Below the pieces are notes generated by a model. The model was not told where the DNA came from, made no database searches, and saw only the letters and a list, made by a program, of their open reading frames with translations. Made by a program: the position numbers and the translations under genes. 64,000 nucleotides of DNA from positions 744,001 to 808,000 of the forward strand of contig AP025252.1 in assembly GCA_016865505.2 (NCBI GenBank), given 5' to 3'. Position 1 is the stretch's first letter. Each line of letters starts with the position of its first letter. Below are positions 1 to 64,000 of the stretch, piece after piece. The DNA comes from Bryobacterales bacterium F-183 (GTDB lineage: Bacteria; Acidobacteriota; Terriglobia; Bryobacterales; Bryobacteraceae).

Positions 1-1
1 C

Positions 2-742
2 TTTATGATCATCCGCGGCCGCCGCGCCGCGCAGGTGCTCAATGGCATCTGGGTGCTGGTGATCATCTACCTGATCTCCGTCTGGCTCCATCTGGAACTG
101 CTGCGCACGATTCTGTCGCGCCTCGCGCCGTACACCGCCTTTGCCATCATCGTGATGTTCCAGTCGGAAATCCGGCGTTTGCTCGCGCGCATCGGCCGCA
201 GCCGCGCCTTGGGGTTCCGCAACAGCTTTGAACGCCGCGAGGTGACCGAAGAAATCCTACTCGCCCTGCAGTATCTGTCGCAGAACAAGACCGGCGCGCT
301 CATCGTCATCGAACGCGACACCGGCCTGCGTACCTTTATCGAAAGCGGCGTCGCCATGGATTCGCTGGTCTCGCGCGACCTGCTCATCACCATCTTTGAG
401 AACCGCGGCCCACTGCACGACGGCGCGGCGATCCTGCAAGGCGGACGCATCGCCGCTGCAGCCTGCTTCCTGCCGTTGACCACCAATCCCGGCGTACTCG
501 GCAAGCTCGGCACCCGCCATCGCGCGGCTATCGGCATCACGGAGGAGACGGACTGTCTGGCGCTGCTCGTTTCTGAGGAAACCGGCAAGATCTCCGTCGC
601 CGCTTTCGGCGAACTCGAACGCGGCGTGACACTCGAACGTGCCGAAGAGCGCATCAACCGTCACGCGGCAGGACATCGCGACACAACCGCTCCAGTAGAG
701 CCGGAAGAGCGCAAGGTTCCCGTCACAGAGGCGAGGCTGTAA
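2..742 (+). CDS. cdaA: Diadenylate cyclase CdaA (5' end outside window)
   Basis: Membrane diadenylate cyclase that makes c-di-AMP from two ATP. The window opens inside the gene: the reading frame is open to the edge and the first membrane helix expected in CdaA is missing. Visible are hydrophobic segments at about residues 10-30 and 40-50, then the DAC catalytic domain (about 80-215) with the DGA motif (LHDGAAIL) and the RHR motif (GTRHRAAIG). The stop codon abuts the cdaR start (TAAATG), and glmM follows. This cdaA-cdaR-glmM order is conserved in many bacteria and ties the second messenger to wall-precursor synthesis. The last 30 or so residues are a charged tail. Confidence 0.95.
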   Translation, partial: FMIIRGRRAAQVLNGIWVLVIIYLISVWLHLELLRTILSRLAPYTAFAIIVMFQSEIRRLLARIGRSRALGFRNSFERREVTEEILLALQYLSQNKTGALIVIERDTGLRTFIESGVAMDSLVSRDLLITIFENRGPLHDGAAILQGGRIAAAACFLPLTTNPGVLGKLGTRHRAAIGITEETDCLALLVSEETGKISVAAFGELERGVTLERAEERINRHAAGHRDTTAPVEPEERKVPVTEARL

Positions 743-1405
743 ATGAAGTTCTCCATCGAAAACTTTTGGTGGAAGCTATCGTCACTCCTGGTGGCCATCG
801 CACTGTGGTTCACCCTAATCCTGGAGCCGGATCTGATGACCTCGGCCTCCGTCCCCGTCTTCTTCGGCAACCTGCCCAAGGGCTACGAATTCTCAGGTCC
901 CGTGCCGGACAAGATCGTGCTCGAAATCCGCGGCCCGGCCAGCAAGTTACGCGCGGACGCACTGGAAGACACCGCCGTCCACATCGATCTGGCGGACATC
1001 ACCAACCCCGGCCAGCGCACCATTACGCTCGATACGTCCAACATTTCCCTGCCCTTCGGCGTCACCTTCGTCCGCGCCGTACCGTCGCAGTTGCGCATCC
1101 AGTTTGACCGTCAGTTATCGAAGCAGGTCCCAGTCCGCATCCGTTACCAGGAACAGGCCCCGGCCGGTTGGCGCGTTCTTCGCGAATCCGTCAGCCCCGA
1201 ATATCTTCGTATTATTGGTCCGGCAAATAAGGTCGATCAGGTGGAATATGCAGAGACCGACCCGATTGACGTGCAATGGAAGGCCGGCCAAAAAACGGCC
1301 CGCGTGCATGTTTTTGCCGGAGACCCTCAAGTCCGGTTCGAGTCTTCGCCGATGGTTACAGTGAAGATGACGGTGGAACACTTGGGGCCGCACGTCATCC
1401 AATAG
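743..1405 (+). CDS. cdaR: YbbR-domain protein CdaR, regulator of CdaA
   Basis: 220-residue single-pass protein. One hydrophobic helix near the N terminus (about residues 12-28, LSSLLVAIALWFTLI) is followed by an extracytoplasmic region with two YbbR-type domains (about 30-120 and 125-215). In other bacteria CdaR binds and modulates the diadenylate cyclase. Its start directly follows the cdaA stop, so the two are very likely translationally coupled. Four YbbR repeats are common in Firmicutes; two, as here, is a short version. Confidence 0.9.
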   Translation: MKFSIENFWWKLSSLLVAIALWFTLILEPDLMTSASVPVFFGNLPKGYEFSGPVPDKIVLEIRGPASKLRADALEDTAVHIDLADITNPGQRTITLDTSNISLPFGVTFVRAVPSQLRIQFDRQLSKQVPVRIRYQEQAPAGWRVLRESVSPEYLRIIGPANKVDQVEYAETDPIDVQWKAGQKTARVHVFAGDPQVRFESSPMVTVKMTVEHLGPHVIQ

Positions 1406-1418
1406 GGATGAATCATCA

Positions 1419-2753
1419 ATGAGCAGAAAACTCTTCGGAACCGACGGCATCCGTGGCGTCGCGGGCGAAGCACCGCTGGACCGTCCAACTGCGTACGCCC
1501 TGGGCGTCGCGTTGGGGGACTGGGTGCTGGCCTGCGCGGATACGGACCATCGCCATGTAGTCATCGGCATGGACACCCGCGAATCCGGACCCTGGCTCGC
1601 CGAACACGTCGCCGGAGGGCTTGCCTCGCGCGGCGTATCCACGGACTTTGCCGGCATTATCACCACCCCAGGCGTCGCTTACCTGGCCCGGGTGGGAGAC
1701 TACGCCGCCGGCGTCATGATCTCGGCCTCGCACAATCCGTTTGCCGACAACGGCATCAAGGTCATCGATCATTCCGGGTTCAAGATGCCGGACGCAGAAG
1801 AGTTGAAGCTCGAAGAAAGCATTTTTGACTTTTTGTCGTACGAAGGCGCGGAGATTGCACCCAAGCCTCTGGCGGCGGACCCCAAGCTCGCCGAACAGTA
1901 CATCGCCTATCTCGAATCCACCAGCACGGTGCGCTTCGACGGCCTGCGAGTCGCCATGGATTGCGCCAACGGTTCCGCTGCCGCGCTTGCTCCTGCCTTG
2001 TTCGAGCGCCTTGGTGCGACCATCGTCGCAAGGCTCGGCGTCGAACCCAACGGCCGCAACATCAACCTCAACTGTGGTTCCACCCACATGGAATCGCTGC
2101 ACGACGCGGTGGTCGCCAACAAGGCGGACGTCGGCATCGCGTTCGACGGGGACGCCGATCGCGCCCTGTTCATCGCCAAGTCCGGCATGGACGTCGATGG
2201 CGACATGGTGATGCTGATCACGGCGCAATTGCTTGGAGTCAAGACGGTGGTGGCCACCGTGATGTCCAACATGGGCCTGGAGGTCGCGCTGCGCGATCGC
2301 GGCATCGACCTCGTCCGTACCGCCGTGGGCGACAAGTACGTGCTCGAAGAGATGGTTCGCCGCGATCTGGAACTGGGCGGCGAACAGTCCGGCCACATCA
2401 TCTTCCGCAAGTGGGCGACGACCGGTGACGGGATGCTGACGGCGCTGCGTGTGCTCGAAGTCATGCAGAGCCAGCAGAAGTCGCTTGACGACCTGGCAGG
2501 TGAGATGAAGGTCTATCCGCAGTTGCTGGTAAACGTCCGCATCAAGGAACGCCGCCCGCTGGAAGATCTGGTAGCGGTGATGGAAGCGATCAACGCGGCG
2601 GAGGCCGAGTTCCAAGGCAAGGGCCGCGTTCTCGTGCGCTTTTCCGGCACCGAACCGCTCGCCCGAGTGATGGCAGAAGGCGCAGACCAAGAAGTGGTGG
2701 ACCGCTGGGTCCACAAGATCGCGGATGAGTTGAAGGCGGAGCTAGGCGCTTAG
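1419..2753 (+). CDS. glmM: Phosphoglucosamine mutase GlmM
   Basis: Converts glucosamine-6-phosphate to glucosamine-1-phosphate for UDP-GlcNAc, peptidoglycan and LPS. 444 residues, the usual family length. The N terminus carries the family signature KLFGTDGIRG, the phosphoserine loop reads ISASHNPFADNG (about residue 104), the metal-binding loop DGDADRALF (about 242-250), and the C-terminal phosphate-binding loop VRFSGTEPLARVM. It lies 13 nt after cdaR and is the third gene of the cluster. Its stop overlaps by 4 nt the stop of the convergent ArsC-like gene. Confidence 0.97.
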   Translation: MSRKLFGTDGIRGVAGEAPLDRPTAYALGVALGDWVLACADTDHRHVVIGMDTRESGPWLAEHVAGGLASRGVSTDFAGIITTPGVAYLARVGDYAAGVMISASHNPFADNGIKVIDHSGFKMPDAEELKLEESIFDFLSYEGAEIAPKPLAADPKLAEQYIAYLESTSTVRFDGLRVAMDCANGSAAALAPALFERLGATIVARLGVEPNGRNINLNCGSTHMESLHDAVVANKADVGIAFDGDADRALFIAKSGMDVDGDMVMLITAQLLGVKTVVATVMSNMGLEVALRDRGIDLVRTAVGDKYVLEEMVRRDLELGGEQSGHIIFRKWATTGDGMLTALRVLEVMQSQQKSLDDLAGEMKVYPQLLVNVRIKERRPLEDLVAVMEAINAAEAEFQGKGRVLVRFSGTEPLARVMAEGADQEVVDRWVHKIADELKAELGA

Positions 2754-3127
2754 CCCAGGTCCAGCATCGCCTTCCAGGCCGCCTCGTCCTTACCCACACT
2801 CACATACTTCCCGCGCCGTACCAGCGGCAGCTTCAACAACTTCGGATCCCGCTCGACCCGCGCAAACAGCTCGTCCTCGCTCACCCGCAGGTACTTCAAC
2901 CCTGCGTCGACATAGGACTTGCCCTCTGTATCGAGCAGCGCCGCCAGACTCCCAAATTTATCCGTAAAGCGCCGGAGCTCCCCCGGCGCCATCGGCTTCT
3001 GCTTCAGATCGATAATCTGCAGTTGCTTGCCGCGCTCTTTGAAAAAGCGCTCGGCGGCCCTGGTCTCCTGGGAATTCTTCACCCCAAAAATCTGTACGAC
3101 AACAACAGCAGGACCGCCGGCAGCCAT
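2750..3127 (-). CDS. ArsC/Spx-like thioredoxin-fold protein without the catalytic cysteine
   Basis: 125 residues from the ATG at 3127; an upstream extension would run back into the FAH gene. The fold pattern matches the ArsC/YffB/Spx family: N-terminal strand VVVVQIFGVKN, helix ETRAAERFFKERG, a central KPMAPGEL, then KLPLVRRGKYVSVG near the C terminus. In this family the loop after the first strand normally has a cysteine (GIKNC); here that codon is TCC, serine, so classical arsenate or disulfide reductase chemistry is unlikely. It is the last gene of a minus-strand run of four and starts 4 nt after the FAH-family stop. Confidence 0.8.
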   Translation of the reverse strand: MAAGGPAVVVVQIFGVKNSQETRAAERFFKERGKQLQIIDLKQKPMAPGELRRFTDKFGSLAALLDTEGKSYVDAGLKYLRVSEDELFARVERDPKLLKLPLVRRGKYVSVGKDEAAWKAMLDLG

Positions 3128-3131
3128 AACA

Positions 3132-3989
3132 CTAAGCGCTGTACGCGACAGCCTTCTGCTTCGAAGTACCCAGACCTTCGATGCCCAGTTCCACCACGTC
3201 GCCAGCCTTGAGGAAGATCGGCGGGTTAAAGCCAAGGCCCACTCCCGGCGGCGTACCCGTCGAGATCACATCGCCCGGCAACAGGGTCATGAACTGGCTC
3301 AGATAATGCACCAGGAACGGGATGTGGAAGATCATCTGCGCCGTGGTCGAATTCTGGCGCATGACATCGTTCACCTTCAGCCATGCCTTCAGATTGTTCG
3401 GCTCCGGGATCTCGTCGATGGTGGCGGCAAACGGCCCAAGCGGCGCGAACGTATCGCAGCTCTTGCCCTTCACCCACTGCCCGCCACGCTCCAACTGGAA
3501 CGCGCGTTCGCTGTAGTCGTTGTGCAGAGCGTACGCCGCTACGTGCTTCATCGCATCGGCTTCGGACACATAGCTCGCCTTCTTGCCGATGATGAACGCC
3601 AGTTCCACTTCCCAGTCGGTCTTTTCAGAACCCTTGGGGATCACGACATCGTCATTCGGACCCACCAGCGAACTCGTGGACTTGAAGAAGATAATCGGTT
3701 CCTTCGGGATGTCCAGGCCGGATTCCTTGGCGTGATCGGCATAGTTCAAGCCGATGCAGATGATCTTGCTGGGGCGCGCCACGCAAGGACCCAGGCGCGT
3801 CGACGGATCGACCGTAGGCGCCGTGGCCGCATTGGCCTTCTCCCACGCCGCGAGGCGTTCCAGGCCGTCGCCACCAAAAAAGGCCTCGTCATAGTCGGAG
3901 CCAAACGCCGAAGCGTCGATCCAACGGCCGTCAGAGAGGATAAGACCCGGCTTTTCCTGGCCAGGTGCTCCAAAGCGGATGAGTTTCAT
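3132..3989 (-). CDS. Fumarylacetoacetate hydrolase (FAH) family protein
   Basis: 285 residues. The N-terminal MKLIRFGAPGQEKPGL is typical of the subgroup with 2,4-diketo-3-deoxy-L-fuconate hydrolase and so-called ureidoglycolate lyases. The FAH core (about 75-283) shows the metal-binding WEVELAFIIGK, NDYSERAFQ, GKSCDTFAPLGP and DVISTGTPPGVG. Such enzymes cleave a C-C bond in beta-diketo acids. It lies 32 nt downstream of an SDR dehydrogenase on the same strand; a dehydrogenase making a diketo acid followed by an FAH hydrolase is the logic of non-phosphorylated L-fucose/L-rhamnose breakdown. The exact substrate here is inference. Confidence 0.9.
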   Translation of the reverse strand: MKLIRFGAPGQEKPGLILSDGRWIDASAFGSDYDEAFFGGDGLERLAAWEKANAATAPTVDPSTRLGPCVARPSKIICIGLNYADHAKESGLDIPKEPIIFFKSTSSLVGPNDDVVIPKGSEKTDWEVELAFIIGKKASYVSEADAMKHVAAYALHNDYSERAFQLERGGQWVKGKSCDTFAPLGPFAATIDEIPEPNNLKAWLKVNDVMRQNSTTAQMIFHIPFLVHYLSQFMTLLPGDVISTGTPPGVGLGFNPPIFLKAGDVVELGIEGLGTSKQKAVAYSA

Positions 3990-4021
3990 AGGAAAGGTCT
4001 AGTTTATCGAATCGCCCTGCG

Positions 4022-4798
4022 TTAGCGGATGGTCAGCGTACCGCCGTCCACCGGCATGCCCGTACCCGTGATGAACGACGCTTCGTCACTGCACAAAAAC
4101 AGCGCCGCGTACGCCATCTCTTCCGGCTTCGCCATACGCCCGATGGGCTGCGCCTTGGACAGTTTGTCGAACATCTCTTCTTCACGCCCCGGATAGTTCT
4201 TGGCAATAAAGCCATCCACAAACGGCGTATGTACGCGACCCGGCAACAGGGCGTTGCAGCGGATGTTGTAGGCCAAAAAGTCCTTGGCTACGGCGTACGT
4301 CATCGACAGCACAGCACCTTTGCTCGTCGCGTACGCGAACCGGTCGTTGATCGCCATCACCGACACACAGCTCGCCAGATTCAGGATTACGCCGCCCTTG
4401 CCGTCCGCCACCATATGCTTCAACGTGGACCGCAGGCAGTTCGCTGGACCAAACACGTTCACCCGCTGGATGCGTTCGAAGTCCTCGGGCGTGGTGGTGA
4501 GCGCGTTGCCCACATGCGCGATGCCCGCATTATTCACCAGAATCCCGATGGACCCGTGCTTGGCGTGGATCGCGTCGATCACCTGCTCCACACGCGCCGC
4601 ATCGGTGACGTCGCACTCATGCGCCTCTGCCGTGCCGCCCGCCGCGACGATCTCCGCCACAGCCTTTTCCATCTCCGCTGCATTGCGATCCAGGATCTGG
4701 ACAATCGCGCCTTCCTTCGCAAACAGCTTCGAAATCGCCAGTCCGATGCCCAATGCGCCGCCCGTTACGACGGCCACCCTTGCTTGTAGTTTTGCCAT
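4022..4798 (-). CDS. SDR family NAD(P)-dependent dehydrogenase
   Basis: 258-residue classical short-chain dehydrogenase. The Rossmann nucleotide loop TGGALGIG lies at about residue 12, NNAGIAH at about 90, the catalytic serine in LNLASCVSVM (about 145) and the YATSK pair at about 157-161. The C terminus FITGTGMPVDGGTLTIR is typical. The enzyme oxidises or reduces a hydroxyl/keto group; substrate not determined. It sits 6 nt downstream of the ICL/PEP-mutase-type gene and 32 nt upstream of the FAH gene, so all four genes of this strand are probably co-transcribed. 2-keto-3-deoxy-sugar-acid dehydrogenase activity is a reasonable guess from context. Confidence 0.9.
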   Translation of the reverse strand: MAKLQARVAVVTGGALGIGLAISKLFAKEGAIVQILDRNAAEMEKAVAEIVAAGGTAEAHECDVTDAARVEQVIDAIHAKHGSIGILVNNAGIAHVGNALTTTPEDFERIQRVNVFGPANCLRSTLKHMVADGKGGVILNLASCVSVMAINDRFAYATSKGAVLSMTYAVAKDFLAYNIRCNALLPGRVHTPFVDGFIAKNYPGREEEMFDKLSKAQPIGRMAKPEEMAYAALFLCSDEASFITGTGMPVDGGTLTIR

Positions 4799-4804
4799 TC
4801 CCTA

Positions 4805-5602
4805 CTAGGATATGGGCATCAGTGCGTTGATGCTCGCGTACGTCCACTCCGAAGGCGTGTCCTCGCCCAGCGTACCCGTCACCAGGAACTCCGCCCCCAA
4901 CGCCGCCGCCTGCCGGAACATCGCGCGATGCATGCCGGACCCTGCGCTCAATCGCGCCACGCCCAGCGCCGCCAGTTCTGCCAGTGGAGGTACGCCGGGC
5001 AACGCCAGTACGTTCACCGGCAGCCCGACCTCGGCCACCACAGTCTTGATCTCTGCAGGGTTCAACAACGCGGGGACAAAGATGCCGCTCGCCCCCGCCG
5101 CCTTGTAGATCGCCGCACGACGCAAGGTCTCTTCCAGGCGCCGCTCGGGCTCCGCCAATCCGAACAGGTACACGTCCGTCCGCGCGTTGATGAACAACGT
5201 CGAACTCCGGCCGCGAATGGCCTCGATCTTCGCAGCCAGCAACTCCACAGGATGCCCGGCGTCCTCGATGTTGATCCCCACCACGCCCGCGTCCATCACC
5301 TGCGCGATCAGTTCCGCCACAGCCGCAGGATCCTGCGAGTACCCACCCTCGACATCGGCACTCACGGGTACCGTAACCGCGCGCACGACATCGCGCAGCG
5401 TACTCAGCAGCAGATCATTGGGAAGCAGATCGCCATCGCGATATCCGTGCGACCAAGCCACGCCCGCGCTGGTGGTAGCGATGGCCTTCGCACCCACATG
5501 CTCGAACATCCGCGCGCTACCGGCATCCCACGCATTGGGCAACACCAGAGGCTCGCCGGCAACCTGATGCAATTCATGAAAAGCGCGATCGTTCATCGTC
5601 AT
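4805..5602 (-). CDS. Isocitrate lyase/PEP mutase superfamily enzyme
   Basis: 265 residues from the ATG at 5602 (MTMNDRAF); an ATG two codons later and a GTG at 5629 are alternatives. The TIM-barrel pattern of the ICL/PEPM superfamily is clear: LPNAWDAGSARMF near the start, ATTSAGVAWSHGY, the metal/phosphate region SADVEGGY at about residue 90, and GINIEDAG. The KKCGH loop of true isocitrate lyases is absent, so a carboxy-phosphonoenolpyruvate mutase-like or oxaloacetate/2-methylcitrate-type lyase is more likely. It heads the four-gene minus-strand operon and diverges from the ECF sigma gene. Confidence 0.88.
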   Translation of the reverse strand: MTMNDRAFHELHQVAGEPLVLPNAWDAGSARMFEHVGAKAIATTSAGVAWSHGYRDGDLLPNDLLLSTLRDVVRAVTVPVSADVEGGYSQDPAAVAELIAQVMDAGVVGINIEDAGHPVELLAAKIEAIRGRSSTLFINARTDVYLFGLAEPERRLEETLRRAAIYKAAGASGIFVPALLNPAEIKTVVAEVGLPVNVLALPGVPPLAELAALGVARLSAGSGMHRAMFRQAAALGAEFLVTGTLGEDTPSEWTYASINALMPIS

Positions 5603-5616
5603 CAGCACATGCCCCT

Positions 5617-5638
5617 GTGTAAGACCCACGTGTAAGAC
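5617..5638. promoter_or_regulatory. Direct repeat in the divergent control region
   Basis: The 9-mer GTGTAAGAC occurs twice (5617-5625 and 5630-5638) with a 13-bp period in the 53-bp gap between the divergent ICL/PEPM-type gene and the ECF sigma gene. Spacing and position fit an operator or promoter element, but no partner is known and no good -10/-35 pair was found. Confidence 0.3.
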
Positions 5639-5655
5639 ATGGTACGCTCTGTCAA

Positions 5656-6231
5656 ATGCCGGAATCGGGCGAGGTTACCGCACTCCTGCGCCAGTGGCGC
5701 GCTGGGGATGCGCACGCCTTTGACGTACTCGTGCCTCTAGTGTACGACCAACTGCGCCGTATCGCCGCAAAGTACATGCGCAGCGAAAACTCCGGCCACA
5801 CCTGGTCCGTCACAGGACTCCTGCACGAATCCCTGGTCAAGCTGATGCAAAGCGAATCCTCACCGGAGTGGCAGGACCGCAAGCACTTCTTCGTCGTCGC
5901 CTCCCGCGCCATGCGCCAGCTTTTGGTCGACCATTCCCGCCGCAAAAGCGCCGCGAAGCGAAGCGGTGGTGCAGCGCTGGATCAACTGCAACTCGGCCCG
6001 GTAGAGTCGCCATTGGGTCCCGCGGACATCATCGACCTCGACCGTGTGCTGGCCAGCCTCCAGCAACAGGAACCACGGCGCGCCAGCATGCTCGAACTCC
6101 GCTACTTCGGCGGCCTCACCATCGCGGAAATCGCCGAGATTTTGGGATCTTCCACTGCCACCGTCAGCCGGGAACTCAAAATGACGGAAGCCTGGCTGGC
6201 GTCGCAACTACGCGCCGGCAAGGGTGCGTGA
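5656..6231 (+). CDS. ECF-type RNA polymerase sigma factor (TIGR02999-like)
   Basis: 191-residue sigma factor with region 2 (about 8-85; LLRQWRAGDAHAFDVLVPLV, then YDQLRRIAAKYM) and region 4 (about 125-185; ELRYFGGLTIAEIAEILGSS, a helix-turn-helix). The VTGLLHESLVKLM and FFVVASRAMRQLLVDHSRR segments mark the TIGR02999 family found mainly in Acidobacteria and Planctomycetes. It lies 39 nt before a Ser/Thr kinase gene on the same strand. In this family the sigma factor is usually controlled by, or acts with, the adjacent kinase instead of a membrane anti-sigma factor; no anti-sigma gene is visible here. Confidence 0.93.
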   Translation: MPESGEVTALLRQWRAGDAHAFDVLVPLVYDQLRRIAAKYMRSENSGHTWSVTGLLHESLVKLMQSESSPEWQDRKHFFVVASRAMRQLLVDHSRRKSAAKRSGGAALDQLQLGPVESPLGPADIIDLDRVLASLQQQEPRRASMLELRYFGGLTIAEIAEILGSSTATVSRELKMTEAWLASQLRAGKGA

Positions 6232-6270
6232 AACGAATTCGCGCCACTTGCGCTACTAGAAACGAACCCT

Positions 6271-8967
6271 ATGGACTGGAATCGCGCACAGGAACTGTTT
6301 GACCGCGCCTCGGCGATGCCACCGGCAGAGGCTGCGCAGTTCCTGGAACGCGAATGCGGTGATGATCGCGAACTGCAGTCGGCCGTGCAGGACATGCTAC
6401 AGCAGGTGGACGCCGGTCCGTCCGGCTTCCTGGCTGGCTTGATCGCCAACGAGGCGGAAGACCTGGCCAGCGGCGGAGACCGCTCCGGGCAGCGCATCGG
6501 ACCCTACGTCGTCGATCGGGAACTGGGGCGCGGCGGTATGGGCGAAGTCTTTCTGGCCCATCGCGCCGATGGCAACTACGACAAGCAAATCGCATTAAAG
6601 ATCGTCCGCCGGGGACTCGCGATTGACGAAGTTCTCACCCGCTTCCGCCAGGAACGCCAGATCCTGGCCCGTCTCGATCACCCGAACATCGTGCGCCTGC
6701 TCGACGGCGGTTCCACACCCGACGGCTTGCCGTACCTGGCGATGGACTACGTCGACGGCACGCCCATCCACGAGTACTGCGACAAGAACAATCTGGACCA
6801 AAAGGGCCGCTGCCGCTTGATGATCCCGGTTTGTGAGGGTGTCGCCTATGCCCACCGCAACCTGGTAATCCATCGCGATCTAAAGCCGGCCAACATTCTG
6901 GTCACGTCCGGTGGCGTCCCAAAGCTGCTCGATTTCGGCATCGCCAAGCTGGTCGATGCCTCCGGCGAATCCACGCAACTGCGTCCCCTGACGCCCGAGT
7001 ACGCCAGTCCGGAACAGGTCTCCGGCGCGCCCATCACCACCGCCACCGATGTGTACCAATTGGGCGGAATCCTGTTCCGGCTTCTCACTGGCAGAAAGCC
7101 TTCCGAAGCCGCAGGAACGGCACTGCCGGGCGATCTCGAAAGCATCGTTCGCCGCGCCATGCACCCGGAGGCGGACCGGCGCTACAGCTCCGCGGAACTG
7201 CTGGCGGCGGACCTGCAACGATACCTCGACAATCGCCCCGTGCTGGCTCGTCCCGATTCGTTCTGGTACACGGCCCGCAAATGGATCCAGCGGTCTCCCG
7301 TTGCGGCCATTGCGATCGCCATCGCCTTGCTGAGCGCCGCCATCGGGGGAGGCATCGCGTACTACCAGGGCCGCCGCGCCGAACGCCGCTTCGAACAGGT
7401 TCGCAACCTTGCCACAACTTTCATCTTCGACTTCGACAAGCGCATTCGCGACCTTCCAGGCTCGCTCCCCGCTCGTATTTTCGCGGTGGAAACGGCTCTC
7501 CAGCATCTGGATTCGCTGAGCAAAGAGTCCGCCGGGGACGCTCCCTTCCAGGCCGAACTGGCGGAAGCCTACATCATTGCCGCCAGGATTCTGGGCGCAC
7601 CTGGCCAGCCAAACCTTGGCAAGACGGACGCCGCCTTGGCCGCCTTTGACAAAGCCATCGTCCTCGCCCGCGCGGCCTCCGCAGCCTCTCCGGGGAACCG
7701 CGCCGCCATCCGCCCGCTCATCGAAGGGCTCACCCATCGTGGGCTCATCCTGTTCCGCCTCCGCAGTAAGCGTGAGGAAGGCGGCGTCGCTCTGAACGAA
7801 GCCGTTCGCCTGGCGGAGGTTCTCGACAAAGAAAAGGATCTTCGCGAGGCGGATCTCAACACCATCGGCCACGCCTATCAGCGCATGGGCGATTTCCTCC
7901 TTGCCCCTTCCCCCCGCAAAGCGGCTCAGATGTATGAAAAGACCCTGTCCACCCGCGAGCGTGGAGTTGCCATCGGATCCTCCGACGAACAGCGCGCGTC
8001 GATGGTAAGTCCGCTGCTGGGCCTCGCCCGCGTGCATCGCGACCTCGGCGATTCCACCGAAGCCGTCCGCCGTCTGGAACAGCTCGAACAACTGCTCGAA
8101 AAACTCCGCGCCAGTTCCCGAAACAGCGTGATGGTCAACCGCCAGCTCAACATCGTCTACCGCGACCTTGCGTTCCTGCTGGGCAATCCGTCGGGCTTCC
8201 ATCTGCGCCAGCTACCGCGTGCCCTGGCCTATGCACGAAAGTCGTTCGCGCTTGGTGAACTGCAGTTGGAAAAGAAAGCCAGCCCGGAAGCCGCCCGGCG
8301 TAACCTGGACCTCATCCAGGGCATGGGTACCGACAAGATGCTGGAAGCCGAACTGTTGCTCACCATCGACCCCGCCGCCAGCCTCGCCGCCGTCAAGGAA
8401 GGACAAGCACTGTTCGCGCAAGCCTTGGCACTCGATCCAAAACACACGATGAGCCAGCAGTGGGATACCAACATAACGGCCATCGAAGCCCGGCTTCACC
8501 TTCTTGCCGGACGTCCCGCACAAGCCGTACCACTGCTTACCAAGGTCCTCACCACACAGAAAGCCATCCTCGCGCAGGACAGCATGGACCTCGTCGCGCT
8601 GGACTCCATCTGCGGCACCGGCGCGGAACTCGGCATCGCGCTGATCGCTCTGCGCCAATGGCCGGAAGCGGCCCGAGTGCTAGCCGAGACTGATGGCCAT
8701 TCCAGCAGGGCGGTAACCAAGTTCCCCGAGGACCTGTACTTCCTCCGCAACCGTGCAAGGCTCCTGGAAGTGTACGGTGACTATTATTCGCAGCAGAACG
8801 ACAGCGGGAAAGCGGCCGGTTATTACACCCAGGCGCTCGACGTCTGGAAGCGTTGGACAAGCCTGACGCCGCCCAGTCCCTATGCCGGCCCCTTCGTGGA
8901 TGCCCTGCAGAAGAAGATCGCAAACCCGCTTGATCGCTCGCTCCGGATGCAGAGCCCGGACCGCTAG
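6271..8967 (+). CDS. Membrane Ser/Thr protein kinase with C-terminal TPR region
   Basis: 898 residues. The kinase domain (about 74-330) has the glycine loop LGRGGMGEVF, catalytic lysine in IALKIV (about 110), HRDLKPANIL (about 200) and DFGIAK (about 222). A membrane helix follows at about 341-362 (VAAIAIAIALLSAAIGGG), then a long alanine- and leucine-rich helical region with TPR-like pairs to the C terminus, probably extracytoplasmic. The first 70 residues are the acidic N-terminal segment common in these kinases. It follows the ECF sigma gene by 39 nt and the pair is likely one transcription unit. The opposite-strand gene begins only 7 nt past the stop. Confidence 0.95.
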   Translation: MDWNRAQELFDRASAMPPAEAAQFLERECGDDRELQSAVQDMLQQVDAGPSGFLAGLIANEAEDLASGGDRSGQRIGPYVVDRELGRGGMGEVFLAHRADGNYDKQIALKIVRRGLAIDEVLTRFRQERQILARLDHPNIVRLLDGGSTPDGLPYLAMDYVDGTPIHEYCDKNNLDQKGRCRLMIPVCEGVAYAHRNLVIHRDLKPANILVTSGGVPKLLDFGIAKLVDASGESTQLRPLTPEYASPEQVSGAPITTATDVYQLGGILFRLLTGRKPSEAAGTALPGDLESIVRRAMHPEADRRYSSAELLAADLQRYLDNRPVLARPDSFWYTARKWIQRSPVAAIAIAIALLSAAIGGGIAYYQGRRAERRFEQVRNLATTFIFDFDKRIRDLPGSLPARIFAVETALQHLDSLSKESAGDAPFQAELAEAYIIAARILGAPGQPNLGKTDAALAAFDKAIVLARAASAASPGNRAAIRPLIEGLTHRGLILFRLRSKREEGGVALNEAVRLAEVLDKEKDLREADLNTIGHAYQRMGDFLLAPSPRKAAQMYEKTLSTRERGVAIGSSDEQRASMVSPLLGLARVHRDLGDSTEAVRRLEQLEQLLEKLRASSRNSVMVNRQLNIVYRDLAFLLGNPSGFHLRQLPRALAYARKSFALGELQLEKKASPEAARRNLDLIQGMGTDKMLEAELLLTIDPAASLAAVKEGQALFAQALALDPKHTMSQQWDTNITAIEARLHLLAGRPAQAVPLLTKVLTTQKAILAQDSMDLVALDSICGTGAELGIALIALRQWPEAARVLAETDGHSSRAVTKFPEDLYFLRNRARLLEVYGDYYSQQNDSGKAAGYYTQALDVWKRWTSLTPPSPYAGPFVDALQKKIANPLDRSLRMQSPDR

Positions 8968-8974
8968 CCGCGCA

Positions 8975-9823
8975 TTAGTGGGTTAACGAGTAAATCACGT
9001 AGTTGACGCCCAGCCGCATGGCCAGCGACGCGTACCGCTCCGGGAACTTCGGGTCATCCGCCCACTCCCAGCCATCGCCGACATCTGAGTTGTACGCAAT
9101 CGCCACCATCACGCGACCCTGATCGTCGTAAATGCCCTGCCACTTGGCCTTGTTGCCCTCGCTACGCCAGCGCATGGACCCGCGCAGCACCCACTGCCCG
9201 GGGATCTGATAGCGGTCGTTCAGGTCGTACACCGTATGGAAGATCGGGTCGTTGTCGTCGATCTCGACAATCGGCCGGTCCGGAAAGACCTTGCTCATGG
9301 TCTCATTGAAGCGGTTCCACTCTTCATCGCCCCAAAAGTCGTCGAGAAAGAGAAAGCCGCCGCGCAACAGATAATCCCGCAGCTTGGCGATCTGCTTGTC
9401 GTCCAAAATCCAATCGCCTAGCTCACCGGCAAACAGGAACGGCCAGTTGTACACATCGTCCCCGTCGTCCAGGTTTACAGGCTGCTCGACACTTCGGACA
9501 TGCAGCCGTGTCAGCCGCCGCAAGGCCTGCGCAAAGTGGCGATCCGCACGCGGATAATCCTGCGTCCAGCTACTCGCGCCTTCGAGCCAGTGTGCACGAC
9601 CCCCACCTCGCCGGAACCGCCCGAACATCGAGTTCGGATGATTGGGGAACATCAGCCGCCCAAACACCCATTCGGTACGCTCGTTCCAGTCGTGAGGCAG
9701 ATCGACGTTGTCGTGAGGCTCCATGCTGTCGTAGCTCCGCCAGGGCATTTGGTACGCCTCGAGCACCGCAACGGCACCGCCGCACAAACCCAGGATTGCT
9801 ACCGCTACAGCCAGCCTCAACAA
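8975..9823 (-). CDS. DUF4159 domain protein, exported
   Basis: 282 residues with an N-terminal signal or anchor helix (LRLAVAVAILGLCGGAVAVL). The DUF4159 domain (about 60-275) includes FGRLMFPN, YPRADRHFAQALRRLTRL, FLFAGELGDWILDDKQI and GGFLFLDDFWGDEEW. DUF4159 proteins fold like class I glutamine amidotransferases and are often found in gliding/MoxR-linked clusters; no enzymatic role is established. It lies 5 nt after the glutamate dehydrogenase gene on the same strand, so the two may be co-transcribed. Confidence applies to the family, not a function. Confidence 0.85.
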   Translation of the reverse strand: MLRLAVAVAILGLCGGAVAVLEAYQMPWRSYDSMEPHDNVDLPHDWNERTEWVFGRLMFPNHPNSMFGRFRRGGGRAHWLEGASSWTQDYPRADRHFAQALRRLTRLHVRSVEQPVNLDDGDDVYNWPFLFAGELGDWILDDKQIAKLRDYLLRGGFLFLDDFWGDEEWNRFNETMSKVFPDRPIVEIDDNDPIFHTVYDLNDRYQIPGQWVLRGSMRWRSEGNKAKWQGIYDDQGRVMVAIAYNSDVGDGWEWADDPKFPERYASLAMRLGVNYVIYSLTH

Positions 9824-9828
9824 CGCAT

Positions 9829-11124
<1,296 letters not shown>

Positions 11125-11149
11125 AGCGGGAAAGAGATCCTCCGCCTTC

Positions 11150-11177
11150 ATTATAGGGTGCAGAACTGTAACTCAAA
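11150..11177 (-). promoter_or_regulatory. Candidate promoter of the glutamate dehydrogenase gene
   Basis: On the minus strand a perfect TATAAT lies at 11155-11150, with a weak TTTGAG-like -35 at 11177-11172 (16-bp spacer). A transcript starting near 11143 would carry a GGAGG site upstream of the ATG at 11124 and exclude the ATG at 11151. The -35 box is poor, so this rests mainly on the -10 box. Confidence 0.4.
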
Positions 11178-13207
11178 TGCCGATAGTACTTTCGGATGGG
11201 TATCTCCGGTTGAATTCTGTTTTGGCATGGCTCGATCCCTCCTGGATCGGCGACCTCAACTCTGGAGAGCGGCAGGAATTAGACAGGCGCGCTCGCCTCA
11301 CGCTGGTGCGTAACAACACGCCGGTGGGTCCTATCCATCTCATCGTGCTGGGCGGCTTTCTGTACATCACGCCGTACGGCCACGACAATTTCGGCCAGGC
11401 GCTTATGGTTGCCCTGGCGATGGTCGCGCTCACATTCATCCGCTGGCATCAGGCGCGCTCCATCGAAAAGCGCCATGCGTCCGTTTCCATGGCGGACCAT
11501 AACTGGTTCCGCATCACCTGCTGCGCCAACGCGGCTGTGTGGTCCTGGTTCACCTACAGCGCCCTGGTTCGCTACCAGACCTCCTGGACCGGCTTTCTCC
11601 TCATCCTGGCCTTAAGCGGTATCGCCAATGGCGCCATGACGGTGCTGGCGGCGGACGTCCGCCTGTCGGCGCTCTACACCGTCATCCTCGCGATGTCCAC
11701 CATGGCCTGGACGTTGCATTCGGCCCCCGGCGGTCCCTTTATCGCGCTGCTCACCTTGCTCTACACGGTCGCGTTGGTGCTCTTCGCACGCCAGCGCAAT
11801 CACATGATTTTGCAGGGGATCTGGAGCAACATGAGGCTGGAAACCCAGGCCCTCGAACTCCGCCGCGCCAAGGAACAGGCCGAATCCGCCGGCGTCGCCA
11901 AAACCCAATTCCTGGCGGCCATGAGCCACGAAATCCGTACCCCGTTAAGCGGCGTACTCGGGCTGCTCAACCTACTGGGCGAAACCGACCTTGACGCTCG
12001 CCAGCGCGAACTCACCCAGGCCATCGAACAGTCGGGAGACCTGCTGCTCACCATCGTCAACGACATTCTGGATTACTCCAAAATCGGCGCCGGCAAGCTG
12101 ACGCTCGAAAGCGTCTCCTTTGACCTGCGCGACGCTCTTTCGTCGGTGATTGAGCCGATGCGCAAGGCCAGCGCCAAAAAGAACATCAGCATCCATTCGC
12201 ACGTCTCGTCAGAGGTACCGGCGTGGGTGCTGGGCGATCCCACTCGCGTCAAGCAGGTGATGAACAACCTGCTCAGCAATGCGGTGAAGTTCACCAACTC
12301 GGGCACCATCCGCATCCTGGTCCACAACACCTCTCAGGGAGTGGTCCGCTTTGCCGTACGCGACACCGGCATCGGCATCGCCAAGGAAGCACAGGGCCGC
12401 CTGTTCGACGAGTTTTCGCAGGCGGATCAATCCACCGCCCGCCGCTTCGGCGGCACAGGCCTCGGCCTTGCGATCTGCCAAAAGCTGGTTGAGATCATGG
12501 GCGGCACCATCGGCGTCGAATCGGTGGTGAATGAGGGTTCGCTGTTCTGGTTCCAGATCCCCCTACCCAAGGGCGAACCCAACCTGCAGGGTCCGGCAGT
12601 ACAGCCGGTGCTGTCCAGCCGCAAGCTTGCCGTACTCGTAGCGGAGGACAACCCGGTCAACCAGCGCGTCCTCGCCCACCTGGTACGCAAAATGGGCCAC
12701 GAGGTGACCCTCGCCGCCAACGGCCTGCAAGCCATCGAGGAGTTCCACCACAAGCATTTTGACCTGATCCTGATGGACTGCCACATGCCGGAGATGGACG
12801 GCTTTGAAGCCACCCGAATCATCCGCAACACTGGTGGCGACCGCGCCGACGTGCCCATCATTGCCGTCACCGCCAACGCCTTTGCCGAAGATCGTGCCCG
12901 CTGCCTCGCCGCGGGCATGAATGACCATGTCTCCAAGCCCGTGCAAACCGCCGCGCTCGAACAGGTCATCTCCCGCATGATGAGTATGCTGAAAGTATGT
13001 GGACCAGAAGACAGCTCGCCCTCCAGCTTGGAGTCTCTCTTGGCGCGAGTGCAGCAGCAGCAGGAGTTCCAGGAGCGTCCGGCCCCAAAGTCGCCGGGGT
13101 CCACTTCTACCGCCTCACGCGGCGCATGGCCAATACCACTGGTTCCGCCAACACCGCCGCAACAACAACCGCAAGACGCCCAACCGCAGAACGCCGCTAC
13201 CTCCTGA
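11177..13207 (+). CDS. Hybrid sensor histidine kinase with receiver domain
   Basis: 676 residues from the ATG at 11177; an in-frame start at 11111 would overlap the divergent gdh promoter. The N-terminal third holds about five or six membrane helices (residues 50-215), without a large periplasmic sensor. The HisKA box [13 protein letters not shown] has its histidine near residue 252; the ATPase domain (355-475) shows [20 protein letters not shown] and [15 protein letters not shown]. The receiver domain (483-605) has EDNPVNQR and the phospho-acceptor aspartate in [13 protein letters not shown] (about 534). Beyond residue 606 the Q/P/S-rich tail overlaps, out of frame, the signal peptide of the next gene and is probably not a conserved domain. 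Confidence 0.93.
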
Positions 13208-13806
13208 TCCACGGGGACGAAAGCACCGCCCGTGAGGTCCTCACCGCGCACATGGCGCAGGACACCGGCGCCGGCTTCGGCGTCGCGTACCTCATCGATA
13301 ACCCCACCCGTACCATCGCCTTCCGTGGCGGCAAGCTCGACCCCAACCGCATGTTCTCGAGCCTCGGTGCCGCGGCCAACCTCCGCAAACTCAACCCCGG
13401 CTGGACAACCAAACAGATCGACGACGGCGTCAAGTACCTCAACACCAATCGCAATCAATTGGTCAACCGCCTGATCCCGCCCAAAGGTGGACTCATCATC
13501 GCCGTCCACAACAACTCACGCGGCTACGACATCCAGTCCGAAATCCCCATCTCCGACGCCCACGCCCTCAACGACCCGTCGAACCCCGGCGACTTCGGCC
13601 TGCTCGTCAACCCCGACGACTACGCCGCCGTTAAGGACGGTCCGTACAACATGGTGCTGCAGGCCAACCCGCGTGGTGATGACGACGGTTCGCTCTCCCG
13701 CCTGGCCGTCAAACTCGGCATCCGCTATATCAACCTGGAAGCCAAGCTCGGCAACATCGAAAAGCAACGCGCCATGCTCGCCTGGATCGAGCAGCGCCTC
13801 TCATAA
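12997..13806 (+). CDS. Tat-exported protein of unknown function
   Basis: 269 residues. The N terminus [15 protein letters not shown] has a twin-arginine motif and an Ala-rich hydrophobic stretch, so export by Tat is likely. The mature part begins at about residue 67 with [15 protein letters not shown], followed by DPNRMF (about 110), [20 protein letters not shown] and GIRYINLEA. The HG-D-E, DPNR and HNN spacing recalls zinc carboxypeptidase/deacylase folds (M14-like), but I cannot name a family and give no activity. Its first 211 nt overlap the 3' end of the hybrid kinase in another frame; its last 6 nt overlap the convergent SGNH gene. Confidence 0.75.
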
Positions 13807-15057
13807 CACCGGAGCCAGCTCATAGAAGAAAGCCCCCGGCCGCGCCGTCGACCTCTGCCTCGCCGCGATGTCCTCATCGAGCGCATCCAACTGCCGCAGG
13901 ATCGACGCCATCCGCGGATACCCGTCTTTATCGAACGGAATCTGCAACTGCCGCCAGCGCATCTGGTGGACGTTGGTCCGCTTCACCGTAAGCGCCTGCA
14001 CCTGCTCCGCCTGCTGCATCATCGGCGTATCCAGCTTGGCCAGATTCATCCCCGCCGCCAGTTCCGCGCCTGTGTACTCGCCGACTTTGATGCCATTGAT
14101 CCGCAGCGCATACTTCTTGCCCGATTCCAGCCCGCCCAGCTTCAACGGTTGCTGATTGACAGCTTCCCAGAAGTCCGACGACTTCACCGCCAACTGCGTC
14201 GCCGCGCCCTTGTCCGGCAACGGCATCGGCAACGCCTGATCGGCCTGCGTCCAAGAGTACGTCCCGCCGTCCAGCCGCAACCCGCTCACCGCCGTACCCG
14301 CCTGCGACACGATCTTCTTGCCCGCCAAGTCCAGTTCCACCGCCGTCACCACCTTCGGGGCATTCCAGGCCTTCAACAACTCCAGCCCCATCACCAGATG
14401 TCCCGCCCAACCCGGATGTACACGATCCGGAATAATCTGCTTCGCCAACGCCGCATCCGCGACATTGGCCCGCCGCAGCATCTCCACCACGCCAGTCTTC
14501 AAATCCGCCGTACCCTGCCCGTTCCGCGACGCCAGATCTTTCACAAACGCCGAGTACTGCAGCAGCACCTGGTTGTACCCACCGGCAAACAAAGGCTCGC
14601 GCGTGACATCGTCATAAGGCGACGGCTGAATCAGAGTGAGCCGCAGATTGGGATGCGACACCTTGAGCATGTCGACAATGCGCACATACCCATCGGCATA
14701 GGTCTTAAAGATTTCAGGATCATAGGCGCGATACCGTCCGTCGTTCATGCCGAGCATGATGGTCATCACAGTTGGCTTGTACACATCGACGTCGCGCTTC
14801 AGCCGTTCATCGATCGTGCCGCCCCCGCCGCCCGTCACCCGGTCGCCACCCCACCCCGAGTGGACAAACCGGATGTTCCGTCCCGGAAACCGCGTGAGCG
14901 CAAACGTCTCCGCCACGACGGTGTACATACGCTGATCGGTGATGGAATCGCCATAAAACACGACCGTATCCCCGTCGCGCAAAGCAAACTCACCCTGCTG
15001 CGCCAGCAGCCCGCAGCAAGCCGCCATCGCCAATGCGGCAACCCGAACAAACAGCAT
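13801..15057 (-). CDS. Exported SGNH/GDSL-family hydrolase
   Basis: 418 residues from the ATG at 15057, which gives a normal signal peptide (MLFVRVAALAMAACCGLLAQ). Esterase-type SGNH fold: block I VVFYGDSITDQ with the nucleophile at about Ser38, a glycine-rich HSGWGGDRVTGG block, block III IMLGMNDGRY and the D-x-x-H block DRVHPGWAGH (about 211-218). The remaining 200 residues form a second region of unknown fold. Likely periplasmic esterase or carbohydrate deacetylase; substrate unknown. Confidence 0.9.
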   Translation of the reverse strand: MLFVRVAALAMAACCGLLAQQGEFALRDGDTVVFYGDSITDQRMYTVVAETFALTRFPGRNIRFVHSGWGGDRVTGGGGGTIDERLKRDVDVYKPTVMTIMLGMNDGRYRAYDPEIFKTYADGYVRIVDMLKVSHPNLRLTLIQPSPYDDVTREPLFAGGYNQVLLQYSAFVKDLASRNGQGTADLKTGVVEMLRRANVADAALAKQIIPDRVHPGWAGHLVMGLELLKAWNAPKVVTAVELDLAGKKIVSQAGTAVSGLRLDGGTYSWTQADQALPMPLPDKGAATQLAVKSSDFWEAVNQQPLKLGGLESGKKYALRINGIKVGEYTGAELAAGMNLAKLDTPMMQQAEQVQALTVKRTNVHQMRWRQLQIPFDKDGYPRMASILRQLDALDEDIAARQRSTARPGAFFYELAPVL

Positions 15058-15225
15058 CCTGCAAGCTCGCGAGTACGTGGAGGTGGTGCGCGGCATCCCG
15101 TACGATCTGGCGTTGGTGCATAGAGAATCTCACTCTATCACCACACCCCACGACGACTGCTTTCTTGCAGCAAAGCCTCTGTCGGATTACCTTGGGCGAA
15201 GACATTCCCGCAGCGAGGTTCCGCG

Positions 15226-16175
15226 TTGAGCGACGGTAAGCAGCTAGAGCAACTGGTGAAGTTCGTCGAGGAACAACTTGCCGGCACCGGTCTGAGCATC
15301 CGGTCCAACGTGAAGAAGTACGACTCAGCCGGGCACCAAATCGCAGAGTTTGACCTTGAGGTACGAGGGCGACTCGGCACCACGGACATCGCCTGGCTGA
15401 TCGAGTGTCGCGACCGAAAGAGTGACGGCCCGCAACCGGCTAGCTGGATTGAACAGCTCTGCGGGCGCCGAGATCGTTTTCGCTTTAACAAAGTAACGGC
15501 GGTATCTACCTCGGGTTTCGCAGCACCGGCAGTCAGCCATGCCGATGATCAAGGGATCGAACTCCGGGAGGTCAACGACGTCGATCCGAAGGAATTCGCG
15601 TCCTGGCTTGCTGTTCGAGAGTTCGTCACGATAAACCAATCTGTCGACCTTAGAAACGCACATCTGACCTTTCCGAAGGACACCCCAGAGATGATGTGCG
15701 ACGAAGCGCGGGCGAAGTTGCAAAGCTTTGACGCAAAAACACTCCCTCTCCACCAGTTCGCGAACTGGCAGGTCATCACACCCGAAGAAGCATTCAGGTC
15801 TGTCTACAGGCCGCCGTCGATCGACCTAAACTCCCTACCGGTGGGCCGACATGAGTTTCCAATTGAGTTTGAAGAGTTCTATCAGAGTGACGCGGCGCTG
15901 ATCATGGAAACCGCGCGCGGCAACGTGTCGATAAGCTCCATTCGCTTTACTGGTAGTCTCTTCGTCGAGAAGTCTACCAAGCCCGTTCTCAGCGCCCAGC
16001 GTTACAAGAAGCTATCGGACGACTCACCGCTTTCGGAGTTAGCGACATTCGATCTGGCGCCTGCCGGCGTGGCGCCAATGCCACTTCAGATCCACAGATC
16101 CACAAACTTGGGAATGATGGCGGACTGGTGGTTCGGATCAAACTACGAGCGGACGGCGAGACGCAGGAACCCTGA
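15226..16175 (+). pseudogene. PD-(D/E)XK nuclease-like gene, frameshifted by an 8-bp duplication
   Basis: The TTG start at 15226 has a GAGG site 8 bp upstream. The first 120 residues show a restriction-endonuclease-like core: IAEFDLEVRG, WLIECRDRKSDGPQPASWIE, then FNKVTAVSTSGFAAPA. At 16087-16102 the 8-mer CAGATCCA is present twice in tandem. With one copy removed the frame continues smoothly (PLQIHKLGNDGGLVVRIK) to a TGA at 16173-16175, giving about 313 residues. As it stands, the frame shifts and stays open through the whole DUF423 gene into the downstream aminotransferase, ending at 17802. I read this as a recent mutation, a sequencing error, or a phase-variable slip. Confidence 0.8.
16087..16102. 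repeat. 8-bp perfect tandem duplication
   Basis: CAGATCCA at 16087-16094 is repeated exactly at 16095-16102. Eight bases is not a multiple of three, so the duplication moves the nuclease-like gene into another frame; deletion of one unit restores an orderly C terminus and stop. Confidence 0.95.
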
Positions 16176-16243
16176 TTGCCCTGGACAGGTGCAGGTCGAT
16201 TCGCTGAAGGACTTGAGCCGCGACTCTCCCTTAAACTCGGGGT

Positions 16244-16594
16244 ATGACCTTCGGATCGCTCGCCGCCGCGCTACTCGCCATCGCCGTAGCCCTCGGCGCT
16301 TTTGGAGCCCACGCCCTCAAAGCCCGCTTCGATGCCTACTCCATGGGCATCTGGGAAAAAGCCGTCCTCTACCACTTCCTACACGCCCTAGGACTCCTCA
16401 TCGTCTCCCAACTCCCCGATCCACCAAAGGTCACCGCCTGGCTCCTGGTCGCCGGCATCGTATTCTTCTCCGGCAGCCTCTACGTCCTCGCCTTCACCGG
16501 CATCCCGATCCTCGGAGCCGTAACCCCCATCGGAGGCGTCTGCTTTATCGCCGCCTGGATCCTGCTCGCCGTCAAACTCTCCTCCAGCAAATAA
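16244..16594 (+). CDS. DUF423 family membrane protein (YgdD-like)
   Basis: 116 residues with four hydrophobic helices, the standard DUF423 size. Typical segments are ALGAFGAHALK near the N terminus, a W-x-K-A-V-x-Y-H-x-x-H-A pattern (about 37-49), SGSLYVLAFTGI and the closing GAVTPIGGVCFIAAWILLA. Function unknown. The stop and the ATG of the next gene overlap by one base (TAATG), so the aminotransferase is probably translated by coupling. Confidence 0.93.
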   Translation: MTFGSLAAALLAIAVALGAFGAHALKARFDAYSMGIWEKAVLYHFLHALGLLIVSQLPDPPKVTAWLLVAGIVFFSGSLYVLAFTGIPILGAVTPIGGVCFIAAWILLAVKLSSSK

Positions 16595-17802
16595 TGAAGA
16601 CCCGCGCCGCAGTTGCCCAGTCCATCCTCGACGTCCCCCTCTCCGGCGTACGCGAGATTGCCGAAATGGCCCTCGGCATGAAGAACGTCCTCCGCCTCTA
16701 CTTCGGCGAGTCCAACATCCCGACAGCCGAATATCTGAAACGAGCGGCCCAGAATGCCATGGCCGAAGGACACACTTTTTACACCTCAAATGCCGGATCG
16801 ATGTCCCTTCGTACCCAGATCTGTCGCTATTACGATTGCAAGCATTCCGTCACCTTGGACCCCGCGGCCGACGTCATGGCCACGTCCTCTGGGATTCAGT
16901 CACTCTACCTCGCAATCCGTTGCGTGCTGGACCCTGGCGATCATGCTTTGATGCTGACCCCGCAATGGCCCAACGCTTCGTCTATCGCCAAAATGTCCTG
17001 CGCCACGGTGACCGAGGTCGCCATGGTTCGTCACGGCCGGCATTTTCAGATCGATTTCGACGCGCTCGAAGCCGCCGTTACCCCGCGCTCGCGCCTGCTC
17101 GTCTACACCTCGCCGTCCAACCCGCTCGGCTGGGTTGCCACCCCCGCCGACCAACAGAACCTGCTGGACTTCGCACGCCGCCACAACCTCTGGCTCCTCG
17201 CCGACGAAGTCTACGAGCGTCTGTACTATCCGCAGCAGCAGGACGGCCAAGCCTCGGCCGTACCGCCGTCCATCCTCACCAAGGCCGACAAGGACAAGGA
17301 CGCCGTACTCGTCGCGCAAAGCTTTTCCAAGGCCTACAGCATGACCGGGTGGCGCCTCGGATGGCTCGCCGGACGCAAGGATTTAATCGCCCGCGCCGCC
17401 GCCATGAACGAGTACATCATGTCGTGCCCGGCCAGCTTTACCCAGCGCGCTGCGGAAGTAGCGCTCGCCGAGGGCGAACTCCACATCGAGCAGATGCTCG
17501 CCCAACTCCGCTCCAATCGCGACCTCTGCCTCGCGGCGTTACAAAAGATGCCCGGCATGGACATCCCCGCTGCGGACGGTGCCTTCTATCTGTTTCCCAA
17601 AATCGAGGGACTCACCAACTCCCTCGCCTTCTGCAAACGTCTGCTCACCGAAACGGGCGTGGGTATTGCTCCCGGCGGAGCCTTTGGTGCGGGCGGAGAA
17701 GGCTCACTCCGCATCTGCTACGCCGCCGAACCGGCCATTTTGACCGAAGCGCTCAGCCGCCTCGATCAGTATCTGCGTCACCGTGCCGTTCATTTGGACT
17801 AG
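16594..17802 (+). CDS. Class I/II pyridoxal-phosphate aminotransferase
   Basis: 402 residues from the ATG at 16594. Fold-type I aminotransferase: substrate-binding LYFGESNIPT near the N terminus, SSGIQSLYLAIRCVLDPGDH, TSPSNPLGW (Asn-Pro substrate loop), the ADEVYERLYY segment with the PLP-binding Asp/Tyr, and the Schiff-base lysine in SFSKAYSMTGWRLGW (about residue 246). Substrate cannot be read from the sequence. The reading frame is open for 1.3 kb upstream because the shifted frame of the nuclease-like gene runs into it; the family N terminus fits the start used here. Confidence 0.95.
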   Translation: MKTRAAVAQSILDVPLSGVREIAEMALGMKNVLRLYFGESNIPTAEYLKRAAQNAMAEGHTFYTSNAGSMSLRTQICRYYDCKHSVTLDPAADVMATSSGIQSLYLAIRCVLDPGDHALMLTPQWPNASSIAKMSCATVTEVAMVRHGRHFQIDFDALEAAVTPRSRLLVYTSPSNPLGWVATPADQQNLLDFARRHNLWLLADEVYERLYYPQQQDGQASAVPPSILTKADKDKDAVLVAQSFSKAYSMTGWRLGWLAGRKDLIARAAAMNEYIMSCPASFTQRAAEVALAEGELHIEQMLAQLRSNRDLCLAALQKMPGMDIPAADGAFYLFPKIEGLTNSLAFCKRLLTETGVGIAPGGAFGAGGEGSLRICYAAEPAILTEALSRLDQYLRHRAVHLD

Positions 17803-17818
17803 CCGCCCCGGGGGTCGT

Positions 17819-18898
17819 ATGCCCGGCCCGCTAGTCGACCCCAAAGAGATCTCTGATCTCCTGCTCCTGCTGTACTCGGCCGGCAACGACGAGCACCTCT
17901 GGTACCAGTTCATCCAGGAACTCCAACGTGTCACCGCCGCCGACGGCGCCGCGCTCCTCCTGCAGGACCTCCGCACCGGCAAAGCAGAAGGCATCTGGAG
18001 CGGCTTCGACGATACGGAAAGCGACAAGTTCCTGCAGTACTACTCGCGCCTCAACCCCTGGCTGCCCACCCGCGAAACCACTGCCCTCGCTGCCGGAGGT
18101 CAGGTGGACAATAGCGACGACGTCCTGTCGCTGCCGGCGCTACGCCGTACAGCTTTCTATAACGATTGGGGCAAAAAGAACAACGTCGTACATAGCGTGT
18201 CCGCCAACATCGGCATCGTCTCCGGCTGCATTCGCTACGTCGCCGTCAATCGTGGCGAGAATGGCCACGGCCCGGCGTCCACCGAAAAAGCCTTCGCCGT
18301 CATGGAACTTCTGGTGGACCACATGCGCAACGCGTTCCGCCTGCAGGAGGCCGTCAATTCCCTCGGCGACCTCCGCCAGGTGATGCAGAACCTGCAGTTC
18401 CCCGTGTACCTGCTCGACCGTGAAGGCAAGCTGCTCGAAGCATCGAACGATGCGGCTACCGCAAGCGAACAGGCCATCAACCTCGCGACCCTCAGCGAAA
18501 GCCTCGCCGCAGAAGTCGCCGCACTCGAAAAGGACCCATTCTCGTCCTTCCGCCTCATCCAGATGCCGGAACCGGTGGGCGGCACAGGTCTGCTGTCACG
18601 TGCCTCGAACCTTCTGAACCTCGGCCCGCGCGAGTACATTCTGGTCTTGCTACACCCTACGCCCAACTCGACCGATGGGCGCGCCTTCAACGAACTGTTC
18701 CACCTCACACCGGCCGAAGGGCGCTTCGTCCAAACGCTCGTCCGCACCGGCTCGCTCGACCTGACGCTCGACGAACTCAAGCTCACGCGCAACACCGGCC
18801 GCAGCCATATGCGCTCCATCTTCCACAAGACAGGCACCAACCGCCAGGGTCAGGTGATTCAGTTGTTCTCGTTGCTCGGCCGTATCCGCGGCAGCTAA
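17819..18898 (+). CDS. LuxR-type transcriptional regulator with GAF-like sensor
   Basis: 359 residues from the ATG at 17819 (MPGPLVDP). Residues 10-170 resemble a GAF or related ligand-sensing fold (HLWYQFIQELQRVTAADGAA), and 180-280 a PAS-like region (QFPVYLLDREGKLLEASN). The C-terminal LuxR helix-turn-helix (about 297-355) reads LTPAEGRFVQTLV, then RNTGRSHMRSIFHKTGTNRQ. No phospho-receiver domain. Its gene lies 16 nt after the aminotransferase on the same strand and its stop overlaps by 4 nt that of the convergent RidA gene. Targets unknown. Confidence 0.85.
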   Translation: MPGPLVDPKEISDLLLLLYSAGNDEHLWYQFIQELQRVTAADGAALLLQDLRTGKAEGIWSGFDDTESDKFLQYYSRLNPWLPTRETTALAAGGQVDNSDDVLSLPALRRTAFYNDWGKKNNVVHSVSANIGIVSGCIRYVAVNRGENGHGPASTEKAFAVMELLVDHMRNAFRLQEAVNSLGDLRQVMQNLQFPVYLLDREGKLLEASNDAATASEQAINLATLSESLAAEVAALEKDPFSSFRLIQMPEPVGGTGLLSRASNLLNLGPREYILVLLHPTPNSTDGRAFNELFHLTPAEGRFVQTLVRTGSLDLTLDELKLTRNTGRSHMRSIFHKTGTNRQGQVIQLFSLLGRIRGS

Positions 18899-19284
18899 CT
18901 CCCGCTCTGCTTCCGTGCCGTCACTTCAATCTCGATCTGCATCCGCGGATCGGATAGCGCGGCGGAAAACATCGTCGCTGCCGGACGGTTGTCGGCAAAG
19001 TACTCGCGCAACACCGGCCAACACTCGGGAAACTCTGCTGCCTTCGGCACGATGTACGTCACCCGGACAATGTCGTTGCGCGAAGCTCCAGCTTTCGCCA
19101 GCGCCGCATCGATGTTCCGCAGAGCCTGTGCCGCCTGTCCCGCGATCCCACCTTCGGCCAACGTCATTGTCGAATAATCGAACCCCGTCGTACCCGATAC
19201 AAAGATCCATTCCCCGTCCACCACAGCCCGGGAATACCCGATCTCCTGCTCAAACGTTGACCCCGAAGAGATGTATGCTCGCAT
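18895..19284 (-). CDS. RidA family protein
   Basis: 129 residues from the ATG at 19284 (MRAYISSGSTFEQ), the usual RidA/YjgF length. RidA proteins hydrolyse reactive enamine/imine intermediates from PLP enzymes. Visible features are IGYSRAVVDGEWIFVSGTTG, NIDAALAKAGASRNDIVRV and the C-terminal MQIEIEVTA. The canonical C-terminal ARVEVELVA has become the acidic EIEIEVTA, which argues for another RidA subgroup. The start lies 28 bp from the start of the divergent MBL-fold gene. Longer starts exist upstream but would overlap that gene. Confidence 0.9.
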   Translation of the reverse strand: MRAYISSGSTFEQEIGYSRAVVDGEWIFVSGTTGFDYSTMTLAEGGIAGQAAQALRNIDAALAKAGASRNDIVRVTYIVPKAAEFPECWPVLREYFADNRPAATMFSAALSDPRMQIEIEVTARKQSGS

Positions 19285-19312
19285 CTCCTCACAATGCCAC
19301 AATGGGCTGAAC

Positions 19313-20248
19313 ATGAAGACTCTGTGTCTGGCCGTATGCATGGCGCTGGCAGCCCAAGCACACGAAGTAAAGTCGCTCAAGGTCAAGATCCTGTCCACCA
19401 TGCTTGCCGACGGCGCAGGCTACGGCGAATGGGGCTTTGCCGCGCTCGTCGAAGTGGACGGCCGCAAGATCCTGTTCGACACCGGCGCCCATCCCAACAC
19501 AGTCCTCAACAACCTGCCGGAACTCAAGGTCGACTTGAGCGACGTCGAAGAGGTGATCCTCAGCCATCATCATTACGACCACACTGCCGGACTCGTCCGT
19601 CTGCGTGAAGAGATGTCCAAGAAGAATCCCAAGGCCCTGCAAACGGCCCACATCGGCCAAGGCGCCTTCATCCCGCGCAACGACATCGAAGGCAAGCGCA
19701 TGCTGTACATCAAGCGCGGCTATGAACAGGCGGGAGGCAACTTCATCGAGTACACAGAACCCAAAGAGATCCACCCTGGCGTCTGGCTCACCGGCCTGAT
19801 CCCCCGCAAGTACCCGGAGCGCAACTGGAGCGGCAGCCGCAAGCTCGTCATGCCGGACGGTTCCACCCCCGAAGACAACCTGCCCGAGGACATGACACTC
19901 GTTATCGAGACCTCCAAAGGCTTAGTGGTAATCGCAGGCTGCAGCCACGCAGGCATCGTCAACATCCTCGAACACGCGCGGACGAAGATCCGCAAAGACG
20001 CCCCGATTCACGCGGCAATCGGCGGACTCCACCTCTTCAACGCCACCGACGAAACCCTACGTTGGACGGCCACCAAGTTCCGCGAGTTCGGCCTGCAGAA
20101 TCTCCTGGGAGCCCACTGTACGGGTATTGAAGCGGTGTACAAACTCCGCGAACTCACAGGCCTAGGTCGCAAGACGGCAGCGGTCGGAGCACTCGGTGGA
20201 GGGTTTGATCTAGCAACAGGCCTCGACCCGGGGACTATTGCGCGTTAG
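19313..20248 (+). CDS. Exported metallo-beta-lactamase-fold hydrolase
   Basis: 311 residues with a signal peptide (MKTLCLAVCMALAAQAH). The MBL fold carries ILFDTGAHP and the metal site LSHHHYDHTAG; the segment VVIAGCSHAGIVN is typical of the group annotated as dihydropterin-ribofuranosyl-aminobenzene phosphate synthase-like hydrolases. Here the signal peptide argues for a periplasmic or outer role, so the cofactor-synthesis name should not be taken literally. The 3' end overlaps 14 nt with the convergent Spy-like gene. Confidence 0.88.
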   Translation: MKTLCLAVCMALAAQAHEVKSLKVKILSTMLADGAGYGEWGFAALVEVDGRKILFDTGAHPNTVLNNLPELKVDLSDVEEVILSHHHYDHTAGLVRLREEMSKKNPKALQTAHIGQGAFIPRNDIEGKRMLYIKRGYEQAGGNFIEYTEPKEIHPGVWLTGLIPRKYPERNWSGSRKLVMPDGSTPEDNLPEDMTLVIETSKGLVVIAGCSHAGIVNILEHARTKIRKDAPIHAAIGGLHLFNATDETLRWTATKFREFGLQNLLGAHCTGIEAVYKLRELTGLGRKTAAVGALGGGFDLATGLDPGTIAR

Positions 20249-20732
20249 GCCGCACGAAGGCAGAGAAGCAACCCGCGCGCCCTGCAGATGCTGTACTTCT
20301 TGTCACGGGCGGTTCGATAAAGCCTTCGCAGACAGCCTGATTCGCGAGGTCCTGAAGTCGCAACGCTTCTTCCAGCGGGACCAACTTCAGCTTCTGCGCC
20401 TCCGTCAACAACGCTCGCAGATCAGTCTTCAGCTTGGCGTCCGCCTCGGCGATCTCCTTATCTATCGTCGCCAGTTCCACATACCGCAAACCAATCGCCA
20501 TGGGATCCAGCGGACTCTTCCGCAACTCCGCCTGGATCTCGCGATTCACCACCGCCATGCGTTCGGCCTTCTGCAGCCGGAACTGCACGTTCGCAGCCCG
20601 AAGACGAGTCACCGTTACTGTCTGCTGTGGAGTCAATTCCAAATACCGTCCGACCTGCGAATCAATAACAAGCTGCGCCGGCAACAAAGCCGTGGAAGCA
20701 AAGAACAACACCAATGACAAGAGAGATCGCAT
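20235..20732 (-). CDS. Spy/CpxP-like periplasmic protein
   Basis: 165 residues with a signal peptide (SLLSLVLFFASTALLPAQ). The mature part is almost wholly helical and charged, with two LTxxQ-like motifs (LELTPQQ and LLTEAQKLKL), the hallmark of the Spy/CpxP family of periplasmic chaperones and stress sensors. The first 44 nt after the signal region recur as a degraded copy at 21076-21119. The C-terminal 30 residues look unrelated to the family. Confidence 0.8.
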   Translation of the reverse strand: MRSLLSLVLFFASTALLPAQLVIDSQVGRYLELTPQQTVTVTRLRAANVQFRLQKAERMAVVNREIQAELRKSPLDPMAIGLRYVELATIDKEIAEADAKLKTDLRALLTEAQKLKLVPLEEALRLQDLANQAVCEGFIEPPVTRSTASAGRAGCFSAFVRPNAQ

Positions 20733-20742
20733 AGTCCCAATC

Positions 20743-20949
20743 CTACTGGCGGAACCCCACCGGGGGCAATCCGGGGTCGACCGCTACGGCCCTCATACCC
20801 AATTCATAAGAAAAATCCTCCACCAGATTTGTCTGGTGGTGCCGCTTCCGAAGCGGTACCGTGCCTGTCACCGTAAGCGGCACTGAGGTGGCCGACAGGC
20901 TGTGGTTTGTTGCGCTTGCGAGCACCACCGGAACGCGTTCGCAGTTCAT
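20743..20949 (-). pseudogene. Gene remnant upstream of the Spy-like gene
   Basis: A 68-codon frame (VVLASATNHSLSATSVPLTV in the N-terminal part) with an in-frame stop just upstream of its ATG. The sequence looks like the C-terminal end of an exported protein with Ig-like strands. It ends 10 bp before the Spy-like start. The bases around its stop codon match those around the stop of the lipoprotein gene at 21135. I read it as a remnant left by a duplication and deletion; it could be noise. The strand carries two hairpin-forming stretches near 20818-20840 and 20864-20902. Confidence 0.35.
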
Positions 20950-21075
20950 TTAGGGTGTAGTACGTGGGGTTATGACCGGCTAATCGAAAGTCTCAATATT
21001 CTTTACCCACCATTACATGATTAAGAAGTATTCCGGCACTTCTGCCGTCTGCCGTGTTGTCATTTCTCAATGGTC

Positions 21076-21144
21076 ACCTGGGACTCAACAACAAGCTGCG
21101 CCGGCAACAAAACCGTGGATAGTCCCAATCCTACTCACGGAACC
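21076..21144 (-). repeat. Degraded second copy of the Spy-like gene start
   Basis: Bases 21076-21119 match 20653-20696 at 40 of 44 positions, and 21120-21144 match 20732-20756 closely, while the 35 bases between (20697-20731, the start codon and most of the signal peptide) are missing in this copy. It abuts and includes the stop codon of the lipoprotein gene. The gap 20733-21134 thus holds two relics and no intact gene. Confidence 0.8.
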
Positions 21145-22316
21145 GAATCCCAGGCAATCTCATCCCCGCCCGTCAACACCGTACGCGCCAGCGCTGCCTG
21201 ATCCTCAGCATCCACACGCCGCAACTGCCCTTCCCACACCCGACGCATCCGCACATGCGAGGCCGCCTTCACCTCACGCAACAAGTTCGCGATCGTCGCA
21301 CCCCAAGGTACATACCGGCTCACTCCATTCACCGTCACCTGCACCTCCGGCGACACCGTCACGTCCCCTTCAAAGGACACACATACCGCCTTCGCCGCGC
21401 TCGATGTCAACGTCGCACAAGGCACCGCCGGATCCGCCGCTAACTTCGCCTCCAACGCACGCATCTCGGACACGCGCTGTGTCCCCAGCAGGATCGCGAA
21501 CCGCTTCACACCGCTCCGCAAGTACGACGTTTGCATCAGGAACCGGTACACCGGTCGCGACGGCAACCGCAGCATATCCTGCGGTACCGCATCACGCACC
21601 GTCGCCCGCATGGACTCCGGCTCAAACGCCACGCCGGATCGCTGCAGCGTCACCCATCCAGCAGCATCTTCCGCAACATCGTAAGACACCGTGGTCAGCC
21701 CGATGTATCCATCAATGGAGCTCTTCCGCTGCTCCGCCGGCTTGCTGAAGCGCGCCCGAACCACCTTCAATCGCAACCCCGGCCGCAAGTCAAAAGCGCC
21801 GCTCCCCACGCGATGCCCATACACCGCAAACAATCCCTGCTGCGGCCGCATCGGAAGTGTCTCCCGCAACAACTGCCTTACCCGCAAGGCGGACTCCGCA
21901 GCCAAACACCCCCGCTGCTCCAGCAACTCCGGAGCCGCCAAAATCTCACTCACCTTGGACTCCACCACGCGATTGCTCAACTGATCCCACTGCGCCAGCA
22001 GATCCTGCCACTTCGCGGGCGACCCCAACTCCAGCACCACCTGTTTTGGCTCCACACGCATGCGATACACATCGCCGCCCAACTGGCAGTCGGTACCGGC
22101 AGCGCCACGCTTCCGTATCGGGATGGCAAACGTAATCGGGGTCCTCGCGTACTCATGCACCACCGGAGGCGGCAGCAACACCCCAGGATCCTCAGGCGCA
22201 GTCGTAACCAGCCGGAACTCGCTCCCCGGCAACCGAAGCCCAGCCCGCTGCCTGTGGCAGGACGCAAGCAGCAGCAACAGCAACACGCAAAACAGTACGG
22301 CCCCTAGACTTCGCAC
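21135..22316 (-). CDS. Lipoprotein of unknown function
   Basis: 393 residues from the GTG at 22316, chosen because it gives a clean lipoprotein signal (LGAVLFCVLLLLLLASC, lipobox cysteine near residue 22) and leaves a normal gap to the divergent M20 gene; the open frame runs further upstream. The mature part has no family I recognise. Beta-rich stretches alternate with a helical LLAQWDQLSNRVVESKVSEI, and the C-terminal 80 residues (VTVNGVSRYVPWGATIANLL, then GGDEIAW) vaguely resemble SLBB/ubiquitin-like sugar-export domains. Anchored in the envelope, otherwise unknown. Confidence 0.7.
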   Translation of the reverse strand: MRSLGAVLFCVLLLLLLASCHRQRAGLRLPGSEFRLVTTAPEDPGVLLPPPVVHEYARTPITFAIPIRKRGAAGTDCQLGGDVYRMRVEPKQVVLELGSPAKWQDLLAQWDQLSNRVVESKVSEILAAPELLEQRGCLAAESALRVRQLLRETLPMRPQQGLFAVYGHRVGSGAFDLRPGLRLKVVRARFSKPAEQRKSSIDGYIGLTTVSYDVAEDAAGWVTLQRSGVAFEPESMRATVRDAVPQDMLRLPSRPVYRFLMQTSYLRSGVKRFAILLGTQRVSEMRALEAKLAADPAVPCATLTSSAAKAVCVSFEGDVTVSPEVQVTVNGVSRYVPWGATIANLLREVKAASHVRMRRVWEGQLRRVDAEDQAALARTVLTGGDEIAWDSVP

Positions 22317-22425
22317 AACTCTCTGACACCGCCCTCCCGAGAAATGTTCCGGACCAGAGGGATACCATAGCGTATTCGCCAAGCTTGCGAGAGATCCCGA
22401 CTCTTCTGGAAGGAACATCATCTTG

Positions 22426-23997
22426 ATGCGGAACCGACGACTCATCCTCCTAGCCGCCACCCTCACCGCGCTGCTACAGGCCCAACCACCATCGCAGGAC
22501 GCCCTCAAAAAGGAAGCCATCGCTGAAGTCGACAAGCGCGCCACCCAGGTCCAGCAGATGGTCGACCAGATCTTCAGCTACGCCGAACTCGGCTTCCAGG
22601 AATTTGAAACCTCCAAGTACCTCGTCGGCGTTCTCCGCAAAGAAGGCTTCACCGTCGAAGAAGGCGTCGCCGGCATCCCCACCGCCTGGGTCGCCACCTT
22701 TAAACAAGGCTCCGGCAAGCCCGCCATCGGCTTCATCACCGACATCGACTGTATCCCCCGCGCCTCCCAAAAGCCCGGCGTCGCCTATCATGACCCGCTC
22801 ATCGAAGGCGCACCCGGACACGGCGAAGGCCACAACTCCGGCATGGCCGTCAACGTCGTCTCCGCCATCGTACTCAAGAACCTCATGGTCAAGTACAACC
22901 TGCCCGGCACCCTCAAGATCTACCCCGGCGTCGCGGAAGAGTTGGTCGCGACCAAGGCCTTCTACATCCGTGCAGGACTCTTAAAAGACCTCGACATCAT
23001 GCTCGGCGTACACGTCAGCTCAGACTTCACCGTCAGCTACGGCCAGCCTTCCGTCAATAGCGGACTCGTGTCCGTCCAGTACACCTTTAAAGGTGACGCC
23101 GCACACGCCGCCGGAGCACCCTGGCGCGGACGCAGCGCCCTCGACGGCGTCGAACTCATGAACGCCGGCTGGAACTACAAGCGCGAACACATCCGTACCG
23201 AAGCCCGCTCCCACTATGTGATCGTCAACGGTGGAGACCAGCCCAACGTCGTACCCGATGAAGCCACCGTCTGGTACTACTTCCGCGAACTGGACTTCCC
23301 CAAGATCAAGGAACTCCACGAATTCGGCACCACCATGGCCAAAGGCGCTGCGCTGATGAGCGGCACGACGTTTACCCAGCGCATTGTCGGCTCCGCCTGG
23401 CCGAACCACTTCAACAAGGTCCTGGCGGAAACCATGCATAAGAACATCGAGATGATCGGCATGCCCACCTGGTCCGATGCGGATCAAACCCTCGCCAAAG
23501 CCCTCCAGCGCGAACTCAACCAGAAGCCCGAAGGACTCAAAGCCAAGGTCAACCCCCTCGAGCCTCCCAAGGACCTCAAGGGCGGCGGCAGTGACGACGT
23601 CGGCGACATCAGCTGGGTGATGCCCATGATCTACACCCGCTACCCCGCCAACATCCCCAACCTTCCCGGCCACCATTGGGCTAACGCTGTAGCCATGGCC
23701 ACTCCGATCGCGCACAAAGGTTCACTCGCTGGCGCAAAGGCCCAAGCCGCAACCGCCATCGACCTCATGACGAAGCCCGAACTCATCAAGCAGGCCTGGG
23801 ACTACTTCAACAACGTCCAAACCAAGGAACAGAAGTACACGCCACTCATTGGACCCGACGACAAGCCTGCCATTGAACTCAACGCCGACAAGATGGCCCG
23901 CTACCGCGACCGTATGAAGACGCAGTATTACGACCCCACCAAGTACAAAACGTACCTGGAACAGCTCGGCATCCAGTACCCGACTGTTCGCCAGTAA
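22426..23997 (+). CDS. Exported M20-family amidohydrolase (AbgB-like)
   Basis: 523 residues from the ATG at 22426 (a TTG lies one codon upstream); a GGAAGGA ribosome site is at 22408-22414. Signal peptide RRLILLAATLTALLQAQ. The M20 peptidase fold shows SYAELGFQEFETSKYL, a dinuclear metal site that includes GHGEGHNSGMAV, VAEELVATKAFYI, and a dimerisation domain starting at GAPWRGRSALDGVELM. Closest named relative by pattern is AbgB, the p-aminobenzoyl-glutamate hydrolase; the export signal makes a folate role doubtful and a general N-acyl amino-acid hydrolase plausible. Confidence 0.9.
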   Translation: MRNRRLILLAATLTALLQAQPPSQDALKKEAIAEVDKRATQVQQMVDQIFSYAELGFQEFETSKYLVGVLRKEGFTVEEGVAGIPTAWVATFKQGSGKPAIGFITDIDCIPRASQKPGVAYHDPLIEGAPGHGEGHNSGMAVNVVSAIVLKNLMVKYNLPGTLKIYPGVAEELVATKAFYIRAGLLKDLDIMLGVHVSSDFTVSYGQPSVNSGLVSVQYTFKGDAAHAAGAPWRGRSALDGVELMNAGWNYKREHIRTEARSHYVIVNGGDQPNVVPDEATVWYYFRELDFPKIKELHEFGTTMAKGAALMSGTTFTQRIVGSAWPNHFNKVLAETMHKNIEMIGMPTWSDADQTLAKALQRELNQKPEGLKAKVNPLEPPKDLKGGGSDDVGDISWVMPMIYTRYPANIPNLPGHHWANAVAMATPIAHKGSLAGAKAQAATAIDLMTKPELIKQAWDYFNNVQTKEQKYTPLIGPDDKPAIELNADKMARYRDRMKTQYYDPTKYKTYLEQLGIQYPTVRQ

Positions 23998-24003
23998 TGA
24001 AAA

Positions 24004-24036
24004 ACGCGGAGCAGGGCATCACACCCTGTTCCGCGT
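24004..24036. terminator. Hairpin between convergent genes
   Basis: A 13-bp stem (24004-24016 with 24024-24036, one G-U pair) and 7-nt loop lies between the M20 gene and the convergent MFS gene. There is no T-run, so it is a likely but not classical bidirectional terminator. Confidence 0.6.
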
Positions 24037-24060
24037 CAACTGTCCCGTCTTGGAACGTCC

Positions 24061-25287
24061 TCAATCCTTGCGAGGCTTCGGCAGCAGGCTGATCGCAATC
24101 GCACCCACCACCGACAGAATAAAGATCGCGTTCAACGCCGTCGGATAGCTGCCGTACTTATCATGGAGCCACCCAATGCTATACGGCGCCCATGCCTGAC
24201 CCAACGTGTCCGCAGGCAGAATAATACCCATCGCTCGAGCCAGCGACGTGACGCCAAACTGCTCGGCCGCCATCAGCGGAATCAGCATGTAATCCGCACC
24301 CATGCCGAACCCGAACAGGATCGCGAACAGGTACATGTACTCAGGCTGTTCCGGTCGCACCAAAGAGATCATCGGGATCGTACCGGCCACCAGAAAATAC
24401 GTCGCCATCATGACGTATTTCTTGTTGTATTTATCCGCCAAAAATCCCATAATCAACCGCCCCGCGATGCTCGAAAACAGCACACATAAATTCGCCGTAC
24501 CAAAGAAGTCGTCCAGCTGTACCTGGTTGGTAAACCCCTGCTCCTTGAACACGAACTTCATATGCTGGTTGATTGACCCGATGGACCCGATAGAGCACAA
24601 ACTCCCAATCGCCAGCAGCCAGAACGCAGGCGTCCCCAGCATATAGGAAAAGCTCTTGGGCGGCGCTTTGACGTCCTCCGCCGAGTCCGCATTGCCATCC
24701 TGAAACTGCCCGATGTCCGACGGCTTGTCTTTGATAAAGAACAGCGCCAGCGGCCAGATCAGCAGGCACAACCCGCCGAACACCAGCAGCGCCGTCTGAT
24801 ACCCAAACGCCCGCGTCAGCGGCGCGGCAATATATTTGGCGGAAATTCCACCAAATACACCTACGCCCAAATAGACAATTGCCATCGCTTTGCCGCGATT
24901 TCGCTTAAACCAATTGGCGACAATCACCTGGTGCACGATCGGCCCGGAGAAGATGTACCCGATGAGATACAGCACCCAGCAACCGTAGTACATGGTGGTG
25001 GAGCCGTTCATATTGGCAAAGCCCAAAAACGCCAGCGCCGTAAAGCTCGCCCCGATCATGAGTAGCTTGCGTGGAGAGAATCGATGCACCAGCATCGGCC
25101 CGGCCCAAAGCGTGATGGTCACGCCCAGAGGAAAACCGAGAACGGTCTCCGCGCGCTTCCAGCCGAACGCTTTCTCGTAATAGTCGTAGAAAAACGGACC
25201 CCCGTAGTAGGGGATGCCCACCGCCAACCCAAAGGTAAAGAAAGCGATGATGGCAACGGTCCAGCCGTAAAAGCGCGAACTTTGCAT
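24061..25287 (-). CDS. MFS transporter, oxalate/formate antiporter (OFA) type
   Basis: 408 residues with 12 predicted membrane helices. The start FYGWTVAIIAFFTFGLAVGI and the motif GVGVFGGISAKYIAAPLTRA resemble the OFA/monocarboxylate branch of MFS. The cytoplasmic loop between the halves contains DIGQFQDGNADSAEDVKAPP, and GRLIMGFLADKYNKKYVM is the MFS A-type motif. Probable monocarboxylate or dicarboxylate transporter of the inner membrane; substrate unknown. It faces the M20 amidohydrolase with no shared operon. Confidence 0.9.
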   Translation of the reverse strand: MQSSRFYGWTVAIIAFFTFGLAVGIPYYGGPFFYDYYEKAFGWKRAETVLGFPLGVTITLWAGPMLVHRFSPRKLLMIGASFTALAFLGFANMNGSTTMYYGCWVLYLIGYIFSGPIVHQVIVANWFKRNRGKAMAIVYLGVGVFGGISAKYIAAPLTRAFGYQTALLVFGGLCLLIWPLALFFIKDKPSDIGQFQDGNADSAEDVKAPPKSFSYMLGTPAFWLLAIGSLCSIGSIGSINQHMKFVFKEQGFTNQVQLDDFFGTANLCVLFSSIAGRLIMGFLADKYNKKYVMMATYFLVAGTIPMISLVRPEQPEYMYLFAILFGFGMGADYMLIPLMAAEQFGVTSLARAMGIILPADTLGQAWAPYSIGWLHDKYGSYPTALNAIFILSVVGAIAISLLPKPRKD

Positions 25288-25357
25288 TCACACTGTTATA
25301 CCAGATGGGCGTTTACGAAGGATTCGGCGGGGACACTACATTCCGCCAGTTGGTGAG

Positions 25358-25433
25358 TGGCGGCCCTAACGGGATTCGAACCCGTGTTTAAGCCTTGAGA
25401 GGGCTCCGTCCTAGACCCCTAGACGATAGGGCC
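25358..25433 (-). tRNA. tRNA-Glu (anticodon CTC)
   Basis: 76-nt tRNA on the minus strand with a 7-bp acceptor stem (GGCCCTA with TAGGGCC), discriminator G and an encoded CCA. The T arm reads ACGGGTTCGAATCCCGT. The anticodon loop CTCTCAA between GAGCC and GGCTT puts CTC in the anticodon, which reads GAG. A promoter sits immediately upstream. Confidence 0.95.
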
Positions 25434-25441
25434 GAACTCTC

Positions 25442-25470
25442 AGTATAGCCGCTGTGCCTTTTCGATACAA
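25442..25470 (-). promoter_or_regulatory. Promoter of tRNA-Glu
   Basis: On the minus strand TTGTAT (25470-25465) and TATACT (25447-25442) are separated by exactly 17 bp, a good sigma-70 pair, with the predicted start within a few bases of the mature tRNA 5' end. The -35 box includes the first base of the start codon of the divergent FG-GAP gene. Confidence 0.65.
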
Positions 25471-26600
25471 TGGCCGCCATGCCGATTCCCGCCGTCGCCG
25501 CTGTCCTTCTCCTTTCCGCGACCCTCCCGGAAACCCGTTCCCCCGACATTCCCTTTGAAAAACACACCATCGACCTCGGCGCCAACGAAACCGCTGCCTG
25601 GGCCGACATCAACAATGACGGCCGCCTCGACCTCGTCTCCGGTGAAAACTGGTTTGAAGCTCCCACCTGGCGCAAACACCAGTTCCGTACCCTCCACTTC
25701 ACCAACAACTACATCGACGCCTTCAGCGACCTCCCGCTCGACGTCAACGGCGACGGCTTCATCGATATCGTCACCGTCTCCTGGTTCGGCAAAAAGCTCG
25801 CCTGGTGGAAGAATCCCGGCCGGACCAAGATGGCTTGGGTCGAAACTCCGGTCGAAACAACCTCCCCCATCGAATTCGCTCTCCTCGTCGACCTCAACAA
25901 CGACGGCAAAGCGCAGGAGGTTCTCCCCCAGTTCGGCGACGCCAAGCAACCGTTGGCCTGGTACGAAGTCAAAAACGGCACCCTCGTCAGACATCAGGTC
26001 AGTGACCGCAGCTACGGCCACGGCATCGGCGCCGGCGATGTCAACGGCGACGGCAAGAACGATGTCCTCACCCCCAAAGGCTGGTTTGAGGCGCCCGACT
26101 GGAAATACCACCCGGAATTCGAATTTAAGGAACACCTCAGCTTTATGCATGTCCGCGATTTAAACGGCGATGGCCGGCCCGATATTCTCACCGGCAACGC
26201 CCACGATTACGGCGTGTTTTGGCTGGAAAATCAGGGCGATGGCAAGTGGGCCAAACGCATGATCGACGACGCGTGGTCCCAACCGCATGCAATTTCCATG
26301 GTGGATTGGGAAAAATCCGGCGCTTTACAATTCCTCACCGGCAAGCGATTTATGGCCCACAACGGCAAGGACCCCGGCGAGCGCGAACCCCTCGGCATCT
26401 ATTGGTACGAACTCATCCAGCCCAAGGGTGGCAAACCGGAATGGGCCCGCCACATCATCGACTACGGCACCCGTACCGGCGCCGGAATGCAGATCGCCAT
26501 CGCCGACTACGACGGGGACGGCGACTTGGACTTCGCAGTAGGCGGAAAAAGTGGGGTATTCCTGTTCGAAAACGGGGGTAAAAAGCCGGGGAAACGCTAA
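25470..26600 (+). CDS. Exported FG-GAP/VCBS repeat protein
   Basis: 376 residues; an ATG three codons in (25479) is an alternative start. A short signal peptide (IPAVAAVLLLSATLP) precedes a seven-bladed beta-propeller-like array in which Ca-binding loops recur: DINNDGRLDL, DVNGDGFIDI, DLNNDGKAQEV, DVNGDGKNDV, DLNGDGRPDI and DYDGDGDLDF. Such propellers serve as carbohydrate- or protein-binding modules at the cell surface. No catalytic domain seen. Its 5' end lies in the tRNA-Glu promoter region. Confidence 0.88.
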   Translation: MAAMPIPAVAAVLLLSATLPETRSPDIPFEKHTIDLGANETAAWADINNDGRLDLVSGENWFEAPTWRKHQFRTLHFTNNYIDAFSDLPLDVNGDGFIDIVTVSWFGKKLAWWKNPGRTKMAWVETPVETTSPIEFALLVDLNNDGKAQEVLPQFGDAKQPLAWYEVKNGTLVRHQVSDRSYGHGIGAGDVNGDGKNDVLTPKGWFEAPDWKYHPEFEFKEHLSFMHVRDLNGDGRPDILTGNAHDYGVFWLENQGDGKWAKRMIDDAWSQPHAISMVDWEKSGALQFLTGKRFMAHNGKDPGEREPLGIYWYELIQPKGGKPEWARHIIDYGTRTGAGMQIAIADYDGDGDLDFAVGGKSGVFLFENGGKKPGKR

Positions 26601-26765
26601 CACCACCGCAATGTGGGTAGGTCCTAGTACTCCCGGTCTAGGCTGCCCGTACCCTTTTCTCCCCCATAGGTATGGATTTTCCCTAGCATTTTTAGACCGG
26701 ATGTACTATGCTCGTACTGTTGGAGGAGCGTAGGCTCCCATACCTTTAGGAGGAAGAAAGTAAAG

Positions 26766-27443
26766 ATGCGCGGTTTTTTGAAATTCGCTTGCTTGCTTGC
26801 TCTGCCAGTTGTCGCACCGGCCGTCACCATTAGCACGGGCGCCGCGAACTGGCAGGTGAGCCAGACGAGCCAGTCGTTCGCAGGTTATACGGGTCAGGCA
26901 GCAGGCGCCGGCTCGGCAGTCAACGGCCCGGCCCTTGGCGTTGTGGGCAACGCTGCGGTTTTGACCGGCACCATCCCCACTGCATTCGGTTGGGCGAATG
27001 CGTTCGGCGACGGTCAGTGGGTCGGCCAGTTGGCCACCGACGGCAATTTCCCGGCCCCGGCTGGAGCACAGCCCGGTACCTACACCTACACCCTGACCCT
27101 CAGCAACATTCTCGCTGGCGTGTTGAACTTCCAGTTCGCCACCGATAACGCTGTCACCTTCCGTGTCCTCTCGAACGGCTCCGAAGTTTACAACAGCGGC
27201 GTTCAGGTCGGCTTCGGTCTCGTGAGCCCGGCCGCTGTCAACTACAGCGCCGGCACCCTCGTCCTGGAAGCGGTCGTGCAGAACGGCTTCTCCAGCGGCG
27301 TGAACGTCCGTAACCCCAGCGGCTTGCTCGTCGTTGGCGCCACCACCGACAACCAGGTCCCCGGTATCCCGGAACCTTCCACCTACGCCATGCTTGGCCT
27401 CGGTGCGGCCGGTATGATCGTGGCCCGCATGCGCCGCAGCTAG
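26766..27443 (+). CDS. PEP-CTERM sorting-domain protein
   Basis: 225 residues: signal peptide (KFACLLALPVVAPAVT), a beta-sandwich-like body rich in G, S, T and N, and a C-terminal PEP-CTERM tail (IPEPSTYAMLGLGAAGMIVA followed by RMRRS) recognised and cleaved by exosortase. So it is probably exported to the outer surface or extracellular matrix. Ribosome site TAGGAGGA lies at 26747-26754, and a second purine-rich run at 26721-26727. The 165-base upstream gap contains no gene. An intrinsic terminator follows. Confidence 0.9.
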   Translation: MRGFLKFACLLALPVVAPAVTISTGAANWQVSQTSQSFAGYTGQAAGAGSAVNGPALGVVGNAAVLTGTIPTAFGWANAFGDGQWVGQLATDGNFPAPAGAQPGTYTYTLTLSNILAGVLNFQFATDNAVTFRVLSNGSEVYNSGVQVGFGLVSPAAVNYSAGTLVLEAVVQNGFSSGVNVRNPSGLLVVGATTDNQVPGIPEPSTYAMLGLGAAGMIVARMRRS

Positions 27444-27476
27444 TCATACCAAAAGATTCATAACGAATCACCTCGC

Positions 27477-27513
27477 AAAGCCTGTCCCTCCGGGGGCAGG
27501 CTTTTGTGTTTTT
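27477..27513 (+). terminator. Rho-independent terminator of the PEP-CTERM gene
   Basis: 12-bp stem (27477-27488 with 27493-27504, one G-U pair), 4-nt loop, then T-rich sequence to 27513. It follows the PEP-CTERM stop by 33 nt. Confidence 0.85.
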
Positions 27514-27577
27514 CCTCTCATTATTAGTGCGATCAACTTAAGCTGCCCCACTCTATCGCCACCGATAGACAAAGCAG

Positions 27578-29944
27578 ATGATCCGCGTAGTACGTTTCTT
27601 CCGCTGGGTCCTGTTCTTTGAAGGATGGGTACTCTTGATGGCGCCGGCTACCGTATTGCGGTGGCTCTCCATGGTCGAGGCGTACCTTCCGGAGCCCGGG
27701 CAAAAGCTGCTCAACGGCACCCCCGTCAATTGGATCACCACAAGCTGCTGGGCCATTGGATGCCTCTGCCTCGCTACCTTTTGGGGCGTCGGACAGCAGC
27801 ACCGCTGGATCCGCTTCACCGGACTTCTGATCGCTCTCTTCAACCTCTTCGTATTCCCGCCGTTGGGCCTCACCGGCCTGGTCACTATGCGTCGCTTTGC
27901 GCGCTACAGCGCCCCCGGCGACATCGACCGCGAATCCCCTTCCGAAGAAACCACCTTCGTCCAGATCGGCCGTACCACGCTCATCGCGATCCTCCTGATC
28001 GCCGGGTACCGCTGGATGGACAGCTACGCGGACCAACTGGGCATCGGAGGCATGAAGTTCACCTTCGGCACCCTGATCTTTATCCTCTGCGGCCAGGTGC
28101 TCGTCGCCTTCGTACACGAACTCGGCCATGCCCTTGCGGCCCGTGCTCTCGGCTTCCGCTTCCCGGTCTTCCGAGTCGGCCCTCTTTCCTGGAGTGACGG
28201 CCAGCTCCACGTGCACCTCCGCCGCCTCTTCGCGCACGATTCGTACCTCGCGGGCATCCCCGGCAGCACCATCAACACCCGCTGGGATCTCATAGCCACC
28301 GCCGCCGCCGGACCCTTCCTTTCCTTACTGCTGTCGATGGCGCTCTTCCTCGGCATGCTGCAATCGGCTTCCACCGGCGACGCCAACAGTTTTGAAGGCC
28401 GTGTCCTCGGTATCCTCGCCCTGCTCTTTGCCCTGGATTTTTCGATGAATATGCTCCCGCTCGGCTACTCCGACGCCCGCATCCTCGTCGACCTTTTGTC
28501 CAACAACCGCCGAGGCCGCAACATGGTACGTTCGCTGCAGAACGCCGCCCCGGCGCCTCCCACGCGCATCGCGCAAGCCCGAGCCACGTCCGCTACCCCG
28601 CGCGCCGGCGCCCTGCTGGACCCCGTATCCCAGCAGCGCGAACTCGTCAACGAACTCGTCCATCGCGGCGTAGTTGGTGGACTCCCGCTCGCCACCGCCA
28701 CCCAGGAACTCGGCATCGTGGAACTTCTCGCCGGCAACTCCGGCGCCGCCAAAGAACACCTGGAACGCAGCCTCGAACTGCTATCGTCGTTCCCCTCGCA
28801 CCAAAGCACCGGCAGATCCTGGCTCTGGCTCGAAAAGCTCCACCGCCTCAAGCAGAACGGCGTACATTCGCATTACGCCTATGGCCGCGCCGTCGCCGAT
28901 TGGGAAGCGGAAAAGCAGTCCGCGCGCAAGTCGGAGGATGTCGCACAGGCTCGCGTCGCCCTCGCTCTTCTGCACTTGGGACAAGGCGAGCTCGGCTCCG
29001 CCGTCGAAGAACTCGAACAAGCCGAACCTTACCTCCCGCGCGAGACCGCCAATCCGATCCTCAACGGGCTGTACCATCAGGCCATGGCCATCGCCGGCTT
29101 CCGTATGCGCTGGCTTGGCAAGTCCCGCCAGCACGCCTGGAACGCCTTTCGCGCCTTCACCGAATCCTCTCCGGACCCCGCCCATCGCGGTCGCGGCCTC
29201 CTGCACGCCGGGGACCTTGCGCGCGACCTTTGGCTCACCGGCCAGGGCGCGCTAGCCTGCGAGTTTCTGGAAACCGTCGCCTGCGAATTCGCTGCCGTAG
29301 GCGCGGAAAGCCCGGTCACACACCTGACGATGCTGCGAGCGGAAATCCTCGCCAAAACCGGCTATGTCCAGGAAGCGCTCGCCGAACTGGACACCATCGC
29401 CGCAGCAGACGCCATCCAGGAACGCCGCATTGCCGAGATCCTCGGCTGGGCCTCGCTCAGCGCCGAAGAACCGGGCAAAGCCGCCACGTACTTTGAGATC
29501 GCCTCCGACACTCTCGACGAACGCGAACGCGCGCGCCTGATGGTGGCCGCCTCCCGCGCGCTATTGCAGGCCGGCGACGAACCCCGTGCCGTATCCGCCG
29601 CCCGTGCCGCCTGCAATGTCCTTGTCGATGAAGAACATGGCGAGGCCGGAGTCGCACTGCTCCTGCTCGCCGCCCAGACGTACCGTCATGAGCCGGACCT
29701 TGTCGACACCCATCCCTTCTTTGTGGAAGGCCGCCGCATCGTACACACGGCGCGCTTCCAACCATCCACCGACAAGTACCTTGCCCTGAACGATCTCAAG
29801 GCGCTCTACGAAGGCCTCAACCGTCCGGTAGAACTCGCCGAGATTCACGAGGAGATCCGGAACGTCAGCCAGCAAATGAGCTGGCAACCCCATTCCACGC
29901 TCTCCGACGCCGACATACCGGATTTGGAAAAGACACTTGAGTAG
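27578..29944 (+). CDS. M50-type intramembrane metalloprotease fused to TPR region
   Basis: 788 residues. The first 320 hold about seven membrane helices with the metalloprotease motif FVHELGHALAAR (HExxH, about residue 180) and the second zinc-ligand region DFSMNMLPLGYSDARIL, where the family's conserved DG is DA. Residues 350-760 are a soluble helical region with several TPR pairs (AKEHLERSLELLSSF, then ELGSAVEELEQAEPYL). Site-2-type proteases cut membrane-embedded substrates such as anti-sigma factors; the TPR part probably binds partners. Substrate and site-2 pathway unknown. The gene is followed, 50 nt on, by a DinB gene. Confidence 0.9.
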   Translation: MIRVVRFFRWVLFFEGWVLLMAPATVLRWLSMVEAYLPEPGQKLLNGTPVNWITTSCWAIGCLCLATFWGVGQQHRWIRFTGLLIALFNLFVFPPLGLTGLVTMRRFARYSAPGDIDRESPSEETTFVQIGRTTLIAILLIAGYRWMDSYADQLGIGGMKFTFGTLIFILCGQVLVAFVHELGHALAARALGFRFPVFRVGPLSWSDGQLHVHLRRLFAHDSYLAGIPGSTINTRWDLIATAAAGPFLSLLLSMALFLGMLQSASTGDANSFEGRVLGILALLFALDFSMNMLPLGYSDARILVDLLSNNRRGRNMVRSLQNAAPAPPTRIAQARATSATPRAGALLDPVSQQRELVNELVHRGVVGGLPLATATQELGIVELLAGNSGAAKEHLERSLELLSSFPSHQSTGRSWLWLEKLHRLKQNGVHSHYAYGRAVADWEAEKQSARKSEDVAQARVALALLHLGQGELGSAVEELEQAEPYLPRETANPILNGLYHQAMAIAGFRMRWLGKSRQHAWNAFRAFTESSPDPAHRGRGLLHAGDLARDLWLTGQGALACEFLETVACEFAAVGAESPVTHLTMLRAEILAKTGYVQEALAELDTIAAADAIQERRIAEILGWASLSAEEPGKAATYFEIASDTLDERERARLMVAASRALLQAGDEPRAVSAARAACNVLVDEEHGEAGVALLLLAAQTYRHEPDLVDTHPFFVEGRRIVHTARFQPSTDKYLALNDLKALYEGLNRPVELAEIHEEIRNVSQQMSWQPHSTLSDADIPDLEKTLE

Positions 29945-29994
29945 CTGGCGAAACGAAGTATGCTACAGGTGGATCGGAGCAAATAACCACCACC

Positions 29995-30501
29995 ATGATG
30001 CAACAGGCACTTCTTGCTGAGTTCGACCACGAAGCCGCGACCACTGCCAAGGTTCTCGCCAACATCCCCGCCGATCAATTCTCCTGGCGCCCCCACGAAA
30101 AGTCGTTCACCATGGGTGGCCTCGCCAATCACATCGTAGATCTCTACACCTGGGCCGTCGCCACGATCGATGGCGACAAGTTCGACATGAAGCTCGACGG
30201 TGCCAATTTCGCTACCAGCAAGGCCACCACGGTGGAAGAACTCCTCGCCAACCTGGAAGCCAATCGCGTCAAAGCCCGCGCCTCCATTGAAGCCTTGAAG
30301 GTGGAAACACTCGGCAACCCCTGGTCGCTCGCCAATGGCGGACACGTCATCTTCACCCAGCCCAAAGGCGCCGTACTGCGCGGCATGGTCTTCAACCACC
30401 TCGTTCACCATCGCGGACAGCTGAGCGTTTACCTTCGTCTCACCGGTGCCCCCGTCCCCTCGATCTACGGACCCAGCGCGGACGACAAAGGCGGCATGTA
30501 A
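29995..30501 (+). CDS. DinB-family protein
   Basis: 168-residue four-helix-bundle metal-dependent hydrolase of the DinB/YfiT type. The three-histidine metal site is visible: a helix GGLANHIVDLYTW (about residues 40-52) and NHLVHHRGQLSVYLRL (about 127-142) with the paired histidines. The family includes thiol transferases and uncharacterised damage- or stress-linked proteins; the substrate is unknown. ATG at 29995. It may be co-transcribed with the M50/TPR gene upstream. Confidence 0.9.
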   Translation: MMQQALLAEFDHEAATTAKVLANIPADQFSWRPHEKSFTMGGLANHIVDLYTWAVATIDGDKFDMKLDGANFATSKATTVEELLANLEANRVKARASIEALKVETLGNPWSLANGGHVIFTQPKGAVLRGMVFNHLVHHRGQLSVYLRLTGAPVPSIYGPSADDKGGM

Positions 30502-30514
30502 CCTGCCCGCTGGT

Positions 30515-33289
30515 ATGTCCGATAACCTCTTCCGGCTTTTGTTTGAGAACCTCCCAGGCCGCATCGTCGTGGTGCGGCCCGAAGGTCCCGGCTATCCCGT
30601 CGTCGCGGTGTCCGACCATTACCTCGCCACCGTACACAAAACCCGTGAAGAGCTTGTCGGCTACGGCCTGTTCGATGTCTTTCCCGATGGCCCGGACGAG
30701 TTCCGCCGCCAGACCATACGGCGTCTCCGCGAGTCTTTTGAAAAGATAATCGCCACCCGCCAAACCGATCGGCTCTCGTCCACCCAGCGCTACGACCTCG
30801 ACCCCGAACAGGAACGGCACTGGTCGCTGGTCAGCAAGCCGGTGCTCCACCCCGAGACTGGCCAAGTGCAGTACATCGTGCATGAAGTCGAAGATGTCAC
30901 CGCGCAGGTCATTGCCGAACGCCGCCGCCTCGAAAGCGAAGCCGACCTCCGCCACACGGTCGATCTCAACACCCAGATCCCCTGGACCGCCAACCCCGAT
31001 GGCAAGGTCCTCGACTTCAGTCCCAAGTGGCTGCAACTCACCGGCCTGACCCGCGAACAGGCCCTCGGCGACGGTTGGGTCTCCGTACCTCACCCAGACG
31101 ATCGTCCGATGATGCTCAAGTCCTGGACCCACGCCATCCAAACCGGTGAGCCCTACGACGTCGAGCATCGCGTCCGCAAAGCGGACGGGTCTTACGTCTG
31201 GATGCACACGCGCGCCTACCCGCGCCGCGACGAGCAGGGCAACATCGTTCGCTGGTACGGCACCACAGAGGACATCGACGCCCGCGCCTCCGGCGAGCGC
31301 CGAAACGCCTTTCTTGTCCAGTTGGACGATGCGCTACGTCCCTTGCAGCGGCCTTTGGACGTCACGGAAACCGTCGCCCGCATGTTGGCCGAACATCTGG
31401 GCGTCACCCGCTGCGCCTACTCGGACGTCGAACCCGACGAACGCAACTTCCGTGTCTTGGACGAATGGAAGCGCGAAGGCACATCCGTTATGGGCCGCTA
31501 CCAGTTTGACGACTTCGGCGACGGCTGCCTCCGCGACATGGAGGCCGGCAAGCCCTGGGTGGTCGAGGACTCGGAAACCGACCCTCGTACGCAAGGGGTG
31601 CTCGCGAATTACCGGCTACTGGAAATCCGCGCCGTCATCGGCATCCCGGTGCGCCGCCGCGGCGTGATCGTAGCCGGCCTGGCTGTGCACAACAACACAC
31701 CTCGCCATTGGCAAAAAGGCGAAGTGGAAGTGGTACAGCAAGTCGCCTCGCGATGCTGGGAAACGCTCGAACGCGCCCGCGTCACCGCCGCGATGCTCGA
31801 ACGCGAAGAGCGCTTCCGCTTCCTCGCCGAAAGCATCCCGCAAATGGTTTGGACTGCCGATGCCAGCGGCCAAACCGACTATGTGAACGAACAGTTTCTG
31901 CGCTATTTCGCCGTACAGACCCAGCAGGTGCTCGGCGATGGTTGGCTGCAAGGGGTACATCCGGACGATCGCCAGGAACTCATGTCGCGTTGGCTCCGCA
32001 GCGTCAGAACAGGCGAGGATTACGAAGTGGAATGCCGTATGCTTCGCGCCAGCGACCAATCCTGGCGCTGGCAACTGGTGCGCGGCAAGGCCATGCGCGA
32101 CGCCCAAGGCAAAGTCACCCAGTGGTTCGGCACCTGTACCGACTTTGAAGACCTCAAGCAGAGCAAAAGTGCCCTTGAGGCGAGCGAAGAGCGGCTGCAA
32201 TCCGTATTTCAGCAGGCACCGGTCGCTATTCTGGTGCTACGCGGTCCGGACTACATCGTCGAACTGGCCAACCCGCACTATGAGGCGCTGTTTGGTGGGC
32301 GCCCGTTCCTTGGCAGACCCTTTCAGGAAGTCGTCCCCGAACTCGACGCCGCCACCTGGAAGATCATGCGCGGCGTCGTCGAAACCGGCAAGCCCTATCA
32401 CGCCACCGAAGCGCGCATCGTCTACGACTTCAACCAGGATGGCGAAGTCGAGGACCACTGGTTCAACGTCGCCTACAACCCCCTTCGCGACAGCAACGGC
32501 ACCGTCTCGGGCTTCATCGCGGTGCTGACCGAAGTCACTGCGCAAGTACAGGCCCGGCGCGAACTCGAACGCATGAATCGCGAACTCGAAAGCTTCGCCT
32601 ACGTCGCCAGCCACGACCTGCAGGAACCCCTCCGCATGGTCAACATCTATTCGGAACTCCTCGTCCGTCACTATGGGCAAACCACCGACGAGCGTTCCCG
32701 CAAGTTCCGCGAATTCATTCAGGAAGGCGTCATGCGCATGGAAGCGCTGATTCGAGACCTTCTCAGCTACTCCAAGTCCGTACAGGAACTCGAAGCACCC
32801 TCCGTGAGTACGGATCTGCAGGCCGTGCTGCTCGACGCACAAGCCTCGTTGCAGTCGCGCATCGAAGAAGCCCGAGCCTCCATCATTCTGGAAAGTGGGG
32901 ACCGTCTGCCCGCCGTCCGCGGCGACGCCTCGCAGCTATCGCAGGTGCTGCAGAACATCCTTTCGAACGCCCTCAAGTACAGCAAGAAGGACGTCGCGCC
33001 GGAAATCCGCATCCGCTGGCGCCGCCTTCCCGAACAGCCCACGCACTGGTGGATCTCCTTCGCCGACAACGGCATCGGCTTTGAACAGGAATACGCCAAG
33101 CGCATCTTCGGTCTGTTCAAGCGCCTGCACAAAGATCAGTACCCGGGCACCGGCTTAGGTCTCGCCATTTGCCAGCGCATCTTGGAGCGCCACGGCGGCT
33201 GCATCTGGGCAGAAGGCGTACTGGGAGAGGGCGCGGTGTTCCACTTCACCCTTCCGGCTGCAGAGGCTCTGCCGGCTGCCGTTTCTTAA
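30515..33289 (+). CDS. Multi-PAS/GAF sensor histidine kinase (soluble)
   Basis: 924 residues from the ATG at 30515; no membrane helix is seen. Domains in order: PAS (about 5-120), PAS with PAC (135-255; TANPDGKVLDF and HPDD), GAF (270-420), PAS (430-550; a second HPDD), PAS (555-670) and a HisKA/ATPase core. The HisKA box FAYVASHDLQEPLRMVN puts the phosphorylated histidine near 699; the ATPase core includes NILSNALKYS, DNGIGFEQE and [12 protein letters not shown]. This resembles light/oxygen- or phytochrome-like kinases. No response regulator is next to it. The 3' end overlaps 44 nt of the opposite-strand small gene. Confidence 0.92.
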   Translation: MSDNLFRLLFENLPGRIVVVRPEGPGYPVVAVSDHYLATVHKTREELVGYGLFDVFPDGPDEFRRQTIRRLRESFEKIIATRQTDRLSSTQRYDLDPEQERHWSLVSKPVLHPETGQVQYIVHEVEDVTAQVIAERRRLESEADLRHTVDLNTQIPWTANPDGKVLDFSPKWLQLTGLTREQALGDGWVSVPHPDDRPMMLKSWTHAIQTGEPYDVEHRVRKADGSYVWMHTRAYPRRDEQGNIVRWYGTTEDIDARASGERRNAFLVQLDDALRPLQRPLDVTETVARMLAEHLGVTRCAYSDVEPDERNFRVLDEWKREGTSVMGRYQFDDFGDGCLRDMEAGKPWVVEDSETDPRTQGVLANYRLLEIRAVIGIPVRRRGVIVAGLAVHNNTPRHWQKGEVEVVQQVASRCWETLERARVTAAMLEREERFRFLAESIPQMVWTADASGQTDYVNEQFLRYFAVQTQQVLGDGWLQGVHPDDRQELMSRWLRSVRTGEDYEVECRMLRASDQSWRWQLVRGKAMRDAQGKVTQWFGTCTDFEDLKQSKSALEASEERLQSVFQQAPVAILVLRGPDYIVELANPHYEALFGGRPFLGRPFQEVVPELDAATWKIMRGVVETGKPYHATEARIVYDFNQDGEVEDHWFNVAYNPLRDSNGTVSGFIAVLTEVTAQVQARRELERMNRELESFAYVASHDLQEPLRMVNIYSELLVRHYGQTTDERSRKFREFIQEGVMRMEALIRDLLSYSKSVQELEAPSVSTDLQAVLLDAQASLQSRIEEARASIILESGDRLPAVRGDASQLSQVLQNILSNALKYSKKDVAPEIRIRWRRLPEQPTHWWISFADNGIGFEQEYAKRIFGLFKRLHKDQYPGTGLGLAICQRILERHGGCIWAEGVLGEGAVFHFTLPAAEALPAAVS

Positions 33290-33527
33290 GGTCTTCCATC
33301 ACCGCGGACACCAACTCCTTGGCATCATTCAGGCACTTTTGGATGATCTGGATATCCATCGCCGGTTTGCCCGGCTGACGCGCGCTCTGGCAGTACACCC
33401 CGTGCTGCCCGGTCATCACCAGCGCATCGGTCAGAAGGTCCAGGGTCACGGCAAGCCGCCCACGGTCGTCCCCCATCATGAACTGATAGTTGTCCAGGTC
33501 CTGCTTGCGATCTTTGTAGACGGACAT
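33246..33527 (-). CDS. Small helical protein of unknown function
   Basis: 93 residues from the ATG at 33527 (MSVYKDRKQ). Two long helices are likely: YQFMMGDDRGRLAVTLDLLT and, near the C terminus, IIQKCLNDAKELVSAVMEDL, with a Q/P/E tail. It is divergent with the amidohydrolase at 33581 and its 3' end overlaps the kinase gene end by 44 nt. I recognise no family; the arrangement and coherent helices suggest it is real. Confidence 0.55.
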   Translation of the reverse strand: MSVYKDRKQDLDNYQFMMGDDRGRLAVTLDLLTDALVMTGQHGVYCQSARQPGKPAMDIQIIQKCLNDAKELVSAVMEDLKKRQPAEPLQPEG

Positions 33528-33580
33528 ACGCTTTGTTGGTAACACGGTATCCCGCTAACGGGTACACTTGTTTTCGAACT

Positions 33581-34861
33581 ATGCGGACCATGTGCCTGAT
33601 TGTGTTGTTGTTGAGCGTCCTACCCGGACTCGCCAACGCCCAAAGAGTTGCCGTACGCGCAGGCAAACTGCTCGACGTAAAGTCCGGCCAGCTACTGGAA
33701 GATCGGGTCGTGTTCATCGAAAACGGCGACATCACAGCGGTCACGCCCTTCAGCCAGTACAAAGCGGAACCCGGTGTCCAGATGATCGACCTCGGCCGTA
33801 ACAAGACCCTGCTGCCCGGCCTCATCGATTCCCACGTTCACGTAACATTCGCCTCCAACGGCACCACCACCGGATGGATGCTGACCTCGCCGTCCCGCGC
33901 CGCCCTGCAAGGCGCCCGCAACGCTCGGACCTTGCTGGAAGCCGGCTTCACCACCGTCCGCAACGTCGGCGCCATCCAGTATTCCGACGTCGCCCTGCGT
34001 GACGCCATCGACGCCGGCGACGTTCCCGGCCCGCGCATGCTCACCGCCGCCAACTCCATCTGCATCACCGGCGGCCATTGCGACTTCTCTACCGCGCTCC
34101 CGCCGGAAATGAAGGTGGAAGGCGATGGCGCCGCCGACGGTCCCGTCAGCATGGAGCAAAAGGTACGCGAACAGATCAAGTACGGCGCGGACCTCATCAA
34201 GATCACCGCTACCGGGGGCGTCATGTCCGCCCGCACCGATCCGCGCTTCCCCCACATGACCTTGGAAGAGATCCAGGCGGTGGTCAAAACTGCGCACGGC
34301 TTAGGTCGCAAGGTCGCCGCCCACGCCCACGCTGCCGAAGGCGTCAAGCGCAGCGTAGAAGCGGGCGTGGATTCCATCGAGCACGGCCACATGATGGACG
34401 ACGCGGCCATCGCCCTGATGAAGGCCAAAGGCACGTACCTCGTGCCCACCGTGTACCTCTGCGAGTACAACATCGCAAACCTGGCGCAGTCGCCCATGCC
34501 CGAGTTCAACAAGCGCAAGATGAAGCTGGTGTGCGACGTCGGCGTGGACAACGCACGCAAAGCGATCCAGGCGGGAGTGAAGATCGCCTTCGGTACGGAC
34601 ACCCCGGTGTTCCCCCATGGCATGAACGCCCGTGAGTTCGCCACCCTGGTCCGTTTAGGCATGACACCGCTCGCCGCCATCCGCTCCGCCACCCTCAACG
34701 CCGCGGACCTCTTGGGGACGTCAGATAAAATGGGGGCAATCGAGGTGGGCAAGTACGCCGACCTGGTAGCGGTGGACGGCAACCCGCTTGAAAACATCAA
34801 GTTATTGGAAGACGTGAAGTTTGTGATGAAGGGCGGCGCCGTGATCCGCCACAGCAACTGA
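33581..34861 (+). CDS. Exported amidohydrolase (Xaa-Pro dipeptidase-like subgroup)
   Basis: 426 residues from the ATG at 33581, which gives a signal peptide (MCLIVLLLSVLPGLANAQR). TIM-barrel amidohydrolase: N-terminal RAGKLLDVKSG, metal-binding IDSHVHVTF, lysine in LIKITATGG, VAAHAHAAEGVKRSVEAGVD, SIEHGHMMD and the C-terminal GTDTPVFPHG with the catalytic aspartate. The subgroup includes prolidase-like dipeptide hydrolases. Exported peptide catabolism fits several similar genes in this window. A 157-residue hypothetical follows 40 nt later. Confidence 0.92.
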   Translation: MRTMCLIVLLLSVLPGLANAQRVAVRAGKLLDVKSGQLLEDRVVFIENGDITAVTPFSQYKAEPGVQMIDLGRNKTLLPGLIDSHVHVTFASNGTTTGWMLTSPSRAALQGARNARTLLEAGFTTVRNVGAIQYSDVALRDAIDAGDVPGPRMLTAANSICITGGHCDFSTALPPEMKVEGDGAADGPVSMEQKVREQIKYGADLIKITATGGVMSARTDPRFPHMTLEEIQAVVKTAHGLGRKVAAHAHAAEGVKRSVEAGVDSIEHGHMMDDAAIALMKAKGTYLVPTVYLCEYNIANLAQSPMPEFNKRKMKLVCDVGVDNARKAIQAGVKIAFGTDTPVFPHGMNAREFATLVRLGMTPLAAIRSATLNAADLLGTSDKMGAIEVGKYADLVAVDGNPLENIKLLEDVKFVMKGGAVIRHSN

Positions 34862-34901
34862 AACCGTAAGGCACGTTGACGACATCCATAGGGTGAGGAT
34901 C

Positions 34902-35375
34902 ATGAAGAAGATAGCAGCACTGTTCTTGGCCGCAGCGGCAATCGGTATCGCGCAATCGAAGTACGAAGGGCCCAAGCCCGAAAAGCCGGACCTCCCCTAC
35001 CTCCGCCACGCCGCCAAACTGATCCCGCTCGAAACCGGGCAGGCCAAGGAAGAGACCCGCAAGAACGAACAGTGGGCCGCCGTTGCCGGTGCCAGTTCCC
35101 CCGTGCGAACCCCACTCGCCGAGCCGTTCTTCGTGATGGAGATGGGCCGCGTGGACCCCAAGCTCTTTGAACTCTACCGCGTAGAGCCCAAAAACGGCCA
35201 GCGCGAAGTCCTGATTTCGAAGAAAAACAAGCAAGGCAGCAAGCCTCTGCGTATCATGGTGACCCCGCTCGGCGAACGCCTCTACCGCATCGACGTCAAC
35301 GAGACGCTCGACAACGGAGAGTACTGTCTCTCGCCCAGTGGTTCCAATAACGTCTTTTGTTTTCAAGTATATTGA
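34902..35375 (+). CDS. Small exported protein of unknown function
   Basis: 157 residues from the ATG at 34902; a GAGG site lies at 34895-34898. Signal peptide KKIAALFLAAAAIGIAQ, then a proline/charged linker (KYEGPKPEKPDLPYL) and a beta-rich domain: SPVRTPLAEPFFVMEMGRV, PLGERLYRIDVNETLDNGEY and the C-terminal CLSPSGSNNVFCFQVY with two cysteines. No family recognised. Probably co-transcribed with the amidohydrolase upstream. A nested inverted repeat follows the stop. Confidence 0.75.
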   Translation: MKKIAALFLAAAAIGIAQSKYEGPKPEKPDLPYLRHAAKLIPLETGQAKEETRKNEQWAAVAGASSPVRTPLAEPFFVMEMGRVDPKLFELYRVEPKNGQREVLISKKNKQGSKPLRIMVTPLGERLYRIDVNETLDNGEYCLSPSGSNNVFCFQVY

Positions 35376-35383
35376 GTTTTTGA

Positions 35384-35433
35384 GGGTCGTACCCTTAAAG
35401 GGTATTTGAAAACCCTTATTGGGTACGATCCCC
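35384..35433. terminator. Nested inverted repeat between convergent genes
   Basis: An outer 8-bp arm (TCGTACCC, within 35384-35394, against 35421-35432) encloses an inner arm (AAGGGT with AACCCTT, about 35397-35418). The two nested stems could form a bidirectional terminator. The GGGTA unit also recurs as a direct repeat. Confidence 0.5.
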
Positions 35434-35442
35434 AAAATCCAG

Positions 35443-36768
35443 TTACTGCTTCTTCTGTTGCGGAGGCTGACGCAGACCGTCCCAGCGCAGGTCGCCACCG
35501 CGCCAGCTCGATACCGGCAGCTTATCCCAAGCCTCACGAGTCATGCCGTTCAGGTCGTACAGCACCTTGCCGCTGCGGAACGTCAGTTCACAGGTCAGCT
35601 TCTTGTCGCTATCCATGCGGGCAGTGGTCATGTCCACAAAGCCGAACTTGCCGCGCTCCAGGCGCAGCACCGCGATGTCCGCGATCGCGCCCACCGACAG
35701 GTGCCCCAACTCCTCATGCCGGATCTCTTTTGCCGGATTCCAGGTGGACCGCAAGATCACCTGATCGAGCGGCATCCCCATCGCCAGAAACTTGCCCATC
35801 ACATTCAGCATGTCCTTCATGCCGGCGTTGGAACTCGACCGGTGCAGATCGGTTGAAATCGAATCCGGCAGAAAACCCGCCTTCATCATCGGCACCGCAA
35901 CACCCCAGCCGAAGCTCGCGCCGCCATGGCCGACGTCAAAGTAAATGCCCTTCTTGCGGCCTTCCACCAGAGCCAAGGACGGACCATGCGTCACCGGATC
36001 CTGCTCCACACGCAGACCGCTATACACGTGCGTATAAATGTCGCCTGGACGCAGGTACTTTTCAAACAGCTCATTCAACGTACGGTTGTTGCGGGTGGCG
36101 GAACCGAAGTCGATCATCACCGGGATGCCGACCTTTTTACCCACTTCCACTGCGCGCTCATACGGCATCCAGCCCGGACCGCTGTAGTGCGCACTCTTGA
36201 TGCCGACGATTGTGCCCTTGTACTTGGCAGCCATTGCCGCCGTAGGCTCAACGTCCATGTCTTCGACGTTCTGCTCAATCATCCCGGCGCCCATGCCGTT
36301 GCCGACAATGTTCAAAAACGCCAGTACGCGGGTCTTGGCGGCATCAACAATACGGGTCTTGAAGTCTTCGAAATTACGCCAGCCCGCGGAACCCGCGTCG
36401 GCCACTGTCGTCACGCCATTGCGCAGGCAGTACCCGTCCGGAAACAGCCCGTTATCGCCATTGGCGTACGAATTCCGCACCGGACCCTGGTAGACGTGCA
36501 CGTGAATATCGACCAGACCGGGAGTGACATAGAGGCCCGTGACATCCACGGTTTTCAGAGCTTTGTTGGCCGGGATATTGGTGCCGACAGCGGCGATCTT
36601 GCCATCCTTCACCGCCACGTCGCGCACGGCGTTGAGATTATTCTTGCCATCGATGACATGGCCGCCCTTGAGCAGCAGGTCGTACTCGGGGTCAGGAGTC
36701 TGCGCGGGCAGCAAAGCCAGTGCGCCAAAGCAGCAGACGGCAAGCAAACGATTACGAGAAAGGAGCAT
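35443..36768 (-). CDS. Exported amidohydrolase/deacetylase-family metallohydrolase
   Basis: 441 residues from the ATG at 36768, the better signal-peptide start (MLLSRNRLLAVCCFGALALL); an ATG at 36783 is an alternative. Metal-dependent TIM barrel related to dihydroorotase and D-aminoacylase: LLLKGGHVIDGKNN, metal-binding VDIHVHVYQG, IVGIKSAHYSG, then HGGASFGWG. The final barrel strand (SISTDLHRSS, in place of the usual aspartate loop) fits the EF_0837/AHS-like deacetylase group. A Q/P tail closes the protein. Confidence 0.88.
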   Translation of the reverse strand: MLLSRNRLLAVCCFGALALLPAQTPDPEYDLLLKGGHVIDGKNNLNAVRDVAVKDGKIAAVGTNIPANKALKTVDVTGLYVTPGLVDIHVHVYQGPVRNSYANGDNGLFPDGYCLRNGVTTVADAGSAGWRNFEDFKTRIVDAAKTRVLAFLNIVGNGMGAGMIEQNVEDMDVEPTAAMAAKYKGTIVGIKSAHYSGPGWMPYERAVEVGKKVGIPVMIDFGSATRNNRTLNELFEKYLRPGDIYTHVYSGLRVEQDPVTHGPSLALVEGRKKGIYFDVGHGGASFGWGVAVPMMKAGFLPDSISTDLHRSSSNAGMKDMLNVMGKFLAMGMPLDQVILRSTWNPAKEIRHEELGHLSVGAIADIAVLRLERGKFGFVDMTTARMDSDKKLTCELTFRSGKVLYDLNGMTREAWDKLPVSSWRGGDLRWDGLRQPPQQKKQ

Positions 36769-36837
36769 TGGTTTACTCAACATCGTATCGCTTCGCCATG
36801 CCCGTAACCGTAGCAATGCCGTATACTGAAACACCGC

Positions 36838-37713
36838 ATGAAACGGCTGTATGTATTCGTTATGCTGGCATCCATGCTGTTGCCCGCCCAATCGAAGGTA
36901 GAAGCAAACGTCATCTACGGCATGTACTCCGGCATGGCTCTGTTAATGGACGTACACCGTCCGGAAAAGCCCAACGGGTATGGCGTTATCTTCATCTCCG
37001 GCAGCGCTTGGACCGCCCCTTTGGCCTATTCCGCAGCGCCGTTGAAGTCGAATGATCAGTCGCTGATGTACGCCAAGCCGCTGGTGGCCGCCGGCTACAC
37101 CGTGTTCACCTTGAACCACCGCGCCGCTCCACGTTTCCGCTATCCCGCGCCGGTGGAGGACGCGCAACGAGCCGTGCGATTTATCCGCCACAACGCCGCA
37201 AAATTCGGCATCCGCCCGGACCGTATCGGCGCTGCAGGAGGCTCATCTGGCGGCCACCTGGTGAGCATGTTGGGGACCCTCGATGGCCAGGGCAAACCGG
37301 ATGATCCAGACCCCGTCGAGCGGGAAAGCGCCAAGGTACAGTGTGTGGCCGCGCGCGCGGCTCCAACGGATCTCTTGAAGACCCTGAACGCCCCGCTGCT
37401 CGGCATCTATTTTTCAGACGCAACGAAGAAAGATTCGCAGGAGTACAAGACGGCGCTAGAGGCATCACCGATCACCCACGTGAGCGAGGGCGATCCGCCG
37501 TTTCTGCTGACCCACGGCGATAAGGATGAGTTGATCGCGTACTCGCAATCGGAAGCGTTCGAGACGGCTCTGCGAGCGGCCGGGGTGATCGTAAAGCTAG
37601 TGAAAGTGCCCGGCGGCGGCCATGGCCCGGACTTTCCAGGGGCCGTACCGCCCGTACCGGACTACATGGGCGAAACCGTCGCCTGGTTTGACCGTTATCT
37701 CAAGCTGCCCTAG
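36838..37713 (+). CDS. Exported alpha/beta hydrolase (BD-FAE-like)
   Basis: 291 residues; signal peptide at 1-18 (RLYVFVMLASMLLPAQ). The alpha/beta fold has the nucleophile elbow GAAGGSSGGHLV (GxSxG, about residue 139), preceded by the typical DRIG strand, an acidic residue in LTHGDKDELIAYSQSE and the catalytic histidine in GGGHGPDF. The layout matches BD-FAE/esterase-type exported hydrolases of carbohydrate esters. It starts 69 bp from, and divergent to, the amidohydrolase at 36768. Confidence 0.9.
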   Translation: MKRLYVFVMLASMLLPAQSKVEANVIYGMYSGMALLMDVHRPEKPNGYGVIFISGSAWTAPLAYSAAPLKSNDQSLMYAKPLVAAGYTVFTLNHRAAPRFRYPAPVEDAQRAVRFIRHNAAKFGIRPDRIGAAGGSSGGHLVSMLGTLDGQGKPDDPDPVERESAKVQCVAARAAPTDLLKTLNAPLLGIYFSDATKKDSQEYKTALEASPITHVSEGDPPFLLTHGDKDELIAYSQSEAFETALRAAGVIVKLVKVPGGGHGPDFPGAVPPVPDYMGETVAWFDRYLKLP

Positions 37714-37716
37714 CGC

Positions 37717-38463
37717 CTAGATGCCGGCGTACCAGGAATAACCGGCTCCCACTGCGCCGCTGCCACGGCCATTCTGGACGGCGCGGATGTCGTCCGTCAC
37801 AATCATGCGGTTGATGAACTTCAGGCTCTTGTAGCCCAACTGCCTGGGTACGCGAAGGCGCATGGGTCCGCCGTGCTGTGGCGGGATTGGCGCACCGTTC
37901 ATCTCATAGGCGATCAAGGTTTGCGGGTGGTTCGCCTCGTCCATGTCGATGCTGTCCCACCAGCCATCTTGTATGGTCAAAAATGCGACGTACTTGGCCT
38001 CTGGCTTGGGCTGCAGCTGTCGAAGGACGTCGCCAAGTGGGACGCCTTTCCATTCCGCGATGTAGGACCAGCCTTCTTCACACACCAGTTGCGTGATCTG
38101 CGAAGAAGCTTTAGCGGCGTGGAGATCGGCGAGGGACAGTTCCACTCCAGGTTTTTCGACAAGCCCGTCCACCTTAAGCCGCCAATCCGCAAACCCAGCT
38201 TGTTGCATGCGGACGTAATCCTCATTCTTGGGTGGATGCGTAGTGGCAAACGGCTTGGGCGAGATCTGGTCCCGCGTGAACTCGCGGGCGTTCCCATGCT
38301 TGGTGAGCAACTTTTGCGTGGCGTGGGTCAGCACTTCTCCAGCGGCATATAGGCCACCGGTCAGACCGGCGGGGACGAGTCCCAGATCCTTGCCCTTGGT
38401 GACGGCCGTCCATCCGGCAACACCACCCACGGCTGCTGCCGCCCACTTGCGTCGGGTCATCAT
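37717..38463 (-). CDS. Molybdopterin-dependent oxidoreductase (YedY/MsrP-like)
   Basis: 248 residues with a twin-arginine signal (MTRRKWAAAAVGGVAGW). The sulfite-oxidase-fold domain has the molybdenum-ligand cysteine in LVCEEGWSYIAEW and the binding segments LVEKPGVELSLADL, ESMDEANHPQ-like DSIDMDEANHPQTLI and GGPMRLRVPRQLG. YedY reduces methionine sulfoxides in periplasmic proteins; other members act on other S- or N-oxides. Its start overlaps the stop of the upstream cytochrome gene (ATGA), the usual catalytic-plus-membrane subunit arrangement. Confidence 0.92.
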   Translation of the reverse strand: MMTRRKWAAAAVGGVAGWTAVTKGKDLGLVPAGLTGGLYAAGEVLTHATQKLLTKHGNAREFTRDQISPKPFATTHPPKNEDYVRMQQAGFADWRLKVDGLVEKPGVELSLADLHAAKASSQITQLVCEEGWSYIAEWKGVPLGDVLRQLQPKPEAKYVAFLTIQDGWWDSIDMDEANHPQTLIAYEMNGAPIPPQHGGPMRLRVPRQLGYKSLKFINRMIVTDDIRAVQNGRGSGAVGAGYSWYAGI

Positions 38464-39080
38464 GCCTGGGTGTCTCCTCCTACGGTGATAGCGCGAACAT
38501 TACTGCGAAATCCGGTGCGGATCACCATCACGACGTGGCCTGCGATGAACAGCAGCAGCGCGAGGGTGGTGAAGAAGTGCAAGGTCCTGGCGGATTGGTG
38601 GCCACCGAGCAGCGTCACCAGAAACGGAAATGTACCAACGATGGCGGGCGACATGGCAAGGCCGGTCCAAATCATGAATGGCATCAGCGCAAAGATCACC
38701 AGCAGGTACGTGCGGCGCTGCGCGGTGTTGTAGTAGCTGGCGATGCGCTGGAAGTGGCCGGTACGCAGTCCCCAGGTGCCGTAGATGAAGGCGGTGAAGA
38801 CGAGTAGCCAGGCCATTTGAAAGTGGAGTGAGCGGCTCCAGCCATTCTGGTCCGGCATGACGAATCCGTAGCCGGTGTTGACCCAAGGTCGCGAGGCGGG
38901 AATGGGGATGTCGAATAAAGATGGAGTGTTGACGTTGCCCACTTCGCCCCAGTAAAAGCGAGGGTGCGAGATGATGATTTCCGCTCCGGTGATCACCAGT
39001 GCGAGAAAGCAAAGGGTGGTGAGGGCGTGTGTAACGCGCACCAACCTCGCGTGACGGCCAGTGACAACAGGAACGGCCAT
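38460..39080 (-). CDS. Cytochrome b561-domain membrane subunit
   Basis: 206 residues with four or five membrane helices. Heme-ligand histidines sit in RLVRVTHALTTLCFLALVI (helix 1) and in FHFQMAWLLVF-type and HVVMVIRT segments; the full set fits a cytochrome b561/Ni-hydrogenase b-type fold. It probably passes quinol electrons to the molybdoenzyme encoded downstream, in the role of YedZ/MsrQ, but it is not of the YedZ sequence type. Overlaps that gene by 4 nt, so translation is likely coupled. Confidence 0.88.
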   Translation of the reverse strand: MAVPVVTGRHARLVRVTHALTTLCFLALVITGAEIIISHPRFYWGEVGNVNTPSLFDIPIPASRPWVNTGYGFVMPDQNGWSRSLHFQMAWLLVFTAFIYGTWGLRTGHFQRIASYYNTAQRRTYLLVIFALMPFMIWTGLAMSPAIVGTFPFLVTLLGGHQSARTLHFFTTLALLLFIAGHVVMVIRTGFRSNVRAITVGGDTQA

Positions 39081-39106
39081 TGCCGGATTATAGCAACCGT
39101 GCCGGA

Positions 39107-39520
39107 TTACCCCTGGTCGTAATGCGAGACGTACAAGCGGCTGTCATGATGCACAATCGCCAGTCGAACTCGATCCAGCCAGCCGGATCGGCCAAGTACA
39201 TTCTTGTTGATCGATGGATCCGCAAAGAAGTACACCGTGGCGCTGGTGACGACCCCTGCTGCGGCAATCTCAACGCTGTGGCCATAGGCATCAAAGGTGC
39301 TGTTCGCTGTGCGAAAGCGCAACGGCACACCGTCTTCCAGCCGCAGGCCAAGGACGCTCGCCAACTCCGAACGAAATAGGCAATAAGAAGCGCCTGTGTC
39401 GATGCTTGCAGTGAAGTGGAACTCGCGCACCCCAACCCGTAGGGCGATCGGGATTGTGATGCTGTCATCCCCGCTGGTTCCGCCGTAGTCAACGACCTCC
39501 ACGAACTCCAATTGATGCAT
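39107..39520 (-). CDS. Retropepsin-like aspartyl protease fold protein
   Basis: 137 residues from the ATG at 39520 (a TTG at 39532 is possible). One catalytic-type motif, SIDTGASYCLFRSEL, followed by beta strands typical of one half of a retropepsin-like fold (LRFRTANSTFDAYGHSVEI, then NVLGRSGWLDRVRLAIV). Such single-domain proteins would act as dimers. It starts 5 nt after the stop of a DUF104/DUF5678-like gene, so the pair is one operon. Whether it cuts its partner or is only a fold relative cannot be told from sequence. Confidence 0.82.
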   Translation of the reverse strand: MHQLEFVEVVDYGGTSGDDSITIPIALRVGVREFHFTASIDTGASYCLFRSELASVLGLRLEDGVPLRFRTANSTFDAYGHSVEIAAAGVVTSATVYFFADPSINKNVLGRSGWLDRVRLAIVHHDSRLYVSHYDQG

Positions 39521-39525
39521 CTGCT

Positions 39526-39873
39526 CTACCAACCGCCAAACGGCAGTCCGTTGTCGGCGGGAACGCTAGAAAAGAGCGGGTTCTCTACGCCAGCCGCAGC
39601 TGCGGCGGCCTGTACATCCGACAGCTTTGGGCCGTGTGCGATTAATCGATCGCCTTCTAGTGCCACCCACTGTCCGGCATACGGCGAAGAATTGGTGGCG
39701 AGCCATCGCAACTCTTCCTTGCGTGGATTGACCGGCACCGGTGGCCTCTCGACAGGTGAGGGCTCCGTGGTCTCTTCCACCGTCAGGCGTACCTTCTGGT
39801 GCTCGGACAAGCTGATTGGCGCGAGAGGGCGGAACACTCCCTCTTCATATACAGCTTCCACGTATCGAGACAT
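39526..39873 (-). CDS. DUF104/AF2212-like antitoxin fused to DUF5678-like domain
   Basis: 115 residues from the ATG at 39873. N-terminal MSRYVEAVYEEGVFRPLAPI and EHQKVRLTV match the DUF104 (AF2212-like) antitoxin-type beta domain; residues 50-110 with WLATNSSPYAGQWVALEGDR, and ENPLFSSVPADN, match DUF5678. A P-rich linker (about 36-48) joins them. The 3' gene is the retropepsin-like one. DUF104 proteins are listed as antitoxins in toxin-antitoxin pairs, but no PIN or other toxin gene is next to this one. The pairing is a possible unnamed two-gene unit. Confidence 0.8.
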   Translation of the reverse strand: MSRYVEAVYEEGVFRPLAPISLSEHQKVRLTVEETTEPSPVERPPVPVNPRKEELRWLATNSSPYAGQWVALEGDRLIAHGPKLSDVQAAAAAAGVENPLFSSVPADNGLPFGGW

Positions 39874-39895
39874 CAAGCCTATTGTACTGACCTGG

Positions 39896-40672
39896 TCAGT
39901 CGCCCGAGACGGCCGCCAGCTTACGCCAGATCTCACCCTGGTAGTGGAAGTCGATGCCGCATTCCGCTAGCAGTGGCCGATTCGCCGCGATCTCCAATGC
40001 AGGACCTACGGCCTTCAAATGACCACCGTGAAATACGGCAATCCGGTCGCAGCAGGCCACCACCGGGATGATCTCCTGCGAGATGACGATCACCGTTGCC
40101 TTCAGACCTCGAATCACATCAATCAGCTGGTGGACCATGCCCGGGTCCAGGTTCGCGAATGGTTCGTCAAAACCGATTACCTGTGGCCGCATTGCCAGAA
40201 CAGTCGCCAGCGCGACCCGGCGCTTTTCGCCGTGTGACAGTTCGTGAGTCCCCCGGTCGCGATACTCTTCGAGGCGCATTTGCGACAGCGCTTCCGTTAC
40301 CCGGTCGCGAACTTCTTGCGGCGGACAGCCCATATTCAACGGTCCGAAGGCGACATCCTCTTCTACCGTCGGGGTAAAGAGCTGGTCATCGGGATTCTGA
40401 AAGACGATCCCGACTTTGCTGCGCACATCTCGCAAGGTGCCGGGACCCACCGGCGTACCTGCCACGATCACTTCTCCCGAAGTGGGCAGATGTACACCGT
40501 TTAGATGGAGCAAGAACGTCGATTTGCCGGCGCCTGATGCTCCGATGATGCCCAGGCGTTCGCCCGCTGGGATGTCCAGCGTGATGTTGTCGAGCGCGGT
40601 TCGCCCGCCTGGATAGGCGAAGCTCAGGCCGCGGATCGAGATGAGGCTAGTTGATGAGTCCGCCAATGGCAT
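39896..40672 (-). CDS. Orphan CbiO/EcfA-type ABC transporter ATPase
   Basis: 258 residues from the ATG at 40672 (a TTG two codons up is possible). ATPase core: Walker A GASGAGKST, Q-loop GIVFQNPDDQLF, signature LSHGEKRRVALA, Walker B VIGFDEPFANLD. The H-loop, usually THD, is SQE (VIVISQEI), so the switch histidine is replaced by glutamine. The domain set is of the ECF nickel/cobalt type, yet no CbiM/CbiN/CbiQ membrane gene is within the window. The start overlaps the monooxygenase-like gene's end by 26 nt, implying joint translation. Confidence 0.88.
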   Translation of the reverse strand: MPLADSSTSLISIRGLSFAYPGGRTALDNITLDIPAGERLGIIGASGAGKSTFLLHLNGVHLPTSGEVIVAGTPVGPGTLRDVRSKVGIVFQNPDDQLFTPTVEEDVAFGPLNMGCPPQEVRDRVTEALSQMRLEEYRDRGTHELSHGEKRRVALATVLAMRPQVIGFDEPFANLDPGMVHQLIDVIRGLKATVIVISQEIIPVVACCDRIAVFHGGHLKAVGPALEIAANRPLLAECGIDFHYQGEIWRKLAAVSGD

Positions 40673-41957
40673 TCTCAAGCGCGCTGCTGTAGACGCCCAT
40701 AAACACCAGGCACATCTCGTCGGTGGTCTTCTCGCCCCAGCGTACCGGAATGAGCGGGTTGTTGGGGTTGTAGATGTTGGACTCCGAGTTGTTGTACGTA
40801 CAGCTCAAGCGGACGCGGTTGCCGGACTTGAGCAGTTGGGGCTCGATGTAGTCATATGACCCTTGCCATTTGAAGTCCCACTGGTCGATGTAGATGAGCG
40901 GCGTGATGACTTCGCCCCGGCGGTCCGTGATGTCCACCTTGATCTGTGTTCCCAGCAGGTGCATGTGCGGGTACACGGTCGCGATCTTGGTGGGTTCGAG
41001 CAGATGCAGCACGTCGAATAGCGTCGAAAGGCCTGCGGGGGGGAACGTCTCGTTCACCTGATGCGCAGCGTCGCCCGGCGGGATCTCGAAGCTTTGATTC
41101 AGCACCGGCACCATGAACATCGTATTCTTCGGTTTCGACTCGTGGAGGTACAGGCCGATCCGGGTCTGGTCCGGGGCGGTGCGGGACGCCGGGAAGTAGT
41201 GGACCTGCATGATGAGCTTGGCGCCCTTAGGGATCTCAATGCCCAGATCATCGGGCAGCAGGTGGGCGCGCTGGCCGGGGGCCCAACCGCCGAGCAGGCT
41301 CTTTAGGGTGCTCAGGCCGATGTCGATGCCGGGTCCGCCGAAGCAGCTATAGCCCGGTTCCGGATCCTCGGCGTCCAATTTGTCGCCGATGCCCTGGGTG
41401 TCCGCATATAAAAGGACGTGGTGGACGATGCCGCGGTCGCCGGGCAGATAGTCGATGGCCTTGACGTAGCGGGTCTGGTCAAAATCGGTGGGGATGACAA
41501 AGCAGCGGTAGACGTCCTGCCCGACCGGCGGCTCATAGGACTGGAGCATGGAAAGCACGCGGTCCGGATAGCCGAGCGACCATTCGCTCTTGTTTTCGAG
41601 CGGCGGCAGCTTTTTGCCTTCGTCACCGGCCGGTGTGCCGGCCTCGACCCAGGCCAGGATCAACTTGCGCTCATCCTCTGTTAAGGCAAACGAACCTTTG
41701 AAGTCTCCGTGCCCGGCCACCGGCTTCCATGGCGGCATCTTGCCTGTGGAAACCACGCGCTGGATGTCGGGCGAGTAGGTGACCGCTGTATCGTAATCGG
41801 GCAGCGCAAAAGGGGCGACATCGTTTTCCCGATGACAGATCTCGCACTTGTCGCGCAGAATAGGCGCGACGTTGTCGTAGTACTTCGGCGCGTCCTGGTA
41901 GGCGAACAAGGGAGACGCCAACAAAAGGGCTGTGGAAACGAAAAGCGGCTTTTGCAC
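40647..41957 (-). CDS. Copper type II ascorbate-dependent monooxygenase-like protein with heme motif
   Basis: 436 residues from the GTG at 41957; GAGAGAAGAA upstream is the ribosome site. Signal peptide (LFVSTALLLASPLFA). A CxxCH motif (CEICH, residues 38-42) lies just after it, as in monohaem cytochrome c-like domains. The rest matches the PHM/DBH-type copper monooxygenase fold: VHHVLLYA and MQVHYFP with copper-type histidines and PHMHLLGTQIKV. The product is probably periplasmic. Substrate unknown. Located upstream of the CbiO-like ATPase. Confidence 0.88.
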   Translation of the reverse strand: MQKPLFVSTALLLASPLFAYQDAPKYYDNVAPILRDKCEICHRENDVAPFALPDYDTAVTYSPDIQRVVSTGKMPPWKPVAGHGDFKGSFALTEDERKLILAWVEAGTPAGDEGKKLPPLENKSEWSLGYPDRVLSMLQSYEPPVGQDVYRCFVIPTDFDQTRYVKAIDYLPGDRGIVHHVLLYADTQGIGDKLDAEDPEPGYSCFGGPGIDIGLSTLKSLLGGWAPGQRAHLLPDDLGIEIPKGAKLIMQVHYFPASRTAPDQTRIGLYLHESKPKNTMFMVPVLNQSFEIPPGDAAHQVNETFPPAGLSTLFDVLHLLEPTKIATVYPHMHLLGTQIKVDITDRRGEVITPLIYIDQWDFKWQGSYDYIEPQLLKSGNRVRLSCTYNNSESNIYNPNNPLIPVRWGEKTTDEMCLVFMGVYSSALENAIGGLIN

Positions 41958-42208
41958 AGTGATTCTTCTCTCATTATCGACTACAAATCCGGCCGTCGCG
42001 GTGCAAAAATCCTCAGGTACCAACAATCACGTTGTTGCAGGGGACTAGGACCCCCCACCCCTGGGTACTTTTCGATTTGGTTCCAACCGTTCATTGTGAT
42101 CTTGCCGGGATGACGCCAATATAGTGGGGTCGCGCAAGGTGCTCTCGCGCGTGCCATGGCGTTTTAGGGAGAAGAACGGCGCAGCCGATAGCGCCGGAAC
42201 GAATCAAA

Positions 42209-42616
42209 ATGATCCGCAGCAACGATAACGATAACTACACATCCGGGCCGGATAACCGCCGGAAAACAAGCCGGTTTCCAATTGTCCGGGAGATCCGCTA
42301 CCGGATCTCATCGCGGGACAACCTATTTGAAACGGGCGTGGGGTCGACGGTGAACATTTCGAGTTCAGGCGTTTTGTTTTCCACCGAAAAGCCGGTCCAA
42401 CAGGGACGCCGCGTGGAGGTCGCCATTAGTTGGCCGGCGGAACTGAACCGGAACACCGCACTGAAGCTGGTGGCTCGCGGACGTATTGTGCGCGCCAACG
42501 ACGGTCAGGCGGCGGCTGAGTTGCAGAACTTCGAGTTCCGTACGATGGGGTCGGGACTAGGGTCTGCTACGGGGTCCACCATGAAGGGGTCTGTGATCCC
42601 GTTTCGTGGTGAATAA
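42209..42616 (+). CDS. PilZ-domain protein
   Basis: 135 residues. The c-di-GMP-binding motif RRKTSRF (RxxxR-type, about residues 17-23) and the NISSSGVLF motif (about 49-57) are both present, so c-di-GMP binding is likely. The protein is only the PilZ domain with a glycine/serine tail, typical of adaptor-type PilZ proteins. The gap 41958-42208 holds no gene; a GGCGC/GCGCC hairpin (about 42178-42196) sits in the leader. Target of regulation is unknown. Confidence 0.88.
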   Translation: MIRSNDNDNYTSGPDNRRKTSRFPIVREIRYRISSRDNLFETGVGSTVNISSSGVLFSTEKPVQQGRRVEVAISWPAELNRNTALKLVARGRIVRANDGQAAAELQNFEFRTMGSGLGSATGSTMKGSVIPFRGE

Positions 42617-42686
42617 TCAATAAGGCTTATAAACAAAACTGTTTAGGCAACCCCAGGAACAAGGCGGCGCTTTACCTAAATACTGT

Positions 42687-42692
42687 TATAAT
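42687..42692 (+). promoter_or_regulatory. Candidate -10 box before the Oar-like receptor
   Basis: TATAAT in the 234-bp gap between pilZ-type and receptor genes; no good -35 hexamer at 16-18 bp, so this is a weak prediction. Transcription would leave a leader of about 150 nt before the ATG at 42851. The gap also contains CCCCAGGAA and TTCCCTGGGG as inverted arms. Confidence 0.35.
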
Positions 42693-42850
42693 CGGTAACC
42701 ATCTGACCGCTTCCCTGGGGCTGTGACGCTGCTTACAAGTGGCCCTTTCCGGTTGCGGTCGCCTTGTATTGGGACTTGTCAGCCCAGTGCCAGGTAACAT
42801 CACCAAGTTGTGCGTTCGTACAGACCATTTCAAGTTGGGGGGCCTGTTGA

Positions 42851-45800
42851 ATGCATACGCAATTCAATCGTTTATCCAGGCTGATCGCATCTATCGCTCT
42901 TGCCGCGATGTACGCGTTTGGCCAACAGACGACCACTTCGCTGCGTGGAGTCATCACCGATTCGTCCGGCGCGGGAGTTCCCGAAGCCAAAGTGACATTA
43001 TCTGAGACTCGTACGGACTCCGTTCGTACGGTTCTTTCCACCGCCCAGGGCGAATACAACTTTGCCAGTGTTCCGCCCGGAAACTATTCCCTCAAAGTCG
43101 AAAAGCCCGGTTTCACCGTGAAAGTGCAGCAGAATCTCACGCTGCAGGTGAACACGCCCGCCACGAGCGATGTGACGCTCGAAGTCGGCAATCTCACCGA
43201 AACGGTGAGCGTTGAGGCTAGCGTCGCGCAGATCAACACCACAGACGCGACCATCGGCAATCCTTTTAACCAGACGCAGGTACGGCAGTTGCCGTTGGCG
43301 ACACGCAACGTGGTGGAACTGCTGAGCATCCAGCCTGGCGTGTCGCCAGGTGGACAGGTGCTGGGCGCCCGCGCGGACCAGAACAACGTCACCATCGACG
43401 GTGTCGACGCCAACGACCAGCAGAACAGCTCCAGCGACATCGCGTTTGTCAGCGTGTTGCCCGTCCCGCTTGATTCGGTGCAGGAGTTCCGCGTCACCGT
43501 CGGCGGCCAGGGCGCGGACCAGGGCCGGAGTTCCGGCGGACAGGTTTCGCTTATCACCAAGAGCGGTACGAACCAGTTCCACGGGTCCTTATACGAGTTC
43601 CATCGCAATACCGCGACGGCAGCGAATACGTTCTTCAACAACCGGTCCGGCGTGAAGCGCGAGGCGCTGGTACGCAACCAGTTCGGCGGATCGCTGGGCG
43701 GTCCGATCGTGAAGGATCGCGTATTCTTCTTTGTGAACTATGAACAGCGCATCGATGCCAGCGGCGCGGCGCAATCGCGCATTGTGCCAACCGAAAGCCT
43801 GAAACAGGGGATTGTGCGGTTCCGCCAGAACGACGGCACGATCGGGCAGTTGTCACCCGCCGAAGTCCGGCAACTCGATCCGCTCGGACAGGGTGTGAGC
43901 CAGGCGATGATCTCGTATCTTGGTCAGTTTCCCGCGGGCAACGATCCGTCGCTGGGCGATGCCGGCATCAACTTCACGGGCCTGCGCTTTAACGCGCCGT
44001 TCCGCCGCGATAACAAAGCGTACGTCGCCAAGTGGGATTTCAAGCTGGATCGCCAGGGCAACCATAGCGTGAGCTGGCGCGGTACGTTGGCCGACAACGC
44101 CGAGGACGCCGCTTTGGCCCAGTTCCCCGGGTTCGCGCCGGGATCGAAGATCCTGAACAACAGCCGCGGGTTCGCTTCACAGTACACGGGCGTGTTGCGT
44201 CCGAACCTGATCAACAACCTGAATGTCGGGTTGACGCGGTACGGGCAGGAACAGTCCGGCTTTCAGGGTACGCTGCTGACGTTTGCAGGCAATACGGGTC
44301 TTGCAGCGCCGCAGGCTACACAGCGTGGCAACGGCCGCATTACTCCGGTGTGGAACATCACCGATGACTTGAACTGGATCAAGGGCAAGCATACGGTGTC
44401 CACCGGCGTGAACTTCCGGTTTATCGGCAACGACCGGTTCAACTTCGCGCAGTCCTTTGCGGCGTTCGGCATGAGCCGCGGCACGATGCAAGGCCTGGGG
44501 TCCGACATCACGACCGCGATCACCAACTACATCCGGCAGCGGAGCGGCAGCTCGACCCTGGGCTTGTCCGCGCCGAACCCAACCATCGAAGCGATGGGCA
44601 CGGTGCTGGGCATGATCACCAACCGATCGCTGACGTTCCAGTACGACAAGAACGGGCAGGCCTTGCCGTACGGCGCGGCGCTGGCCCGCAACTTCCGCAC
44701 CAACGAGTATGAGTTCTACGTGTCCGATTCGTGGCGCGTGAATCAGTCTCTGACGTTGAACTTTGGCGTCCGCTATTCGAACTACCAGCCGCCGTATGAA
44801 ACCAACGGTACGCAGGTGAATACGACGTTTCCGCTGGATCGCTGGTTTGGCGAGCGCGTGTTCCTGATGGGACAGGGCGTGCCGGCCAACGCGATGCCCA
44901 ATGCGCGGTTGACGTATGGATTGTCGGGTCCGGTGAATGGCAAGGAATCGTGGTACGGCCGGGATAACAACAACTGGGCTCCGCGCTTCAGCTTTGCCTA
45001 TGCGCCGAAGCCCAAGGGCGGATTGCTTTCGACCCTGCTGGGCAAGAGCTCTGTGCTGCGTGGCGGCGCGTCGATGGTGTACGACCGGTTCGGTTCGGAC
45101 ATGATCGTCAATGCCGATTCGCTGGGTAGCGTGGGTCTGTCGACGCCGAGTCCCTTCCCGGCCTCGTACAACATGGCGACGGCGCCGCGCTTCACTGGTG
45201 CGTTGCCGACGATTCCGACGGCTCCGGCGGCATCGCTGCCGTTTACGCCCACCGATGTGTACGCGGTGGCGGGTACGTTCTTTGGCATCAACCCGAACCT
45301 GAAGACGCCATATTCGGTGATCCTGAACATGAACTACGCTCGCGAGATCAAGGGTGGCACGACGCTCGAAGTCGGCTATGCCGGACGTCTGGCGCGCAAG
45401 ACTCTGTTGCAGGGCGACATCTATACGCCGCTCAACCTGAAAGACAACAAGAGCGGGCAGGACTGGATCGGGATGTCGAAGCAGATGCGCGATCTGTACG
45501 AGGGCGGCTTAACGCCGTCGCAAGTGCAGGCGACGCCCGGCCGCATCGGCACCAACGCGTACATCGAGAACATGTGGCCCACGCTGGCGAACTTCTACTT
45601 CCCCGGCAATGCCACGGCAAACTACTTCTACCATCTGTTTGAAGAGAACGCCGGTAGCGACATGGACGCTCTGCATTTGCTCGATCGTGTACGCGGGTAC
45701 GCGGCGCCGTCGGGACAGTGCGCGAGCTACGCCGGTTGCTTCACGTTCTTCGCTCCGCAGGGTTCGGCGATGCCGACCTGGTTGAACGCGGGACGTTCGA

Positions 45801-46567
45801 ACTACCACGCGATGACGCTGTCTCTGCGCCGCCCGATTCGCAAGGGTGTGGGCTTTGACTTCAACTACACGTGGAGCCACTCGATCGACAACGGTTCGGC
45901 GGCAGAGTCCGGTTCCGGCCAGTTCGGCGGCACCTTGCAGAGCGTGTTCTTCCCGAACGCGAACCGCGGGTCTTCGGACTTTGACGTACGGCACAACATC
46001 ACGGCCAACGGCGTGTACGACCTGCCGTTTGGACAGGGCAAGGCAATTGGCGGCAACGTGAACGGCTTTATCAACCAGTTCATCGGCGGCTGGCAGGTGT
46101 CGAGCATCATGCGGTACCGCACGGGGCTGCCGTTCAGCGTCGGCGGTACGGGCGTGTGGAACACGAATTACTGGCTGGGCGGCCGCGCCGATCCAAAGGG
46201 TCCGATCACCAACAATATTGTTGGTATCAACCAGCGCGGCAATCCGTCGGTGTTTCCGAATACGAATGCGACGTCGAACTTTACCGATCAGTATGCCGGC
46301 CGAGTGGGCGCTCGCAACATCATCCGCGGCGACGACTTCCTGAATTTCGACATCTCGATGGCGAAGTTCTTCACTCTACCCTGGGGACCGAGCGACAACA
46401 AGCACAAGATCCAGTTGCGTGGCGAGGCGTTTAACGCGTTCAACCACGTGAACTTCGGGTCGCCGAGCCTGTCGCTGGGCAATCCGGCGGTATTCGGCGA
46501 AATCACGACGCTGGCGACGGGCGCGGGTCCGCGGCAGTTCCAGTTCGCACTGCGGTACGAATTCTAA
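42851..46567 (+). CDS. Oar-like TonB-dependent receptor with carboxypeptidase-regulatory domain
   Basis: 1238 residues. Signal peptide (LIASIALAAMYAFGQ), then a carboxypeptidase-regulatory-like beta-sandwich (about 25-105, TTSLRGVITDSSGAGVPEAK), a TonB plug (about 115-260, PLATRNVVELLSIQPGV and NVTIDGVDANDQQNSSS) and a C-terminal 22-strand barrel ending in FQFALRYEF. Typical acidobacterial outer-membrane receptor for large polymers or for adhesion. The plug has no clear TonB box. It is followed by a strong terminator, so it is a single-gene unit. Confidence 0.94.
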   Translation: MHTQFNRLSRLIASIALAAMYAFGQQTTTSLRGVITDSSGAGVPEAKVTLSETRTDSVRTVLSTAQGEYNFASVPPGNYSLKVEKPGFTVKVQQNLTLQVNTPATSDVTLEVGNLTETVSVEASVAQINTTDATIGNPFNQTQVRQLPLATRNVVELLSIQPGVSPGGQVLGARADQNNVTIDGVDANDQQNSSSDIAFVSVLPVPLDSVQEFRVTVGGQGADQGRSSGGQVSLITKSGTNQFHGSLYEFHRNTATAANTFFNNRSGVKREALVRNQFGGSLGGPIVKDRVFFFVNYEQRIDASGAAQSRIVPTESLKQGIVRFRQNDGTIGQLSPAEVRQLDPLGQGVSQAMISYLGQFPAGNDPSLGDAGINFTGLRFNAPFRRDNKAYVAKWDFKLDRQGNHSVSWRGTLADNAEDAALAQFPGFAPGSKILNNSRGFASQYTGVLRPNLINNLNVGLTRYGQEQSGFQGTLLTFAGNTGLAAPQATQRGNGRITPVWNITDDLNWIKGKHTVSTGVNFRFIGNDRFNFAQSFAAFGMSRGTMQGLGSDITTAITNYIRQRSGSSTLGLSAPNPTIEAMGTVLGMITNRSLTFQYDKNGQALPYGAALARNFRTNEYEFYVSDSWRVNQSLTLNFGVRYSNYQPPYETNGTQVNTTFPLDRWFGERVFLMGQGVPANAMPNARLTYGLSGPVNGKESWYGRDNNNWAPRFSFAYAPKPKGGLLSTLLGKSSVLRGGASMVYDRFGSDMIVNADSLGSVGLSTPSPFPASYNMATAPRFTGALPTIPTAPAASLPFTPTDVYAVAGTFFGINPNLKTPYSVILNMNYAREIKGGTTLEVGYAGRLARKTLLQGDIYTPLNLKDNKSGQDWIGMSKQMRDLYEGGLTPSQVQATPGRIGTNAYIENMWPTLANFYFPGNATANYFYHLFEENAGSDMDALHLLDRVRGYAAPSGQCASYAGCFTFFAPQGSAMPTWLNAGRSNYHAMTLSLRRPIRKGVGFDFNYTWSHSIDNGSAAESGSGQFGGTLQSVFFPNANRGSSDFDVRHNITANGVYDLPFGQGKAIGGNVNGFINQFIGGWQVSSIMRYRTGLPFSVGGTGVWNTNYWLGGRADPKGPITNNIVGINQRGNPSVFPNTNATSNFTDQYAGRVGARNIIRGDDFLNFDISMAKFFTLPWGPSDNKHKIQLRGEAFNAFNHVNFGSPSLSLGNPAVFGEITTLATGAGPRQFQFALRYEF

Positions 46568-46591
46568 GCGGTTTTGTTCGTTTGTCTTGGA

Positions 46592-46629
46592 CGGGCAGTT
46601 CCCCGAGTGGGAGCTGCCCGATTTTTTTT
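46592..46629 (+). terminator. Rho-independent terminator of the Oar-like gene
   Basis: 12-bp stem (46592-46603 with 46609-46620, one G-U pair), 5-nt loop, and eight consecutive T at 46622-46629. Confidence 0.93.
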
Positions 46630-46695
46630 GTTCAAGGAAGGGAGAGGGGGGACGATATGGTTCGGTGAGCGTTCGAAAGAGGGCGCCGCTGGCCT

Positions 46696-48048
46696 ATGTC
46701 GTTTACACCACTTACGTTTTCTGGAATCAGCACGTATTCCCAGGATTTTCAGACGGTGCTGACCCGAGCGGTCAACATCGCGTCGCTGCCGCTGAAGGCG
46801 CTGCAGAATGAGAATACCGACATCCTGTCGCGGCAGGCGCAGTTGGCGTCGCTCGGCGGTACGGTGTCGAGCGTCACCAGTTCCCTGCAGACTCTGGCGC
46901 GGGTGTCGGAGCAGCGGGCGCTGACGGCGACCAGTTCGAACACGTCGGTGGTGTCGGTGGCGAACGCGGGCGCGGTGTCGAGCGCGGTGTACACGATCAA
47001 CAGCGTGACGTCGCTGGCTTCGGCGGCATCGGAAACGACAGCATCCGGCTATGCTGATTCAACGACGGCGCAGGTGTCGGCCTCGGGTTCGGTGAAGCTG
47101 ATCTTCGGAACCGATGAATACAACATCAACCTGACGCCTGAGAACAATAATCTGAACGGTTTACGGGCGGCCATCAATTCGTTGGGAGCGGGTGTGACAG
47201 CGTCGGTAATTACGACAGGCACGGGTCCCACGCCCAACTTTTTGTCGATCTCGGCTTCCACAACGGGAGCCACTACTTTGCGTCTGGTCGAAGATCCAAG
47301 CGGTGCGGCAACCGATCTGTTGACGAGTGCAAACCAGGGGTCCAACGCGGAGTTTTCGCTGAACGGACTTTCGGTGATCCGAAAGACGAACCAGGTGAAC
47401 GACGTGATTCCGGGCCTCACCTTTTCTTTGCTCGACGAGTCGGCGAGCGCGGTGACCTTGTCGCTGTCCACCCAGAAGGGCACACTCATCGATGCGCTGA
47501 ACGGCTTTGTGTCGGCGTACAACCAATTGAGCTCGGGCGTACAAGGTCAGGTAGGTGCGGCGGCGGGTCTGTTGAGCGGCGATTTTCTGGTTCGCGAAGT
47601 GCAGAAGGCACAGCGGGAACTGGCCGGGTACTCGAGCAACGGGTTGTCCTTGGGCGACCTGGGCATACGATTCAATTCGGACGGTCAGGCAACGCTGGAC
47701 TCGTCGGTGGTGAGCAACTTTACCGACGCGCAGCTTTCGAGCGCCTTTACCTTCCTGGGCAATAAGAACACAGGGTTTGGCGCGTTTCAGAACCGGTTTG
47801 CGCAGATTTCCGATCCGGTGACGGGGCTGATCACTCTGCAGCAGGAATCCTATCAGCGCACCGACATCCGCTTGCAGAAGCAGATTGCGGAACTCGAGGA
47901 GCGCATCAGCAACCTGCAAACCTCGACGGCGCAGCGCCTGCAACAGGTGGACGCGCTGTTGGGCCAACTCGAAAGCCAAAAGACAGTGATCGACGCGAGC
48001 ATCAAGTCCGTCAACCTGACGCTGTATGGAAAGAATAGCGACTCCTAA
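46696..48048 (+). CDS. fliD: Flagellar filament cap protein FliD
   Basis: 450 residues. N-terminal coiled helix (DFQTVLTRAVNIASLPLKAL) and C-terminal coiled helix (LITLQQESYQRTDIRLQKQI then EERISNLQTSTAQRL) bracket a variable middle, the FliD architecture (N domain 1-100, C domain 220-440). The cap drives polymerisation of flagellin at the filament tip. Only this and a FliT-like gene represent the flagellum here; no flagellin or hook gene is nearby. Ends in the first 23 nt of the next gene. Confidence 0.9.
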   Translation: MSFTPLTFSGISTYSQDFQTVLTRAVNIASLPLKALQNENTDILSRQAQLASLGGTVSSVTSSLQTLARVSEQRALTATSSNTSVVSVANAGAVSSAVYTINSVTSLASAASETTASGYADSTTAQVSASGSVKLIFGTDEYNINLTPENNNLNGLRAAINSLGAGVTASVITTGTGPTPNFLSISASTTGATTLRLVEDPSGAATDLLTSANQGSNAEFSLNGLSVIRKTNQVNDVIPGLTFSLLDESASAVTLSLSTQKGTLIDALNGFVSAYNQLSSGVQGQVGAAAGLLSGDFLVREVQKAQRELAGYSSNGLSLGDLGIRFNSDGQATLDSSVVSNFTDAQLSSAFTFLGNKNTGFGAFQNRFAQISDPVTGLITLQQESYQRTDIRLQKQIAELEERISNLQTSTAQRLQQVDALLGQLESQKTVIDASIKSVNLTLYGKNSDS

Positions 48049-48343
48049 CCAGAGGCCATTGCACGACATCTCGGTACGGCTGCGGGAGGCGATGGCTTCC
48101 CGCAGCATCGACGATGTGTCCCGGGTGCTGGAATCGCGCGCCCGTGTGCTGGCGGAGTTCGCTGCGTCGGCCTCCCGCGAAGATCTGGAAGAGGCGCAAG
48201 CGGACACGACGGCGGTCGCCGAGTTTCTCACCAACGAAAAGACTTCGCTGCTTGCCGATGTTCGCAGGTCGAAAAGCCTGCAGCGTGCGCTTTCCCAAAA
48301 TCTGCCGATCGGCGACCCCCGCCATCGCGGTACTCTCGGCTAA
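48026..48343 (+). CDS. FliT-like small helical protein (possible FliD chaperone)
   Basis: 105 residues. All-helical, charged sequence (VRLREAMASRSIDDVSRVLE, then LADVRRSKSLQRALSQN), the size and position expected of a FliT/export chaperone directly downstream of fliD. It overlaps the fliD end by 23 nt. I cannot establish homology to FliT by eye; the call rests on position and helical content. A 260-base gap without a gene follows. Confidence 0.65.
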   Translation: MERIATPNQRPLHDISVRLREAMASRSIDDVSRVLESRARVLAEFAASASREDLEEAQADTTAVAEFLTNEKTSLLADVRRSKSLQRALSQNLPIGDPRHRGTLG

Positions 48344-48572
48344 GTCGGGATCCTCGATTTGTCCTGTCCCCTCCACAGCCTAAACCTAGGATTTTTCAAC
48401 CGATTCCGTTCGGCGTGACACTTTCCTTACATTCAATTTGCGATGGGTCCACCTAAGCGAAGTGTGGCACGGCTACCCTTCAGATGACTGCGGGTCGAAG
48501 AGCGCGGAAACCGTTCAAAACACGGCATCGTCGAAACGGAACAGAAGCGCCAAAGGTCAATACAGCTTAGAA

Positions 48573-48586
48573 TGATCTATAGATCA
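48573..48586. repeat. 14-bp perfect palindrome before tolQ
   Basis: TGATCTATAGATCA, 17 nt before the TTG start at 48604, in the 260-bp gap after the FliT-like gene. Its position next to the ribosome site (GAGGAG at 48592-48597) suggests an operator or an mRNA structure near the start. No other gene feature is seen in 48344-48603. Confidence 0.4.
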
Positions 48587-48603
48587 ATGTACGAGGAGCG
48601 CGG

Positions 48604-49287
48604 TTGACCATCATCCCTTTCGTTGCCCTGCTGCAGGTTACGGTTTCGGACCTGGTGCGGAATGCAAAGCCTATCCCGGCGGCGGTGATGATCACCCTGC
48701 TGCTGTTGTCGATTTTTTCGCTCACGATTATCTTTTCAAAGTGGAAAGAGCTGCGGGCGGGACGTGACGCCAACCGTTTGTTTTTGAAGCATTTCCGCCA
48801 GACGCAGACTCTAGAGAACGCAGTGAAGGCGAGCGAGCAGAACCGGACGGCGCCGCTCGTTTCGGTGTTCGCGTTTGGGTACAACGAGTTGGAACGGCAG
48901 GTACGGCAACGGGGGTCGCTGATTAACCGGGCGGCCTTAGAGCGGAGCCTGCAGTTGGGGATCAGCGAGGAGATGGCGCGGCTGGAGCGGAATATGAACT
49001 GGCTGGCCACGATCGCGACCATCACGCCGTTTATCGGCTTGTTCGGTACGGTATGGGGCATTATCGACGCGTTCAATGCCTTGGGAGCCGCAGGTAGCGC
49101 GAGTTTGCGCGCGGTGGCGCCGGGCATTGCAGACGCTCTGATCGCGACGGCTTTGGGATTGACGGCTGCGATTCCTGCCGCGATCTTTTACAACTACTTT
49201 GGACATGTGCTGAAAGAACTCGGCACGCGCATGGAAGACTTTTCGCTCGAGTTCCTGAATCTGACCGAATCCACTTACGGCGGCTAA
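48604..49287 (+). CDS. tolQ: TolQ/ExbB/MotA family proton-channel protein
   Basis: 227 residues from the TTG at 48604 with a GAGGAG site before it. Three membrane helices: residues 22-45 (MITLLLLSIFSLTIIF), about 135-155 (LATIATITPFIGLFGTVWG) and about 178-198 (ALIATALGLTAAIPAAIFY). The P-F-I-G-L-F-G-T-V-W-G and DALIATALGL motifs are hallmark TolQ/ExbB sequences. With TolR it forms the proton-driven motor that energises the Tol-Pal system. It starts a plus-strand cluster to cpoB. Confidence 0.92.
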   Translation: MTIIPFVALLQVTVSDLVRNAKPIPAAVMITLLLLSIFSLTIIFSKWKELRAGRDANRLFLKHFRQTQTLENAVKASEQNRTAPLVSVFAFGYNELERQVRQRGSLINRAALERSLQLGISEEMARLERNMNWLATIATITPFIGLFGTVWGIIDAFNALGAAGSASLRAVAPGIADALIATALGLTAAIPAAIFYNYFGHVLKELGTRMEDFSLEFLNLTESTYGG

Positions 49288-49291
49288 TAGC

Positions 49292-49750
49292 TTGGCTTTT
49301 TCGGCAAATACACAGGAACCATCGTCGAACGTATTCGGACGGCGCAGCCGGTACCGGTCGCAGGGTGCGATTTCGGAGATCAACGTGGTGCCGCTTGTGG
49401 ACGTACTGCTCGTGCTGTTAGTGATCTTTATGCTCACGGCGCATGTTATGGAGTACGGGCTGGAAGTGGAAGTGCCGGAAGTACGACAGGAGAAGTCCAC
49501 CGCGGAAATTTTGCCGGTGATTACGGTGACTCGCACGGGGCTGCTGTATTTGAACGAGCAGGCTGTCAACATCAACGAGATGGGCGCGCTTGTGCATCAG
49601 CGGTTTCCGAACGCGAAGGAAGTGTACGTAAGGGCGGACCAGAATGCCGTGTGGCGTCCGCTGGCGCAGGTGATCAGCGAGTTGAGTGACGCGAAGTTGG
49701 GCGTAAAGATGGTGACCAAGCCGGTGGATAACTCGCGCAGCCGGAAGTAG
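49292..49750 (+). CDS. tolR: TolR/ExbD-family biopolymer transport protein
   Basis: 152 residues from the TTG at 49292. One N-terminal membrane helix with the proton-path aspartate (EINVVPLVDVLLVLLVIFML, about residues 30-50), then a periplasmic domain ending YVRADQNAVWRPLAQVISEL. With TolQ it forms the motor. Four nt after tolQ, six nt before the TolA-like gene. Confidence 0.92.
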   Translation: MAFSANTQEPSSNVFGRRSRYRSQGAISEINVVPLVDVLLVLLVIFMLTAHVMEYGLEVEVPEVRQEKSTAEILPVITVTRTGLLYLNEQAVNINEMGALVHQRFPNAKEVYVRADQNAVWRPLAQVISELSDAKLGVKMVTKPVDNSRSRK

Positions 49751-49756
49751 TGATTT

Positions 49757-50539
49757 ATGACGCCTCATTTGCATCAGCAGCGGATGAACATCCTCGACGG
49801 TGGCAGCGAGGATCTGCGGCGGCCGTTGTATTGGTCGCTGGCGGTGCATGGTGGGGTGCTGGTGTCGATTTTTGCCGCGGCGGCGCTGGGTCCTTCGAGT
49901 TCGGAACGCTGGGGAAGTTTGGATGCGGCGGGCGGCGCGGTGGGTATCGCGGTAGAGAAGTCGATCCCGTTGCCGCAGGCATCTGGAAACAAGAATCCGC
50001 TGGCGAACCCGACGGAATCCGAGATCGCGCCGGATAAAGAAAAGGTCAAAGAAGAGCAGCAGAAGGAAGCTCTTGAGAAGCTGTTGTCGGAAGACATCAG
50101 CAAGAGCAAGAAGCAGCAGGAACAGCGGAACGACTACAAGAATCCGAACCCGGTAGAGAAGAATCAGTTGACCAACGCAAGTGGCAACCGGGTCAGTTCG
50201 CCGCTGTTTTCGGGTCAGATTGGTGTGGGCGGAGTCGGTGTAGGGTCAAGTACGTTCGGCAATTTGTTTGGCGCGTACTTGCAGGTGGTACAGCAGCGGA
50301 TTTCGAGCAAGTGGAAGCCGCCAGGGTTGTCCGGGGCGGCGCCGGTGGTGATTATCTCGTTTCAGATTCTGAGGGACGGTCGCGTGGGGGATGTGCGGGT
50401 TGTACAGTCGGGGGGGAATTCCACCTACGATCTCACCGCACAGCGCGCTGTGGTGGAGGCAGGGCCCTTTGAGCCTTTGCCAGCGGCATACAAAGGAGGC
50501 AGCGCGACCATTGAGGTGGCGTTCAAACTACAAAAATGA
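49757..50539 (+). CDS. TolA/TonB-type energy transducer
   Basis: 260 residues. A short N-terminal membrane helix (about 28-46, SLAVHGGVLVSIFAAAALGP), a charged Lys/Glu/Gln-rich coiled linker (DKEKVKEEQQKEALEKLLSE), and a C-terminal TonB-like domain (about 165-258) starting LQVVQQRISSKWKPPG and ending ATIEVAFKL. By place in the operon this is the TolA equivalent, linking the TolQR motor to TolB/Pal. Ends in an ATGA overlap with tolB. Confidence 0.9.
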   Translation: MTPHLHQQRMNILDGGSEDLRRPLYWSLAVHGGVLVSIFAAAALGPSSSERWGSLDAAGGAVGIAVEKSIPLPQASGNKNPLANPTESEIAPDKEKVKEEQQKEALEKLLSEDISKSKKQQEQRNDYKNPNPVEKNQLTNASGNRVSSPLFSGQIGVGGVGVGSSTFGNLFGAYLQVVQQRISSKWKPPGLSGAAPVVIISFQILRDGRVGDVRVVQSGGNSTYDLTAQRAVVEAGPFEPLPAAYKGGSATIEVAFKLQK

Positions 50540-51900
50540 AGCGTAGAACTTTACTTTCCGTTGCAGCCTTTGGCGCGGCCGCCAACCGCTATTTGCTTGG
50601 GCAACAGGGCCGTATTGACATCGTGAAGTCGGCGAGCGACCGTCCGGTGGTGGCCATTCCGGACTTGCGGGGCAATGGCGCGGCGCAGCAGCATATGGCG
50701 CTGTTCAACGAAGTGTTGTGGTCGGATGTCGAGAATTCGGGCGTCGTGAAGATGGCACCGAAGAGCATGTATCCTTTGCAGGCGCCGCTGCAGCCTGCTG
50801 ACTTGAAGATTCCCAGTTCGCCCACCGAGAACCTGAAGGGCCTGGCGCTGAACGATTGGTTCCAGCCTCCGGCGAGCGCGGGGTACCTGGCGTACGGCTA
50901 TACGTCGGTGAGCGGAGACCAGTTGGTGCTGTCCGGGTGGTTGTCCGCCACTAATCTTCCGAATGACCCGCCGTTGATCGCCAAGCGGTACATTGCGCCG
51001 AATACGGAAGAGGGCGCCCGTAAAGTAGCGCAGGAGTTTGCGGCCGACATCATGGGCAAGTTCGGCGGCAAGAGCCTCATGGGGACCAAGATCTACTTCG
51101 TGTCGGACCGCTCCGGCAAGAAGGAAATCTGGTCGATGAACTACGACGGCAGCGAGCAGAAGCCGTTTACGTCGTACGGCAACATCTCCTCGTTCCCCGC
51201 GCTGTCGCAGGACGGGACGAAGATCGCGTTTACGACGTGGCGCGAAGGTACGCCGCAGATTTACATCCACTCGCTCGAGACGGGGCGCAAGCTGGTGTTC
51301 TATAACCAGCGGGCGTCGATGAACGCCTCGGCCGAGTTTACGCCGGATGGGCAGGGTTTGCTGTTTTCCTCCACCGCCGGCGGAGGTTCCGCGCAGATTT
51401 ACCGGACGGATTTGAGCGGCGGCAACGTACGCCGTATTTCCACCAACCGGGCGATTGAAGTGGAGCCGCGCGTGAATCCCAAGACGGGCCAGGACATTGT
51501 GTTTGTGTCCGGACGGCTGGGGAGTCCGCAATTGTTCAAGATGTCGATGGAAGGGACCGATGTGGTTCAGTTGACGCCCGGTGACGGCGAGGCGGTGAAT
51601 CCGTCCTGGCACCCGGACGGGCAGAAGATCGCATATGCCTGGACCAAGGGATTCGACATCGGCAATTTCAACATTTTCATCATGGACGTGGCGTCCAAAC
51701 AGTATGTGCAGTTGACCCACGGAGCCGGACGTAACGAGAACCCCAACTGGGCGCCCGATGGCATGCACATCGTGTTTTCCAGCAAGCGTGGGCGCACCAC
51801 GCAGATCTATTCGATGCTCGCCGATGGGACCAACGTCAAGCAATTGACCTCGGCTGGCAATAACGAGAAACCGGTCTGGAGCAAGACTGCTCTGCAATAG
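50536..51900 (+). CDS. tolB: Tol-Pal system beta-propeller protein TolB
   Basis: 454 residues. Signal peptide (RRTLLSVAAFGAAANRYLLG), TolB N-terminal domain (about 30-185), then six-bladed WD40/PD40 propeller (about 195-445) with repeats such as PALSQDGTKIAFTTWREGTP, SAEFTPDGQGLLFSSTA and WHPDGQKIAYAW. TolB cycles between Pal and TolA at the inner face of the outer membrane. Position in the cluster is canonical. The start overlaps the TolA gene end by 4 nt. Confidence 0.95.
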   Translation: MKRRTLLSVAAFGAAANRYLLGQQGRIDIVKSASDRPVVAIPDLRGNGAAQQHMALFNEVLWSDVENSGVVKMAPKSMYPLQAPLQPADLKIPSSPTENLKGLALNDWFQPPASAGYLAYGYTSVSGDQLVLSGWLSATNLPNDPPLIAKRYIAPNTEEGARKVAQEFAADIMGKFGGKSLMGTKIYFVSDRSGKKEIWSMNYDGSEQKPFTSYGNISSFPALSQDGTKIAFTTWREGTPQIYIHSLETGRKLVFYNQRASMNASAEFTPDGQGLLFSSTAGGGSAQIYRTDLSGGNVRRISTNRAIEVEPRVNPKTGQDIVFVSGRLGSPQLFKMSMEGTDVVQLTPGDGEAVNPSWHPDGQKIAYAWTKGFDIGNFNIFIMDVASKQYVQLTHGAGRNENPNWAPDGMHIVFSSKRGRTTQIYSMLADGTNVKQLTSAGNNEKPVWSKTALQ

Positions 51901-51950
51901 ACCACAACCGATATATCCGAAATCTTTTTAGGAGGATTCAAGAGAACCAT

Positions 51951-52742
51951 ATGAAACGCCAATTTGTGAACGTCGCACTTACGGCGGCCTGCGCGCTGGC
52001 GCTGTTTGGCACCGCCTGCGGCAAGAAGACTGTCGCATCGAGCGCCCCGCCCCCGCCGCCGCCTGCTCCCACCGAGGCGCCGAAGCCCGCTGAGAAGCCT
52101 GTGATCTCCGCCTTTACCGCCGAACCCAGCACCGTTGTGAAGGGCAGCCCGTCGACCTTGCGCTGGTCGATTTCCGGCGCCAGCGATGTGTCGATCGACC
52201 AGGGTATCGGATCGGTACAGGCGAGCGGCACCCGCCAGGTGTATCCTTCGAACGACACCACCTACACTCTGATCGCGCGTGGCGTTGGCGGCACCAGTAG
52301 CATGACCGTTAGCGTCCGCGTGACCGCTCCCGAAGCTCCGCCCGTGGCCAAGCCGACCGTGACGACCCGCCGTTCGGCCAGCGAGTTCCTGTCGCAGGAA
52401 GTGCAGGATGCTTACTTCGACTACGACAGCTTCTCGATCCGTGACGACGCCCGTGGCGTTCTGACCAACGACGCGGCCGCCATCAAGCGCTTCTTCTCGG
52501 ACGACAACTACACCGGCACGTCGATTGTGATCGAAGGTCACTGCGACGAGCGTGGTTCGGACGCCTACAACGTGGCTCTGGGCGACAAGCGCGCGCAGGC
52601 CGCTATGGACTTCCTGAAGGGCCTGGGCGTAGCGGAAAACCGGCTGAAGACGGTGAGCTTTGGCAAGGAACGCCAGACCTGCAGCGAAGCGACGGAAAGC
52701 TGCTGGCAGCAGAACCGCCGCGTACATTTTGCTGCGCAGTAA
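51951..52742 (+). CDS. pal: Peptidoglycan-associated lipoprotein Pal with extra Ig-like domain
   Basis: 263 residues. Lipoprotein signal (TAACALALFGTAC, cysteine near 22), a proline-rich linker, an Ig-like domain (about 45-125, PSTVVKGSPSTLRWSISGAS), then an OmpA/Pal domain (about 145-262) with VQDAYFDYDSFSIRDDAR, IEGHCDERGSDAYNVALGDK and RAQAAMDFLKGLGV. The Ig-like domain makes it longer than standard Pal (about 170 residues). AGGAGGA lies at 51930-51936, 14 nt from the ATG. Confidence 0.93.
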   Translation: MKRQFVNVALTAACALALFGTACGKKTVASSAPPPPPPAPTEAPKPAEKPVISAFTAEPSTVVKGSPSTLRWSISGASDVSIDQGIGSVQASGTRQVYPSNDTTYTLIARGVGGTSSMTVSVRVTAPEAPPVAKPTVTTRRSASEFLSQEVQDAYFDYDSFSIRDDARGVLTNDAAAIKRFFSDDNYTGTSIVIEGHCDERGSDAYNVALGDKRAQAAMDFLKGLGVAENRLKTVSFGKERQTCSEATESCWQQNRRVHFAAQ

Positions 52743-52781
52743 GTAAGCGCAGACGGTACACTGAAGTTAGACAAGCAGATG

Positions 52782-52815
52782 GCGAGGCCGACCCCACAGG
52801 TTGCGCCTCGCCTTT
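52782..52815 (+). terminator. Terminator- or attenuator-like hairpin between pal and cpoB
   Basis: Perfect 8-bp stem (GGCGAGGC 52782-52789 with GCCTCGCC 52805-52812), 15-nt loop, followed by TTTA. Weak T-run suggests partial termination within the Tol-Pal operon. Confidence 0.5.
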
Positions 52816-52857
52816 ATGCATGGCACTAATCCCGGAGACAACGGCAGTAGCAACACG

Positions 52858-53793
52858 ATGATTCGACGCTCAACCACTTTATGCAGCCTTCTTTTGGGCG
52901 CGTCCGGCATTTTGGCCGCACAAAACCAGAAGGACATGATCATCCAGATGCAGCGCGACATGGGGCTGCTGCAGGAGCAGGTCCGCACAATGCAGCGGAC
53001 GCAGGACGAGAAGTTCGCGGCGATCACGGAGAACCTGCGTACGACGTTGGATGTCGTGAACCGGCTCACGGCGACGCTGGCGGTGACGCAGAAGGACATG
53101 AATGACAAGCTGGGCGAGATCACGCGCAATGTGAGTTCGCCGATGACCAGCATGGGCGGCAAAGTGGATTCGATGGCCGATCAGTTTCAGGGCCTGTCGA
53201 ATTCGGTTGCCGATCTGAACAGCCGACTGGGCAAGCTGGACGCGCGAATCGCTGAGTTGCAGAAGATGATCCAGGTGATTCAGACGCCTCCGGCAGCGCC
53301 TCCTGCCGCGGGTGGCGGCGATGGCATGGCCGCGAATACGACCGGTGGTACCGGTGCAGTGCCGCTGGCTTCCGCGCAGAAGATTTTTGACGACGCGAAT
53401 CGCGACATGCTGGCGGGTAGCTTTGACCTGGCGCTGCAGGGCTTTCAGGATTACCTGAAGAACTACGGCAACACGCAGCAGGCCGCTGACGCGCAGTTTT
53501 ACATCGGCGAGGTGCACTTTCGCCGGGACGACTTTGACAGCGCGGTTCGCGAGTACACGAAGGTTATGGATGCGTATCCGGATTCGAGCCGGGTAGCTGA
53601 TGCTCACTTTAAGAAGGGCATGGCGCTGGTGAAGCTGGGCCGCCGTACGGACGCCAAGAAGGAGTTCCAGACGGTGGTGGAGAAGTTCCCCGGTAATCCG
53701 CTGGTGGCACGTTCGAAAGATTACCTGAAGGCGCTTGGCGTAAATACGAGCCAGGCGCCCGCCCCCAAGAAGTCGACGACACGTAAGCGTTAG
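52858..53793 (+). CDS. cpoB: Tol-Pal system protein CpoB (YbgF)
   Basis: 311 residues from the ATG at 52858, which gives a signal peptide (TTLCSLLLGASGILAAQ). An N-terminal coiled coil (about 20-150; RDMGLLQEQVRTMQRTQDEK) leads to a C-terminal TPR domain (about 185-305; FYIGEVHFRRDDFDSAVREY). CpoB coordinates Tol-Pal constriction with peptidoglycan synthesis. Last gene of the Tol-Pal cluster. A start at 52816 is possible but leaves no clear signal peptide. Confidence 0.92.
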   Translation: MIRRSTTLCSLLLGASGILAAQNQKDMIIQMQRDMGLLQEQVRTMQRTQDEKFAAITENLRTTLDVVNRLTATLAVTQKDMNDKLGEITRNVSSPMTSMGGKVDSMADQFQGLSNSVADLNSRLGKLDARIAELQKMIQVIQTPPAAPPAAGGGDGMAANTTGGTGAVPLASAQKIFDDANRDMLAGSFDLALQGFQDYLKNYGNTQQAADAQFYIGEVHFRRDDFDSAVREYTKVMDAYPDSSRVADAHFKKGMALVKLGRRTDAKKEFQTVVEKFPGNPLVARSKDYLKALGVNTSQAPAPKKSTTRKR

Positions 53794-53808
53794 TTCTTTT
53801 CTGGTCCC

Positions 53809-54795
53809 GTGCGAGTTTCCTGCCTTTCCTTCTTGTTATTCCTTGCAGTACCTCTTTGTTCTGGTGAATTCCCAACTTCTTTGTATGCCTTTCCCGGCAA
53901 GACTCCGTCCATTGACGGCGTGATTTCGCCCGGGGAGTGGGACGATGCGACGCAATTTTATGGCGTCGAGACGTGGACCCCACAGTTTTCCAAAACCACC
54001 GATCCCAACGACTTGTCGCTGCATGGCTGGGTGAAGCATGACGGCAAGCGGTTGTACTTTGCTTTTGAGGTCGTCGACGACGTGCTGTACGGGATCGACA
54101 CGCCGCGCTGGCTGCCGTCCAATAACGCCAAGGCTCACGAGCTGACCCGCGAGGGCTGGCCGTGGTTCGGCGATGAGATGGAGCTGCTGATCAACGCGTC
54201 CAACAAATGGACGGGGAATGAGAATGCGGCAGGGGACGGGTCGTCCTGGCAGATGGTGGTGAACCTCACCAAGTCCCGCCTGGGTGGCGTGGGCAAGGGA
54301 GGATTGCTTGAAGGCGAGCCTCGTAGCAAGGAAGCGGCGTGGAATACGTATCGCGAATGGATCGAGCGCGGGGCGATGGAAGCTGTCGCAAGGCCGTTTG
54401 ACCTCAATCGGCGGTTGTCGAAGGACAAGCGTAAGGGGTACGTGATTGAGTGGGCGGTGAACTTTGACCCGTGTCTGGAGGTGGAGCCTGGGAAGTTTTA
54501 CTCGCCGGCGATGGGGAACAAGCCGATGGGCTTGAACATCGCACTGGGGGATCTGGATGAGCCGGAGCGCGGGCAGGGCAACTTCGGCAACTTCCACCAT
54601 GAGGACTGGTTTGCGGGTCGTAAGGATACGCGGACGCAGTTACGGGAGTGGGGTACGTTGTGGATGATGTCGGGGGCCCGGGTGGAGCGTCCTGGTCCGG
54701 CGGCGGCTGCTGCTGGTGCTCCGAAAGCGGCGGCGCCGGCGCCAGCAAAGAAGAAGGGTACGGCGGCGGCACCTGCCACTCGGAAGAAGAAGTAA
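53809..54795 (+). CDS. Exported CBM9-like carbohydrate-binding protein
   Basis: 328 residues from a GTG at 53809. Signal peptide (CLSFLLFLAVPLCSG), then a carbohydrate-binding family 9-like beta-sandwich (about 25-215) with SIDGVISPGEWDDATQFYGV, RLYFAFEVVDDVLYG and the WFGDEMELLINA motif. After this a further beta-rich region, then a low-complexity A/P/K tail (residues about 295-328). No catalytic motif is seen. It lies 15 nt after cpoB, so it could be read through from the Tol-Pal operon, but a functional link is not evident. Confidence 0.75.
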   Translation: MRVSCLSFLLFLAVPLCSGEFPTSLYAFPGKTPSIDGVISPGEWDDATQFYGVETWTPQFSKTTDPNDLSLHGWVKHDGKRLYFAFEVVDDVLYGIDTPRWLPSNNAKAHELTREGWPWFGDEMELLINASNKWTGNENAAGDGSSWQMVVNLTKSRLGGVGKGGLLEGEPRSKEAAWNTYREWIERGAMEAVARPFDLNRRLSKDKRKGYVIEWAVNFDPCLEVEPGKFYSPAMGNKPMGLNIALGDLDEPERGQGNFGNFHHEDWFAGRKDTRTQLREWGTLWMMSGARVERPGPAAAAAGAPKAAAPAPAKKKGTAAAPATRKKK

Positions 54796-55128
54796 ACGCG
54801 CGCGCCTGGTCGTTCGGTACGTACTACCCTTGGACGTTACGCGGAAGACCCTAGTGGATTGATCCTCCAGATCGGTACCGTCATACAAACCTGATACGCA
54901 AGATAACTGCAGGGGCCATTTCGCACGCGGCGCACTTGGCGGCGTCTGCCCTTACAACACAAGTGCGGACCCGGGGATGGGGGTAGCGGAAGCTGCTCCC
55001 GTCCCTTCCTGAATTAGGGGATGTCCGTACGCCTGTAGAAATGGTCTATGCCTTTTGTGTCTATGCCTTTTGTGTCAGACCGGTCTGACACAAAAGGGGG
55101 ATGCCTACTTGCCTCTTAAGACCTTCCT
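54796..55128. other. Gap without genes
   Basis: 333 bases between the CBM9-like gene and the minus-strand HAD gene. I find no plausible gene. It holds the palindromic repeat described at 55045-55097 and possible imperfect hairpins around 54965-55005. Confidence 0.6.
55045..55097. repeat. Direct repeat plus 32-bp perfect palindrome (REP-like family)
   Basis: The 15-mer TCTATGCCTTTTGTG occurs twice in tandem (55045-55059 and 55060-55074). The second copy runs into a perfect 32-bp palindrome, CCTTTTGTGTCAGACC (55066-55081) against GGTCTGACACAAAAGG (55082-55097). Core GTGTCAGACC and CTGACAC are shared with the repeat at 63412-63487. Confidence 0.9.
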
Positions 55129-55839
55129 CTAGCGGAATAGCTCCCGTAGCTCGGTAAACCGTTCGACCGTCAGCAAGTGGCTTCGGGTGGGCTGGCGGAT
55201 CTCTGCTTTCTCCAGGATCCAGGTGCGCTCGTGGGGGACGTAGATCGCGTTTAGGCCCGCGTCGAGCGACGGATTGATGTCGGACTTTGGGGAGTTGCCG
55301 ATCATCCACGCCCTTGCGATGTCGAGGTCGCGTTCCACAGCCAGGCTCTCGTAAACCGAGGTGTTCTTCTCCCGCACGATACGGGTATGGCTGAAATAGT
55401 GCGCGAGACCTGAACGGTCGATCTTCATCTGCTGCTCGTCGGGGTTTCCTTTAGTGAGCAGCAGCAGGTCATGCCCGCAGGCGGCGAGGTAGGCGATGGT
55501 GTCCTCGACGCCGGGGAGTAGCTCCATTGGGGCTTCCAGGATGCGCTCGGCGAAGCTCATGACTGTCGCCAAGTCGGCGTCGCAGACGTGACGCTCGCAG
55601 AGGTGCTGGTAGACCTCCTGCAGGTTCTTGCCGAAGCGGTGGCTGCCGTAGCCGTGGATCTTGGCGTTGGCGGCTTCGAGTTCATCCAGGATGTCGCGGA
55701 CCTGGGTGGCGCTGAGCGAGGAGTGCGCGAGAAAATCCACGAACTCGTCGAAGGCCCGCTCGAAGTAGATGTTGTTCTCCCAGAGCGTATCGTCGGCGTC
55801 GAAGATGAGGTGCTGGCGCCCGTGGATTTCGACGGGCAT
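55129..55839 (-). CDS. HAD-superfamily hydrolase
   Basis: 236 residues from the ATG at 55839. HAD motif I IFDADDTLWENNIYF (the two catalytic aspartates at about 11 and 13), motif II in LLLLTKGNPDEQ, and motif III/IV region ARAWMIGNSPKSDINPSLDA near the C terminus. A helical cap follows motif I. Phosphatase activity on a small phosphate ester is likely, substrate unknown. It starts 4 nt after the LON-domain gene's stop on the same strand. Confidence 0.9.
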   Translation of the reverse strand: MPVEIHGRQHLIFDADDTLWENNIYFERAFDEFVDFLAHSSLSATQVRDILDELEAANAKIHGYGSHRFGKNLQEVYQHLCERHVCDADLATVMSFAERILEAPMELLPGVEDTIAYLAACGHDLLLLTKGNPDEQQMKIDRSGLAHYFSHTRIVREKNTSVYESLAVERDLDIARAWMIGNSPKSDINPSLDAGLNAIYVPHERTWILEKAEIRQPTRSHLLTVERFTELRELFR

Positions 55840-55843
55840 CGTG

Positions 55844-56476
55844 CTATTCCTGCTCCTCGACACGGCGTTTGCCGTGCCCGTTGCGGGGGGCCACCTTCTG
55901 GATGTGCTGGGTGTACTTCTGCTTCTGCAGGTACGCGGGCAGGAACTCGGCGATGTGCTTCAAGCGGCGGGTTTCGCTGCGGATGCCTAACAGGGACTGG
56001 CGGAACTCCAGGTCCGGGATGGAGGCCGCGATTTGAAAGCTGACCTGCGGGTCCGTCCAGCGGGGTTCGTGTTCGACGCCGGTGAACTGGGACAGTTCCT
56101 TCCAGACCTCGGTGGCGCGTTCGACGTCATCGTCGGGAGCGACGGAGTCCTCTTCGTCGTCGAAGAACTCGACGCGTCCACGGAGGAAGGGGCGCTCCTC
56201 GTCCACACTTTGGATTTCGAAGCGGCGGCGGCCGGCGGTAGAGATGTCGAGGCGGCCGTCTTCATAGCGTTCGATGACGCGGTCGACGATGGCCGTACAG
56301 CCGAGGTTCGCGATGCCTTTGGTGGTGGCGAGGACGATGCCGAACTCGTTGCCCTTTTCGGCCAGGATTTCACCGAACATTTCACGGTAGCGCTCCTCGA
56401 AGATGTGGAGCGGCATGGGGGTCCGGGGAAAGAGCACTGCCTGAAGGGGGAACAACGGCAGTAGCGGCGATGGCAT
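55844..56476 (-). CDS. LON substrate-binding-domain protein
   Basis: 210 residues, the PF02190-type N-terminal Lon domain without the ATPase/protease. Signature PLFPLQAVLFPRTPMPLHIF, then EERYREMFGEI, and DGRLDISTAGRRRFEI. Such stand-alone proteins are probably peptide-binding; role not established. A basic C-terminal tail (NGHGKRRVEEQE) differs from the usual end. Precedes the HAD gene in a short minus-strand operon; divergent from aroK. Confidence 0.88.
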   Translation of the reverse strand: MPSPLLPLFPLQAVLFPRTPMPLHIFEERYREMFGEILAEKGNEFGIVLATTKGIANLGCTAIVDRVIERYEDGRLDISTAGRRRFEIQSVDEERPFLRGRVEFFDDEEDSVAPDDDVERATEVWKELSQFTGVEHEPRWTDPQVSFQIAASIPDLEFRQSLLGIRSETRRLKHIAEFLPAYLQKQKYTQHIQKVAPRNGHGKRRVEEQE

Positions 56477-56501
56477 ATGCTACCATTATCCCCTTTGACG
56501 A

Positions 56502-57035
56502 ATGATCCTCAAGCTGAAGCGTACTCCGGGACTGTACCTGACCGGATTCATGGGTAGCGGCAAGACCACCATCGGCGAGCGCCTCGCGGATGAGCTGGGG
56601 TGGAGCTTCGTCGATATGGATGCGGACATTGTGAGTTCGCAGGGTACGTCCATCGCCGACATTTTTGATACAGGTGGCGAGGAGGCGTTCCGGTCGATCG
56701 AGACGGAGTGCTTGCGCAAGCGCGTACGCATGATCCAGAGCGGCCGTCCGATGGTGGTGGCGCTGGGTGGCGGTGCGTTCGCGCAGGAAGCGAACATCCG
56801 GTTGCTGCAGGACAACGGCATCGCAGTATGGCTGGATGCGCCGCTGGAGCTGATTCGGCGACGCCTGGAAGGGGCGACGGACCGGCCTCTGGCGCGGGAT
56901 CCCGAGCGGTTCGAACAACTGTACAACACACGGCGCGAGGCGTACTCCAAGGCCGACTACCGGGTGGAGATCCGCAACAACGATCCGATGGACGCCGTCC
57001 GGCAGATCCTCGAATTGCCTCTGTTTACGCCGTAA
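56502..57035 (+). CDS. aroK: Shikimate kinase
   Basis: 177 residues. Phosphorylates shikimate in the chorismate pathway. Walker A GFMGSGKTTIGERLA, shikimate-binding region FVDMDADIVSSQGTSIADIF and the EEAFRSIE segment, then VVALGGGAFAQ, the lid arginine in RPLARDP. Length is right for the family. It is followed 21 nt later by accD on the same strand. Confidence 0.93.
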   Translation: MILKLKRTPGLYLTGFMGSGKTTIGERLADELGWSFVDMDADIVSSQGTSIADIFDTGGEEAFRSIETECLRKRVRMIQSGRPMVVALGGGAFAQEANIRLLQDNGIAVWLDAPLELIRRRLEGATDRPLARDPERFEQLYNTRREAYSKADYRVEIRNNDPMDAVRQILELPLFTP

Positions 57036-57056
57036 AAGGTTTACACTAGGTTAAGT

Positions 57057-57905
57057 ATGGCTTGGTTTACCCGTCAGACGACGGGAGCGGTAGGCACGCC
57101 GGAGTCCGAGAAGACCGTCAAAACAGAGGGTCTTTGGGAGAAGTGCGACGGCTGCGGGCAGATCATCTGGCGGAAGACGCTCGAAGAGTCGATGTTCTGC
57201 TGCCCGAAGTGCAACCACCACTTCAAGATCGACGCGCGTACGCGGCTGGCGTATCTGTTTGACGATGGCGCATTTGAGGAGCACGACGCGGGGCTGTCTT
57301 CGACCAATCCGCTGGAGTTCCGGGACTCAAAGTCCTACACTGATCGTCTGAGCGCGATGCAGAAGGCGACGGGATTGCGGGATGCGATCATCTGCGGGTC
57401 CGGCAAGATCAACGGGATCGCTGCGCAGGTCTGCTCGATGGAGCTGAAGTTCGTCGGCGGCAGCATGGGTTCGGTGGTCGGGGAGAAGATTACCCGGGCG
57501 ATTGAACGGTGCCTGGCGCTACGGCAGCCGCTGGTGATTGTGTCCGCTTCCGGCGGCGCGCGCATGCAGGAAGGCGCGGTGTCGCTGATGCAGATGGCCA
57601 AGATCTCGGCGGCGTTGATGCGCCTGGATGAGGCGAAGCTGCCGTTTATCAGTCTGCTGACCGATCCCACGACGGGTGGCGTGTCGGCATCCTTTGCGAT
57701 GCTGGGCGACCTGAACATCGCGGAGCCGGGGGCGCAGATTGGGTTTGCGGGTCCTCGAGTGATTGAGCAGACGATCCGGCAGAAGCTGCCCGAGGGGTTC
57801 CAGCGGAGCGAGTTCCTGGTGAAGCACGGGTTTCTGGATGCGGTGGTGCCGCGGCAGAACCTGAAGGATTACATCAGCCGGACGTTCCGGTTCTTCCTGT
57901 CCTAG
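57057..57905 (+). CDS. accD: Acetyl-CoA carboxylase carboxyltransferase subunit beta
   Basis: 282 residues. Zinc ribbon of four cysteines (KCDGCGQIIW and FCCPKCNHHF), the carboxyltransferase N-terminal domain with GSMGSVVGEKITRAIE, SASGGARMQEG and LTDPTTGGVSASFAMLGD. Forms malonyl-CoA for fatty-acid synthesis together with AccA, which is not in the window. A terminator follows. Confidence 0.96.
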   Translation: MAWFTRQTTGAVGTPESEKTVKTEGLWEKCDGCGQIIWRKTLEESMFCCPKCNHHFKIDARTRLAYLFDDGAFEEHDAGLSSTNPLEFRDSKSYTDRLSAMQKATGLRDAIICGSGKINGIAAQVCSMELKFVGGSMGSVVGEKITRAIERCLALRQPLVIVSASGGARMQEGAVSLMQMAKISAALMRLDEAKLPFISLLTDPTTGGVSASFAMLGDLNIAEPGAQIGFAGPRVIEQTIRQKLPEGFQRSEFLVKHGFLDAVVPRQNLKDYISRTFRFFLS

Positions 57906-57936
57906 CACGGACCTGTCAGACAATCCCCAAAAATAC

Positions 57937-57963
57937 GAAAGCCCCGGCGAACCGGGGCTTTTC
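57937..57963 (+). terminator. Rho-independent terminator after accD
   Basis: An 11-bp stem (GAAAGCCCCGG with CCGGGGCTTTTC) with a 4-nt loop and four T. It also lies downstream of the convergent PEP-CTERM gene and may serve both directions. Confidence 0.85.
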
Positions 57964-57992
57964 GATTACTGCTGTGTAAGGGAACTGTTGAC

Positions 57993-58631
57993 TTACCTGG
58001 CTGCGTTCTTGCGGCGGCGATAGGCCATCACAGCAAGACCTGCGACGCCAACACCCATGGTGAGAATCGAAGCCGGTTCCGGAATCGGGTCGGCGTTCGG
58101 GATCACCACGCTGTTGTTCACAGGAGCGGGGGTGCTTCCGTAGCTGATGCCGTAAATCATTGCCAGATAAGCTTCGTACGAGTTAGTGCTGGTGGAACCA
58201 CCCATGATCGGGGTCGAACCGCCGGTGTTGGTGGGCACGAAGCTGGACACGTTCGAGTAACCCGAGTAGTCCGAAGCGTTGATGAACAGGCCGCTGGCGG
58301 CGTTGTTTGTCGTGGTGGTGGTAGGCGTCGAATTCGACAGGCCGCTCCACACGTTGATGAAATTATTGGTGGTTACCGCAGTGTTGCTGCTGCTGGTGGT
58401 GTTATTGGTCCAGGAGAAAATCGCGTTGAGCGGATCCTGGCTCGCCGTTATGTTTGTGTAGTTTGCGGTGTAAGCGGTTGAAACGCCGGTTGAATGATTG
58501 TAAGCGCCGTCGACACCCGTGGACGAATTCATCCACCACTGTCCACATCCTGATCCCACGTTATTTACACAAAGGTCCTGCGCCAGTGCGCAGCCCGCTA
58601 ACAGCAATGCCAAACTTATTGTTTTTTTCAT
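57993..58631 (-). CDS. PEP-CTERM sorting-domain protein (Ser/Thr/Asn-rich)
   Basis: 212 residues. Signal peptide (SLALLLAGCALAQ), a body extremely rich in N, S and T (for example ITASQDPLNAIFSWTNNTTS), and a C-terminal PEP-CTERM tail (IPEPASILTMGVGVAGLAVM, then YRRRKNAAR). A cysteine-containing segment DLCVNNVGSGCGQWW is near the start. Export and exosortase cleavage predicted, role unknown. Its promoter is at 58690-58718 and a GGAGGA at 58649-58654 lies 17 nt from the start codon. Confidence 0.87.
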   Translation of the reverse strand: MKKTISLALLLAGCALAQDLCVNNVGSGCGQWWMNSSTGVDGAYNHSTGVSTAYTANYTNITASQDPLNAIFSWTNNTTSSSNTAVTTNNFINVWSGLSNSTPTTTTTNNAASGLFINASDYSGYSNVSSFVPTNTGGSTPIMGGSTSTNSYEAYLAMIYGISYGSTPAPVNNSVVIPNADPIPEPASILTMGVGVAGLAVMAYRRRKNAAR

Positions 58632-58689
58632 ATCGTCCGCTGTTGCAATCCTCCACGATCCCCCTTTTCAGGGTGCGGTACACTACACG

Positions 58690-58718
58690 ATTGTAGCCGA
58701 GGCAGGACTAAAAGACAA
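58690..58718 (-). promoter_or_regulatory. Promoter of the second PEP-CTERM gene
   Basis: On the minus strand TTGTCT (58718-58713) and TACAAT (58695-58690) with a 17-bp spacer. The 196-base gap 58632-58827 contains no gene besides this promoter region. Confidence 0.5.
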
Positions 58719-58827
58719 TAGGGACTGGGGATCTTTGTACTCCGGTCTCAGTGTATGGTTCTAGGGTGGTCGTACCACACGAAAGCTACTGAGAATACTA
58801 GTATTTCCGGGACGGTGTACTACGCTC

Positions 58828-60003
58828 TTACCCCTTTGCGAGGGTATCCCGGATACGCCCCACTGCGGTGACTAGATTTTCCAACGAGTTAGCGAGGCTA
58901 AAGCGCAGGTAGCCGTCGCCGAAGTCTCCGAAGGCCGTGCCGCTCAGGCAGGCGACTCCAGCGTCATACAGCAATTTGTGAGCTAGCTCACGCGCCGGAA
59001 TTCCCGTACCACCGATGTTGGGAAATGCGTAGAACGCACCCGTTGGTACTGGGCACCGGAACCCAGGTACCTGCGCAATGGCGGTACAGAATGCGTCGCG
59101 CCGTTTGCGGAATTCGGCGACCATCGCCTGGCAGTCGTCCTGGGGTCCGTTGAGGGCGGCGAGGCCGGCGCGCTGTGTAAAACTGGCGGTGCAGGAGTTG
59201 GAATTCACCACCAGTTTACTGATAGCGTCTGACATCCAGGCGGGGTAGACGCCGTAGCCGAGGCGCCATCCGGTCATGGCGTGGGACTTGGAAAAGCCGT
59301 CGACGATGACGGTTTGGTCGGCCATGCCGGGGACAGCGGCGATGGAAAACGGGGCCTCGTCGCCAAAGTAGATGCTGGCGTAGATTTCGTCGGTGATGAC
59401 GACGATGTCCTTGCCCTGCACCATTTCGGCGATGGCCAGGATGTCCTCTTTGGGGATGACGCCGCCGGTGGGGTTGTGCGGCGAGTTGAGGATGAGCATC
59501 CGGGTGCGTGGCGTGATGGAATCCTTCAACTTGTTGAGGTCAAAGGAAAAGCCGCGATCTTCAACGAGCGGAATGGGCACGGGTACGGCTTCCAGAAAGC
59601 GCACGAGCGAGGCGTAGATGGGGAAGCCGGGGTCCGGGTAGATGACCTCGTCGCCCTTTTCGAGGGTGGCCATCATGGCGAAAAACAGCGCGGGTTTGGC
59701 GCCGGGCATGATGCCAATCCGTTCGATTGCAACATTTTGCAGGCCGTGGGTGGTGGCCAGGCGGTCCGAGATCGCCGAGCGGAGTTCGGGCATGCCCATG
59801 GTGGGGCCGTAGTGCGTGTAGCCGTCGTCGAGCGCCTTTTTGCCGGCTTCGACGATGTGCTGGGGTGTGGGAAAGTCCGGTTCGCCGATTTCCAGGTGGA
59901 TGATGTGCTTGCCCTGCGCTTCTAGCGCGCGAGCCTTTTGTAAGACATCAAAGGCACCTTCTACGCCGAGCCGTCCGGTACGTTCCGCCAGTTTGAAAGC
60001 CAT
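58828..60003 (-). CDS. Class I/II PLP aminotransferase
   Basis: 391 residues. Fold type I aminotransferase of the aspartate/aromatic type: N-terminal HIIHLEIGEPDFPTP, TRMLILNSPHNPTGGVIPK, ITDEIYASIYFGDEAP, and the PLP lysine in VDGFSKSHAMTGWRLGYG. Length and sequence match family members annotated AspC/alanine transaminase, but the substrate is not fixed. A 20-nt gap follows the GHL-type gene on the same strand. Confidence 0.93.
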   Translation of the reverse strand: MAFKLAERTGRLGVEGAFDVLQKARALEAQGKHIIHLEIGEPDFPTPQHIVEAGKKALDDGYTHYGPTMGMPELRSAISDRLATTHGLQNVAIERIGIMPGAKPALFFAMMATLEKGDEVIYPDPGFPIYASLVRFLEAVPVPIPLVEDRGFSFDLNKLKDSITPRTRMLILNSPHNPTGGVIPKEDILAIAEMVQGKDIVVITDEIYASIYFGDEAPFSIAAVPGMADQTVIVDGFSKSHAMTGWRLGYGVYPAWMSDAISKLVVNSNSCTASFTQRAGLAALNGPQDDCQAMVAEFRKRRDAFCTAIAQVPGFRCPVPTGAFYAFPNIGGTGIPARELAHKLLYDAGVACLSGTAFGDFGDGYLRFSLANSLENLVTAVGRIRDTLAKG

Positions 60004-60023
60004 GTTTGTATCGCCTCAGTTTC

Positions 60024-61577
60024 TCACGAACCGGCAACTTCCACCCAGTGAATGCGTGCGCCTGCGGTTTTGCACTGGACGTCGAACACCGTCCAGCCGT
60101 TGGTTTTGCCTGCCTTCCAATACCAGCTCTTGCCTTGCGGATGCGGGATGCTGCCGGTGGGCGCCTCGCCGATCAGGGGTAGCGGGTCGCCCGCACCGTT
60201 GAGGCGGATCTCCAGAGCGTCTGGAGAGGCACCTTCGAGTTCGATGCGGAGCTTGGCGTCGGCCATGGGAGGTCCGGCATGGAGGCGGAACATGGCGAAT
60301 CCGGGACGTACAAACGATCGCGGTAGTTGAGCGCCCTGTTGTTCGCCCGGAGCCCAGGTGTCCGAGTACGTGATGACGTGGCGGCGAGGCTTGCCAGCGA
60401 GGGTTTTGAGGTCGCCGCATTCGTGTAGGAGGGCCTGGTAGTTTTCCAGGTCCGGCATGGCGGTCTGCGAGTCCATGTAATTGAAAAGATAGACTCGGTC
60501 TGCGCCACGGGAAAGTAGCGAGGCGGCTGCGCCGCGGACGGTTTCCAGCGTGTTGTACTGGATTTTGTAGTCGTGATACGGCCGCAGTAGTAGTTCCAGA
60601 CCCGCGCCGAGGATTGCTTTGTTCCCAATGAGTTGACGCCATTGCTCGATGGGCATGTCGGTCTCGATGGACGCCCAGAACGGGGTGATGACCAGCATTT
60701 GTACGAGACCGTCGTTGACCCACTTGGCGCCGTCCATCCCCATGGCCCAGGCGGTTTGCGGACGGGTGGGTACGCGGGCGCCGAGGGCAATCTTGTGGCG
60801 GCGCTTCTTTTCCCATTTGTTCAGCAGGTCACGGGTGCGGCCCATGAAGGCATCGAGAAGCGGTCCGCCATGACGTTCGCGGCCGGGCTTGAAGTGGAAG
60901 CCGAAGCGCATCCAGTCAAGTTCCAGGCCGTCGAAGTCGTAGCGCTCGCAATACTCTTCGATCAAGCGGAAGTGGTAATCGCGGACCTCGGCGTATTCGA
61001 AGTCGAAGGCGCGGTCGCGGAGGTCGCCGGAAGTGCGCCACTGCATACGGCGCATATCGGGGTGTTGGCGCCAGAAGTCCGAATGCATGAAGCTCTTGTC
61101 GTCGTCGACGTTGTGGAGGTCGTTCATGCGCATGCTGATCCAGGGGGACAGCTTCTTCTGGCGCGCGCGGTTGATCCAGAGGGTGTAGGGATCGATGCCC
61201 AAGTGGTCGAGTTCCCAGGCAGTGTGGATCCACTTGCGGACACCGGCGCGGGAGGCGGCAGCGGTGGAGGCTAGCATCGGCTGGTCGTCGGGACCCTGGG
61301 GATCGTAGCCTTTCCAGATGGGGTCCCACACTTTGGAGGCGTAGCTGGTGCGCTGGGAGTTGGGGTTGAGGATGAGTTCGCGGACCTGGGTTCCGGCGTA
61401 CTGATCGACCCAGGAGGCGACCGACTCGGGGGTCAGCTTTTGGCCGGCGCGGGTGTAGAAGTAATGGCTGTTGTCCTCATTGAGGGTAAGGCCGCCGGGA
61501 ATGCTCTGAGAATTCTTGGTTGCGCCGGAGGCTGCCAGGGCCAACGGTGCGATTTGCAAAAGGCTGCGTCTGGTCAC
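60024..61577 (-). CDS. Exported TIM-barrel protein (GHL10-like glycoside hydrolase family)
   Basis: 517 residues. Tat-type signal at the N terminus (TRRSLLQIAPLALAASG). A TIM barrel of the glycosyl-hydrolase-like family follows: WVDQYAGTQVRELILNPN, WISMRMNDLHNVD, and a strand YDFDGLELDWMRFGFHF where Asp/Glu pairs occupy the place of catalytic residues. A C-terminal beta-rich domain (about 405-517) resembles a galactose-binding module. Sugar substrate unknown. It lies upstream of the aminotransferase gene and 27 bp from the divergent redoxin gene. Confidence 0.8.
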   Translation of the reverse strand: MTRRSLLQIAPLALAASGATKNSQSIPGGLTLNEDNSHYFYTRAGQKLTPESVASWVDQYAGTQVRELILNPNSQRTSYASKVWDPIWKGYDPQGPDDQPMLASTAAASRAGVRKWIHTAWELDHLGIDPYTLWINRARQKKLSPWISMRMNDLHNVDDDKSFMHSDFWRQHPDMRRMQWRTSGDLRDRAFDFEYAEVRDYHFRLIEEYCERYDFDGLELDWMRFGFHFKPGRERHGGPLLDAFMGRTRDLLNKWEKKRRHKIALGARVPTRPQTAWAMGMDGAKWVNDGLVQMLVITPFWASIETDMPIEQWRQLIGNKAILGAGLELLLRPYHDYKIQYNTLETVRGAAASLLSRGADRVYLFNYMDSQTAMPDLENYQALLHECGDLKTLAGKPRRHVITYSDTWAPGEQQGAQLPRSFVRPGFAMFRLHAGPPMADAKLRIELEGASPDALEIRLNGAGDPLPLIGEAPTGSIPHPQGKSWYWKAGKTNGWTVFDVQCKTAGARIHWVEVAGS

Positions 61578-61604
61578 TCGCCCTTAATGATACAGTGGGG
61601 CCAT

Positions 61605-62150
61605 ATGCAGAAGTGGATTATGGCTCTGGCGTTGACCGTCGCTTCGATGACGGCGTTCGGACAGGGCACCTACTCCAATCGCCGTGCGCCCAGCTTTTCG
61701 CTTCCCGATGCGAATTTCAAGCGCTATGACCTGCTCGATTATCGCGGCAAGTGGCTGCTGATCGACTTTATGCGGACGGATTGTCCGCACTGCAAGGGAC
61801 TGTCGAAGATGCTGGAAAAGGCGAAGCTCCGGTACGGGCAGAAGGTGGCGATTTTGAAGATTGTCATCACGCCTCCCGAGACGCAGGCAACGGTTGCCAA
61901 GTACATCGCTGAGAACAAGGTGACGTCGCCGATTGTGTTCGATCAGGGGCAAGTAGCGGCGTCATACTTCAATGCCACACCGCAGCGGGCGAGCTTTGAT
62001 ACGCCGCACCTGTTTGTAATCAATCCAGCGGGGCAGATCGTGAAGGATTTTGGGCATTCCGATAGCACGCATGATGTCATCGAGGGCGAGAGTCTCTTTA
62101 AGGAGCTGGACCCGCTGATTCAAGCGGCGGCACCGGCGGCCAAGAAATAA
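61605..62150 (+). CDS. Exported redoxin/TlpA-like thioredoxin-fold protein
   Basis: 181 residues from the ATG at 61605. Signal peptide (IMALALTVASMTAFGQG). AhpC/TSA-like N-terminal APSFSLPDANFKRYDLLDYR, active site MRTDCPHCKGLS (CPHC) at about residues 64-67, and GQVAASYFNATP near the C terminus. Predicted periplasmic thiol oxidoreductase. 6 nt before the ankyrin gene, probably co-transcribed. Confidence 0.9.
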   Translation: MQKWIMALALTVASMTAFGQGTYSNRRAPSFSLPDANFKRYDLLDYRGKWLLIDFMRTDCPHCKGLSKMLEKAKLRYGQKVAILKIVITPPETQATVAKYIAENKVTSPIVFDQGQVAASYFNATPQRASFDTPHLFVINPAGQIVKDFGHSDSTHDVIEGESLFKELDPLIQAAAPAAKK

Positions 62151-62156
62151 CCGATT

Positions 62157-63383
62157 ATGTTGGCGCTTCCCTTTCTGGTTCTGCTGGCGCAACCTGCTCT
62201 GATCGAGCAGATGCACAAGGCCGCCAAGGAAGGCGATGCAGCCAAGGTACGGCAGTTTCTGGATCAGGCGCTGCCGGTGAACCATCGCGATGCGTTGGGC
62301 GGTACGCTGCTGCATGATGCGGCGTGGAATGGCGATCCTGCATTGGTGAAACTGCTGCTGGATCGTGGCGCTCTGGTGGACGCGAAGCATCTGGAAGCGG
62401 GGTCCACGCCACTGCATTATGCCGTCACTACGAATCATGTGGAGGCAGCGCGGATCCTGATCGAGCGGGGCGCGAATGTGAATGCTACGTACCGAAGCGG
62501 AAGTACGGCGTTGCACATTGCGGCGGCACGCGGGTACGGCAAACTGGCCGAGATGTTGATTGCGGCCAAGGCCAACGTCAATGCGCGGGATGCCAGCGGG
62601 AGTGCGCCGATCGATGAGGCCGCCTGGCGCGGTTATGCGGCAATGGTGAAGTTGCTGATCGCGGCTGGCGCCGACGCCAATGCCCATAACAAAGACACCG
62701 GGGTGACGCCGTTGCATGAGGCGGCATCGAAGGGTCATGCCGAGGCGATCGAGGCGCTGTTGGATGCCGGGGTGGAGATCAATCCTTATGACGCGGCGGG
62801 AGCGACTCCTTTGGACGAGGCGCTGCGGTACCGGCATGCACGGGCGGCCGATGTCCTGATGCGCCGCGGGGCGAAGATGTCCGGCAGCGGGGATACGAGC
62901 CGGCGAGCGCTGCAGGATGCGCTGATGCGGGGCAACATGGAGGTGGTCGAGATGATGTTGATTCGCGACCCCAAGATGATTGACTCGAGGTACGACGGGT
63001 TCACGCCGTTGCACGCGGCGGCGTTGAAGGGTCATGTGGAGATGGTGACGTTTCTGCTGAGCCGGAATGCGAATGTCGATACGCGGAGTTCCACCGGGGG
63101 TACGCCGCTGCATGACGCGGCGCTGGCCGGGCATACAGCAGTGGCGGCGTTGCTGCTGGACAAAGGCGCAGCGGTGGACGCGGTGGATGTCGAGTCCGGG
63201 GCTACGCCACTGCATCATGCGGCGTCTTGGGGCCGGGTGGATATGGTGAAACTGCTGCTGGCGCGCGGGGCGAATCCGGGGGTCAAGAACAAGACAGGCA
63301 AGACGGCGGCGGATCTGGCCAAGGACGGCGGTCAGGACGAGGTGGTACGGCTGCTGTCAGCGGTGGGGGCAAAGCCAAAGTAG
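62157..63383 (+). CDS. Exported ankyrin-repeat protein
   Basis: 408 residues. Short signal-type helix (MLALPFLVLLAQPA), then about eleven ankyrin repeats of 33 residues, with GSTPLHYAVTTNHVEAARIL, VTPLHEAASKGHAEAIEALL, FTPLHAAALKGHVEMVTFLL and GTPLHDAALAGHTAVAALLL. The repeats cover nearly the whole protein, so it is a pure binding scaffold. Probably exported and linked to the redoxin gene (6 nt upstream). Partner unknown. Confidence 0.9.
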   Translation: MLALPFLVLLAQPALIEQMHKAAKEGDAAKVRQFLDQALPVNHRDALGGTLLHDAAWNGDPALVKLLLDRGALVDAKHLEAGSTPLHYAVTTNHVEAARILIERGANVNATYRSGSTALHIAAARGYGKLAEMLIAAKANVNARDASGSAPIDEAAWRGYAAMVKLLIAAGADANAHNKDTGVTPLHEAASKGHAEAIEALLDAGVEINPYDAAGATPLDEALRYRHARAADVLMRRGAKMSGSGDTSRRALQDALMRGNMEVVEMMLIRDPKMIDSRYDGFTPLHAAALKGHVEMVTFLLSRNANVDTRSSTGGTPLHDAALAGHTAVAALLLDKGAAVDAVDVESGATPLHHAASWGRVDMVKLLLARGANPGVKNKTGKTAADLAKDGGQDEVVRLLSAVGAKPK

Positions 63384-63411
63384 CGGGTGCGGGGTCCCCA
63401 CCTTTGCGGTT

Positions 63412-63487
63412 AGTTTTTGGTGTCAGACCGAACTGACACAAAGGTGATAAGTTTTTGGTGTCAGACCGAACTGACACAAAGGTGATA
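63412..63487. repeat. Exact tandem pair of a 38-bp palindromic element
   Basis: The 38-base unit at 63412-63449 is repeated exactly at 63450-63487. Each unit holds inverted arms GTGTCAG and CTGACAC around a 6-base centre (ACCGAA). It is the same family as the palindrome at 55066-55097, whose centre is instead symmetric. The second unit covers the 3' end of the methyltransferase gene. Confidence 0.95.
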
Positions 63488-64000
63488 GTGCAGGCGACAG
63501 TGGTAGTAGTGGTTTTCGCCCTCGTCCTGGAATTGCTCGAACAGGTCGAAACCGTTTTCCTGCAGGACCTTGCGGTACTCGTCCTCTCCCAAAGACACGG
63601 ACGGTACGCCGGTGAGCGCGTCGGGCCAGCGTAGCGGCTGGCGAGGCGAGGTGAACAGAAGTTCACCCTGGGGGCGCAGAATGGTTGCTACCTTGGCGAT
63701 CAGTTGCCGCTGATCCGATTCCGATAGTAGGAAGAACAGTCCCCAAGCCAGGCAGGCGTCGAAGTCCTTCTCACCATTGCATGTAGCCGAAAGTACATCC
63801 GCGCATTCGGTACGCACTTGCGGCAGCGATGCTTCCAACATTTTCAACAATTTGGGCGAACGGTCCACTCCGTAGACCGAACATCCGGCGTTGACCAATG
63901 CGGCGGTTAGAGGGTAGCCGAAGCCGCAGCCGAGGTCCGCGACTTTGGCTTTTGGCGGTAGCTGGGCTGCCCAGCGCTGTACTTCTACTACGCCAATAGT
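63461..64000 (-). CDS. SAM-dependent methyltransferase (5' end outside window)
   Basis: The frame is open to the window edge, so the gene starts beyond 64000; 180 codons are visible including the stop. Class I SAM site VADLGCGFGYPLTAAL near the visible N terminus, then VYGVDRSPKLLKML (motif II), ADVLSAT, DACLAWGLFFLL, and the strand RPQGELLFTSP. The last codons (HLCVSSV and stop) are read from the palindromic repeat, which overlaps the gene end, so the original C terminus may have been different. Substrate not predicted. Confidence 0.9.
   Translation of the reverse strand, partial: TIGVVEVQRWAAQLPPKAKVADLGCGFGYPLTAALVNAGCSVYGVDRSPKLLKMLEASLPQVRTECADVLSATCNGEKDFDACLAWGLFFLLSESDQRQLIAKVATILRPQGELLFTSPRQPLRWPDALTGVPSVSLGEDEYRKVLQENGFDLFEQFQDEGENHYYHCRLHYHLCVSSV

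What the first reader, a model, noticed from the sequence alone, without database searches (positions are those of the whole stretch)
39107..39873. Two-gene unit: DUF104-DUF5678-like fusion with a retropepsin-like protein
Seen: a 115-residue protein combining a DUF104 (AF2212-type antitoxin) pattern and a DUF5678-like pattern precedes, by 5 nt, a single-domain DTGAS protein. Known: DUF104 proteins are annotated as antitoxins. Inferred: the two may form a small regulatory or toxin-antitoxin-like module in which a dimeric aspartyl protease acts on, or is held by, its partner.
Basis: partly seen in the sequence, partly recalled or inferred. Interest (0 to 1): 0.55.

Follow-up and report, generated by a model that had tools for sequence, protein, structure and literature searches.

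The report
Antitoxin-like gene paired with retropepsin-like protease
Two small neighbouring genes that recur together in environmental Acidobacteria look like a toxin-antitoxin pair in which the likely toxin is an HIV-protease-like enzyme, which would be a new sort of toxin if experiments bear it out.

Summary
The pair is not chance. In two surveys that started from DUF5678 alone, 40 of 59 and 23 of 29 loci have a retropepsin-like frame (some broken) directly downstream on the same strand; in the reverse search 48 of 51 proteases have DUF5678 directly upstream. DUF5678 and protease are the constant parts; the N-terminus is exchanged, and where Pfam recognises it, it is mostly antitoxin-type (DUF104, RelB-like, FitA-like RHH, DUF433). 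In this genome the other two DUF104 genes precede PIN-type genes (one by eye only). The catalytic Asp is present in 72 of 72 distinct full-length paired proteases; a model of a homologue matches the Rickettsia protease APRc (Z 13.9). Best reading: a toxin-antitoxin-like module in which DUF5678 restrains the protease. Toxicity, inhibition and contact are inferred; the modelled interface did not resolve. Rivals: the protease cleaves its partner to relieve repression, or the partner is its adaptor. Breadth outside the phylum was not testable. Seven searches of an open-access library found no description of the pair.

The parts
39526..39873 (-). Gene A, 115-aa DUF104-DUF5678 protein, predicted antitoxin/regulator
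39772..39873 (-). AF2212-like (DUF104) domain, residues 1-34
   Evidence: Pfam PF01954 45.9 bits; nearest solved relative AF_2212, 2nwt, E 3.8e-06
39595..39681 (-). DUF5678 domain core, residues 65-93; modelled as alpha-beta-beta-alpha-beta over residues 52-103
   Evidence: Pfam PF18929 27.9 bits; model with block pLDDT 88-95 over residues 51-100
39529..39543 (-). C-terminal tail PFGGW of gene A
   Evidence: 51 of 105 paired proteins end PFGGW or PFAGW and 79 of 105 have GW in the last six residues (near-duplicates included)
39107..39520 (-). Gene B, 137-aa single-domain retropepsin-like protease
   Evidence: Pfam Asp_protease_2 31.4 bits; model of homologue L103 (60% identical) matches APRc 5c9f_A Z 13.9
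39386..39400 (-). DTGAS catalytic motif, residues 41-45 of gene B
   Evidence: D41 in 72 of 72, D[TS]G in 67 of 72 distinct full-length paired proteases
39881..39886 (-). TACAAT, -10-like hexamer 7 nt before the ATG; suggests a leaderless or nearly leaderless mRNA (inference)
   Evidence: TANAAT 5-9 nt before the start in 16 of 18 DUF104-type loci, 0.1 expected by shuffling
39886..39900 (.). Palindrome ACTGACC-A-GGTCAGT overlapping the -10 by one base, possible operator
   Evidence: shuffle p 0.04 here; 17 loci combined p 0.066, so weak

Best explanation
The two genes form a toxin-antitoxin-like (type II-like) module. Gene A is made first. Its N-terminal DUF104 domain, reported as AbrB-like, would bind DNA at the module's own promoter. 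Its C-terminal DUF5678 domain, perhaps with the hydrophobic PFGGW tail, binds the protease and keeps it inactive. Gene B is a retropepsin-like aspartic protease, presumably a dimer. When gene A protein is lost or titrated, the protease is freed and cleaves cellular proteins, stopping growth or killing the cell. Shown here: the conserved gene pair, domain identities, retropepsin fold (model), catalytic conservation, exchange of N-terminal domains, and unequal survival of the two genes alone. Inferred: binding, inhibition, autoregulation and toxicity. The target is unknown.
For: Pairing: 40 of 59 and 23 of 29 DUF5678 loci have a protease frame directly downstream on the same strand; 48 of 51 protease loci have DUF5678 directly upstream. 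Spacing is -20 to +6 nt in 97 of 103 start calls (the start nearest the upstream stop was chosen, which favours short gaps). N-termini at E<=0.01 among 101 DUF5678 proteins: AF2212-like 19, RelB-like 5, FitA-like RHH 2, DUF433 1, Phd/YefM 1 (also one of the RelB-like). Toxin context: the other two DUF104 genes of this genome precede PIN-type genes (one by eye only); one DUF5678 gene precedes a Fic/Doc gene and one a PIN-like gene just under its cut-off. Module matching: DUF5678 distance follows protease distance (Mantel r 0.60) more than the N-terminus does (r 0.17; partial 0.60 vs 0.11; 72 pairs). Asymmetry: DUF5678 without a detected protease 25 of 87 distinct, protease without DUF5678 3 of 51 (Fisher p 0.001; p 0.03 if six divergent downstream frames count as proteases and two sub-cut-off DUF5678 hits are dropped); the three lone proteases are N-truncated, at a contig edge, or a partial match. 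D41 72 of 72; dN/dS 0.06-0.30 where computable. Patchy: 38 of 200 family genomes; in 13 relatives the flanking cytochrome-molybdopterin pair has no such module beside it in the stretches held.
Against: No direct evidence of toxicity, inhibition or binding. AlphaFold2 of an in-frame read-through of a pair about 60% identical gave pTM 0.52 and a low-confidence tail, so no interface was resolved. Operator evidence is weak (combined p 0.066). In 5 of 72 distinct proteases the motif is DCG, DTV, DPG or DRG, so some may be inactive. No match on plasmids or phages and one weak hit among viral contigs, although many toxin-antitoxin modules live on such elements. At least 73 of 101 N-termini match none of the five antitoxin-type Pfam families at E<=0.01. 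Some DUF5678 proteins without a protease neighbour keep the tail (L027, L067, L069), so the tail is not tied strictly to the protease. The asymmetry test compares differently drawn samples, weakens to p 0.03 under lenient counting, and a required adaptor could also make lone proteases rare.
Confidence: 0.5

Rival explanations
1. Protease-controlled repressor: gene A is a DNA-binding repressor and gene B cleaves it on a signal, switching on the operon or other genes, as ImmA/ImmR-type metalloprotease-repressor pairs do. No toxicity is involved.
For: The partner carries DNA-binding-type domains and its conserved tail is predicted with low confidence, as a flexible tail would be. Makarova et al. 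2009 describe abundant Zn-protease/Xre pairs and propose that the protease cleaves the repressor (passages). DUF5678 genes without a protease occur.
Against: The N-terminal domain is exchanged, so no single regulon is likely to be conserved. DUF104 and DUF433 are reported as PIN-associated antitoxins, and DUF104 sits beside PIN-type genes in this genome.
Confidence: 0.22
2. Adaptor or activator: gene A recruits substrates to, or activates, a housekeeping protease; the pair is a small regulated proteolysis unit.
For: Little et al. 2025 write that the few characterised bacterial family-A2 peptidases involve other protein factors (outline with abstract and opening text). Proteases without a partner are rare (3 of 51).
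Against: DUF5678 genes without a protease are not rare; a lone adaptor should be lost as easily as a lone protease. Distribution is patchy and most loci do not share flanks.
Confidence: 0.13
3. Anti-phage abortive module: same anatomy, but the protease is released by infection and its benefit is defence rather than addiction.
For: Toxin-antitoxin modules can serve defence (general knowledge). Weak PADLOC matches to PDC-M52B, best E 0.0099.
Against: Six neighbouring genes here are ordinary metabolic, transport and PilZ genes, and the second copy lies near gyrA and pyridoxal-synthesis-type genes (named by eye). Flanks of the other loci were not scanned for defence genes.
Confidence: 0.1

Closest known systems
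VapBC-type modules with a DUF104 (AF2212-like, COG2880) antitoxin and a PIN toxin
   Same: Small DUF104 protein first, partner gene just downstream; this arrangement also occurs in this genome. DUF104 is reported as PIN-associated and AbrB-like (PMC2701414 passages).
   Different: Here DUF104 is followed by DUF5678, and the partner is a retropepsin-like protease instead of a PIN nuclease.
COG2856 Zn-protease/Xre pairs (ImmA/ImmR type)
   Same: Small protease beside a DNA-binding-type protein (PMC2701414 passages).
   Different: Aspartic, not zinc, protease; no HTH match in the window protein.
APRc of Rickettsia conorii
   Same: Closest solved fold to the modelled homologue: Z 13.9, 122 aligned, rmsd 2.7, 20% identity.
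   Different: Search listings describe APRc as a suggested modulator of rickettsial surface proteins; its gene neighbours were not examined here.
RimB of Pseudomonas fluorescens
   Same: Bacterial retropepsin-like protease acting with partner proteins (RimABK; abstract).
   Different: Works with RimK on ribosomal protein RpsF; none of six neighbouring genes here is RimK-like by Pfam.
Prokaryotic single-domain clan AA peptidases (COG3577, COG5550; TIGR02281)
   Same: About 120-residue single-domain clan AA proteins of which little was known (PMC2642776 passages).
   Different: TIGR02281 scores 17.8 bits against a cut-off of 57.95; COG membership not tested.

Membership tests
Type II toxin-antitoxin system | Two small co-directional genes, antitoxin first, tightly spaced | tested here: met
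   5-nt gap; 97 of 103 start calls within -20 to +6 nt
Type II toxin-antitoxin system | First protein has an antitoxin-type DNA-binding domain | tested here: met
   By sequence match only: AF2212-like 45.9 bits; RelB-like, RHH, DUF433 in some relatives
Type II toxin-antitoxin system | Second protein is toxic and neutralised by the first | not testable with these tools
   needs expression assays
Type II toxin-antitoxin system | Direct protein-protein complex | tested here: inconclusive
   Read-through model pTM 0.52, no resolved interface; correlated divergence r 0.60
Type II toxin-antitoxin system | Autoregulated promoter with operator | tested here: inconclusive
   Conserved -10-like hexamer (16 of 18) but palindromes combined p 0.066
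Type II toxin-antitoxin system | Patchy, multicopy, mostly non-syntenic distribution | tested here: met
   38 of 200 family genomes, up to 4 matches each; mostly unrelated flanks with several syntenic groups. No match on plasmids or phages
Retropepsin-like (clan AA) protease | Asp-Thr/Ser-Gly motif and later hydrophobic-Gly | tested here: met
   DTGAS and L109-G110 present; D[TS]G 67 of 72, G110 72 of 72
Retropepsin-like (clan AA) protease | Retropepsin fold | tested here: met
   Model of homologue L103, not of the window protein itself: APRc Z 13.9, HIV-1 protease Z about 12.5
Retropepsin-like (clan AA) protease | Homodimer with proteolytic activity | not testable with these tools
   no biochemical data
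AF2212-like (PF01954) | Pfam curated cut-off | tested here: met
   45.9 vs 21.6 bits, 34 of 59 positions
DUF5678 (PF18929) | Pfam curated cut-off | tested here: met
   27.9 vs 23.2 bits, 29 of 49 positions
COG2856/ImmA metalloprotease with Xre repressor | Zn-protease family match and HTH partner | tested here: not met
   Pfam gives only aspartyl-protease families for B and AF2212-like plus DUF5678 for A

The most novel reading that the evidence does not exclude
A toxin-antitoxin family whose toxin is a retropepsin-like aspartic protease. DUF5678 is the dedicated protease-neutralising domain, plugged onto whatever antitoxin DNA-binding domain is at hand, and its C-terminal PFGGW tail occupies the active-site cleft as a pseudo-substrate.
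Probability: 0.35. Interest if true: 0.8.

Novelty: new variant of a known kind. Interest (0 to 1): 0.62.

Why it matters
Well-known toxin-antitoxin toxins act on RNA, on DNA gyrase, on NAD or by modifying proteins (general knowledge). An HIV-protease-like toxin held by a dedicated antitoxin domain would add aspartic proteolysis to that list. It would give functions to DUF5678 and to a set of bacterial retropepsins, and raise the question of which cellular protein they cut. It is directly testable with two small genes.

Tried and rejected
A model of the complex (in-frame read-through of pair L103, 73 rows of which 18 paired) did not resolve an interface; residues 109-118 are below pLDDT 50. 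I had no coordinates or PAE, so I draw no contact map.

I suspected that DUF5678 resembles HicB. Fold searches with the window protein model gave no convincing match (best E 1.7, best Z 3.7, HicB not listed); a missing match proves nothing.

Operator palindromes: 4 of 17 loci had p below 0.05, combined p 0.066; three control stretches had 1 of 17 each, combined p 0.76-1. Left as a hint.

Plasmids and phages: no match for the window protease, nor on plasmids for three other proteases. A DUF5678 search gave two chance-level hits (one looked at). Viral contigs gave one weak hit, not followed up.

Breadth outside the phylum could not be tested. The one genome scan returned 51 loci, all with titles that I read as acidobacterial, but its single peptide pattern came from 12 closely chosen proteins of the same phylum, and the genome search stays within this phylum. 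That the window itself is acidobacterial is my inference from these relatives; no tool names it.

Rows dropped and overlaps: one search scanned 101 of 104 DUF5678 ORFs (L022, L098 and L138 left out). A1 holds 47 proteases chosen for at least 125 aa, without the divergent L016, L058-L060, L076, L079. The 72 are 83 full-length pairs reduced at 90% identity; broken copies (such as L014, L070, L078, L128, L139) are not in them, so D41 72 of 72 speaks for intact copies only. Census 1 has 59 loci for 60 hits: L071 holds two hits, L004 and L023 are the same ORF, L009 and L089 are neighbouring ORFs, and L021 and L022 are below the DUF5678 cut-off. Its 40 positives include the fragment L070 and the frameshifted L014 and L078. 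In census 2, 29 of the 61 listed matches were examined. Nine census loci are also in the set of 51; without them the asymmetry is 25 of 78 against 3 of 51 (p 0.0004), and under lenient counting 17 of 76 (p 0.013). In one search the start giving TANAAT was preferred when several were possible, which favours the count; L100 gave no usable start and was dropped; L032 and L090 are near-duplicates.

Full report
1. What is there. The finding lies on the minus strand. Gene A runs from ATG 39873 to a stop ending at 39526 (115 aa) and gene B from ATG 39520 to a stop ending at 39107 (137 aa); 5 nt separate them. Pfam assigns AF2212-like (residues 1-34, 45.9 bits) and DUF5678 (residues 65-93, 27.9 bits) to A and Asp_protease_2 (31.4 bits) to B, all above curated cut-offs. 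NCBIfam gives B only a sub-threshold clan AA match and PADLOC only weak ones. The nearest solved sequence to A is AF_2212, 2nwt; B has none at a meaningful E-value by single-sequence search.

2. The same genome as an internal control. The assembly (6.28 Mb, 4 contigs) has two DUF5678 matches and two Asp_protease_2 matches at E<=0.001. They form two pairs, the window's and one at C1:4.26 Mb with a 65% identical protease. It has four AF2212-like matches: two are in these pairs, and the other two (L144, L147) precede PIN-type genes (L144 passes the PIN cut-off, L147 has no Pfam match and is PIN-like by eye only). So within one genome the same N-terminal domain is combined either with a PIN-type partner or with DUF5678 and a protease partner.

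3. Survey from DUF5678, without asking for a protease. A phylum sample of 297 genomes gave DUF5678 matches in 21. Of 59 loci examined, 40 have a retropepsin-like frame directly downstream on the same strand by a profile built here; a few of these are broken. Among the other 19, L016, L076 and L079 have sub-threshold Pfam clan AA matches downstream; L066 and L084 look similar by eye without a Pfam match; L083 is followed by a Fic/Doc gene (57.5 bits, cut-off 24) and L085 by a PIN-like gene (22.5 bits, cut-off 23.6); L024 has what looks like a truncated protease; the rest, such as L027, L063, L067-L069 and L087, show no protease. A second survey, in the window's own family, found DUF5678 in 38 of 200 genomes; 23 of the 29 loci examined have the downstream protease frame, several broken. 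One more (L200) has a DTG-containing ORF that Pfam does not recognise, and L175, L179, L189, L192 and L194 have none.

4. Survey from the protease. A scan of one genome for each of 84,980 species, with an alignment of 12 close proteases, gave 51 loci, all with titles that I read as acidobacterial. In 48 of 51 a DUF5678 ORF lies directly upstream. Of the exceptions, L099 is an N-truncated protease, L135 lies at a contig edge and L138 is a partial match. Nine loci of the two DUF5678 surveys recur among the 51. Spacing is -20 to +6 nt in 97 of 103 start calls over all collections, most often +2 or +3 (near-duplicates included, and the start nearest the upstream stop was chosen).

5. What is constant and what varies. 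Of 101 DUF5678 proteins scanned, 99 match DUF5678 and the N-termini match AF2212-like (19), RelB-like (5), FitA-like RHH (2), DUF433 (1) and Phd/YefM (1, also RelB-like) at E<=0.01; DUF4160 and HAD_SAK_2 match three each and other families one each. NCBIfam adds RelB-family (3), BrnA (1), VapB (1) and Phd (1) matches, beside a few unrelated ones. Individual examples: L013, L025 and L026 RelB-like; L134 DUF433 at 63 bits. At least 73 of 101 N-termini match none of the five antitoxin-type Pfam families; some look like DUF2281 or AbrB to me (recalled, not confirmed by a call). DUF5678 distances follow protease distances (Mantel r 0.60, 72 pairs) more than N-terminal distances do (r 0.17; partial 0.60 against 0.11). 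The N-terminal regions are often not homologous, which by itself weakens their correlation. Many partners end in PFGGW or PFAGW (51 of 105; GW near the end in 79 of 105). The Fic/Doc- and PIN-associated proteins L083 and L085 lack this tail, while some proteins without a protease neighbour (L027, L067, L069) keep it or nearly so.

6. The protease. D41 is present in 72 of 72 distinct full-length paired proteases, D[TS]G in 67 of 72, G110 in 72 of 72, H81 in 70 of 72. The five exceptions are DCG, DTV, DPG (two) and DRG. Close pairs show dN/dS of 0.06-0.30 where computable, for both genes; several of these pairs have dS above 1 and four comparisons could not be computed. A model of the homologous pair L103 (about 60% identical) places the protease part (block pLDDT 72-92) on APRc of Rickettsia conorii (5c9f_A, Z 13.9, rmsd 2.7, 122 aligned) and HIV-1 protease (Z about 12.5). 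The window's DUF5678 domain is modelled as alpha-beta-beta-alpha-beta with block pLDDT 88-95; no convincing PDB match appeared.

7. Mobility and decay. The neighbours here are a cytochrome b561/molybdopterin oxidoreductase pair on one side and an ABC transporter ATPase on the other. Of 81 genomes searched, 13 besides the window's own have the cytochrome gene at E<=1e-20; there the cytochrome-oxidoreductase pair is kept, but neither gene A, gene B nor the ABC gene was found beside it in the stretches held. Flanks of the 48 loci are mostly unrelated, apart from several syntenic groups. DUF5678 without a detected protease: 25 of 87 distinct loci; protease without DUF5678: 3 of 51; Fisher p 0.001. 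If six divergent downstream frames count as proteases and two sub-cut-off DUF5678 hits are dropped, it is 17 of 85 and p 0.03. The samples were drawn differently, so this is supportive only. Disrupted proteases beside an intact partner domain include L014, L078, L128 and L139; sequencing errors in draft genomes may account for some.

8. Promoter. In 16 of 18 DUF104-type loci a TANAAT hexamer ends 5-9 nt before the start codon (expected by shuffling 0.1; 1 of 70 long frames in the window, real and spurious). A -10 at that distance would start transcription at or within a few nt of the start codon, giving a leaderless or nearly leaderless mRNA (inference). The start of the abstract of PMC8485053 says that toxin-antitoxin transcripts in Mycobacterium tuberculosis are predominantly leaderless (search listing). 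The window's palindrome ACTGACCAGGTCAGT overlaps the hexamer by one base, but operator evidence over 17 loci is weak (p 0.066).

9. Reading. Antitoxin-type N-termini, gene order, spacing, exchange of partners, conserved catalysis and scarcity of intact lone proteases fit a toxin-antitoxin-like module with the protease as toxin. The ImmA/ImmR-like rival (protease cleaves its partner) and the adaptor rival are not excluded. Makarova et al. 2009 (PMC2701414, passages seen) describe DUF104 and DUF433 as PIN-associated antitoxins and Zn-protease/Xre pairs; the word aspartyl does not occur in its main text. Seven searches of the open-access library, for DUF5678, retropepsin with antitoxin or toxin-antitoxin, clan AA aspartic protease with antitoxin, and related terms, showed no description of this pair in the titles and abstracts listed; one search held 148 papers of which 20 were listed. 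Subscription papers and preprints are not covered.

Noticed in passing
L083:1417-2183: A DUF5678 protein precedes a Fic/Doc-family gene (57.5 bits), so DUF5678 also occurs in a recognised toxin-antitoxin setting.
   Followed up: partly
L085 (reverse strand, about 830-1788): A DUF5678-containing frame (24.1 bits, 22.3 on the trimmed frame) precedes a PIN-like gene just under its cut-off.
   Followed up: partly
L066, L076, L079, L084: A second, divergent downstream protein type (D[CG]GADRT in L076 and L079, GVGG motif) beside a short DUF5678 protein; possibly a separate clan AA subfamily.
   Followed up: partly
L010, L064, L072, L073, L086: Paired proteases whose motif is DCG, DTV, DPG or DRG instead of D[TS]G; possibly inactive or altered enzymes.
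   Followed up: no
L004, L071: Partner proteins with two DUF5678 domains in tandem upstream of one protease.
   Followed up: no
window 36001-44000: GC skew changes sign from negative to positive and cumulative skew is lowest near 40 kb; may reflect a change of gene strand or a replication feature.
   Followed up: no
window 25358-25433: tRNA-Glu (ctc) on the minus strand, the only tRNA found in the window.
   Followed up: no
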